A DNA stretch of 30,857 nt, taken from positions 1-30,857 of IMG/VR virus record IMGVR_UViG_3300021197_000319; one strand, given 5' to 3'. This document shows, one piece after another, positions 1 through 30,857 of the stretch. Within the stretch, counting starts at the first letter, position 1. Each line of letters starts with the position of its first letter. The DNA is from a virus. The notes below the pieces were generated by a model that saw only the letters and a list, made by a program, of their open reading frames with translations, was not told the DNA's origin and ran no database searches. A program made the translations under genes and the position numbers.

Positions 1-2
1 AT

Positions 3-221
3 AATATATTTTGTTTTGTTAACAATTCCGTCAATTTTAGAGATGCTGTATTGCAGCCACACCTACATAACCATGCTAATTTCAAAGTCAATTTTATATG
101 TTGTTTAGGAGAGTATATTTTGGTAGGAATTAAAAATCTAAATACTCGTTTATTCAGCGATGCTTGGAAAGTCCGTAAGTTAATAAAAAGAGTAAAAAGT
201 ATTTTCGCAACTTTGATGTAA
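3..221 (+). CDS. C-terminal part of an unknown gene (5' partial)
   Basis: Frame 3 is open from the window edge to a TAA at 219-221, giving 72 codons with no ATG except the last residue, so the start must lie outside the window. In DNA this AT-rich, an open run of 72 codons is unlikely by chance, which is the main support. The peptide ends in a basic stretch (KVRKLIKRVK) and has a hydrophobic middle. I recognise no family. It lies just upstream of the packaging unit and ends inside an inverted repeat that could stop transcription. It could instead be a fortuitous open frame. Confidence 0.4.
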   Translation, partial: NIFCFVNNSVNFRDAVLQPHLHNHANFKVNFICCLGEYILVGIKNLNTRLFSDAWKVRKLIKRVKSIFATLM

Positions 222-267
222 AAATAGACCCCCATACCACACAAAAAAAATTTTAAAAGTCTATTTT
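221..267 (+). terminator. Possible terminator or inverted repeat after the partial gene
   Basis: AAAATAGAC at 221-229 is the exact reverse complement of GTCTATTTT at 259-267, giving a 9-bp stem with a 29-nt A/T-rich loop. It begins within the stop codon of the partial gene. The right arm ends in T-rich sequence, so it could be a weak terminator. The long loop makes this uncertain. Confidence 0.35.
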
Positions 268-274
268 ATAATTT

Positions 275-332
275 AAGGGTATGTGAAGGGTATGCTATAC
301 CCTATATAATAAAGCTAAAGATAAAGATATAG
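275..332 (+). repeat. Phased GGGT/ACCC array, copy A (upstream of terminase)
   Basis: GGGT starts at 277 and 288 and the inverted ACCC starts at 299, so all three sites are exactly 11 bp apart. An AT-rich arm with ATAATAAAG and repeated AAAGATA follows to 332. The last GGGTAT and ATACCC can also form a 6-bp hairpin with a 3-nt loop. The same arrangement recurs at 22943 and 27357. Position next to the terminase genes would suit a packaging (pac) site or a binding site for a replication or control protein. The role is inferred. Confidence 0.6.
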
Positions 333-351
333 CTATTTAGTATCTTTTTTA

Positions 352-359
352 TATATTTG
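352..359 (+). promoter_or_regulatory. TATATTTG, -7-type promoter element abutting the terS start
   Basis: TATATTTG matches the Bacteroidetes -7 consensus TAnnTTTG exactly. No TTTG is found 19 bp upstream (ATAG is there). Its final G lies 5 nt before the ATG at 364. If transcription starts about 4 nt after this G, the mRNA would have no leader or a 1-nt leader. It is the likely start of the packaging transcript, possibly needing an activator in place of the -33 box. Confidence 0.45.
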
Positions 360-363
360 TGAT

Positions 364-762
364 ATGGATGAAGATAAAATAAAGAAAGAGGTGGATGGCA
401 AGACCTTGCCTAAGCGAGTTTTCGGAAATCATAATTCTATACCAAAGCAAAAGGGAACTATTCGCAAGAATACAAAGATTACAAGAGAGATACTTGCCAA
501 TGCACTAGCAGGTCAGGAAGTAAATGTAAAAGATGCTCTTGAGCAGTTGGCACAAAAAAATCCTGAAGCATATATCAATGCAATCGCTAAACTGCTTAAC
601 TATGCAATGCCTAAACTTGCATCAACGGAGATAACCGAAAAGAGCAGTAAAAAAATAGAAATAAATTTAGACAACAACATTAGCCTTGATGAACTAAGGT
701 CAAAGATGGAAGCATTGGAGAACGATGTGGAAGATGTGGATTTTGAAGATTTAGATATATGA
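364..762 (+). CDS. terS: Putative terminase small subunit
   Basis: A 132-residue protein directly upstream of the large terminase, the usual place for the small subunit that recognises phage DNA for packaging. The N-terminus (about 1-45) is basic and low in structure. Residues 45-85 look helical (LANALAGQEVNVKDALEQLA) and resemble the helical part of small DNA-packaging proteins. The C-terminus is very acidic (ENDVEDVDFEDLDI). It overlaps the next gene by ATGA at 759-762. The call rests on position and general character, since no diagnostic motif is visible. Another DNA-binding packaging accessory is possible. Confidence 0.55.
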   Translation: MDEDKIKKEVDGKTLPKRVFGNHNSIPKQKGTIRKNTKITREILANALAGQEVNVKDALEQLAQKNPEAYINAIAKLLNYAMPKLASTEITEKSSKKIEINLDNNISLDELRSKMEALENDVEDVDFEDLDI

Positions 763-998
763 CAAAAGAAGATATTTTAGAAGGTGCATCAGATATAGCA
801 CTAAAAGCTAATGGACTTGATGATGCAATCATAGGACTTACGCAATATGGTTTGATAATATATGACTACAACAAATGTATTGATATATTTATGAAAGAAA
901 ACGATTGGGATTATACTGAGGCAGTAGAATGGATGGAATTTAATGTTCTAGGTTCTTACAATGGTTCAGGCTCACCAATTTTCTTAATCAATGGATAG
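759..998 (+). CDS. Small conserved-type phage protein between terminase genes
   Basis: 79 residues, translationally coupled to the gene before (ATGA overlap) and overlapping the large terminase start by 8 nt. The C-terminal half (YTEAVEWMEFNVLGSYNG then SPIFL) matches my memory of a small protein of unknown function found in many phages, often as a separate ORF. No catalytic residues, membrane segment or signal peptide are visible. Its tight coupling suggests it is made together with terminase. I cannot assign a function. Confidence 0.6.
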   Translation: MTKEDILEGASDIALKANGLDDAIIGLTQYGLIIYDYNKCIDIFMKENDWDYTEAVEWMEFNVLGSYNGSGSPIFLING

Positions 999-2418
999 GG
1001 AAACTAGAAAACAATTTTTAAAAGCAATGGAGAAGGCTCTTTGCGAAAAGTCCTTCTATGACTTCTTTGTAAAAGCATTTCCCATAGCAGAACCATCAGT
1101 ACCCTTATCAACTAACTTCCACCATAAATATCTATGCGATATATTACAAGCAGAAGCAGAAAGAATAATCGCAGGTAAAAAGAAAGGCAAAGATATAATT
1201 ATTAATATACCCTTTCGTAGCACAAAGTCATTACTTGTAACAGTTATGTTTCCTGCATGGTGTTGGGCAGTATATCCCAAGATGAGGTTTATCACAGCAT
1301 CATATTCAGCAGAGATTAGTATAGAACACGCAACAAAGTCAAGAGATATAATACAAAGCGAGTGGTTTCAATCTCATTGGGGAGAAACATTCCACATTAA
1401 AAAAGACCAAAACCTAAAAGCTAGATACGAAAATAATTTTCTTGGAGTTAGGAGAGCAACATCAGTTGGAGGTACTGTAACAGGACAGGGTGGTGATATA
1501 ATTTTAGTCGATGACCCTACATCACCAAAAAATGCTGCATCGGAAACAGAAAGAGATAACGCCAATGAATGGTATAAGTCAACACTATATTCAAGACTTA
1601 ACAATCCAACAACAGGAATTAGAATAATAATTATGCAGAGAGTACACGAAGATGACCTTAGTGGCTACCTGTTATACAACTCTCCTGACAAGCATGAGCA
1701 TATTTGCATACCTGCCGAACTTTCTAGCGACCTAAAGCCATCAACTTTAGCAGAACACTATGAAGATGGTCTTTTTTGGAAAGAAAGATTTAGTAAAGAG
1801 ATTCTTGATGACTATAAGTCAGCACTAGGCTCTTATGGCTACGCAGGACAGCTACAACAGCGACCAACACCTGCCGATAGTGGTATGATACAAAAAAATT
1901 GGTTCAAAATTGATGATGAGAAGGTAGATGGAGTAGTAAACTTCGTTATTGACCCTGCATATACTGCAAGTCAAAAAAATGACCCCTCAGCATTGATGGC
2001 TTACACCTTTGAAGATGGTAAATGGCAAATTAGAGAAGTACAGACAGTAAGATTGGAGTTTCCTGACTTAGTAAGGCACATAGGAAAGTTTGTAAACAAA
2101 AATGGATATACTAGCCAATCAAAGATATTTGTAGAACCAAAAGCAAGTGGTAAGTCAATAGTACAAACTCTTGTGAGGGAAACAGGATTGAATGTTAAAG
2201 AAGATAAGCCACCGACCAAAGATAAAGTGGCTAGAGTACAAGATATTTCTGCAACTGTGGAAACAGGTAGGGTATCTTTGCTAAAAGGTCATTGGAATGA
2301 AGAATTTTTGATGGAATGTCAACAATTTCCTGCTGCAAAGCACGATGATATGGTCGATTGCCTTGTTATGGCTCTAAATAGACACTTTACAGGTGGTAAA
2401 GTAATGTATTTTGGCTAA
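991..2418 (+). CDS. terL: Terminase large subunit (ATPase and nuclease)
   Basis: 475 residues, normal for a large terminase, the motor that pumps DNA into the prohead and cuts it. The N-terminal ATPase has a Walker-A-like loop PFRSTKS at 74-80 (a variant, with R-S-T-K in place of the classic GxGKS) and a Walker B block DIILVDD at 169-175. The C-terminal RNase-H-like nuclease shows the expected acidic residues: D321 (VIDPAY), E382 (FVEPKASGKS) and D452/D453/D456 (KHDDMVD). The ATG at 991 overlaps the preceding gene by 8 bases. The gene is followed by a 70-base gap before the tail block. Confidence 0.95.
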   Translation: MDRETRKQFLKAMEKALCEKSFYDFFVKAFPIAEPSVPLSTNFHHKYLCDILQAEAERIIAGKKKGKDIIINIPFRSTKSLLVTVMFPAWCWAVYPKMRFITASYSAEISIEHATKSRDIIQSEWFQSHWGETFHIKKDQNLKARYENNFLGVRRATSVGGTVTGQGGDIILVDDPTSPKNAASETERDNANEWYKSTLYSRLNNPTTGIRIIIMQRVHEDDLSGYLLYNSPDKHEHICIPAELSSDLKPSTLAEHYEDGLFWKERFSKEILDDYKSALGSYGYAGQLQQRPTPADSGMIQKNWFKIDDEKVDGVVNFVIDPAYTASQKNDPSALMAYTFEDGKWQIREVQTVRLEFPDLVRHIGKFVNKNGYTSQSKIFVEPKASGKSIVQTLVRETGLNVKEDKPPTKDKVARVQDISATVETGRVSLLKGHWNEEFLMECQQFPAAKHDDMVDCLVMALNRHFTGGKVMYFG

Positions 2419-2476
2419 AGAAGGTATAAAATTGAAATTTACACGATAATTGCGAAACTTTTAGAAATAATTTAAC

Positions 2477-2488
2477 TTTTTTTGCGTA
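2477..2488 (+). promoter_or_regulatory. TTTTTTTGcgta, -7-like element at the start of the tail block
   Basis: TTTTTTTG at 2477-2484 differs from TAnnTTTG at one base, and its G is 5 nt before the ATG at 2489. The 70-base gap after terL also holds a TTGCGAAA word at 2450. The spacer CGTA before the ATG is the same as at 14241. The AT-rich context makes chance matches likely, so confidence is low. Confidence 0.3.
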
Positions 2489-2857
2489 ATGGATGAAATT
2501 AAGGGTATAAACCAAGCTCACACTAAAATCTTGAATGATTTTATAAAATATGTCCAACAACAGACATATATCATGACAGAGAACTGTGAAGATGGCAAAT
2601 ATCAGGATTTCGAGGAAGTTATGGAAGATGTTTTCGCATATTATGTTGATTTCAAGAAATATGCTGTAAAAGATGAAGATGGAGTAGAAGAATGGGTGTA
2701 TATGTTGCCTAATCTACTAATGTACTCATTTTTAGGCTTTTTAGCAGGTATAAAAAGTAAAAAAAATTACAGACTTGTAAATAAAATTGAAATTAATGTT
2801 GTTCAAGCTACAATGGAAACAATAGGCTTGATTTCAGATATGTATAAAAACGACTGA
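2489..2857 (+). CDS. Hypothetical protein, first gene of the tail block
   Basis: 122 residues, mostly helical by composition, with an acidic N-terminal half and a hydrophobic stretch at about 73-87 (LPNLLMYSFLGFLAG). That stretch could be a buried helix or a membrane segment. It sits between the large terminase and the frameshifted chaperone-like pair, 1 base before the latter. No motif is recognised. Its position suggests a tail or head-completion role, which is inference only. Confidence 0.6.
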   Translation: MDEIKGINQAHTKILNDFIKYVQQQTYIMTENCEDGKYQDFEEVMEDVFAYYVDFKKYAVKDEDGVEEWVYMLPNLLMYSFLGFLAGIKSKKNYRLVNKIEINVVQATMETIGLISDMYKND

Positions 2858-2858
2858 T

Positions 2859-3500
2859 ATGTTGAAAATAACCATAAACAAAAAGGATTATGACATTCCT
2901 AATATGTGGAATGAGATGACCTTAGATTATTACATTGGTATCTATGCTATAATTAAAAAATATCAAAGAACCAAAGAGCAAGAGGAAGCTGACAAAGGGA
3001 AAGACCTTTCTAAGTTTTTCTTTGTGCAAGAAACCAAAATGTATCGAGAGCTGTTTATTTATATGACAGGGATTGATGAGGCTACTATGGATAGAGTTCC
3101 AATGGAAGATGTTGAAGCTGTACTCCAATGCCTAGATAACATTATGGAAGAATATAAACCAAAAGGTATAACACATTTTAATTTTGACTTTGAAACCTAC
3201 TATTTTCCTATGGATTTCCTAAGAACAGGAACTTTTGGTGAATATATAGAGGCAAGTCAGCTAGAAATGAATACAGAATACCTAAAAAATGGTAGATTTG
3301 ACATTTTGCCTGAACAAATGGCTATTTTATGTAAAAGAGTTGATGAAGAAGTCGATTTAGACGACATTGACGAAAAAGCAAAGTCATTTAGGAGATTAAC
3401 TATGGACATCGTATGGGAGTTCGCTTTTTTTTTGAACAATCGGTCGATAAAATCTCTAGAAGTTATGCAAACATTTTTAGGAGTGGAACAAAAAGCATAG
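2859..3500 (+). CDS. Tail assembly chaperone-like protein, short form (gpG analogue)
   Basis: 213 residues. The gene has the layout of the lambda G/GT pair, which coats the tape measure during tail assembly. The zero-frame product ends at 3500, but near its 3' end a run of nine T (3425-3433) in the codons GCT TTT TTT TTG permits a -1 shift into the frame that ends at 3721. The protein is helical and acidic, with LPEQMAILCKR near residue 150, in line with chaperones of Bacteroidetes phages as I remember them. The tape measure lies unusually far away, about 8 kb downstream. The alternative is an unrelated gene with a fortuitous overlap. Confidence 0.65.
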   Translation: MLKITINKKDYDIPNMWNEMTLDYYIGIYAIIKKYQRTKEQEEADKGKDLSKFFFVQETKMYRELFIYMTGIDEATMDRVPMEDVEAVLQCLDNIMEEYKPKGITHFNFDFETYYFPMDFLRTGTFGEYIEASQLEMNTEYLKNGRFDILPEQMAILCKRVDEEVDLDDIDEKAKSFRRLTMDIVWEFAFFLNNRSIKSLEVMQTFLGVEQKA

Positions 3501-3721
3501 CAGTAGCAAAGTCAAGCAGAATAATGAAGCCATACGGATGGCTAAACACATTGTATGATGTGGCGATTGATGGAGTATTTACAAAAGATGGTAAAGATGC
3601 CATGCAAAGCGTAAAAGACGAGAAATTATATAAGGTACTTACTTATGTATCTTGGAAAACAGCAAAAACAGACTATGAAATTGCTGTTAACGAAGAACAG
3701 AGTAAGCAAATAAAAAAATAA
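3413..3721 (+). CDS. Frameshift extension of the chaperone (T part of a gpGT-like fusion)
   Basis: This frame is -1 relative to the upstream gene and overlaps it by 88 nt. Read as a fusion from 2859 with a -1 shift at the T9 run, the product would be about 287 residues. The unique part is basic (SKSIAVAKSS-like stretch, then KTAKTDYEIAVNEEQ). An independent start at ATG 3413 is possible, but there is no ribosome-binding signal in front of it and its first residues would be the slippery sequence itself. That makes fusion the simpler reading. It ends one base before the next gene (3723). Confidence 0.6.
   Translation: MGVRFFFEQSVDKISRSYANIFRSGTKSIAVAKSSRIMKPYGWLNTLYDVAIDGVFTKDGKDAMQSVKDEKLYKVLTYVSWKTAKTDYEIAVNEEQSKQIKK
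3425..3434 (+). promoter_or_regulatory. Probable -1 ribosomal frameshift site (T9-G)
   Basis: Zero-frame codons are GCT TTT TTT TTG from 3423. Both T-TTT-TTT and T-TTT-TTG fit the X-XXY-YYZ rule for -1 slippage, and the -1 frame stays open to 3721. It joins two ORFs at the place and direction known for tail assembly chaperones of lambda-like phages. No obvious downstream pseudoknot was found by eye. Confidence 0.65.
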
Positions 3722-3722
3722 A

Positions 3723-4910
3723 ATGGCATTTAATAAGCTAAGAGATTTAAGAGATAGGTTTGAACAAAAATGGATAAATGGTGGATTTATCTTTGGTTAC
3801 GAGAACGAAATCAATGAAAACCACAACAATGACTATCCATTACTACTTGTTTTACCACCTACCTCAGAATTACCATCAGCAGAAGGAAGTAGCAATGAAA
3901 GATACACTTTTGAGTGTTTAATCACAAAACCTTTCTATCAAAACCAATCAGGTTCTCTTGATGTAGTTTTTTCACTACTTGAGCAAGAGGCATTGAGTTG
4001 GTTGGGAAGTGTTTTAGATAGCTACCCAAACAAAGAAGTAATACTTAGTCCTGACAGTATAATTGTTGAACGAGAAAAAGAACTATATAACGACAAATTG
4101 ATACAAGTTAGGTTAGAATTTACTTTGGATTGCTTTTCACACAACTTTTCTTTTGTTGATGAGGTATCAATTACGGAACTATCCCCTTTAGTATGGCTTA
4201 GAAGCGATATGGGTATTAAAACACAATTTAGTGGGGGTACTGAAGTAGTAACAAAATGGATTGACCAAAGTGGTAACGGAAATCACTTTGAGCAAACCAC
4301 AACAACAAAAATGCCATCTTATGTATATGAATCATCAGATAATGGTTATCCTGAGTTAGATTTTGATGGCTCTAATGATTTTATGTCTTGTGTAAACACA
4401 GGAATAAATGCAGGAACAGGTATAGCAGGAGAGCATACTATTGTGTGGGTTGCAAAAGCAGATGCAACAGATTCACAAACATTCTTCTTATCCAAGTCAA
4501 ATGATGGATTACCAATACAAAGATTTTCTGTTATGGTAAATGTAGATTCGTCTAACAACATTTGGCAGGTAGAACATTTTGATGGAGTATCAAGTGGTAA
4601 TGATAGCACAAGAGTTTTTGACAGCAGCACCTTAGCAACAACAACCACAGTTAGAACAGTAAACTTTCATAACAAAACTGCAAAGTTATTTAAAAACGGA
4701 ACTTTAGTAGCTACCAACACAAGCTCTAGCTTTGATGAACCTAGCAACTATGGAGTAGGTAGAAAAATACATTTAGGGTCTGATGATGATGGAACAGATA
4801 AGTTTTTTAATGGCTCAGTACAAGAAGTTATGATATTCAACTCAAAACTGAGTGAGTCAGAAATAGTAACAGTAAGTGATTACTTACAGCATAAATACAG
4901 CATAGCATAA
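3723..4910 (+). CDS. Tail protein with C-terminal LamG/concanavalin-like lectin domain
   Basis: 395 residues in two parts. Residues 1-150 (GGFIFGYENE, then PLLLVLPPTSELP, then VRLEFTLDCFSH) look like a phage tail-completion type beta domain. Residues 155-395 form a LamG/ConA-like beta-sandwich, with SPLVWLRSD, WIDQSGNGNHFEQ, LDFDGSNDFM and a closing VQEVMIFNSKLSESEI, all typical of this fold in Bacteroidetes proteins. Such domains bind glycans, so it may touch the cell surface. It follows the chaperone pair at 1 base and leads into the next gene by TAATG. The N-terminal assignment is a guess. The lectin-like fold is well supported. Confidence 0.7.
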   Translation: MAFNKLRDLRDRFEQKWINGGFIFGYENEINENHNNDYPLLLVLPPTSELPSAEGSSNERYTFECLITKPFYQNQSGSLDVVFSLLEQEALSWLGSVLDSYPNKEVILSPDSIIVEREKELYNDKLIQVRLEFTLDCFSHNFSFVDEVSITELSPLVWLRSDMGIKTQFSGGTEVVTKWIDQSGNGNHFEQTTTTKMPSYVYESSDNGYPELDFDGSNDFMSCVNTGINAGTGIAGEHTIVWVAKADATDSQTFFLSKSNDGLPIQRFSVMVNVDSSNNIWQVEHFDGVSSGNDSTRVFDSSTLATTTTVRTVNFHNKTAKLFKNGTLVATNTSSSFDEPSNYGVGRKIHLGSDDDGTDKFFNGSVQEVMIFNSKLSESEIVTVSDYLQHKYSIA

Positions 4911-7222
4911 TGGCACAAGTAAATTTTCAAGATAGACCTTTAGAAGATATAGCAGTATCAGCACATCAGCCGATAAAGTTTACAGTTAGGGTAAAAGGTT
5001 CAGGTGCAGCAGATATGAGAAAGTACAAAAGTGTTGACTTTCTTATAACTCCTGTAAATCAATACACAGGAGAAGATGAAACAGACAATCAAGTTAGTAT
5101 CAGAGTACAACATAGTCCTGTAATACACGACACAGTAAATTCAATATACAATGATGATGATGCTTACAGATTTTTTAGTTTAGATATAAGTTCTATATGT
5201 AGAGATTTTTTATCTTTTGACTTGAGAGCTTGTACGCAAGATACATCTGCTGTTGTTCAAAGAGATATAACACAGTCTATGACAGCGACAAAACTTTACA
5301 AGAAGTTTAAGATTACTGCTGTTCCTGAAAAGCTAGAGGGTAGTACATTAACCAAAATTACAGCAGAATCAGTTGATTCAACAGTTGTAGCTGCAAATGT
5401 TGCCTTGTCAGATGAAGAACAAAACACTTACGCACTAGGTGATTTTCTTTTTGATGGTGATACAGTTGTTGAGCAGAACTCTGAACTGCACAATGCTTTC
5501 ACTCACGATTATAAGCACTACACCAACAGCACAGGTGGTGGAACTGCTAAATATCTTACTATGAAGCCAAATCATAGAATCATAGGTACAGATGAATGTG
5601 AGTATCTAACATTTATAGCTAGAGAGCTAGATAATAAACCTATTGATGTAAGAGTGATATTCTACGATAGTAGTGGTAATGCACTAAAGACAGGTTTTGA
5701 TGATAATGATGGAGATAGTAATGATGAAGATTTTTACTATGAGATACAATACTCTCCTGATGGTGCAGGTAATTATAGTGCAGGATTTACTGTGTTATCA
5801 CATGGTGGAACATCATCAGATAGTGAATTTGAAGACCCTGAAATAGCTATTGCACAGATAGGTGTAGGAACAAGAAATATAACAGAAGCTAGAAAAGGAT
5901 TTATAAACTCTAGCGAAGGGAAACAAAAGTTTGGAACTGTATGGGATAATATATCTTACTACACAGTACAAACATTAGAGGGTGGAACAACAAAAGCAGT
6001 TGGTGAACTATTAACATATCATATAGACCACGAATCAGATAGAAAAAAATACGAGGCAAGGTCAGTAAGATTTCATTGGCAAAGTAGAATGGGTGGTATA
6101 GATAGCTATACTTTTGATGGTTTGGCTACCGAAAGTATCAGCACATCTTCTAAAATGTATGAAGAAACTATATATCCATTCTTTCAGTCAAGACTTAGAG
6201 AAGTTAGTGCATTAGGCTTGGGAGCAAATCCTAATGTAAAAGAAACATTTGGAACGCTTCCCAACAGAGTTGGTGGTCTTACATCAGATGAATATAGAAG
6301 TGGCTCTAAATCGCAGGTAAAAGCCTTTAGACAAGGTCAAGCAGTATCAAGACCATATCCAATAGGAGAAAGGTTTATGATGGAAGATTTACTTTCCTCT
6401 CCAAATGTATGGATAGAGAGAGGTTGGAAGGGTAGAGATATATACTTTGACAACTTCAGTAGCTATGCTAACAAAGCAGAACTAGCAAATAGTTATACTA
6501 TTGCAGGTGATGCAGATGATGACATTACATTTTTAACAGGTGAAGACCCATTATCAGGAACTAAATGTTTATCGGTAGGTAACAATTCAGGTACGGATTT
6601 TGCACAGATAACATTCAACACATTCATTCCGATAGATACTAAAAAGATATATAGGTTTGAGATAAGAGTTAGGAAAGTTTCAGGAACTAATGGAACTTAC
6701 TTTGGTCATAACGAGTATAATGCAAGTCAAGCAAACAACCTAAAATCAGGTAGTGCAGATAATTACTTTCAATACCCTGCTTTAGCTGATGGTGATAGTA
6801 GTGAGTTGATTGTAAATTCTGCTGATTGGTTTTCAGGAGTAGGAGTTTCAGATGTTTCAACTGTTGGAGAATGGTTGATTTTCACAGGATATGGAAGTGG
6901 AGAACAGTTGCTAACTCAATACAATGACAATAGAAGAAGTCCAAACGAACCAATGCTGTTCATTGAGGGAACTAAATTTATAAAGCCATTTATTCTTGCA
7001 AACTACAATACAGGTGCAGGACAAACATTGGTTGATTATGTTAAGATAACAGAGTTTACTAGCGATGTTCCAAATATACATAATAATTACAGTACATTGA
7101 ACAAACACTACTATGTTCCTGTAAACATCAAAGATGGCTCTAATGAAACATTTACAAGCGAAGGTCAGTCAAGCATGACCATAAACTATGTTGAAAGCAA
7201 ACAAAAAAGAACAATAGATTAA
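4910..7222 (+). CDS. Large tail-tip or baseplate protein with carbohydrate-binding-like module
   Basis: 770 residues, beta-rich, starting by TAATG overlap. The first 150 residues (FQDRPLEDIAVSAHQPIKF onward) look like a structural tail domain. Residues about 500-715 form a jelly-roll-like region (IYFDNFSSYANKAE, then IDTKKIYRFEIRVRKVSG, then VDYVKITEF) of the type seen in CBM4/9 or galactose-binding-like modules. It lies between two other large tail proteins and probably belongs to the adsorption apparatus at the tail tip. No enzymatic residues are recognised. The module is assigned by fold-like pattern, not by a match to a named family. Confidence 0.6.
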   Translation: MAQVNFQDRPLEDIAVSAHQPIKFTVRVKGSGAADMRKYKSVDFLITPVNQYTGEDETDNQVSIRVQHSPVIHDTVNSIYNDDDAYRFFSLDISSICRDFLSFDLRACTQDTSAVVQRDITQSMTATKLYKKFKITAVPEKLEGSTLTKITAESVDSTVVAANVALSDEEQNTYALGDFLFDGDTVVEQNSELHNAFTHDYKHYTNSTGGGTAKYLTMKPNHRIIGTDECEYLTFIARELDNKPIDVRVIFYDSSGNALKTGFDDNDGDSNDEDFYYEIQYSPDGAGNYSAGFTVLSHGGTSSDSEFEDPEIAIAQIGVGTRNITEARKGFINSSEGKQKFGTVWDNISYYTVQTLEGGTTKAVGELLTYHIDHESDRKKYEARSVRFHWQSRMGGIDSYTFDGLATESISTSSKMYEETIYPFFQSRLREVSALGLGANPNVKETFGTLPNRVGGLTSDEYRSGSKSQVKAFRQGQAVSRPYPIGERFMMEDLLSSPNVWIERGWKGRDIYFDNFSSYANKAELANSYTIAGDADDDITFLTGEDPLSGTKCLSVGNNSGTDFAQITFNTFIPIDTKKIYRFEIRVRKVSGTNGTYFGHNEYNASQANNLKSGSADNYFQYPALADGDSSELIVNSADWFSGVGVSDVSTVGEWLIFTGYGSGEQLLTQYNDNRRSPNEPMLFIEGTKFIKPFILANYNTGAGQTLVDYVKITEFTSDVPNIHNNYSTLNKHYYVPVNIKDGSNETFTSEGQSSMTINYVESKQKRTID

Positions 7223-9981
7223 TGAGAGAGATTAGAGTAGAGCTTAGGGATTTTGATGATAAGATTCTAGGAGATATTGACATCATATCAAGTGATGACT
7301 TTCCTTTATCTTTAACTTTTCAAAACTTTGATGTTAGAAGTTTAGATTCTAGGGGTGGTAGTTTTAGTAAGACATTTAAAGTTCCTGCAACAAAAAAGAA
7401 CAATAAACTTTTTAATCACATATATCAAAGTGGTAATACTGACAAGAAAACAGTAAGAAAAGATATTCCTGCTTGTATATACTCTAATAATGTTCCTATC
7501 CTATATGGTAAGCTAAGAGTTAGTAAAGTTATCAAAGGTAAGAAGCCTATTGAATACGATTGTATATTTTTAGGAGATAATATGGATTGGGCAAACTCAA
7601 TCAAGAACCTTGACTTAAAAGATTTAAGATTTAGTAGTGCAGCTTATAATAACTATTCAGACATAAGCGATGGCACAGGAAGTAGCTACGCATTTACTAA
7701 TGTTCAAGATTTAGGAGAAAATCCTGATAATCCTTTTAGTCATTCAGGTTATGTTGAGAACCACGACAAACTTGTTTTCCCTTTACTTTCTGTTGGTGAG
7801 GGTATAAGTCCAAAAGATAATGTAACAGATTTAGAATTTGTACCTTGCTTATATCTTAAAAATGTTTGGGATAAAGTATTTCAAGCACAAGGCTATGAAG
7901 TAGAAAGTACATTTTGCGAAAGCGACTATTTCAAATCTTTGCTTATACCATTGAACTTTGAAAGAACAGGTGAGCAAGTAAACACTAGAGGTGGTAAGAT
8001 TACAAAGACAGATTCAGAGGAACTAGTAGCACACTATTTTCACGCTGCTGAAGGTACATCACAAGATGATGATAATGAAGCTAGAGCAGCAGGTTCACCT
8101 GAAATAAATAGTAGATTCGGTAGTGTTGATTCTTCTGATATAGATGCAAATCTAGGTCTTTCTAACACACAGTTTGCTAGATATGTATTTAGAGGTAATG
8201 AATCAGAAGATGCACAAGATGTAACATCAGGAGATGCAGATAACGGAAATGTACAGGCTGTACAATCACCTTCTGATGGTATGACTATGTTAGTTGTAAA
8301 TGAGAGTGGAAGCCACGAAATAAGTTGGAATATAAATACAAAAGTAGGAACAACAGAGTTTGCAAATGCAGGTGGAGATACAACTCTATATTTAAGATTA
8401 AGAGCAGAGATTTGGAGAACAGAAATGACAGATACTCCAAATGATTTGTATTGGGATTCTGCACTAGAAGCACAGACTAGACAGCAAGGTTCTAGGTTGA
8501 TGTGGACTGATGTTGTTGCTTATGACATATCGGATGATGCATCTCCTGCGTTCTTTAATGTAAACTTTAGTGGCTCTTTTAATACGCAATCCACAAATAC
8601 AAGTGAATCATACATATTTACAATAATGCCTGAAATAGATGACTATCCTAGTCAAGATGGTGGTATTTTAAAAGCATCTTTTGTAGATGGAACTTTTGAA
8701 GTTAGTGGTTCAAATGAGTATTCTATTGGTGAAGATATTACTGATGTTCATCACTTACTGCCAAGAGCATCACAAGCTGACTTTATTATAGGAACAGCAC
8801 AAATGTTCAACCTTCAGTTTAGAACAGATGCAGCAGAGAAAAAGGTTTATGTAGAGCCTTATGACCACTTCTATAACTTTGACAAGCCATACGATTGGAC
8901 TGACAAAATAGATTACTCTAAAAACATAAGTGAAGAATTTATTTACGACATAAAATCAAAGCTAGAGTTCAAATACAAAGATGCAAGTAATGATGGATTC
9001 ATAGAAAGGTTCAATAAAAGAAATGATGTTGACTATGGTTCTTACGAGGAACTAGACAATACAGGTCAGTTGATTGATGGTATAACTAAATATGAGAATA
9101 AGTTTTTCTCTCCATCTTTTAACTTTTTAGAGCCTGATTATATTGATGATACACAAAACAATACTAGTGCTGTAAACATTCCTTTCATACCTCTTTATCA
9201 TACAGAGGCAAGTGATTTAAATAATAGTGTTACAGCAGAAAGAGCAGAAAAGAGTTTTGATATTGGTTCAAGGGTTTTGCTTTTAAATGCAGAGAATACT
9301 AATGAATCAGGAACAGCAAGAAGTGTTGGTTATGCAGGTGAATCAGGAGGAACGCAAAAATACCATAAATGCGTAGATAATGTATTGAATGGTTCAAGTG
9401 CATTGACAGAAAGATACCCAAAGGCTTTCTTTAATAATCCTTGCGTTTCTATAAAAAATACATCAACAGGTGTGTACACAGATTCAGCAGGTTTAAGCAT
9501 TGGAACTTACGATGGTGTTGAAAGATTTGTTGACCAAAACCTATCTTATGGTAGAGTAAAATTGAAAGGTGCATTTACTTCAGGTTCGCAGTTAGTTGTA
9601 AAGCAATACACTTTAGATGGTCTATTCCACACTTTCTTTAGTCTAATGATAGCACAGTTAAGAGCAAAGCCAAGATTGAAAACAATGAATGTAAATCTAA
9701 CTTATGCAGATATATGTAACCTAGATTTTAGAAAGTTGGTTTTCATAGATGGTGTTTATCACAGGATAAATAAGATAGTTGATTTCAAACCACATCTCAA
9801 AGAAAGCACAAAGATAGAGTTGCAAGAGTTCTTTGATTTAGGACAAACACATCAGAGCTTTGGTAATCTATCTACTTTAGATTTAACAAACATACATTCA
9901 ACAGGTGCAGCACAATCTATACTTGATGTAGAAGAAGCATCAGGAGAATCAGAACATAATTTTAGCAACTTGAGTTTATAA
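7222..9981 (+). CDS. Tail hub or tail-associated baseplate protein
   Basis: 919 residues, one of the two largest proteins here. The start (IRVELRDFDDKILGDIDIIS) and the stretch SRGGSFSKTFKVPATKKNN are typical of Bacteroidetes phage tail proteins. Around residues 515-560 the pattern QADFIIGTAQMFNLQFRTDA followed by VYVEPYDHFYNF resembles hub proteins that ring the tail tip. The C-terminus (about 785-870) returns to a compact domain (LVVKQYTLDGLFHTF, FIDGVYHRINKIVDF). It overlaps both neighbours by TAATG. The assignment to hub rather than another tip component is inference. Confidence 0.6.
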   Translation: MREIRVELRDFDDKILGDIDIISSDDFPLSLTFQNFDVRSLDSRGGSFSKTFKVPATKKNNKLFNHIYQSGNTDKKTVRKDIPACIYSNNVPILYGKLRVSKVIKGKKPIEYDCIFLGDNMDWANSIKNLDLKDLRFSSAAYNNYSDISDGTGSSYAFTNVQDLGENPDNPFSHSGYVENHDKLVFPLLSVGEGISPKDNVTDLEFVPCLYLKNVWDKVFQAQGYEVESTFCESDYFKSLLIPLNFERTGEQVNTRGGKITKTDSEELVAHYFHAAEGTSQDDDNEARAAGSPEINSRFGSVDSSDIDANLGLSNTQFARYVFRGNESEDAQDVTSGDADNGNVQAVQSPSDGMTMLVVNESGSHEISWNINTKVGTTEFANAGGDTTLYLRLRAEIWRTEMTDTPNDLYWDSALEAQTRQQGSRLMWTDVVAYDISDDASPAFFNVNFSGSFNTQSTNTSESYIFTIMPEIDDYPSQDGGILKASFVDGTFEVSGSNEYSIGEDITDVHHLLPRASQADFIIGTAQMFNLQFRTDAAEKKVYVEPYDHFYNFDKPYDWTDKIDYSKNISEEFIYDIKSKLEFKYKDASNDGFIERFNKRNDVDYGSYEELDNTGQLIDGITKYENKFFSPSFNFLEPDYIDDTQNNTSAVNIPFIPLYHTEASDLNNSVTAERAEKSFDIGSRVLLLNAENTNESGTARSVGYAGESGGTQKYHKCVDNVLNGSSALTERYPKAFFNNPCVSIKNTSTGVYTDSAGLSIGTYDGVERFVDQNLSYGRVKLKGAFTSGSQLVVKQYTLDGLFHTFFSLMIAQLRAKPRLKTMNVNLTYADICNLDFRKLVFIDGVYHRINKIVDFKPHLKESTKIELQEFFDLGQTHQSFGNLSTLDLTNIHSTGAAQSILDVEEASGESEHNFSNLSL

Positions 9982-10961
9982 TGAAGATAACAGGTAAATT
10001 TAATAATCAAAAGAAACTACAAGACCAAAAGTCAGGAGGCAAAATATATTGCACTATTGATAGTGTTTTGCAGGAAGTTGTTTACGAAAGACAAGACAAC
10101 AACAATGAGTATTATTATGATTGTGTTGTTAAGACTAATCAGAACAAATCACTAAATCAATTAGCTCTTTCAGCAAAACCTACATTATCTAAAAGTGTAA
10201 CTGAAACTGTTACAACAACAACAACAACTCCACAAGAGGGAACTGTTACTACAACATCATCTGTTACAATATCACCACAGTTGGTATTTGATTATACAAA
10301 CCTAGTTAGGTCATCTAGTGGTAGTGTTGAGAGATGGAAAAGTTCAGTAAAACAAAACTTTCTTTCTCAATCAACAAGTGGAGATAGACCTGCTTTAGGA
10401 AGGTTTGGTGGTGGAGTGAATGGTCAATCACCATTATTCTTTAATGCAGAAGAAGGAGATTTTATGTCTTTAAACTCTGCTGTAACCTTATCAGGAGATT
10501 TTACTATGTTCTTTTATTTAGAACCAATAGCAAACCCTGAAATAAAATATGTAAGGTTATTGGGAAAGAGTGATGACAATGATATGTTTTTATCTATTGG
10601 TGAATCAGCAAACAACACTTATGTTATTAGCTTTGCTTCAGGTAGTGGAACAGCGTTTGGTTCTACCTCAACATATTTTCAACCAAGCACATCAAAGTTA
10701 TTGATTACAATACAGAGAAGTGGTAACAACATTATCATAAGAGAGAATGGTGTTGCTCTAACTCCTGTTAGTTCTCAAGCTATTACTAATCCAACTTCTG
10801 ACTTTGTGTTTGACCAAGTAGGTAAAAAAGGCAATAGAACTGATTTCTTTATGAATGCTTCTTTGTTTCATTTTTCTGTTTATGATGGTTTCATAGATAG
10901 CAATCTTACAAGGCTAGAGCAAAGTATAATTAAAAATGCAGAATCAGCAAAAGGTATATGA
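9981..10961 (+). CDS. Tail protein with a second LamG-like lectin domain
   Basis: 326 residues. Residues 1-65 form a small N-terminal domain, and residues 65-100 are a Ser/Thr-rich linker (TETVTTTTTTPQEGTVTTTS). Residues 103-326 show a LamG/ConA-like sandwich: PQLVFDYTNLVRSSSGSVERW, the FFNAEEGDFMSLNSAVTLSG block, GDFTMFFYLEP, and a closing LFHFSVYDGFIDSNLTRLEQ. Tail LamG domains commonly bind surface sugars, so this is a receptor-binding candidate along with the protein at 3723. It overlaps the next gene by ATGA. Confidence 0.65.
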   Translation: MKITGKFNNQKKLQDQKSGGKIYCTIDSVLQEVVYERQDNNNEYYYDCVVKTNQNKSLNQLALSAKPTLSKSVTETVTTTTTTPQEGTVTTTSSVTISPQLVFDYTNLVRSSSGSVERWKSSVKQNFLSQSTSGDRPALGRFGGGVNGQSPLFFNAEEGDFMSLNSAVTLSGDFTMFFYLEPIANPEIKYVRLLGKSDDNDMFLSIGESANNTYVISFASGSGTAFGSTSTYFQPSTSKLLITIQRSGNNIIIRENGVALTPVSSQAITNPTSDFVFDQVGKKGNRTDFFMNASLFHFSVYDGFIDSNLTRLEQSIIKNAESAKGI

Positions 10962-11443
10962 GTAAGATAAAGAAAACATTAAAAGAAGCAGGAAAGATAT
11001 TGGCTAATGCTTTCTCTAAAGAGTTAGAAGCTCAAGGACACAGAGCATCTTCAACAAACAGTATCATTGATAGTTTTAGAGTAAAAGCTACTGATAGGTT
11101 CGTTGAGATTACTACTGATAAGTCCTATGCAAATATTTTGGAAACAGGTATTAAAAAAGGTGGAAAGTTTCCCAATAGAGAGGCGATAGAAGATTGGGTA
11201 AGAAAAAAAGGATTTGCTAGAAATGAAACAGAAATAAAACAGATAGCTTATGCTGTCGGTTTGAAGATACAAAAAGAGGGAGTTCCTACAAACGAAAGTT
11301 TTAGACACTCTACAAATGGCAGAAGAATAAAATTTATTGACCAAGTAGAAAAAGAGAATAAAGATAAGATAATAGAAATGATTGATAATGCTGTTGCATT
11401 TGATATAAATTTAATGTTTAATAAACTACCAAAAGAAGTATAA
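10958..11443 (+). CDS. HK97 gp10-like tail-completion protein
   Basis: 161 residues, helical-beta, matching the HK97 gp10 family that joins or completes the tail. Features are the N-terminal helix KTLKEAGKILANAFSKELE, the core YANILETGIKKGG, and the typical IEDWVRKKGF followed by an Ala/Ile-rich helix (IAYAVGLKIQKEG). It starts by ATGA overlap and ends by TAATG overlap with the tape measure. In most phages this gene lies between portal and tail tube, so its place right before the tape measure is unusual and part of the rearranged order seen here. Confidence 0.7.
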   Translation: MSKIKKTLKEAGKILANAFSKELEAQGHRASSTNSIIDSFRVKATDRFVEITTDKSYANILETGIKKGGKFPNREAIEDWVRKKGFARNETEIKQIAYAVGLKIQKEGVPTNESFRHSTNGRRIKFIDQVEKENKDKIIEMIDNAVAFDINLMFNKLPKEV

Positions 11444-14229
11444 TGGCAGAGAATAAAACTGTATATAGGATTGACATTCAAGGTAATGAAGAACTTATTA
11501 GGTTAAGAAAAGAACTTGATACCTACCAAAAGTCTTTAAAAAAACTTAGAGATGCAACCAAAAATTCTGAGGAAATAACAGAAAGTCAGGCTCAAGAGTT
11601 TAGTAATTTAGAACTTAGTGTAAAGAAAACTCGTTCTGAGTTTAACAAGGCATCCAAGTCTATAAAAGGAATGAATACCACAACCAAAAAAGGTGTTGGT
11701 TTTATTGGTAAGATGGCAGGTGCTATGGCTGCTGCAAACATTGCTACTACTGCGTTTACAAGAGTGGTTAGTCTTTTGACAAATGCTGTAAAAGAAGGCT
11801 TTACAACATTTAAGGATTTTGAATTTCAAATGGCTAGAGTAAAAGCCATATCAGGTGCTACTGATGAGGAATTTAGAAAACTTAAAAACTCTGCACAAAT
11901 TTTAGGTAGAACAACATTCTTTACAGCATCTCAGGTAGGTGAACTTCAACTTAACTTATCTAAACTTGGTTTTAATACAGAAGAAATACTACAATCACAA
12001 GAAGCTATACTTATGCTTTCCACAGCAATGGGGGAGGACTTGGGTAGAACTGCTACTGTTGTTGCAGCATCCATTAGAGGTTTTGGTGAAGATACAAGTC
12101 AAACAGGTAGGTTTGCAGATGCAATGGCTTCAGCTTTTGCTAACTCTGCTCTTGATATTGAGAAGTTTCAAACATCAATGACTAAAGTATCTGCTATTGC
12201 TGCCACAGCAGGTTTTAGTTTTGAAGAAACAACAGGCTTACTTGCATTACTAACAGACAGAGGTATTGAAGCATCTATTGCAGGTACATCGCTTCGTAAT
12301 ATATTTCTTAAACTACAAGACCCTACATCTGACCTTTCACAAAAGCTAGGAAGAACTGTTCATTCAGGAGAGGATTTGATTGTTGCACTTAGAGAACTTG
12401 ATGCTTCAGGTATTGATGTTGCAGGGGTGATGCAAATCGTTGACAATAGACAGGTACAGGCTATGGAATCCTTTATAAGAAGTGCTGATGCTATTGAACA
12501 TTTTAATAGAATACTAAATGATGCAGCAGGTTCAGGTCAGAAAATGGCAGATGTTATGGAAGATACTGTCGGTGGTGCTATGTTAAAACTTAAATCTGCT
12601 TACGAAGGTTTTATTTTAACCATATCAGAGGGTGGTGGTGCTTTACAAGAGTTTTTTGAAAATCTAGCATTTGGTTTTAACTTTTATGCAAATCAGTTTG
12701 CTAGTGCTCAACAAAGGTCTAGTGGTATAGTGGCAAAGGCAAACAAAGATACAAAAGCTATACTAAAAGACCAAGAAGAAGCATTAAAGCAGTTTTCTGA
12801 AAATGAACAAAAAATTTATAGAAGAACTCAATCTCAGGTCATGCAAACTGTTCTTGAAGGCATGGAAGATAGAACAGCATTCTTGGAAGATGAGGTGAAA
12901 AGGACAGAGAAAAGGTCTATGTTTTTGTTTTTTAACAAGGATAGTAAAGATGCTAAAGAAGCTAGAAAAAATTTAGAAGCACACAAACTAGCTGTTCAAG
13001 ACTTTTCTAATATGGTTATTGAGCAATCTAAAAAAGAACAAGATGCTGAAAAAGAAAAAATTAAGTTAGAGAAGGAAAAAGCAAAAAATGCTGCAAAACT
13101 TAGTGAACAACTTAAAAAACTTCAAGAAAGACAGCAGGAGTTAGTTGATGTGGGTGATAACTTAACCGAAGCAGGTTTAAAAGAACTTACACTTACAAAT
13201 CAACAAATAAAGGCTATTCAAGCTCAAATAAAAGCACTTCAAGATTTAGGAGTGGAAAAGGATAAGCAAAAGGTGATTGGAGATGCAACTGCACTACAAG
13301 AGTTGGATATGGCAATAGCCAATGAAAGAATGAGCTTACAGCAACAATTTGCCGATGGAGAAATAAAAACAAAAGCTGAACTGAACCAAAAGCTAAAGCA
13401 GATGGAAATAGACCATTTACAGTTTGTTTTAGACCACAATATGGTTCATGGTGATGAGTTGATAAAAGTTCAAAGAAGATTGGCAAAAGCAAAAGCTGAT
13501 GTAATAGGCGAAGAAGAAAAAACAGATATTGACAGAATTGCACAGATGAAAGAAACAGGCAAACTGTTGATGGAAATAGGTAGAGCTGAGGGAGAAAACA
13601 GCAAGATAAAAGAGGCAGGTATTAAAATTACACAAGCTGCTGCTGTTGCTGAAGGAATCAGAGGTCTTATAAATGCACAATCAAGTATAACAAAACAAGG
13701 TATTGGTGGCGACCCATTTAGTGCTTTTGCTAGAGTTGCTGCTATGGCTGCAATGATGGTTTCTGTTATTGCAAACATTAAAGGATTACTTGGTGGTTCA
13801 GGTGGAGTTAGAGGTGGAGAAAGAGGCGAAGGAAGTTTCTCTCCAACTGTATCACAGTTTGCTGAGGGAGGACTTACAAATGGTGGTATGTTCAAGGGTG
13901 CATCTCATGCTAATGGTGGTGTGAAGTTTAGAGTTGGTGGTAGAATACACGAAGCTGAAGGTGGTGAGGCTATCATAAATAAGCGTTCCACAGCTAAGTT
14001 TAGACCAATACTATCTGCTATAAACTCATACAACGGAAATGGTGTAAAGTTTGCTGAGGGTGGATTAATATCATCAGGAGAAAAGTTTGCTATGGGTGGA
14101 GAACTTAGAGGTGTACAAGAGCTTATAAATGGCTCTAACGGAGGAACACAAAGAGTTGTATTAGTAGAGAGTGATGTTACTGCAACTCAGAACAGAGTTA
14201 GCAACATTGAAAGTCAAGCCACTTTTTAG
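11443..14229 (+). CDS. Tail tape measure protein
   Basis: 928 residues, consistent with a siphovirus tail of moderate length (rule of thumb about 1.5 Angstrom per residue). It carries the TP901-type core at about 130-290 (FQMARVKAISGATDEEFRKL, LGRTTFFTASQVGELQLNLS, SAIAATAGFSFEETTGLLAL). Residues 85-118 form a hydrophobic segment, and residues 440-720 are rich in heptad coiled coil. The C-terminus has glycine-rich repeats (FAEGGLTNGG, EGGEAIIN, FAEGGLISSG) usual for this family. It sets tail length and passes through the membrane during DNA entry. Antisense ORFs within it are shadows of coiled-coil codons. Confidence 0.93.
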   Translation: MAENKTVYRIDIQGNEELIRLRKELDTYQKSLKKLRDATKNSEEITESQAQEFSNLELSVKKTRSEFNKASKSIKGMNTTTKKGVGFIGKMAGAMAAANIATTAFTRVVSLLTNAVKEGFTTFKDFEFQMARVKAISGATDEEFRKLKNSAQILGRTTFFTASQVGELQLNLSKLGFNTEEILQSQEAILMLSTAMGEDLGRTATVVAASIRGFGEDTSQTGRFADAMASAFANSALDIEKFQTSMTKVSAIAATAGFSFEETTGLLALLTDRGIEASIAGTSLRNIFLKLQDPTSDLSQKLGRTVHSGEDLIVALRELDASGIDVAGVMQIVDNRQVQAMESFIRSADAIEHFNRILNDAAGSGQKMADVMEDTVGGAMLKLKSAYEGFILTISEGGGALQEFFENLAFGFNFYANQFASAQQRSSGIVAKANKDTKAILKDQEEALKQFSENEQKIYRRTQSQVMQTVLEGMEDRTAFLEDEVKRTEKRSMFLFFNKDSKDAKEARKNLEAHKLAVQDFSNMVIEQSKKEQDAEKEKIKLEKEKAKNAAKLSEQLKKLQERQQELVDVGDNLTEAGLKELTLTNQQIKAIQAQIKALQDLGVEKDKQKVIGDATALQELDMAIANERMSLQQQFADGEIKTKAELNQKLKQMEIDHLQFVLDHNMVHGDELIKVQRRLAKAKADVIGEEEKTDIDRIAQMKETGKLLMEIGRAEGENSKIKEAGIKITQAAAVAEGIRGLINAQSSITKQGIGGDPFSAFARVAAMAAMMVSVIANIKGLLGGSGGVRGGERGEGSFSPTVSQFAEGGLTNGGMFKGASHANGGVKFRVGGRIHEAEGGEAIINKRSTAKFRPILSAINSYNGNGVKFAEGGLISSGEKFAMGGELRGVQELINGSNGGTQRVVLVESDVTATQNRVSNIESQATF

Positions 14230-14240
14230 TATATTGCGTA
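14230..14240 (+). promoter_or_regulatory. TATATTGcgta, -7-like element before the HTH gene
   Basis: TATATTG at 14230-14236 is one base short of TAnnTTTG, and its G is 5 nt before the ATG at 14241. The same TATATTGCG word occurs at 23517. No -33 TTTG is obvious. It overlaps the 11-base gap after the tape measure stop at 14229. Confidence 0.25.
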
Positions 14241-14561
14241 ATGGCATTCAAACAAAACAAAGAAGAAGTAGTATTAGAGTTTATAGAACTAATATATAAA
14301 GAAGTAAGAAAAAAGTATTCTGAAGAAGCAGGTATAAAGAATGTTTTATACCATCTTGTAGAAAGAGGATTGATTGATGCTAAAAGACTAAGAAACTATA
14401 TGGTCATAAAAGATTTTCATAATTTTATGTCTGATAACAATGGTCATTCTACCCATACATTTATGGACTTATCAATCAAGTATGATATATCAGATAGAAC
14501 AGCACAATCTATCATATACAAAGAAAGAGATAAATTTAAAAAAAATAATAACATTAGGTGA
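14241..14561 (+). CDS. Small helix-turn-helix protein inside the structural block
   Basis: 106 residues, all helical by composition. The C-terminal part (about 74-98: FMDLSIKYDISDRTAQSIIYKE) reads as a helix-turn-helix with conserved ISDRTAQSII spacing, recalling Mor/C-like activators or sigma-like HTHs. It sits between the tape measure and head genes, 12 bases after the former. A small regulator here could control the head operon, whose start at 14617 has a perfect -7 box but no -33 box. That link is speculation. The HTH reading itself is moderately supported. Confidence 0.55.
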   Translation: MAFKQNKEEVVLEFIELIYKEVRKKYSEEAGIKNVLYHLVERGLIDAKRLRNYMVIKDFHNFMSDNNGHSTHTFMDLSIKYDISDRTAQSIIYKERDKFKKNNNIR

Positions 14562-14603
14562 TGATTTTGCAAGTTTTTTCGCAAATCACTAAATAACTAT
14601 AAT

Positions 14604-14611
14604 TAAGTTTG
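14604..14611 (+). promoter_or_regulatory. TAAGTTTG, -7-type promoter element for the head operon
   Basis: TAAGTTTG matches TAnnTTTG exactly, ends 6 nt before the ATG at 14617, and has no TTTG at the -33 position. This again predicts a leaderless or near-leaderless mRNA. A weak hairpin upstream (GATTTTGC near 14565 with GCAAATC at 14582-14588) encloses T-rich sequence and contains the TTTTCGCAA word. Confidence 0.4.
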
Positions 14612-14616
14612 CATTT

Positions 14617-15615
14617 ATGAATAATTGGTACTCGATAAATAATATAGCTGAAACTGCTGAAATCTCTATCTACGATGAGATAGGAGATTATGGTACTTCA
14701 GCAAAAAACTTTATAGAGGAAGTAAAGAATATAGGTAAGAAAGATATTACACTACGCATTAATTCTGTTGGTGGAAGCGTATTTGATGGACTTGCTATCT
14801 ATAACACTTTGCGTTCTCACGCAGGGTATGTAAACATTAAGATTGAAGGATTGGCTGCCTCAATATCAACTGTCATAGCAATGGCAGGAGATAATGTTGA
14901 GATGGCTGAAAACGGATTCTTTATGATACACAACCCTTTTGGGCAATCAGCAGGAGAAGCAGGAGATATGCGTAAAACTGCTGACTTACTTGACAAGATA
15001 AAAAATGAAATCATTGAAATCTATCAAAGAAAAACAAACTTATCTTATGATGAGCTTTCTGATATGATGGATAAGGAAACTTGGTTATCAAGTCAAGAGG
15101 CACAGGAACTTGGTTTTGTAAATGATATTACAGAGCCTATAAAAGTTGCTGCTAAATATAATCTTTCTAAATTTACTAATGTGAATGAGGAAAAGGTTAT
15201 GGGGATATTAAATATGAATAATAACAAAAAAACTTTAAAAATGACCGAAGAATTAAAAACTTGGTTCAACAGCCTTAAAGAGGAAATCGTTATGGCTGTT
15301 AAAGGAGAGGATGTTTCTACTCCTAGTGAAGTTTCTGTTGTTCTTTCTGATAACGAAGAAATTGTAAACAAGTTCTCTGAACTAGAGGATAATGCAAAAT
15401 CTTTGAGAGAAGAAAAAGAAGAATTGGCTAACTTAGTTGGTGAAAAAGAAAGCACTATTGCTGACTTAACTAACAAAGTAGCTGAGATGGAAGCAAAGCT
15501 AAACAAAAGTGAAGCGACTGAAACAGTAGTAGAAGCTGAACAAGAGCCTACAATCACTCCAAAAGAGGAAGTTGTAAACGAATGGGATTCTTTTGCTAAA
15601 TCAATTTTGAAATAA
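14617..15615 (+). CDS. ClpP-type prohead protease with C-terminal scaffold-like domain
   Basis: 332 residues. Residues 1-180 form a ClpP-like serine protease: LRINSVGGSVFDGLAIYN at 46-63, nucleophile Ser82 in GLAAS, His105 in MIHNP, and probable Asp152 in MMDKETWLSSQEAQELGFV. Such enzymes mature the prohead. From about residue 209 there is a coiled coil (SELEDNAKSLREEKEELANL) ending in an acidic tail, as in scaffolds. In-frame ATGs at 15199 (after GAGGAAAAGG) and 15241 could start a separate 138- or 124-residue scaffold, as lambda C makes Nu3. The gene lies directly upstream of the capsid gene. Confidence 0.88.
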   Translation: MNNWYSINNIAETAEISIYDEIGDYGTSAKNFIEEVKNIGKKDITLRINSVGGSVFDGLAIYNTLRSHAGYVNIKIEGLAASISTVIAMAGDNVEMAENGFFMIHNPFGQSAGEAGDMRKTADLLDKIKNEIIEIYQRKTNLSYDELSDMMDKETWLSSQEAQELGFVNDITEPIKVAAKYNLSKFTNVNEEKVMGILNMNNNKKTLKMTEELKTWFNSLKEEIVMAVKGEDVSTPSEVSVVLSDNEEIVNKFSELEDNAKSLREEKEELANLVGEKESTIADLTNKVAEMEAKLNKSEATETVVEAEQEPTITPKEEVVNEWDSFAKSILK

Positions 15616-15635
15616 TAATTTAAAAATAATAAAAA

Positions 15636-16676
15636 ATGGCTATAACAGGTGCAAGTTTACCTGCTGTAAATCAGTATGATGTAAACAAAACAATTCTTGA
15701 ACCTTTATTTTTAGGTCAAGACTATATGCAATACATGGATGTAATGCCTAATGTTGCAGGAACTATTGTAATTGACAGATTTCAAGCTCTAAGTGGAATC
15801 ACTAAGGCTTTTGCTTCAGGTGCTTTTTCTTCTGAATCAGGAGATAAAGGTGCTACTGTAACAATTACACCAAAAAGAATGGAAGCTGAAGTGGCTTTCG
15901 CAGGTGATTCTTTATTCAACAAAATGAAGGGTCAATTATTAAGAGGTGGACACGACTTCGATAATGTTGATGGAACTATTGTAAAAAACATTCTTCTTGA
16001 CTTAATCGGACAAGGTGTACAGTCTGACTTCAATCGTCAGCTATGGTTATCAACTTTAGATTCATCAACTCCTGATGCTAATTTCGGTATCTATGATGGT
16101 ATCTTTGAAGCTATGCGTAATGCAGGTGCTACTCAAATTGCAAGAACATACTCAGGCTTATCTACACAAGCTGACAATGTTGCTTTAGTAGTAGGTAATG
16201 GTGTTAAAATCTTACAAGGTTTATACGATACTGCTTCTCCTGAGTTATTAGGTGCAGGAAATCACGTATTCTTCGTATCAGGAGATATTGCTGATGACTA
16301 CTTAGTTACTTTAGAAGGAACAGGTTATGCAGCAGGTGGTTACGGAACTTTAGTTAATGGTATGCCACAACTAATGTACAGAGGTATTCCTGTTGTTGTG
16401 CGTAGAGATTGGGATATTGCTATTGCTGCATCAGCAGACAATGCTACTGCAATCAATGGTTGTACAAGTGTTAATGAAACTCACAGAGCTGTATTAACAA
16501 CAAAAGATGCTTTCGTTGTTGCTACTGACTTTGCTTCAAATTCAGTTGAGCAATGGTACTCTAACGATAACAAAGAGTATCGTTTCAGAGTAGCTTATTC
16601 TGTTGGTTGTGCATTGAAAGATGCTAAGTTAGCTGTGTTCTACACTCCTAACACAATGGAAACTTCAGGTTACTAA
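15636..16676 (+). CDS. Major capsid protein
   Basis: 346 residues, a normal length for an HK97-fold capsid subunit. It follows the protease/scaffold gene, as expected. It starts with MAITGASLPAVNQYDVNKT and has the pattern of a phage capsid with FNRQLWLSTLDSST and GMPQLMYRGIPVVVRRDWD, the latter close to the conserved late beta strand of many capsids. The leader has an A-rich stretch (ATAATAAAAA before ATG), typical of strongly translated Bacteroidetes genes. A terminator hairpin follows. The call rests mainly on position and general pattern. Confidence 0.82.
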   Translation: MAITGASLPAVNQYDVNKTILEPLFLGQDYMQYMDVMPNVAGTIVIDRFQALSGITKAFASGAFSSESGDKGATVTITPKRMEAEVAFAGDSLFNKMKGQLLRGGHDFDNVDGTIVKNILLDLIGQGVQSDFNRQLWLSTLDSSTPDANFGIYDGIFEAMRNAGATQIARTYSGLSTQADNVALVVGNGVKILQGLYDTASPELLGAGNHVFFVSGDIADDYLVTLEGTGYAAGGYGTLVNGMPQLMYRGIPVVVRRDWDIAIAASADNATAINGCTSVNETHRAVLTTKDAFVVATDFASNSVEQWYSNDNKEYRFRVAYSVGCALKDAKLAVFYTPNTMETSGY

Positions 16677-16690
16677 TAATTGAATTAAAT

Positions 16691-16721
16691 TAAGGGGGAT
16701 GAAATACTCCCCCTAATTTTT
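16691..16721 (+). terminator. Intrinsic terminator after the capsid gene
   Basis: AGGGGGA at 16693-16699 pairs with TCCCCCT at 16708-16714 around an 8-nt loop and is followed by TTTTT at 16717-16721. In DNA this AT-rich a GC stem with a T-run is a strong terminator candidate. It would lower expression of genes beyond the capsid rather than stop it fully. Confidence 0.8.
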
Positions 16722-16742
16722 AACTTATAAAATAATAATAAA

Positions 16743-17306
16743 ATGGCAATAGAAGCATTAGGTGTTAACAACACCGATATGGAAATAAGAGGTGGTTTGC
16801 AGTATGTTGCAATTACTACTTGGGCAGATGCATCAGCAGTTACTTTTGATGATTCAGATGACCACGCAATAAGTGCTGTTGCAGGAATTTCTGATGCAAA
16901 GTTATTTGACCTAAAATTAGGTACAGGTTCTTTGACAACAGCAGGAACGAAAGAAGGTGGCACTATCGCTTTTGAGCATACAGTATCTTTCTATGTTCCT
17001 AACATGAGTTCTGCTCACATGAGAGCTTTAGAAAGCATGAAAGACACTAATTTAGCTGTGTTTGTAAAAGACCATAGTGGTCAGGCTTACTGCGTTGGCT
17101 ATCACTCAGCATTTGCTTTAGAAGATGATTATGCTAATCAGCAAGTAGTTTGCAGACTTTCATCTATCGAAGGTGGAACAGGTGCAGCACTAGGTGATGA
17201 GCATGGTGTTACTGTAACAATCACTTGTGTAGCTCACGAAATGCCTAGAGCATTTTCAGGTACATTTACTCCTGATAGTTCAGCAGGTACAGTTACAATA
17301 TCTTAA
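16743..17306 (+). CDS. Putative major tail (tube) protein
   Basis: 187 residues, beta-rich, between two terminators and with the same A-rich leader as the capsid gene. This suggests it is a high-copy structural protein. The middle reads VSFYVPNMSSAHMRALESMK, then VVCRLSSIEGGTGAALGDEH followed by VTVTITCVAHEMPRAF, close to tube proteins of Bacteroidetes phages. The rest of the tail genes lie upstream, so this gene being in the head block is odd. Alternatives are a capsid decoration protein. Confidence 0.55.
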   Translation: MAIEALGVNNTDMEIRGGLQYVAITTWADASAVTFDDSDDHAISAVAGISDAKLFDLKLGTGSLTTAGTKEGGTIAFEHTVSFYVPNMSSAHMRALESMKDTNLAVFVKDHSGQAYCVGYHSAFALEDDYANQQVVCRLSSIEGGTGAALGDEHGVTVTITCVAHEMPRAFSGTFTPDSSAGTVTIS

Positions 17307-17316
17307 TAATTAACTG

Positions 17317-17361
17317 AAAAGGATTGGGTTTGACATACTATTTGTCATTCCCCTCCTTTTT
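17317..17361 (+). terminator. Terminator-like hairpin before the portal operon
   Basis: AAAAGGA (17317-17323), GGG and TGACA pair with TGTCA, CCC and TCCTTTT (ending at 17360), forming a long stem interrupted by small internal loops. It is followed by T and A only. It ends 15 bases before the ATG at 17376 and separates the tube-like gene from the portal unit. Confidence 0.6.
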
Positions 17362-17363
17362 AT

Positions 17364-17371
17364 TATATTAG
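17364..17371 (+). promoter_or_regulatory. TATATTAG, -7-like element before 17376
   Basis: One mismatch from TAnnTTTG, with its final G 5 nt before the ATG at 17376, the same spacing as at 364, 2489 and 14241. It lies directly after the terminator-like hairpin, so the portal unit may start here with a leaderless transcript. No clear -33 TTTG. Confidence 0.35.
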
Positions 17372-17375
17372 CATT

Positions 17376-17573
17376 ATGTATAAAGCAAGACTTAAAAAAG
17401 GTGTTACTAGATTTGGTAAAGGTGGACTTCTTGTTGATTGGTCAAAAGCTACTCAAGAACAAATGAAGTTAGTTTACGAAATGGGAAGCGACCTTGTAAC
17501 AAAAGAAGAAGATGCAAAACCAAAGAAAAAGAAATCAAAAGCAAAAGAAAACAACTCCACAGATAAAGAGTAG
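17376..17573 (+). CDS. Small basic protein upstream of the portal
   Basis: 65 residues, beginning MYKARLKKGVTRFGKGGLLVDWSKAT and ending in a Lys/Glu-rich tail. The N-terminal half (residues 1-40) resembles small phage head-completion or capsid-associated proteins that I cannot name. The last 62 nt overlap the portal start at 17512 in another frame. The Lys-rich tail comes from a long A-rich stretch. Function unknown. Confidence 0.55.
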   Translation: MYKARLKKGVTRFGKGGLLVDWSKATQEQMKLVYEMGSDLVTKEEDAKPKKKKSKAKENNSTDKE

Positions 17574-18795
17574 TTTCGGAACTAAGTATGCTTTTGTAAA
17601 TCTATCAACTCCTGAAATAAACACAGAGGTTAAGGATTTAGACAGGTTAAGAGAACCTTATATTCCTTTTGGAAAGGACAATCTATTTCCTCAGTATTTA
17701 GCAGAGCTAAAAAGAAACTCATCTACGCATAGGTCTGTATTAGCACAAAAAACCACATTTACAACAGGTAGTGGATTTTTTACTACAAGTGAATCTCTAA
17801 AGAATTACATTGAAGATGTAAATGCTGATGGAGAAAGTTTGAAGGATGTGTTTAAGAAACTAGCTGATGATTACTTTACTTATGGTAATGCTTACCTAGA
17901 GGGTGTTGTTTATGATGGTGGTATCAACTTCTATCATAAAGATGCTTCAACAGCAAGAGTTAGTAAGAACAAGCAATCAGTTTGTTTTCATCCTGATTGG
18001 ACTAATTACAAAAAACATCCTGAAAAAAAGCAAGTAATTCCTGTATATCCTAGAATATCATCTAGTAGATTTATTATACATTACAAGGATTACGAAAGTA
18101 CATTTAGTTTTTATGGTTTACCTGACTATGTAGCATCACTTGAGCATATAGCGATTGACTACGAAATAGGAAAATATAACCATACAGCATTTAAAAATGG
18201 CTTCAGTCCATCAGCTATCGTTACTGTTAACGGAGATTTTGGTGAATCAGAAGCAGAGAAGTTTGTTGAAGCTGCTAAAGATACCTTAACAGGTAGTGGA
18301 AACAACTCAAAGATATTATTCTTAGTTAAGAATGGTGATGACAGTAGTGGAACTGATGTTCAAATCATTAATAACAAAGAAGATGGTGATTTCTTAGATT
18401 TACAGAAACTCACCGACCAAAACATTATTACTGCTCACAGATGGCAACCTGCCTTGAGTGGTATTGTTTCATCAGGTAAGATGAACAACACAGGAAGCGA
18501 GATTAGAATTGCTTATGAATTAGCAATGAGTACAGTAATTAAAGATACTACTAACATTCTTCTTGCACCTATTAAAAAGGTATTAAATAGAGAGTTAGGG
18601 TTTGATACACAAGATTTACAGGTAGTTTATGAACCACCAATCTCTTTCTTATCAGACTTAGACCCAAAACAAGTTCTTACTATCAATGAGCAGAGGTTAA
18701 TGCTTAACAAGGATTTACCAAACATTCCTGATGGAGAACTACTAATATCTGACAGACAAACAATAAGAGTAGAACGAAGCGAAACACAAGGGTAA
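17512..18795 (+). CDS. Phage portal protein
   Basis: 427 residues. The portal is the ring through which DNA enters and leaves the head. Supporting features are YIPFGKDNLFPQYLAELKRN near the start, then a core (LADDYFTYGNAYLEGVVYDG) typical of portal wings, then TSGNIL-type stem spacing around QPALSGIVSSGKMNNTG, and a C-terminal REL-type helix region. Start choice: ATG 17512 gives a basic, low-complexity leader (QNQRKRNQKQKK). No later ATG, GTG or TTG precedes the first conserved-looking block, so this start is kept despite the 62-nt overlap. Confidence 0.8.
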   Translation: MQNQRKRNQKQKKTTPQIKSSFGTKYAFVNLSTPEINTEVKDLDRLREPYIPFGKDNLFPQYLAELKRNSSTHRSVLAQKTTFTTGSGFFTTSESLKNYIEDVNADGESLKDVFKKLADDYFTYGNAYLEGVVYDGGINFYHKDASTARVSKNKQSVCFHPDWTNYKKHPEKKQVIPVYPRISSSRFIIHYKDYESTFSFYGLPDYVASLEHIAIDYEIGKYNHTAFKNGFSPSAIVTVNGDFGESEAEKFVEAAKDTLTGSGNNSKILFLVKNGDDSSGTDVQIINNKEDGDFLDLQKLTDQNIITAHRWQPALSGIVSSGKMNNTGSEIRIAYELAMSTVIKDTTNILLAPIKKVLNRELGFDTQDLQVVYEPPISFLSDLDPKQVLTINEQRLMLNKDLPNIPDGELLISDRQTIRVERSETQG

Positions 18796-18796
18796 T

Positions 18797-19330
18797 ATGG
18801 CAAATGTAAGACAATATGATAATTTAGTAACAGCATCAGAGGTTATATCCAAGTCCTTTACAAATCAAGCGACTGATTTATCTTTGATTAGTGATGAACT
18901 TATTACGATAGCTGAACTTGCTCACATCAAACCAATGTTAGGTTTAGATATGTATGAGGAACTTAAAACTCAAAACGATTCATCAGGAACTCTTACTACT
19001 GCCAACTCTGACCTACTAACACATTATCTTAAAGATGCTTTATGTTGGTATGTTAGATTTGAGGCTATGAACGAAATACAGTACAACACAACCTCAGCAG
19101 GTTTAGTTGTTAATGTTTCTGAGTTTAGCAGTCCTGCAAATGTAGAGCAGTTCAATCAAATGAAGTCTGACACTTTTAGAAAGGCACAAGTTCTTAGTGA
19201 TGATATGATTGCTTATATTACACATGAAGACCAAACAAATTCTTATCCATTGTACGGAAAAGATGGAGATAGCTCTATGCCTTACGATGGAGATGTAGCT
19301 AAAAAAATGAACGGAATAATTTTTTACTAA
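18797..19330 (+). CDS. Putative head-tail adaptor (head completion) protein
   Basis: 177 residues, one base after the portal stop region (TAATATG). It is helical, with an N-terminal segment (YDNLVTASEVISKSFTNQAT) and a core (TIAELAHIKPMLGLDMYEEL, then LTHYLKDALCWYVRFEAM) similar to a Bacteroidetes phage family (DUF6712-like in memory) that occupies the adaptor position after the portal. The position supports a neck role. Functional detail is inferred from gene order. Confidence 0.55.
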   Translation: MANVRQYDNLVTASEVISKSFTNQATDLSLISDELITIAELAHIKPMLGLDMYEELKTQNDSSGTLTTANSDLLTHYLKDALCWYVRFEAMNEIQYNTTSAGLVVNVSEFSSPANVEQFNQMKSDTFRKAQVLSDDMIAYITHEDQTNSYPLYGKDGDSSMPYDGDVAKKMNGIIFY

Positions 19331-20241
19331 TGGCAACAAATTTTCCAAAGAAAGGTGATGACAAAAAGATTTCTTTGCGTAACAGCGAGGAAAAGCAGTT
19401 CAGTTATGAGTTTGCTAAAAACCTAAAAGAGCAACAGCCAAAGATATGGAAGGCAGGAGGCAACATTAGAGGTAATGAGGCTTTTATGCTTTGGGGTAGA
19501 GCAAGAGATGGTCAAGATACTGAAGCTATAAGAGAGTGGATAAAAGAAAGAGAGAGTTGGGCAAAAAGACATTTTAGAGATGGGCAAAAGTTCAAAGGAG
19601 ATGTAGAGCCAAACCTCAGCAATGTAGCAGGTGTTGTTGCACAGATTAAATGGGGTGTAATAGGAAACTTAGGACAGCAGGGAATGAAAGATGTGATACT
19701 AGAGCTTACAAAGAAGCTAGAAGGTCGTAAAGAGCCTAAAAATGTATCTCCTACTGTAAAGAAAGGTCTTGAGGCTAAGGTTAAAGAACATAACGAAGAT
19801 GTTAAGGACTTAAAGGTAGATTGGAATCCAAGAGTTACTTACAAGAAGTTAGAGAAAGTATTTGACAGAGGCATCGGTGCTTATCGCACAAATAAAGAAT
19901 CGGTTAGACCCAACGTAAAATCTGAGGAACAATGGGCATACGCAAGAGTAAATTCTTTTCTTTTTGTTATGAGAAAGGGTCGCTTTCAAGGTGGTACTCA
20001 CGACACAGATTTACTACCAAAAGGACACCCTGTAAAGGAAAAGATGAAAGAAACAGAGAACGCAAGAAAAAACCCTAACTGTCCTGATGGATGGGAACAC
20101 CAAATGCCTGATGGCTCTTGGATGTGTGGTAAAGAACATGGTGGTGGTGGCTACAACAAAGTTGATGAAGAAAAACTTGTAAAGCTACTAAATATAATGA
20201 AAGAAGATTTAATAACAGAAATAAAATTAATTAAGAAATAA
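19330..20241 (+). CDS. Conserved phage protein with two domains, head-associated
   Basis: 303 residues. The N-terminal part (residues 25-130: IWKAGGNIRGNEAFMLWGRA, SNVAGVVAQIKWGVIGNLGQ) and the middle (175-235: YKKLEKVFDRGIGAYRTN, WAYARVNSFLFVMRKGRFQGG) match blocks I recall from phage structural genes next to protease and portal (DUF5824-like for the second). Residues 250-275 hold CPDGWEHQMPDGSWMCGKEH, a short Cys-containing motif that may bind metal. It begins by TAATG coupling. Exact role unknown. Confidence 0.6.
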   Translation: MATNFPKKGDDKKISLRNSEEKQFSYEFAKNLKEQQPKIWKAGGNIRGNEAFMLWGRARDGQDTEAIREWIKERESWAKRHFRDGQKFKGDVEPNLSNVAGVVAQIKWGVIGNLGQQGMKDVILELTKKLEGRKEPKNVSPTVKKGLEAKVKEHNEDVKDLKVDWNPRVTYKKLEKVFDRGIGAYRTNKESVRPNVKSEEQWAYARVNSFLFVMRKGRFQGGTHDTDLLPKGHPVKEKMKETENARKNPNCPDGWEHQMPDGSWMCGKEHGGGGYNKVDEEKLVKLLNIMKEDLITEIKLIKK

Positions 20242-20705
20242 TGGCAAGTACAGTAACAGCACAAACGCTTACAGTAGATATATCAGAAACTATTACATTA
20301 GGTGGAACTAATTATAGTAGCACAAAGTCATTAAGCATTGCTAATATAACAAGCATATTCAAAAGAGTGGTTACTTGCATAGCTAGTCAAACGACAACTA
20401 TTGCAACATTCAATGGTAATGTTTTTGCTTCAGCAAATGCTATTGATTTAGAAGATACAAAGTACATTAGAATTACTAATATGGATGATGCAAATCCTCT
20501 TGAGTTAGCTGTCGTAGGTGCAGCAACACTATATCAAGTTGTTTTGGCAGCAGGTGAATCTCATATATTAGGCTCTCCTGATGACTTAATGTTGGCAGAA
20601 GCAGACACAAGTCCTAGCTTTGGAACAATGGCTGATATAGCAAGTATTCAAGTGAATCCTGCTTCTAATGATGTTGATATAGAAATTTTTGTAGCAAGTA
20701 TATAA
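20241..20705 (+). CDS. Small beta-rich structural protein
   Basis: 154 residues with no charged clusters, a regular Ser/Thr/Val pattern (VTCIASQTTTIATFNGNVFA, YQVVLAAGESHILGSPDD) and no signal peptide or membrane segment. This composition fits a virion surface protein such as a decoration or fibre-support subunit. It is coupled to the upstream gene by TAATG and to the next by a 1-base gap. No family recognised. Confidence 0.6.
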   Translation: MASTVTAQTLTVDISETITLGGTNYSSTKSLSIANITSIFKRVVTCIASQTTTIATFNGNVFASANAIDLEDTKYIRITNMDDANPLELAVVGAATLYQVVLAAGESHILGSPDDLMLAEADTSPSFGTMADIASIQVNPASNDVDIEIFVASI

Positions 20706-20706
20706 T

Positions 20707-21315
20707 ATGGCAAGTAACGAACATAACAGTTTACCTAACGACCAACTTCATAATCCTAAAGATTTTAGTACAGCAAGTAACAATACTGTTCTTACTAAAA
20801 ATGGTTCAGGAAATATATCTTGGCAAGATGATAGGTTAAGAACAATGCAGCATATTAGAGTTGCAGGTTTTCTTTCAGGTGTTACTTCTACAAGTGAATT
20901 TGCACCTGTTTATGCAGGTGGTACAACTCACCAATTTACTACTGTTACTACTGACCCTACTGCTGATGCACAGGATGCTGTTGCACAAGCACAGCTATAT
21001 TGCACTAGAGCAGGTTTTGTAAATGCTTTTAATGGTGTTCTTGCTGCTACAAGTGGAAAGACAATAAACTTAAAAGTATATAAAGGCACTCCTGCTGATG
21101 CTAGTTCTGCTGCTATTAATTTAACTCAACTAGGTTCAACTGCTACTGAAGTAGGTGGTGGTAATACTAATGTTGATGTATTTGCAGCAGGTTCTTTAGG
21201 TTCTTCTGCAACATTTGCAGCAGGTGATGTAATAATTGTTACAATATCAGCAGGTAATACAGATTCTACTACTTGTAGATTTAACGGAACTTTAGAAATA
21301 GTTTACACAGAGTAA
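20707..21315 (+). CDS. Head-fibre or decoration-like protein
   Basis: 202 residues. The N-terminus SNEHNSLPNDQLHNPKDF with NTVLTKNGSGNISWQDD is a short motif (LHxPKx and an NGSGxxSW segment) seen at the start of many phage fibre and capsid-associated proteins. The C-terminal 120 residues are a compact beta region (TINLKVYKGTPADASSAAI, GDVIIVTISAGNTDST). Together with the preceding gene it closes the structural block. A role in attaching to the capsid is inferred. Confidence 0.55.
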   Translation: MASNEHNSLPNDQLHNPKDFSTASNNTVLTKNGSGNISWQDDRLRTMQHIRVAGFLSGVTSTSEFAPVYAGGTTHQFTTVTTDPTADAQDAVAQAQLYCTRAGFVNAFNGVLAATSGKTINLKVYKGTPADASSAAINLTQLGSTATEVGGGNTNVDVFAAGSLGSSATFAAGDVIIVTISAGNTDSTTCRFNGTLEIVYTE

Positions 21316-21686
21316 TGAAAAAGGGGTTGCAAAGAGTAAAAGATATTTTTTGGTATAGCGACAGCGAACCTAATGAAATAATGATTGCTCTTGCCATTAC
21401 TTTTGTCCTTCCTATAATGATATACAAAGACTTTTTAATACAGAATTGGGTGTTAGGAATCTTTGGTGTTTGTTCAGGAATCTTTCAGTTATATGCTTCT
21501 GCTTGGTGTGGATGCTTGAATAAAAGATTGGTTGCTGTTCAAATATCTTGTGTAGTATGCGTATCAACTTGTTTGAGTTTATTTACACAGGGGTTACTAG
21601 GGGGTAGCAAGTCTGCTTGGTTTATAATTTTAATACTTTCTGTTTGGAATATGATAAGAGTATTTAAACAAAAAATACTTCGATAA
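21315..21686 (+). CDS. Polytopic membrane protein at the start of the lysis region
   Basis: 123 residues with about four hydrophobic segments (roughly 22-38 ALAITFVLPIMIYKDF, 44-62, 74-92, 100-115) and a basic C-terminus (RVFKQKILR). Cysteines cluster in the middle. It could be a holin-like pore protein or a membrane modifier. It starts by TAATG overlap and precedes a coiled-coil membrane protein. No family recognised. Confidence 0.55.
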   Translation: MKKGLQRVKDIFWYSDSEPNEIMIALAITFVLPIMIYKDFLIQNWVLGIFGVCSGIFQLYASAWCGCLNKRLVAVQISCVVCVSTCLSLFTQGLLGGSKSAWFIILILSVWNMIRVFKQKILR

Positions 21687-22000
21687 TGGAAGCAATACAA
21701 CAGATATTAATTACATTAGCAGCAGTAGCAGGTTCTACTGCATTATGGAACTTTTTAAGTGAAAGAATAAAAGCCAAAACAGAGGCTCGTAAAGATGATT
21801 TAAGAAATGATGATGGTATGCAGTACAGAGATGATTTAAAGGATAGAGTTAGAAACTTAGAAAGTTTACTAGCCAAATCATCAGATGAAAAAGATGAGCT
21901 TAGAGATACTGTGTTAGAACTTACAAAACAAGTAAGTGAATTATCAGTTAAAGTTGAGTTCTTAGAAAAAGAAAACGAAAGACTTAAAAATTTAAGATAA
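21686..22000 (+). CDS. Single-pass membrane protein with long coiled coil
   Basis: 104 residues: an N-terminal hydrophobic helix (about 4-24, IQQILITLAAVAGSTALWNF) followed by a charged helix from 26 to the end, with strong heptads (LESLLAKSSDEKDELRDTVL). This layout resembles inner-membrane spanins or anchor proteins in lysis cassettes, but no signature is visible. It starts by TAATG and has 0-1 bases to the next gene. The antisense ORF at 21664-22188 is a shadow of these heptads. Confidence 0.5.
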   Translation: MEAIQQILITLAAVAGSTALWNFLSERIKAKTEARKDDLRNDDGMQYRDDLKDRVRNLESLLAKSSDEKDELRDTVLELTKQVSELSVKVEFLEKENERLKNLR

Positions 22001-22225
22001 ATGAACTGTAATTGTGAAAAAGCGTTGGCATCTTGTGATTGCCTTGTTGTTGAAAATGGTGGTGAAACTGCTGAAACTGTTGAGGTTGTAGATGCTGAAG
22101 TTATTTCAACAGGTCTTGATACTGTTCTTAATGATTTTTCAAGTTGGATAAATGACCTTGAAACTGATGAGCAACCTACCTGTAACATAGAAAATCCTGA
22201 AGATTGTGAAAATTGTGGTAGCTAA
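22001..22225 (+). CDS. Small acidic protein with cysteine pairs at both ends
   Basis: 74 residues, very acidic in the middle. Cysteines sit in two clusters: CxC at 3 and 5, CxC at 12 and 14 near the N-terminus, and C61, C69, C72 near the C-terminus. The pattern could bind metal or form disulfides. There is no signal peptide or membrane helix. It lies between two membrane proteins with minimal spacing. Function unknown. Confidence 0.5.
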   Translation: MNCNCEKALASCDCLVVENGGETAETVEVVDAEVISTGLDTVLNDFSSWINDLETDEQPTCNIENPEDCENCGS

Positions 22226-22452
22226 TGATACAAAAGGACTTAACATTATCCGTAGGTAATATAATTTGGATTGTAGGTATCATATTTACTATGGGAACTG
22301 CTTATAGTCAAATATCACATTTAGAAGAACATATTGTTATAGTTGAAAAGCGATTAGATAAAAAGATAAAACTTCTCAATGATTGTGATGATAGGATTGT
22401 AGAGTTAGAAAAAGAGTTAGCTACTTATAAAAATTGTAAACATCATAAATAA
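22225..22452 (+). CDS. Small membrane protein with coiled coil, possible spanin-type
   Basis: 75 residues. Residues about 11-30 (GNIIWIVGIIFTMGTAYSQI) form one hydrophobic segment, then a charged helical tail to the end (LEEHIVIVEKRLDKKIKL) with a terminal CKHHK. The placement right before the DUF5675 gene resembles that of an i-spanin, but no partner lipoprotein was found. TAATG links it to both neighbours. Confidence 0.45.
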   Translation: MIQKDLTLSVGNIIWIVGIIFTMGTAYSQISHLEEHIVIVEKRLDKKIKLLNDCDDRIVELEKELATYKNCKHHK

Positions 22453-22931
22453 TGGAATTAGTTGTATTAAGATACAATTTATCTTCGGATAGCACAAATG
22501 GTATGCTACTAGAGAAAAGTTGGATAGGCTATGATTTTCTTTGTTATACTCTTGAAGATGAATACAGAGATAAAAAGGTCAAAGGAGAAACAATGATACC
22601 TTATGGTAGGTATGAAATAAAGTTAAGAAAAGAGGGTGGATTTCATAAAAGATATATCGATAGATTTCCTGATATACATGATGGTATGTTGCATATCACT
22701 AATGTTCCTAACTTTGAGTATATTCTTATACATTGTGGAAATACTGATGAACATACTTCAGGTTGCTTACTTGTTGGCGACAGCCAAGAAAACAACGGAT
22801 TGATAACCGATGGATTTATAGGAAAATCTACACAAGCCTATAAAAGAATTTACAAGCATATATTAGAAGAACTACAAAAAGGAGAACAAGTTTTTATAGA
22901 ATATAAGCATATAAACGATTTTTTTAATTAA
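22452..22931 (+). CDS. DUF5675 protein, putative endolysin (L,D-transpeptidase-like fold)
   Basis: 159 residues. The layout matches DUF5675: N-terminal strand VVLRYNLSSDSTNGMLLEKS, the MIPYGRYEIKLRKEGG segment and the motif IHCGNTDEHTSGCLLVGD at 93-110, with His94, His101 and Cys105 in the places of an L,D-transpeptidase-like active site. DUF5675 genes are frequent at lysis positions in Bacteroidetes phages. Cell-wall cleavage is likely but not proven. It sits between small membrane proteins and the holin. Confidence 0.65.
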   Translation: MELVVLRYNLSSDSTNGMLLEKSWIGYDFLCYTLEDEYRDKKVKGETMIPYGRYEIKLRKEGGFHKRYIDRFPDIHDGMLHITNVPNFEYILIHCGNTDEHTSGCLLVGDSQENNGLITDGFIGKSTQAYKRIYKHILEELQKGEQVFIEYKHINDFFN

Positions 22932-23000
22932 CCCTTCACAAAGGGTTCACAAAGGGTAGTTTATACCCTATATAATAAAGATAAATATAAAGTTAAAGAT
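22931..23000 (+). repeat. Phased GGGT/ACCC array, copy B (upstream of holin)
   Basis: GGGT starts at 22943 and 22954 and inverted ACCC starts at 22965, each exactly 11 bp apart, followed by the AT-rich arm (TATATAATAAAG and repeated AAAGATAAGGATAAGG). Extra ACCCTT at 22931-22936 pairs with AAGGGT at 22941-22946 around CACA. The gap lies between two genes and the arm runs into the holin start at 23013, so it could be a promoter or operator instead of an origin. Confidence 0.6.
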
Positions 23001-23012
23001 AAGGATAAGGAT

Positions 23013-23402
23013 ATGAGTATTTTGGGTAAAATTTTTAGTAGTGGTGCAAAAGATTTAGTTGATAGTGTTGGAAATGCTATTGACAAGATGCACACATCAT
23101 CAGAGGAAAAAGAGCTTATAAAAGCTGAAATAAAAAAAACTATATTAGACTATGATTACAACATTCAAAAAGAAGTTACAAAGCGTTGGGAGGCAGATAT
23201 GCAGGGTAATTGGCTTACTAAATCCATTAGACCCTTATCACTCGCCTTTCTTTTACTCGTACTTACTGTGTTTACTCTTGTTGATTTTGGGTTCGTAGGA
23301 CTAGAAATCAAAGATTCTTGGGTAGATTTATGGCAACTTTTAAGTTTGACAGCCTTCGGTGCATACTTTGGAGGTAGGTCATACGAAAAAATTAAGAAAT
23401 GA
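23013..23402 (+). CDS. Holin of the 3TM family type
   Basis: 129 residues, like holins of the GTA/3TM group: a soluble helical N-terminus (about 1-65, with EEKELIKAEIKKTILDYDYN), then the conserved RP at 73-74 in SIRPLSLAFLLLVLTV, hydrophobic stretches at about 75-95 and 105-122 (LWQLLSLTAFGAYFGG), and a short basic tail. Holins form the membrane lesion that lets the endolysin out. ATG 23013 follows an ATAAGGATAAGGAT purine-rich leader. Good pattern fit; exact family by memory. Confidence 0.7.
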   Translation: MSILGKIFSSGAKDLVDSVGNAIDKMHTSSEEKELIKAEIKKTILDYDYNIQKEVTKRWEADMQGNWLTKSIRPLSLAFLLLVLTVFTLVDFGFVGLEIKDSWVDLWQLLSLTAFGAYFGGRSYEKIKK

Positions 23403-23443
23403 TTTGTTTTGTAGTTTTCTTTTTAGTAGTTTTATAAATCTTT

Positions 23444-23461
23444 ATATCCGTTCTAGGATAT
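23444..23461 (+). promoter_or_regulatory. Hairpin between holin and phosphoesterase
   Basis: ATATCC at 23444-23449 is the reverse complement of GGATAT at 23456-23461 with a 6-nt loop. It lies in the 136-base gap 3' of the holin. Role unknown. It may be a first element of the terminator region that ends at 23513. Confidence 0.3.
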
Positions 23462-23485
23462 TCTGTCTAGTGTTTAGTTAAATTT

Positions 23486-23513
23486 GGGGGTATTTGCATA
23501 CTCCCATTTTTTT
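23486..23513 (+). terminator. Strong intrinsic terminator
   Basis: GGGGGTAT (23486-23493) pairs with ATACTCCC (23498-23505; one G-T pair) around TTGC and is followed by A and seven T (23507-23513). It ends the lysis transcript and lies just before the phosphoesterase gene. A TTG start at 23494 for the next gene would fall in the loop, which is why ATG 23539 is preferred. Confidence 0.85.
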
Positions 23514-23538
23514 GTTTATATTGCGAAAAATTTTCATT

Positions 23539-24291
23539 ATGAAACAATTTAGACCTAGACTATCTAAAAAGGAATATGAAATAATACAGCAATATAGAAG
23601 TGGTAACGCTGTGGGTATCATTGGAGATACGCATGAGCCATTCTGCCACCCTGATTACAGGAATTTTTGCTATGAAGTATTTGATAGGTTTGGTGTTTCA
23701 CAAATTGTACATATTGGAGATGAAGTTGACAACGCAGCTCTATCGTATCACGAGAAAGTAATAGAGATGCCTAACGCAGAAAGCGAAGCAGAACAGGCAC
23801 AAAAAGCTATGGAGAAATGGTATGCTACCTTTCCTGATGTTAAGGTCTGTGTTGGTAATCATTCTGCACTACCATTTAGACAGGCAACAACAGCAGGTAT
23901 TCCTAAAAGGTTCTTGAAGTCTTATGAAGAAATATGGAACGCACCGAAAGGTTGGAAATGGGAACTGCAATGGGAGATTGATGGTGTTCTATATGAGCAT
24001 GGAACAGGAAGTAGTGGTGCTAGAGCAGCAGTTAATAGAGCAACTGCAAATAGACAATCAACTGTTATAGGTCATTGCCATTCCTTTGGTGGTGTAAACT
24101 ATATGGCTTCTCGTAGTGATTTAATCTTTGGAATGAATGTTGGCTGTGGCATTGATGTAGATGCTATGGCATTTTCTTATGGTAAAAACTTTCCTAAAAA
24201 GCCAACTCTTGGCTGTGGTGTAGTTCTTGATGGTGGCAAGACTGCACTATTTATACCTATGGATTTGGGTAGTAAAATTTCTCGTATCTAG
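23539..24291 (+). CDS. Calcineurin-like metallophosphoesterase
   Basis: 250 residues when started at ATG 23539 (the TTG at 23494 lies in a terminator loop). The two-metal signature is complete: D30-T-H32 in GDTHEP, G60-D61 in GDEVD, G106-N107-H108, H154 in YEHG and G178-H179-C180-H181. Enzymes of this fold act on phosphate esters of nucleotides, nucleic acids or proteins. The substrate here is unknown. It forms its own unit between a terminator and a new promoter. A TATATTG word precedes it by 16 nt. Confidence 0.85.
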   Translation: MKQFRPRLSKKEYEIIQQYRSGNAVGIIGDTHEPFCHPDYRNFCYEVFDRFGVSQIVHIGDEVDNAALSYHEKVIEMPNAESEAEQAQKAMEKWYATFPDVKVCVGNHSALPFRQATTAGIPKRFLKSYEEIWNAPKGWKWELQWEIDGVLYEHGTGSSGARAAVNRATANRQSTVIGHCHSFGGVNYMASRSDLIFGMNVGCGIDVDAMAFSYGKNFPKKPTLGCGVVLDGGKTALFIPMDLGSKISRI

Positions 24292-24326
24292 TAAAGCAAA
24301 CTTTTTTACATTTTTTTTACTTTTTG

Positions 24327-24357
24327 TTTGGTAGTTATAATAATTGTTGTATATTTG
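24327..24357 (+). promoter_or_regulatory. Bacteroidetes-type promoter (TTTG-N19-TATATTTG)
   Basis: TTTG at 24327-24330, a 19-nt spacer, and TATATTTG at 24350-24357 match the consensus -33/-7 pair perfectly. The start would fall near 24361, giving a short leader to ATG 24389. The upstream sequence is T-rich, like the promoters at 29746 and 30616. It should drive the early operon from 24389 on. Confidence 0.85.
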
Positions 24358-24388
24358 CCTCAGTTATTAACATAAAACACTTAACAAA

Positions 24389-24616
24389 ATGACAGATTTA
24401 AAAGTAGAAATGATTAAAAAAGGAGATGCAATGTTCTTGCTTGACAGTAAGATTGAGCTATTGGAAATGTTATTATCTAAAGATGAGAACAAAGAAATAG
24501 AATACAGAGCAGAGAACAGCAAGGTAATGGCAGAGTGGACTAATGGCAGAGTAGAAGCTAGAAAGTGCGACCTATCTACACTAAAAGAAATAAGAACTTA
24601 TTTACAATCACTTTAA
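24389..24616 (+). CDS. Small hypothetical early protein
   Basis: 75 residues, first gene behind the perfect host-type promoter. Its order is a helical N-terminus (MIKKGDAMFLLDSKIELLEM), then a polar middle (ENKEIEYRAENSKVMAEWTN) and a helical C-terminus (LSTLKEIRTYLQSL). First-position early genes often act on host metabolism or DNA, but nothing in the sequence says so here. No family recognised. Confidence 0.6.
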   Translation: MTDLKVEMIKKGDAMFLLDSKIELLEMLLSKDENKEIEYRAENSKVMAEWTNGRVEARKCDLSTLKEIRTYLQSL

Positions 24617-24627
24617 ATTAAATAATT

Positions 24628-25035
24628 ATGACAGAACTAAAAAAAGAAACTAGAAAAGAAGCGTTAGGTAGATTATTCAAACAGAATGGTCTAGTGCAAG
24701 AAGATGTGTACAAGGACAAGAGAGGTTTTGTAATCATCACAAGAACAGGTATTGATAAGATTATCAGCAATAGAAACATCACTTTACAGTATGAGCCAAT
24801 CGTTATGGAAAAAGAATGGGTAGTATTGAGATGCGTTGCTGAAATGGTAAAAGGAAAAGACATTGGTCATACAAGAGTAGAATCTTTTGGCGAAAGCAGT
24901 AAAGAGAATACTATGGGTATGGCAGGTAAGTTTCCTGTTGCTATGGCAGAGAAAAGAGCAAAGTCAAGAGCAGTATTAATGTTGACAGGCTTCTACGAGC
25001 AAGGAGTGTATGGTCAAGATGAAATGGCAGACTAA
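24628..25035 (+). CDS. Possible single-strand annealing or recombination-associated protein
   Basis: 135 residues. The stretch GKFPVAMAEKRAKSRAVLML with the following GFYEQGVYGQDE is close to the C-terminal motif of a group of phage annealing/Rad52-like proteins as I recall it (xYPVAMAEKRAxDRAxLxL). The N-terminal half has a beta-alpha pattern (GFVIITRTGIDKII, VVLRCVAEMVKG). A role in recombination or replication would fit the surrounding DNA-processing genes. The resemblance is from memory and is not strong. Confidence 0.45.
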   Translation: MTELKKETRKEALGRLFKQNGLVQEDVYKDKRGFVIITRTGIDKIISNRNITLQYEPIVMEKEWVVLRCVAEMVKGKDIGHTRVESFGESSKENTMGMAGKFPVAMAEKRAKSRAVLMLTGFYEQGVYGQDEMAD

Positions 25036-25277
25036 TGACTATGGATTGGCTAGAGGAACTTCTTGATGACGAACCAATCAGTAATAGTCAAATAGCTATC
25101 ATTGAAGGTTTGCTCTCAAGAGTTCCTTACGACCCTGAAACTGTTAACGATATAGAAATGGGTTTATTGCATCTAACTTATGAAGAAGCACATCAGCTTA
25201 TAGTAACGCTAAAGCAAGATGAGATACCAAAAGACCCTAGAGAACAATTTAAAAAAATGTTTAAGTATGGCAATTAA
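25035..25277 (+). CDS. Small acidic hypothetical protein
   Basis: 80 residues, beginning by TAATG-type coupling (ATG 25035). The pattern QIAIIEGLLSRVPYDPETV followed by LTYEEAHQLIVTL and a closing DPREQFKKMF recalls small phage proteins of unknown function next to recombination genes. No catalytic motif. Confidence 0.55.
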   Translation: MTMDWLEELLDDEPISNSQIAIIEGLLSRVPYDPETVNDIEMGLLHLTYEEAHQLIVTLKQDEIPKDPREQFKKMFKYGN

Positions 25278-25491
25278 AAAACACGCAATGACAAAAGTAG
25301 GTGCAATAGTTTGCATCACTAGAGAGCAAGTAAGAAAGATAAAAGAAAGTGGGGATAATCCCAATAGCAAGTCTTTTAAAAACAGAACAGGGATAGACAA
25401 ACCATTTGTAGATACCTACATGGAACTTCCTGACAGTAAAATAAAAGAGTTGTATAAACAAGAATTTGGAATTGAATTAGAAATAGTATAA
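25267..25491 (+). CDS. Small basic hypothetical protein
   Basis: Start ATG 25267 chosen (74 residues): it overlaps the previous stop by 11 nt, like other coupled starts here, while an ATG at 25219 would overlap by 59 nt. Mixed helical and polar: AIKKHAMTKVGAIVCITREQ then SFKNRTGIDKPFVDTYMELP. No family recognised. It stands next to an HTH gene. Confidence 0.5.
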   Translation: MAIKKHAMTKVGAIVCITREQVRKIKESGDNPNSKSFKNRTGIDKPFVDTYMELPDSKIKELYKQEFGIELEIV

Positions 25492-25493
25492 TT

Positions 25494-25718
25494 ATGAAAG
25501 TAGCAAGTAGCAAATTTGAAGCACTAATGCGAGAGCTTGGTGTTACTAAAAAAGAGTTTAGTGAGATTACAGGAGTTACAAGTCTTACAGTAAACAAGTA
25601 TTTAGCCAACCCTAGCCTGTTGAGGTTGAAGCACATAGAATGTCTATCATCACAAAAGAAAATAAATGATAGGTATGGTATGAAAGAATTGATAGAAGTT
25701 ATTAGAGATGACAGCTAA
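25494..25718 (+). CDS. Small HTH (XRE/Cro-like) regulator
   Basis: 74 residues. Residues about 8-44 show a compact helix-turn-helix: FEALMRELGVTKKEFSEITG followed by VTSLTVNKYLANP, where TKKEFSEITGV and SLTVNKYL give the two helices. Such proteins repress or activate early phage genes. It lies between the small basic gene and the DnaA-like gene and overlaps the latter by 11 nt. No operator was identified, so its target is unknown. Confidence 0.6.
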   Translation: MKVASSKFEALMRELGVTKKEFSEITGVTSLTVNKYLANPSLLRLKHIECLSSQKKINDRYGMKELIEVIRDDS

Positions 25719-26139
25719 CGAGTTAGAATACAAAAAATATCAGCCTTTGCGAGATGCTGTTTGTGCAGTTTACAATATCACTCAAGAACAACTTGAGGGT
25801 AGCAGAAGACACTCAAACATAGTATCAGCAAAGAGAATGTTTTTCTACTTTCTGCGTAGGCACTATTACTTACCATATATGAAAATATCAGATATATTTG
25901 GTATGAATCATGCAACTGTTATACATCATTTCAAGACTATGAAAGGTTACTTGGAGTATGATAAAGATATGATGCTAGAGTATATAAGAGTAAGAGATTT
26001 AGTGTTTGAACAGAACAGTTTTGTAACATTGAATGATGAACTAGAAATCTTGGAGAAGGAAAAACTCCTACTCGATGACCGAGTAGATAAAATCAAATCA
26101 GAAATTAATTATTTAAAAGAATTAGAAAATGGAAATTAA
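25708..26139 (+). CDS. DnaA domain IV-like protein without AAA+ part
   Basis: 143 residues. Residues 33-85 read like DnaA domain IV, the part that binds DnaA boxes: SRRHSNIVSAKRMFFYFLRR, LPYMKISDIFGMNHATVIHH, FKTMKGYLEYD. NHATVIHHFK matches the DnaA signature RDHTTVLHACRK in spacing and in TV-x-H. There is no Walker-type ATPase; instead a C-terminal coiled coil (LEILEKEKLLLDDRVDKIKS). It could bind host or phage DnaA boxes and interfere with or help initiation. The gene starts inside the previous one and overlaps the next by 11 nt. Confidence 0.75.
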   Translation: MTANELEYKKYQPLRDAVCAVYNITQEQLEGSRRHSNIVSAKRMFFYFLRRHYYLPYMKISDIFGMNHATVIHHFKTMKGYLEYDKDMMLEYIRVRDLVFEQNSFVTLNDELEILEKEKLLLDDRVDKIKSEINYLKELENGN

Positions 26140-26449
26140 AGGAACTTTAGAAGCAATCTTTGAAACAAAAGAGTTTAAAAGTGGATTTAAAAAGAGAGAG
26201 TTTGTTATCAATACAGGTGGCGACTACCCTCAATCAATCAAAATGGAAGTTGTAAAAGACAACATTAACAAGTTAGATGCTATGGCAGTAGGAACTCCTG
26301 TTGAGTGCAAGATAGACATTAGAGGTCGTTTGTACGAAGGAAACTACTACAATAACATTTTAGCTTGGGCAATTAAGGAAGAAGGATTTACTGCTGCAAA
26401 ATCAGAAAAGACTGAAACTGTTGCAGAAGATGATGGACTTCCATTTTAA
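26129..26449 (+). CDS. DUF3127 protein with SSB-type C-terminal tip
   Basis: 106 residues, matching DUF3127, a Bacteroidetes family expected to have an OB fold: EIKGTLEAIFETKEFKSGFK then KREFVINTGGDYPQSIKMEV and LYEGNYYNNILAWAIKEEG. The last residues, DDGLPF, are an acidic tip like the DDDIPF of SSB, which in SSB recruits partner proteins. Single-strand DNA binding is likely but inferred. It replaces an SSB that is otherwise not visible. It is coupled to the DnaA-like gene. Confidence 0.7.
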   Translation: MEIKGTLEAIFETKEFKSGFKKREFVINTGGDYPQSIKMEVVKDNINKLDAMAVGTPVECKIDIRGRLYEGNYYNNILAWAIKEEGFTAAKSEKTETVAEDDGLPF

Positions 26450-26473
26450 GTTGAAACTGTTAATGAAAACATT

Positions 26474-26532
26474 TGACTGCGAAGTCATAAAGTAATTATG
26501 TAAATAGAGTTGTTGTTCTGCTTCGGCAGGAC
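26474..26532 (+). ncRNA. Candidate structured leader: two stable tetraloop hairpins
   Basis: In the 109-base gap, TGACT-GCGA-AGTCA (26474-26487) closes on a GNRA loop and GTTCTGC-TTCG-GCAGGAC (26515-26532; one G-T pair) closes on a C(UUCG)G loop. These are two of the most stable RNA loops, side by side. No T-run follows, so they are unlikely to be terminators. They precede the nuclease-like gene at 26559 and may control its translation or RNA stability. The RNA reading is inferred. Confidence 0.4.
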
Positions 26533-26558
26533 ACTTCTCTAAAAACTAGAAGATAAAG

Positions 26559-26987
26559 ATGAGATTTGAAACTGTTGAAGATATTAAAAGACAAGAAAGA
26601 GCAGTAAGAGTATTTTGCGATGAGTATGAATATAGCTATGTGTCCTCTCATGAATGGGCAAAGATAGACTATCAAATAGTTGGTAAGAGTTTGAATAGGA
26701 TTTGTGGCTTTGAGGTAAAAGGTTGCAAGAATCAGAACATTGGCAATAAAGAAAATGTTTTGGTATCTATGAGAAAACTTGTTGATGGTCAGCAGTATCA
26801 AAAGAACTTTGACATACCATTGGTTATGTGTTGGAGTTTTGAAGATGGCATACTGTATGAAAGACTAGATAATCTTATTGGAACATTTAGTATTGGAGGT
26901 AGAAAGCCTAGATTTGGCTCTACCTTTGATGTTGAACTTATGACATACATAAAACAAGAAAATTTAAAAAAGTTATTGTTTATTTAA
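26559..26987 (+). CDS. PD-(D/E)XK-type nuclease-like protein
   Basis: 142 residues. The core pattern is D37 (KIDYQIVGKSLN) followed by E52-V-K54 in CGFEVKGC, the classic D...ExK metal site of PD-(D/E)XK nucleases. Downstream come KLVDGQQYQKNFDIPLVMCW and ELMTYI-type helices as in small phage nucleases of this group. Likely a DNA-processing enzyme in replication or recombination. The active site is complete by eye. It is preceded by the tetraloop leader and followed by a promoter. Confidence 0.65.
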   Translation: MRFETVEDIKRQERAVRVFCDEYEYSYVSSHEWAKIDYQIVGKSLNRICGFEVKGCKNQNIGNKENVLVSMRKLVDGQQYQKNFDIPLVMCWSFEDGILYERLDNLIGTFSIGGRKPRFGSTFDVELMTYIKQENLKKLLFI

Positions 26988-27005
26988 AAAATAGTTATAT
27001 GTTTG
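26975..27005 (+). promoter_or_regulatory. Bacteroidetes-type promoter (ATTG-N19-TATGTTTG)
   Basis: TATGTTTG at 26998-27005 fits TAnnTTTG exactly. ATTG at 26975-26978 is one base off TTTG, with the standard 19-nt spacing. It begins inside the end of the previous gene and gives a short leader with ACTAAACAACT, shared with leaders at 29815 and 30678. It should drive the replication gene at 27027. Confidence 0.65.
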
Positions 27006-27026
27006 TCAAAATTAAACTAAACAACT

Positions 27027-27695
27027 ATGGCAAAAAGAATGACAGATACGGACAAGTGGAAGAAACGCTTTGTTCGTGAACTAAAACCTCAACACAAGTT
27101 ATTATGGTTCTACATACTAGATGACTGCAATCACGCAGGTATATGGGAAGTAGATATTGATGTAGCTTCAATCAGAGTAGGCTTTGACCTATCAGGAGAT
27201 GATTTACCAAACCTATTTGGAGAAAAAGTAATAGAGTTTGATGGTGGCGACAAATGGTTTCTACCTGACTTTATTGACTTCCAATATGGTGAACTAAATC
27301 CAAACTCTAATGTGCATAAATCAGTTATTGCATTACTTGATAAGTATAATCTCCAAGGGTATATAAAGGGTTCACAAGGGGTACAAAGTACCCTTATAAA
27401 TAAAGATAAGGATATAGTTATAGTAAAAGATAAAGTAAAGGCTAAAAGGTTTGTAAAGCCAACAGTCGATGAAGTATTAGATTACTGTAATGAAAGACAA
27501 AATTTAGTAGATGCACAAAAATTCTATGACTTTTACGAAAGTAATGGTTGGAAAGTAGGCAAGAACTCTATGAAAGATTGGAAAGCATCTGTGAGAACTT
27601 GGGAGAAAAACACAAGTAGTGCTAAAAAATCACAACCAAAAGAAGTATTAACAGCTTGGCAACAGGCAAGAAATGTAATTAACAATGGACAATAA
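27027..27695 (+). CDS. Phage replication protein (O-like) with origin-type repeats inside
   Basis: 222 residues. The N-terminal domain (KPQHKLLWFYILDDCNHAGI, then FLPDFIDFQYGELNPNS) is that of phage replication proteins. The C-terminal region (FVKPTVDEVLDYCNERQNLV, FYDFYESNGWKVGKNSMKDW, ASVRTWEKN) fits the DnaT/primosomal-type domain found in O-like initiators. Between them, residues about 110-138 form a linker rich in Lys-Asp repeats (INKDKDIVIVKDKVK) that coincides with the phased GGGT/ACCC array. This is the arrangement of lambda O, where the origin lies inside the gene. Start ATG has its own promoter. Confidence 0.75.
   Translation: MAKRMTDTDKWKKRFVRELKPQHKLLWFYILDDCNHAGIWEVDIDVASIRVGFDLSGDDLPNLFGEKVIEFDGGDKWFLPDFIDFQYGELNPNSNVHKSVIALLDKYNLQGYIKGSQGVQSTLINKDKDIVIVKDKVKAKRFVKPTVDEVLDYCNERQNLVDAQKFYDFYESNGWKVGKNSMKDWKASVRTWEKNTSSAKKSQPKEVLTAWQQARNVINNGQ
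27355..27418 (+). repeat. Phased GGGT/ACCC array, copy C (inside the replication gene)
   Basis: GGGT starts at 27357, 27368 and 27379, and inverted ACCC starts at 27390, all 11 bp apart, then ATAAATAAAGATAAGGATA as AT-rich arm. Three direct sites here, against two at copies A and B. GGGTAC and GTACCC form a 6-bp hairpin. The array lies in a flexible linker of the protein, which tolerates such DNA constraint. This is the best candidate for the replication origin. Confidence 0.6.
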
Positions 27696-27882
27696 GAAAA
27701 TAGAACAGAAGATAAAGAACGCAAAAAATCCTTATATGAAGGAAATGTACGAGAGAGCCTTACTAATGAGAAAGTGGGGAAAGAGTAAGCAAGAGTTTGA
27801 TACCTACTTTTTAATGACAGGTTGGTTTCATGATGAAAGAAAGGAAACATCAACATTATTAAGTGGAAAGAATCGTGGATAA
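27685..27882 (+). CDS. Small basic hypothetical protein next to the replication gene
   Basis: 65 residues, starting 11 bases before the end of the replication gene. Helical and positively charged (NKKIEQKIKNAKNPYMKEMY, LLMRKWGKSKQEFDTYFLM). It could be a helicase-loading or DNA-binding accessory by position, as small genes follow O in lambda-like phages, but no sequence feature proves that. Confidence 0.5.
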   Translation: MDNKKIEQKIKNAKNPYMKEMYERALLMRKWGKSKQEFDTYFLMTGWFHDERKETSTLLSGKNRG

Positions 27883-28270
27883 AAGAAATCAAATATGGCA
27901 TAGGTTTTCTAATGACCTTGAGCAACTAAACTTGGACTGTGTAGATTTATTAAGTAAGTGCTATATGATGCTTGGTCAACGACCTGATACAGAACAAATT
28001 GTAATGATGGCAAAATTTCTAGTAGATGATTTGTCAAAGTTCTATGGCTCAATGGATATGAATGAAGTGGCATTTGCTTTTGAGCAAGGCATTAGAAACT
28101 CTGATAATGGTGGTTTTGTAAATGTTCGTAATTGGAATATATGGCTCAAGGAACATAAGACAAAGGCACAACTACAAAGGCAACAAAGATTAGTAACAGA
28201 TTATCAGAAGCATCAGCAAGGTCAGAAGATGATTGATGCAACTATAAATAAAGCAAAGAGATTAAAATGA
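27863..28270 (+). CDS. Conserved-type replication-associated protein (GTG start)
   Basis: 135 residues, starting at a GTG at 27863 that overlaps the previous gene by 20 nt. There is no in-frame ATG before the conserved-looking middle. The core (DLLSKCYMMLGQRPDTEQIV, MNEVAFAFEQGIRNSDNGGF, VNVRNWNIWLKEHKTKA) resembles proteins of Bacteroidetes phages that follow their replication gene. No P-loop is visible, so it is not a helicase. A loader-type or accessory role is a guess from position. Confidence 0.55.
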   Translation: MERIVDKRNQIWHRFSNDLEQLNLDCVDLLSKCYMMLGQRPDTEQIVMMAKFLVDDLSKFYGSMDMNEVAFAFEQGIRNSDNGGFVNVRNWNIWLKEHKTKAQLQRQQRLVTDYQKHQQGQKMIDATINKAKRLK

Positions 28271-28515
28271 AGCGACCAATATATTATGCTAAAATAAATT
28301 TCAAGTATAGAGTTTTAAAAAATTTAAGGAAGGTTTGGAAACAAGATAGTATTGAATGTTTTATAACAACAGAGAACTTGAGAGAACTTACTTCTGATGA
28401 TATGGTTGTAGGAAAGATTTGTAGGTCTATCAAGAAGAAAAGTAATGAGATTGAACTAATTATCAAGCAGACAACAGTAATAAGTCAGCATGGTGAAACT
28501 AACGACAGATTTTGA
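28267..28515 (+). CDS. Small basic hypothetical protein
   Basis: 82 residues, ATGA-coupled to the gene before (28267-28270). Lys-rich, with FKYRVLKNLRKVWKQDSIEC and VVGKICRSIKKKSNEIELI. There is a mixed alpha/beta appearance and no signal or membrane helix. It ends 1 base before the membrane-protein ORF at 28517. No family recognised. Confidence 0.55.
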   Translation: MKRPIYYAKINFKYRVLKNLRKVWKQDSIECFITTENLRELTSDDMVVGKICRSIKKKSNEIELIIKQTTVISQHGETNDRF

Positions 28516-28516
28516 T

Positions 28517-28990
28517 ATGGAAACTATTTTATACACACTATTGCTTCTTTCAGTTTTATACCTTATATTTACTGTCAAGCATTTGAGAGAGGACATGGGT
28601 TATATGGAGAACAAGATACATAACCTAGAGAACTTAATCAAAAGTAATACAGATAAGATATATGACATCGAAGAAAGGGTATCGCAAGGGGGGTACAAAG
28701 GGGGGTACACAGGTGGTGCTTACGGAAGAAAAAGTACAAATCAATATCGTGAATTACTTGAAACTGCAATATCCAAAGGCATTGTTTACTGCAACTATGG
28801 GTGGTCAGTTTCAAAGACACTACTCTCAAAGGCTCAAGGCGAAGCGAACAGGCTACTTGAGGGGAGTATCAGACCTACTTATCTTCGAGCCAAACGATAC
28901 CTACAAGGGATTGTTTATAGAGTTAAAAAAGGACAAGAAGTCATATCCTACCAAAGAGCAGAAGATGTTTATAGAGAACGCATTAAATAG
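28517..28990 (+). CDS. Membrane-anchored coiled-coil ORF overlapping the VRR-NUC gene
   Basis: 157 residues from ATG 28517 (the ATG at 28490 would overlap the previous gene). Residues 1-22 form a hydrophobic segment (ETILYTLLLLSVLYLIF), then a helix with heptads to about residue 55. The rest overlaps the VRR-NUC gene by 329 nt in another frame, and its sequence (GGYKGGYTGGAYG) is partly dictated by the G-rich repeats. The first 50 codons look real. The overlapped part may be an accidental open frame or a true second product. Confidence 0.5.
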   Translation: METILYTLLLLSVLYLIFTVKHLREDMGYMENKIHNLENLIKSNTDKIYDIEERVSQGGYKGGYTGGAYGRKSTNQYRELLETAISKGIVYCNYGWSVSKTLLSKAQGEANRLLEGSIRPTYLRAKRYLQGIVYRVKKGQEVISYQRAEDVYRERIK

Positions 28991-29069
28991 AGGCTACTAC
29001 GCTATATGTTGTAAGGGTTTTGACCATTGCAAAGAAGTTATTGATAATTATTTTAAAAATGAGTTATGA
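28662..29069 (+). CDS. VRR-NUC domain nuclease
   Basis: 135 residues, matching the VRR-NUC nucleases: E22 in TEEKVQINIVNYLK, the GVSDLLIF block (D71), then E87-L-K89 in GLFIELKKDKKS, followed by PTKEQKMFIENALNRGYYAI. The metal-binding residues are all present. These small phage enzymes cut DNA junctions or nicks in recombination and replication. The N-terminus (KGYRKGGTKGGTQ) is encoded by G-rich tandem repeats. Starts inside the membrane-protein ORF. Confidence 0.85.
   Translation: MTSKKGYRKGGTKGGTQVVLTEEKVQINIVNYLKLQYPKALFTATMGGQFQRHYSQRLKAKRTGYLRGVSDLLIFEPNDTYKGLFIELKKDKKSYPTKEQKMFIENALNRGYYAICCKGFDHCKEVIDNYFKNEL
28675..28709 (+). repeat. Two perfect 12-bp repeats AAGGGGGGTACA
   Basis: AAGGGGGGTACA occurs at 28686-28697 and again at 28698-28709, after a diverged AAGGGTATCGC at 28675-28685. 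G-runs of six are striking in this AT-rich genome. The repeat resembles the GGGT units of the other arrays but has 12-bp, not 11-bp, spacing. It lies in both reading frames of the overlap. Confidence 0.6.
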
Positions 29070-29386
29070 TACATAAGAGTAAGTATTACTACGACTACAC
29101 AAGGAATCAAGGATATAATCAAACAAATGAAAAAGTAAGACTTCCTGAAACTGCTAACATAGATATTCCTAACTACTACATAGGTCAGGTGTATGGTTAT
29201 GAAGCTAGAAAGGTTATCGAGGATTGGGATTTATCATACAATGTTGGAACTGCTACGACCTACCTCTTGCGATGTGGAAAGAAAAAGGAGAAAGGCATGA
29301 ACGACAAAGATAAACACATTGAAGATATAAAGAAAGCAATAAACCATTTAAAATTTGAAATAGAAAAATTGAGTAATGAAAAATAA
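29066..29386 (+). CDS. DUF3310 protein (nucleotide-kinase-like family)
   Basis: 106 residues. The DUF3310 pattern is clear: NYYIG at 36-40, then EARKVIEDWDLSYNVGTAT and YLLRCGKKKEK, then EDIKKAINHLKFEIE. The family includes T7 gp1.7-type proteins linked to nucleotide kinase function and to sensitivity to dideoxythymidine. Its exact activity here is unproven. Starts by ATGA coupling behind the VRR-NUC gene. Confidence 0.85.
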   Translation: MIHKSKYYYDYTRNQGYNQTNEKVRLPETANIDIPNYYIGQVYGYEARKVIEDWDLSYNVGTATTYLLRCGKKKEKGMNDKDKHIEDIKKAINHLKFEIEKLSNEK

Positions 29387-29498
29387 AGTAAGTATATGTT
29401 GTGGCTCTAATGTTATATTAAGAGTATTCCACGCATTAGGACAAAAGTATTTTAGATGTTTAAGGTGTAATAAGTTTTGTGCTACAAAAGATAAGTAA
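29376..29498 (+). CDS. 40-residue zinc-ribbon-like protein
   Basis: A short ORF found by reading: ATG 29376 overlaps the DUF3310 end and the TAA at 29496-29498 overlaps the next ATG (TAATG), so it is coupled on both sides. Cysteines at 8, 9, 28, 31 and 35 (ICCGS...RCLRCNKFC) give a CC-x18-CxxC pattern like a small zinc ribbon. Coupling and the cysteine pattern are the support. Function unknown. Confidence 0.55.
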   Translation: MKNKVSICCGSNVILRVFHALGQKYFRCLRCNKFCATKDK

Positions 29499-29695
29499 TG
29501 GAAGATAATATATATATAAGGAAAGATATGAGAGGTGGTGGATATGCTAAACGCAAGTTTACTTTAGAAGAAGCAGAAGCCATACGAGAAGAATACAAAC
29601 AAGGTAATACAAGTCAAAACAAATTGGCTAGGAAATATGGTGTAAGTCAACCGATAATTAATATGATTATCAAAAAAAAGACCTACATTAAATAA
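29498..29695 (+). CDS. Small HTH protein of resolvase/NUMOD type
   Basis: 65 residues. After a basic N-terminus (YIRKDMRGGGYAKRKF), the segment TLEEAEAIREEYKQGNTSQN with KLARKYGVSQPIINMIIK is a helix-turn-helix of the kind seen in resolvase-like and intron-type DNA-binding modules. No catalytic domain. Likely a small DNA-binding regulator. It is the last gene of this operon; a promoter follows. Confidence 0.6.
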   Translation: MEDNIYIRKDMRGGGYAKRKFTLEEAEAIREEYKQGNTSQNKLARKYGVSQPIINMIIKKKTYIK

Positions 29696-29745
29696 TTTTT
29701 TTACTCTAGTAAGATAAACTTTTTTTGTATTTTATTTAAAAAATG

Positions 29746-29776
29746 TTTGGTAGTTTAAAAAAATGTCGTATGTTTG
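29746..29776 (+). promoter_or_regulatory. Bacteroidetes-type promoter (TTTG-N19-TATGTTTG)
   Basis: TTTG at 29746-29749, 19-nt spacer and TATGTTTG at 29769-29776 match the consensus fully. The leader that follows, ATTAACTAAACAACTAAAA, is nearly the same as before 30678. It drives the gene at 29815. Confidence 0.85.
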
Positions 29777-29814
29777 CATTGTAATTATTAACTAAACAAC
29801 TAAAACACAAGACA

Positions 29815-30036
29815 ATGAAACATATTAGAAGCTCATTTATAGAACAACAAGAAACATATACATTAGAAGTTTACTTTGATTATCATAAAGAAGATGGTAA
29901 TTGGGAAACGCCACCTAGTGAAGAACTAGAAATAGAAAAAGTAGAACTCAATGGTCAAGACATTACTGACTTTTATTGGGATTATTTAAGCGACACAATG
30001 GACTTATCTATCCTAGAGTATTGTAGGGTACAGTAG
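29815..30036 (+). CDS. Small acidic hypothetical early protein
   Basis: 73 residues, very acidic, with EVYFDYHKEDGNWETPPSEE then IEKVELNGQDITDFYWDYLS. It has its own host-type promoter and is followed directly by a G-rich element, so it is probably an independent early gene. No family recognised. The acidic surface could mimic DNA, which is only a thought. Confidence 0.6.
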   Translation: MKHIRSSFIEQQETYTLEVYFDYHKEDGNWETPPSEELEIEKVELNGQDITDFYWDYLSDTMDLSILEYCRVQ

Positions 30037-30098
30037 GGGAATAGAGGGGGATAGGGGGTAGGTAGGTTATAACAAGTCTGAGGTTACTACCTACTCTC
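30026..30098 (+). promoter_or_regulatory. G-quadruplex motif overlapping an alternative hairpin
   Basis: GGG (30026-30028), GGGG (30036-30039), GGGGG (30046-30050) and GGGGG (30054-30058) with loops of 7, 6 and 3 bases fit the G3+N1-7 quadruplex rule. The last G-run plus TAGGTAG (to 30065) also pairs with CTACCTACTCTC (30087-30098) in a 12-bp stem (2 G-T pairs), so both structures cannot form at once. It starts at the end of the gene at 29815 and ends 25 nt before the next ATG. Confidence 0.5.
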
Positions 30099-30123
30099 TA
30101 CGAACTCTTAATAATTAAAAACA

Positions 30124-30417
30124 ATGAATGACACAATAACAACTAACAAAGCAAAACATTTGCTACACAAACTAAAATTAAGCAATAGAATGTTCTTTTT
30201 AGAATATCAGAGGCCATTTGAAGATAGACAACATATACTTTGTAGAATGTTGCTTAACAAGAACCTGAAGCCATTTGAAAAGATATTTGAAGAAGAAAGG
30301 TACAATGATATAGAAGTTTACAATATAAGCGACCAAAGTTTTACAAAGTTAAATATAAATGAGATATTATTCATAAGATACAATGATGTAAGATACTACA
30401 TCATATCAAGACAATAG
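30124..30417 (+). CDS. Hypothetical early protein
   Basis: 97 residues, helical and basic at the start (TTNKAKHLLHKLKLSNRMFF), later mixed alpha/beta (FEKIFEEERYNDIEVYNISD and FIRYNDVRYYIISRQ). No motif or membrane segment is recognised. It follows the quadruplex/hairpin element by 25 nt and ends 43 nt before a terminator. Confidence 0.6.
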   Translation: MNDTITTNKAKHLLHKLKLSNRMFFLEYQRPFEDRQHILCRMLLNKNLKPFEKIFEEERYNDIEVYNISDQSFTKLNINEILFIRYNDVRYYIISRQ

Positions 30418-30460
30418 TTTGTTGTGTAATTATTGTAACATTGTTTTTAGTTAGTTAATT

Positions 30461-30496
30461 GTTGGAGTAGCATTAGTTTGTTGCTCCAACTTTTTT
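30461..30496 (+). terminator. Intrinsic terminator
   Basis: GTTGGAG (30461-30467) pairs exactly with CTCCAAC (30484-30490), followed by six T (30491-30496). It closes the unit of the gene at 30124 and separates it from the tandem-repeat region. Confidence 0.85.
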
Positions 30497-30501
30497 ATGT
30501 G

Positions 30502-30545
30502 GAAACTGCCATGAAACTGCCCTGAAACTGCCATAGACCTGCCTA
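30502..30545 (+). repeat. Four tandem 11-bp repeats (iteron-like)
   Basis: GAAACTGCCAT (30502-30512), GAAACTGCCCT (30513-30523), GAAACTGCCAT (30524-30534) and a diverged AGACCTGCCTA (30535-30545) follow without gaps. Eleven bases place each unit on nearly the same face of the helix, as for iterons or cooperative operators. It lies in a 260-base gap without a gene, between a terminator and the promoter at 30616. Confidence 0.75.
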
Positions 30546-30615
30546 GAGTTGTGGTGTAAGTCATTGAGTATCAGTTATTTAGAATGAATATAAATTACAA
30601 AAAACTTATATTTTT

Positions 30616-30646
30616 TTTGGTATTGTTTAAAAAAGTTTTATATTTG
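30616..30646 (+). promoter_or_regulatory. Bacteroidetes-type promoter (TTTG-N19-TATATTTG)
   Basis: TTTG at 30616-30619, 19-nt spacer and TATATTTG at 30639-30646 match the consensus fully. The tandem repeats end 70 bases upstream, where an activator or repressor could act. The leader again contains TTAACTAAACAACTAAAA. Confidence 0.85.
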
Positions 30647-30677
30647 CATCATAATAATTAACTAAACAACTAAAAAA

Positions 30678-30857
30678 ATGAAACAAATTGAAAAAGAAAT
30701 TTTTGAAGCATTAAATGAAGCGCAAAAAATAGCAGATGCTAATAGTCAAGATAGACTATTTGATTTAATAGAATATAACAAAGATTTATTATATAGTTAT
30801 GATTTAGACCAACAAGAATTAAAACAATTATATAGATTTGCAAGTTATTCTTTAGAT
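30678..30857 (+). CDS. Start of an early gene (3' partial)
   Basis: ATG 30678 opens a frame that runs to the window edge with 60 codons. It begins KQIEKEIFEALNEAQKIADA and continues with an acidic, helical sequence (RLFDLIEYNKDLLYSYDLD). It stands behind a perfect promoter and the shared leader. Too short to assign. Confidence 0.6.
   Translation, partial: MKQIEKEIFEALNEAQKIADANSQDRLFDLIEYNKDLLYSYDLDQQELKQLYRFASYSLD

Follow-up and report, generated by a model that had tools for sequence, protein, structure and literature searches.

A gene pair in the tail region of a probable marine phage is, as judged from comparison with its relatives, almost certainly expressed by means of a programmed frame switch. 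It is located in the window, a term used here for the whole stretch of DNA analysed, i.e. a 30,857-base virus record of IMG/VR. Ordinary decoding leads to a protein of 213 residues, designated A, and a -1 switch at a run of nine T residues (T9) leads to a second protein of 287 residues (192 + 95), designated A-B, so that the two predicted products would share their first ~192 residues. The explanation we consider best, with a probability of roughly 0.58, is that this switch is driven by the length of the T9 run and that A and A-B act like the gpG/gpGT pair of phage lambda.

The T9 run is read GCT TTT TTT TTG in the frame of A, which places both T-TTT-TTT and T-TTT-TTG in phase at positions 3425-3433. 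The -1 frame is open from position 3392 to a stop codon at 3719-3721, with 285 nt of sense codons following the run. A sequence-only reading of the same DNA had predicted a -1 frameshift at these two heptamers, an open -1 frame of about 290 nt beyond the slip site, and products of 213 and about 287 residues, all of which is borne out by the counts. An ATG of the -1 frame located 12 nt before the run (position 3413) presents a separate ORF of 102 residues to a gene caller. The coordinates of the relevant features are compiled in Table 1. For the terminase large subunit (TerL), the best cultured relatives are found in phages of Croceibacter, Cellulophaga, and other Flavobacteriia, which makes a Bacteroidota host likely for the window phage; a scan of genome contigs for host identification returned no relative. 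The product of the gene 3' of B matches phrog_10356 (E 2e-20) and PF13385 (E 4e-11) and may be a terminator-like protein fused to a lectin domain. The region 9981-10961 resembles this gene by eye and has no library match.

Table 1 Features of the window relevant to the A/A-B gene pair, with the evidence for each (AF2, AlphaFold2)
Feature	Position	Strand	Evidence
Terminase large subunit (TerL)	991-2418	+	phrog_38, E 4.4e-98
122-residue protein directly 5' of A	2489-2857	+	No family match
ORF A, 213 residues, product of ordinary decoding	2859-3500	+	80+ relatives; pN/pS 0.26 before the run
ATG of the -1 frame; probably misleads gene callers and is not a used start	3413-3415	+	ATG at the same position in 23/155
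GAG TTC codons just before the run, fixed at synonymous sites in the T9 clade	3417-3422	+	
T9 slippage site, GCT TTT TTT TTG in frame 0	3425-3433	+	T9/T10 in 155/155 close and 37/37 remote relatives
-1 extension (domain B), 95 residues 3' of the run and a TAA stop	3434-3721	+	pN/pS of the B-only part 0.22; AF2 model
Stretch coded in both frames (A tail and B start)	3434-3500	+	pN/pS 0.51 (frame 0) and 0.47 (-1 frame)
Gene 3' of B: N-terminal part of unknown family, C-terminal LamG/ConA-like domain	3723-4910	+	
Tail tape-measure protein	11443-14229	+	phrog_1533, E 6e-57, and other tape-measure families

Searches of cultured phages by tblastn with A and B of the window gave no match, and many relatives of both were found in viral contigs. 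After removal of duplicates, 155 distinct sequences showing the junction constitute the set of close relatives, designated superclade I. The queries used to collect relatives included motifs of the B domain, which do not select for a T run, and one locus that starts inside the run region was left out of the set. The run consists of nine T in 137 of these sequences and of ten in the remaining 18, which form a divergent clade with the extra T located upstream; runs of eight or eleven T do not occur, and the 3' end of the run has the same phase in 155/155. Because a sequence coding for Ser-Phe-Phe-Leu is expected to contain T9 with a probability of 0.38 from codon usage alone, a single T9 carries little weight, and it is the conservation over 22 clusters with less than 60% amino acid identity (or 11 with less than 50%) that counts. 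The pN/pS values determined for A before the run, for the B-only part read in the -1 frame, and for the overlap in either frame (Table 1) show B to be a coding sequence whose reading frame is -1. In one relative (L038, positions 6561-7722), the stop codon of B is lost, unlike in the other relatives, and the -1 frame continues into the next gene for 387 codons; this may represent a real fusion or an assembly error.

More remote relatives were found via a structural model. A search with the AlphaFold2 model of A (pLDDT 78) retrieved, among many unnamed proteins, gp38 of Nonlabens (Persicivirga) phage P12024S and gp10 of Flavobacterium phage 6H. In P12024S, gp38 directly follows TerL and carries a T9 run at positions 23578-23586, which is followed by a -1 ORF whose separately annotated end is gp39. 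Both gp38 and gp39 (positions 23136-23830) are annotated as hypothetical, and the late ATG assigned to gp39 omits the first third of the B domain. Together with its relatives in contigs, P12024S forms superclade II, which comprises 37 distinct sequences, 36 with T9 and one with T10. Profile comparison by hhalign supports homology between superclades I and II for A (97.9%, E 5.5e-13) as well as for B (97.1%, E 5.7e-11). Moreover, the portal protein of the window matches the portal family of P12024S (phrog_33693), and the order TerL, A/B, ..., tape measure, protease, major head protein, and portal is common to the window and P12024S. Run, open -1 frame, and extension are thus kept in every complete relative; an in-phase slippery sequence combined with a conserved extension frame, by which a programmed -1 switch is recognized, is present in 192 of 192 sequences. 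No relative was found in which the two ORFs are separated by a non-slippery sequence, the very arrangement that the sequence-only reading had named as speaking against it; the -1 joining of two ORFs put forward there is strongly supported by the comparison.

In the Duneviridae (phages FPSV-F7, laban6-1, and Ingeline; phrog_25418), A and a C-terminal part form one ORF of 293-301 residues. Its A part is homologous to that of superclade II (hhalign 93.8%, E 1.7e-7); for its C-terminus, the hhalign comparison with B of superclade II did not support homology. These single ORFs show that a protein of the A-B type is made in nature. Phage 6H was considered as a second kind of split gene and rejected as such, since its relative FPSV-F7 has one uninterrupted ORF: gp10 of 6H (positions 10044-10927) is split, and the FPSV-F7 counterpart, which is 98.9% identical over the first 186 residues, is a single ORF of 293 residues. 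The split in 6H may be due to a mutation or to a sequencing error.

Two explanations would dispense with a frame switch. B could be a separate gene starting inside A, either at the ATG at position 3413 or at an equivalent TTG or GTG elsewhere, and it speaks for such a start that an NTG invariably occurs 12 nt 5' of the run and happens to be ATG in the window. This NTG, however, results inevitably from conserved Val-Trp codons, and it is ATG in only 23/155 close relatives, a share lower than the usage of the GTA codon from which it arises. The other 132/155 lack any ATG of the -1 frame 5' of the run, on which ground an independent start at 3413 was rejected, and superclade II likewise has none in the part of the -1 frame that is open ahead of the run. 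In addition, the T9 run would have no reason to be kept if B were started separately, and the Duneviridae make A-B as one protein. A separate start of B is therefore very improbable. Even less weight, practically none, is given to a sequencing error, a phase-variable DNA tract, or a chance open frame. Errors arise easily in homopolymers, whose length can also vary, but 192 distinct sequences from independent assemblies agree, each clade has a constant run length, and purifying selection acts on the extension.

The next question is which property of the run is under selection. With the heptamer bases numbered T1 to T7, the run extends from T1 to T9 (or from T0 to T9) in superclade I and from T0 to T8 in superclade II, which corresponds to a shift by one base. 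The ninth base in superclade II is changed from T to A, by which Leu is replaced by Tyr in frame 0 and Phe by Leu in the -1 frame; at the 5' end a T was gained, and codon 0 changed from Ser, Ala, or Gly to Val, Leu, Ile, or Phe. The flanking residues thus differ between the superclades and a run of at least nine T is kept in all 192 sequences. Since a heptamer needs only seven T and length is kept while residues change, selection appears to act on homopolymer length. The case for selection on length and not on the heptamer is strong as far as sequence comparison goes, but not conclusive, as protein constraint could explain part of it: Phe-Phe in frame 0 is invariant, the -1 frame encodes Phe-Phe-Phe or Phe-Phe-Leu, and hydrophobic residues carry T at the middle codon position.

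An A/T homopolymer of about nine or more residues with conserved length, as expected of a transcriptional slippage site, is what is observed. Nine is the length at which avoidance of such runs appears in many bacterial genomes, and runs of 9A or 9T have been treated as slippage-prone (Baranov 2005, PMC1088944). Avoidance was also evident when the coding sequence of 73 representative loci, 453 kb in total, was compared with codon-shuffled genes: runs of at least nine A were seen 6 times (~44 expected), with a sharp change between eight and nine, and T8 runs were seen 5 times (14 expected). Outside the A gene, runs of at least nine T were seen once with ~2 expected, counts too few to tell avoidance. 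As long runs are avoided elsewhere in coding sequence, the fixed T9 of the A gene stands out.

These observations bear on the agent of the switch, for which RNA polymerase and the ribosome come into question. RNA polymerase would realign on the nine template A residues and sometimes add a U, and ribosomes would then read the messages with the extra U straight into the conserved B domain. We favour slippage of RNA polymerase with addition of one U as the probable agent, because at least nine T are kept across the one-base shift, no conserved RNA structure accompanies the run, and runs of at least nine A are avoided. The alternative is classical -1 ribosomal frameshifting on T-TTT-TTT (and T-TTT-TTG in the window clade) without downstream structure and possibly helped by a GGGAG motif, which is a serious candidate of clearly lower probability. 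T-TTT-TTT is in phase inside every T9 run, i.e. in 192/192, so that the sequence as such is just as compatible with slippage of the ribosome; the latter could simply be promoted by longer U runs; and for the tail chaperone switches examined to date, the ribosome is the agent (review PMC5009743). Seven T would suffice for this mechanism, however, yet the minimum is nine everywhere, even after the one-base shift. T-TTT-TTG is ruled out as the sole site, as T1 is invariant and superclade II lacks this heptamer. The in-phase heptamers of the sequence-only reading were recovered, whereas slipping of ribosomes on a heptamer, which its -1 frameshift would imply, fits the data less well than selection on a length of at least nine.

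Signals in the vicinity of the run were also analysed. A pseudoknot-free structure model applied to 73 sequences detected no RNA structure up- or downstream of the run beyond that of shuffled or control stretches (mean z -0.1 to -0.2; downstream -0.2), and a hairpin before the run as well as a structure after it were rejected as candidate elements. A constraint at the nucleotide level was detected in the T9 clade, in which the two codons preceding the run are GAG in 132/137 and TTC in 135/137 sequences. In the subset used for codon usage, either codon occurs in 74/75 sequences, with family usages of 0.33 (GAG) and 0.17 (TTC), and other invariant Glu and Phe codons of the same gene show mixed codon choice. 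Avoidance of stop codons was considered as a reason for TTC and found insufficient, as TTC persists even in front of GCT or GGT. An ATC a few codons before GAG TTC is also enriched. The fixed GAG creates GGGAG, a Shine-Dalgarno-like sequence 8 nt before T-TTT-TTG, which could serve as an internal stimulator of ribosomal frameshifting, and the fixed GAG-TTC resembles a cis element, which would be superfluous for simple slippage of the polymerase. GAG-TTC is not kept in the T10 clade or in superclade II. Against a function of GGGAG in ribosomal frameshifting, this motif is missing from the same two groups, and Shine-Dalgarno sequences are not recognized by Bacteroidia ribosomes (PMC9976891), which applies if the host belongs to the Bacteroidia, as TerL suggests. 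Polymerase slippage and ribosomal slippage are not mutually exclusive.

Lambda G/GT-type chaperones bind the tape measure and the tube protein and are absent from the virion. That A and A-B act as a tail assembly chaperone pair of this kind is quite probable, and many copies of A with fewer copies of A-B would help tail assembly, as in the case of lambda gpG/gpGT. Helical proteins in a short and an extended form, encoded in the tail region, correspond to the pattern of a chaperone pair: the AlphaFold2 model of B consists of four helices (pLDDT 78), the model of A is also helical, and Foldseek weakly matched A (prob 0.89, E 0.055) with an entry of BFVD that bears the name tail assembly chaperone. 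As in G/GT, the -1 switch is predicted from comparison to give two products, the longer of which has a conserved extension. Less probable is that, with the switch being real, A/A-B has a different role, namely that of a neck, connector, or tail protein whose C-terminal domain is optional. In favour of such a role, A and B have no match to an annotated chaperone family, a Pfam family, or a PDB structure (a PDB fold search and a second look with VIA gave chance-level matches only), some relatives fuse A and B permanently, and the B end is separated from the start of the tape-measure gene by 7.7 kb with five genes in between. Apart from the pattern described, it speaks against this role that no other chaperone candidate was recognized in the window, in which many genes are without assignment. 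The gap of about 8 kb to the tape measure, regarded as unusual in the sequence-only reading, is therefore real, and A/A-B is not located between the major tail protein and the tape measure, directly 5' of the latter. The proposed lambda-like pair is compatible with the gene neighbourhood, with the helicity of the models, and with the weak match by structure, but it has no family-level match and no adjacency to the tape measure; A/A-B appears to work like G/GT and can be regarded at most as a candidate member of that family.

Among known systems, lambda gpG/gpGT and the corresponding pairs of HK97 and many other tailed phages likewise comprise short and -1-extended products with a common N-terminus and a conserved extension, encoded in the tail region. 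They differ from the system described here, which has a run-length-conserved T9/T10 instead of a variable heptamer, follows TerL and one small gene instead of lying beside the tape measure, and shows neither a match to an annotated chaperone family nor a stimulatory structure. Thermus dnaX, Shigella mxiE and related genes, and IS elements also contain at least nine identical A/T residues; as in the present case, the run is kept where similar runs are avoided, and an extra or missing base leads to a second frame (Baranov 2005, PMC1088944). Those are, however, cellular or IS genes, whereas the present one is a phage virion-region gene known from sequence alone. The nearest cultured relatives are gp38/gp39 of P12024S (NC_018271) and the single-ORF fusions of the Duneviridae. 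The former pair has a homologous A after TerL, a T9 run, and a homologous B in the -1 frame within the same gene order, but the run is shifted by one base (xTT TTT TTT TAT) and the two parts are annotated as unrelated hypothetical proteins; the latter (phrog_25418) has a homologous A upstream of the tape measure and, unlike the window, one continuous ORF. The frame switch itself is of a known kind, and its occurrence as a run-length-conserved T9 in a phage tail-region pair of two remote superclades appears to be new. Our literature search, which lacked most subscription journals, revealed no report of such a site and, apart from reviews and predictors, no paper linking tail chaperones with polymerase slippage.

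Ribosomal recoding is classically illustrated by frameshifted tail chaperone pairs. In the phages considered here, what is conserved appears to be the length of the homopolymer, and the hosts probably possess ribosomes that ignore Shine-Dalgarno sequences, for which reason the usual bacterial stimulators may be unavailable. We tentatively propose, at somewhat short of an even chance, that a large marine phage lineage (probably infecting Flavobacteriia) sets the ratio of a tail-assembly pair by polymerase slippage on T9/T10 and not by ribosomal frameshifting. Gene callers overlook the B domain or assign a wrong start to it in all these genomes, and the cultured pair P12024S/P12024L makes the mechanism directly testable. 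If polymerase slippage is true, the same morphogenetic outcome would be reached via a different molecular step, with the ratio of the two proteins being set at the RNA level.
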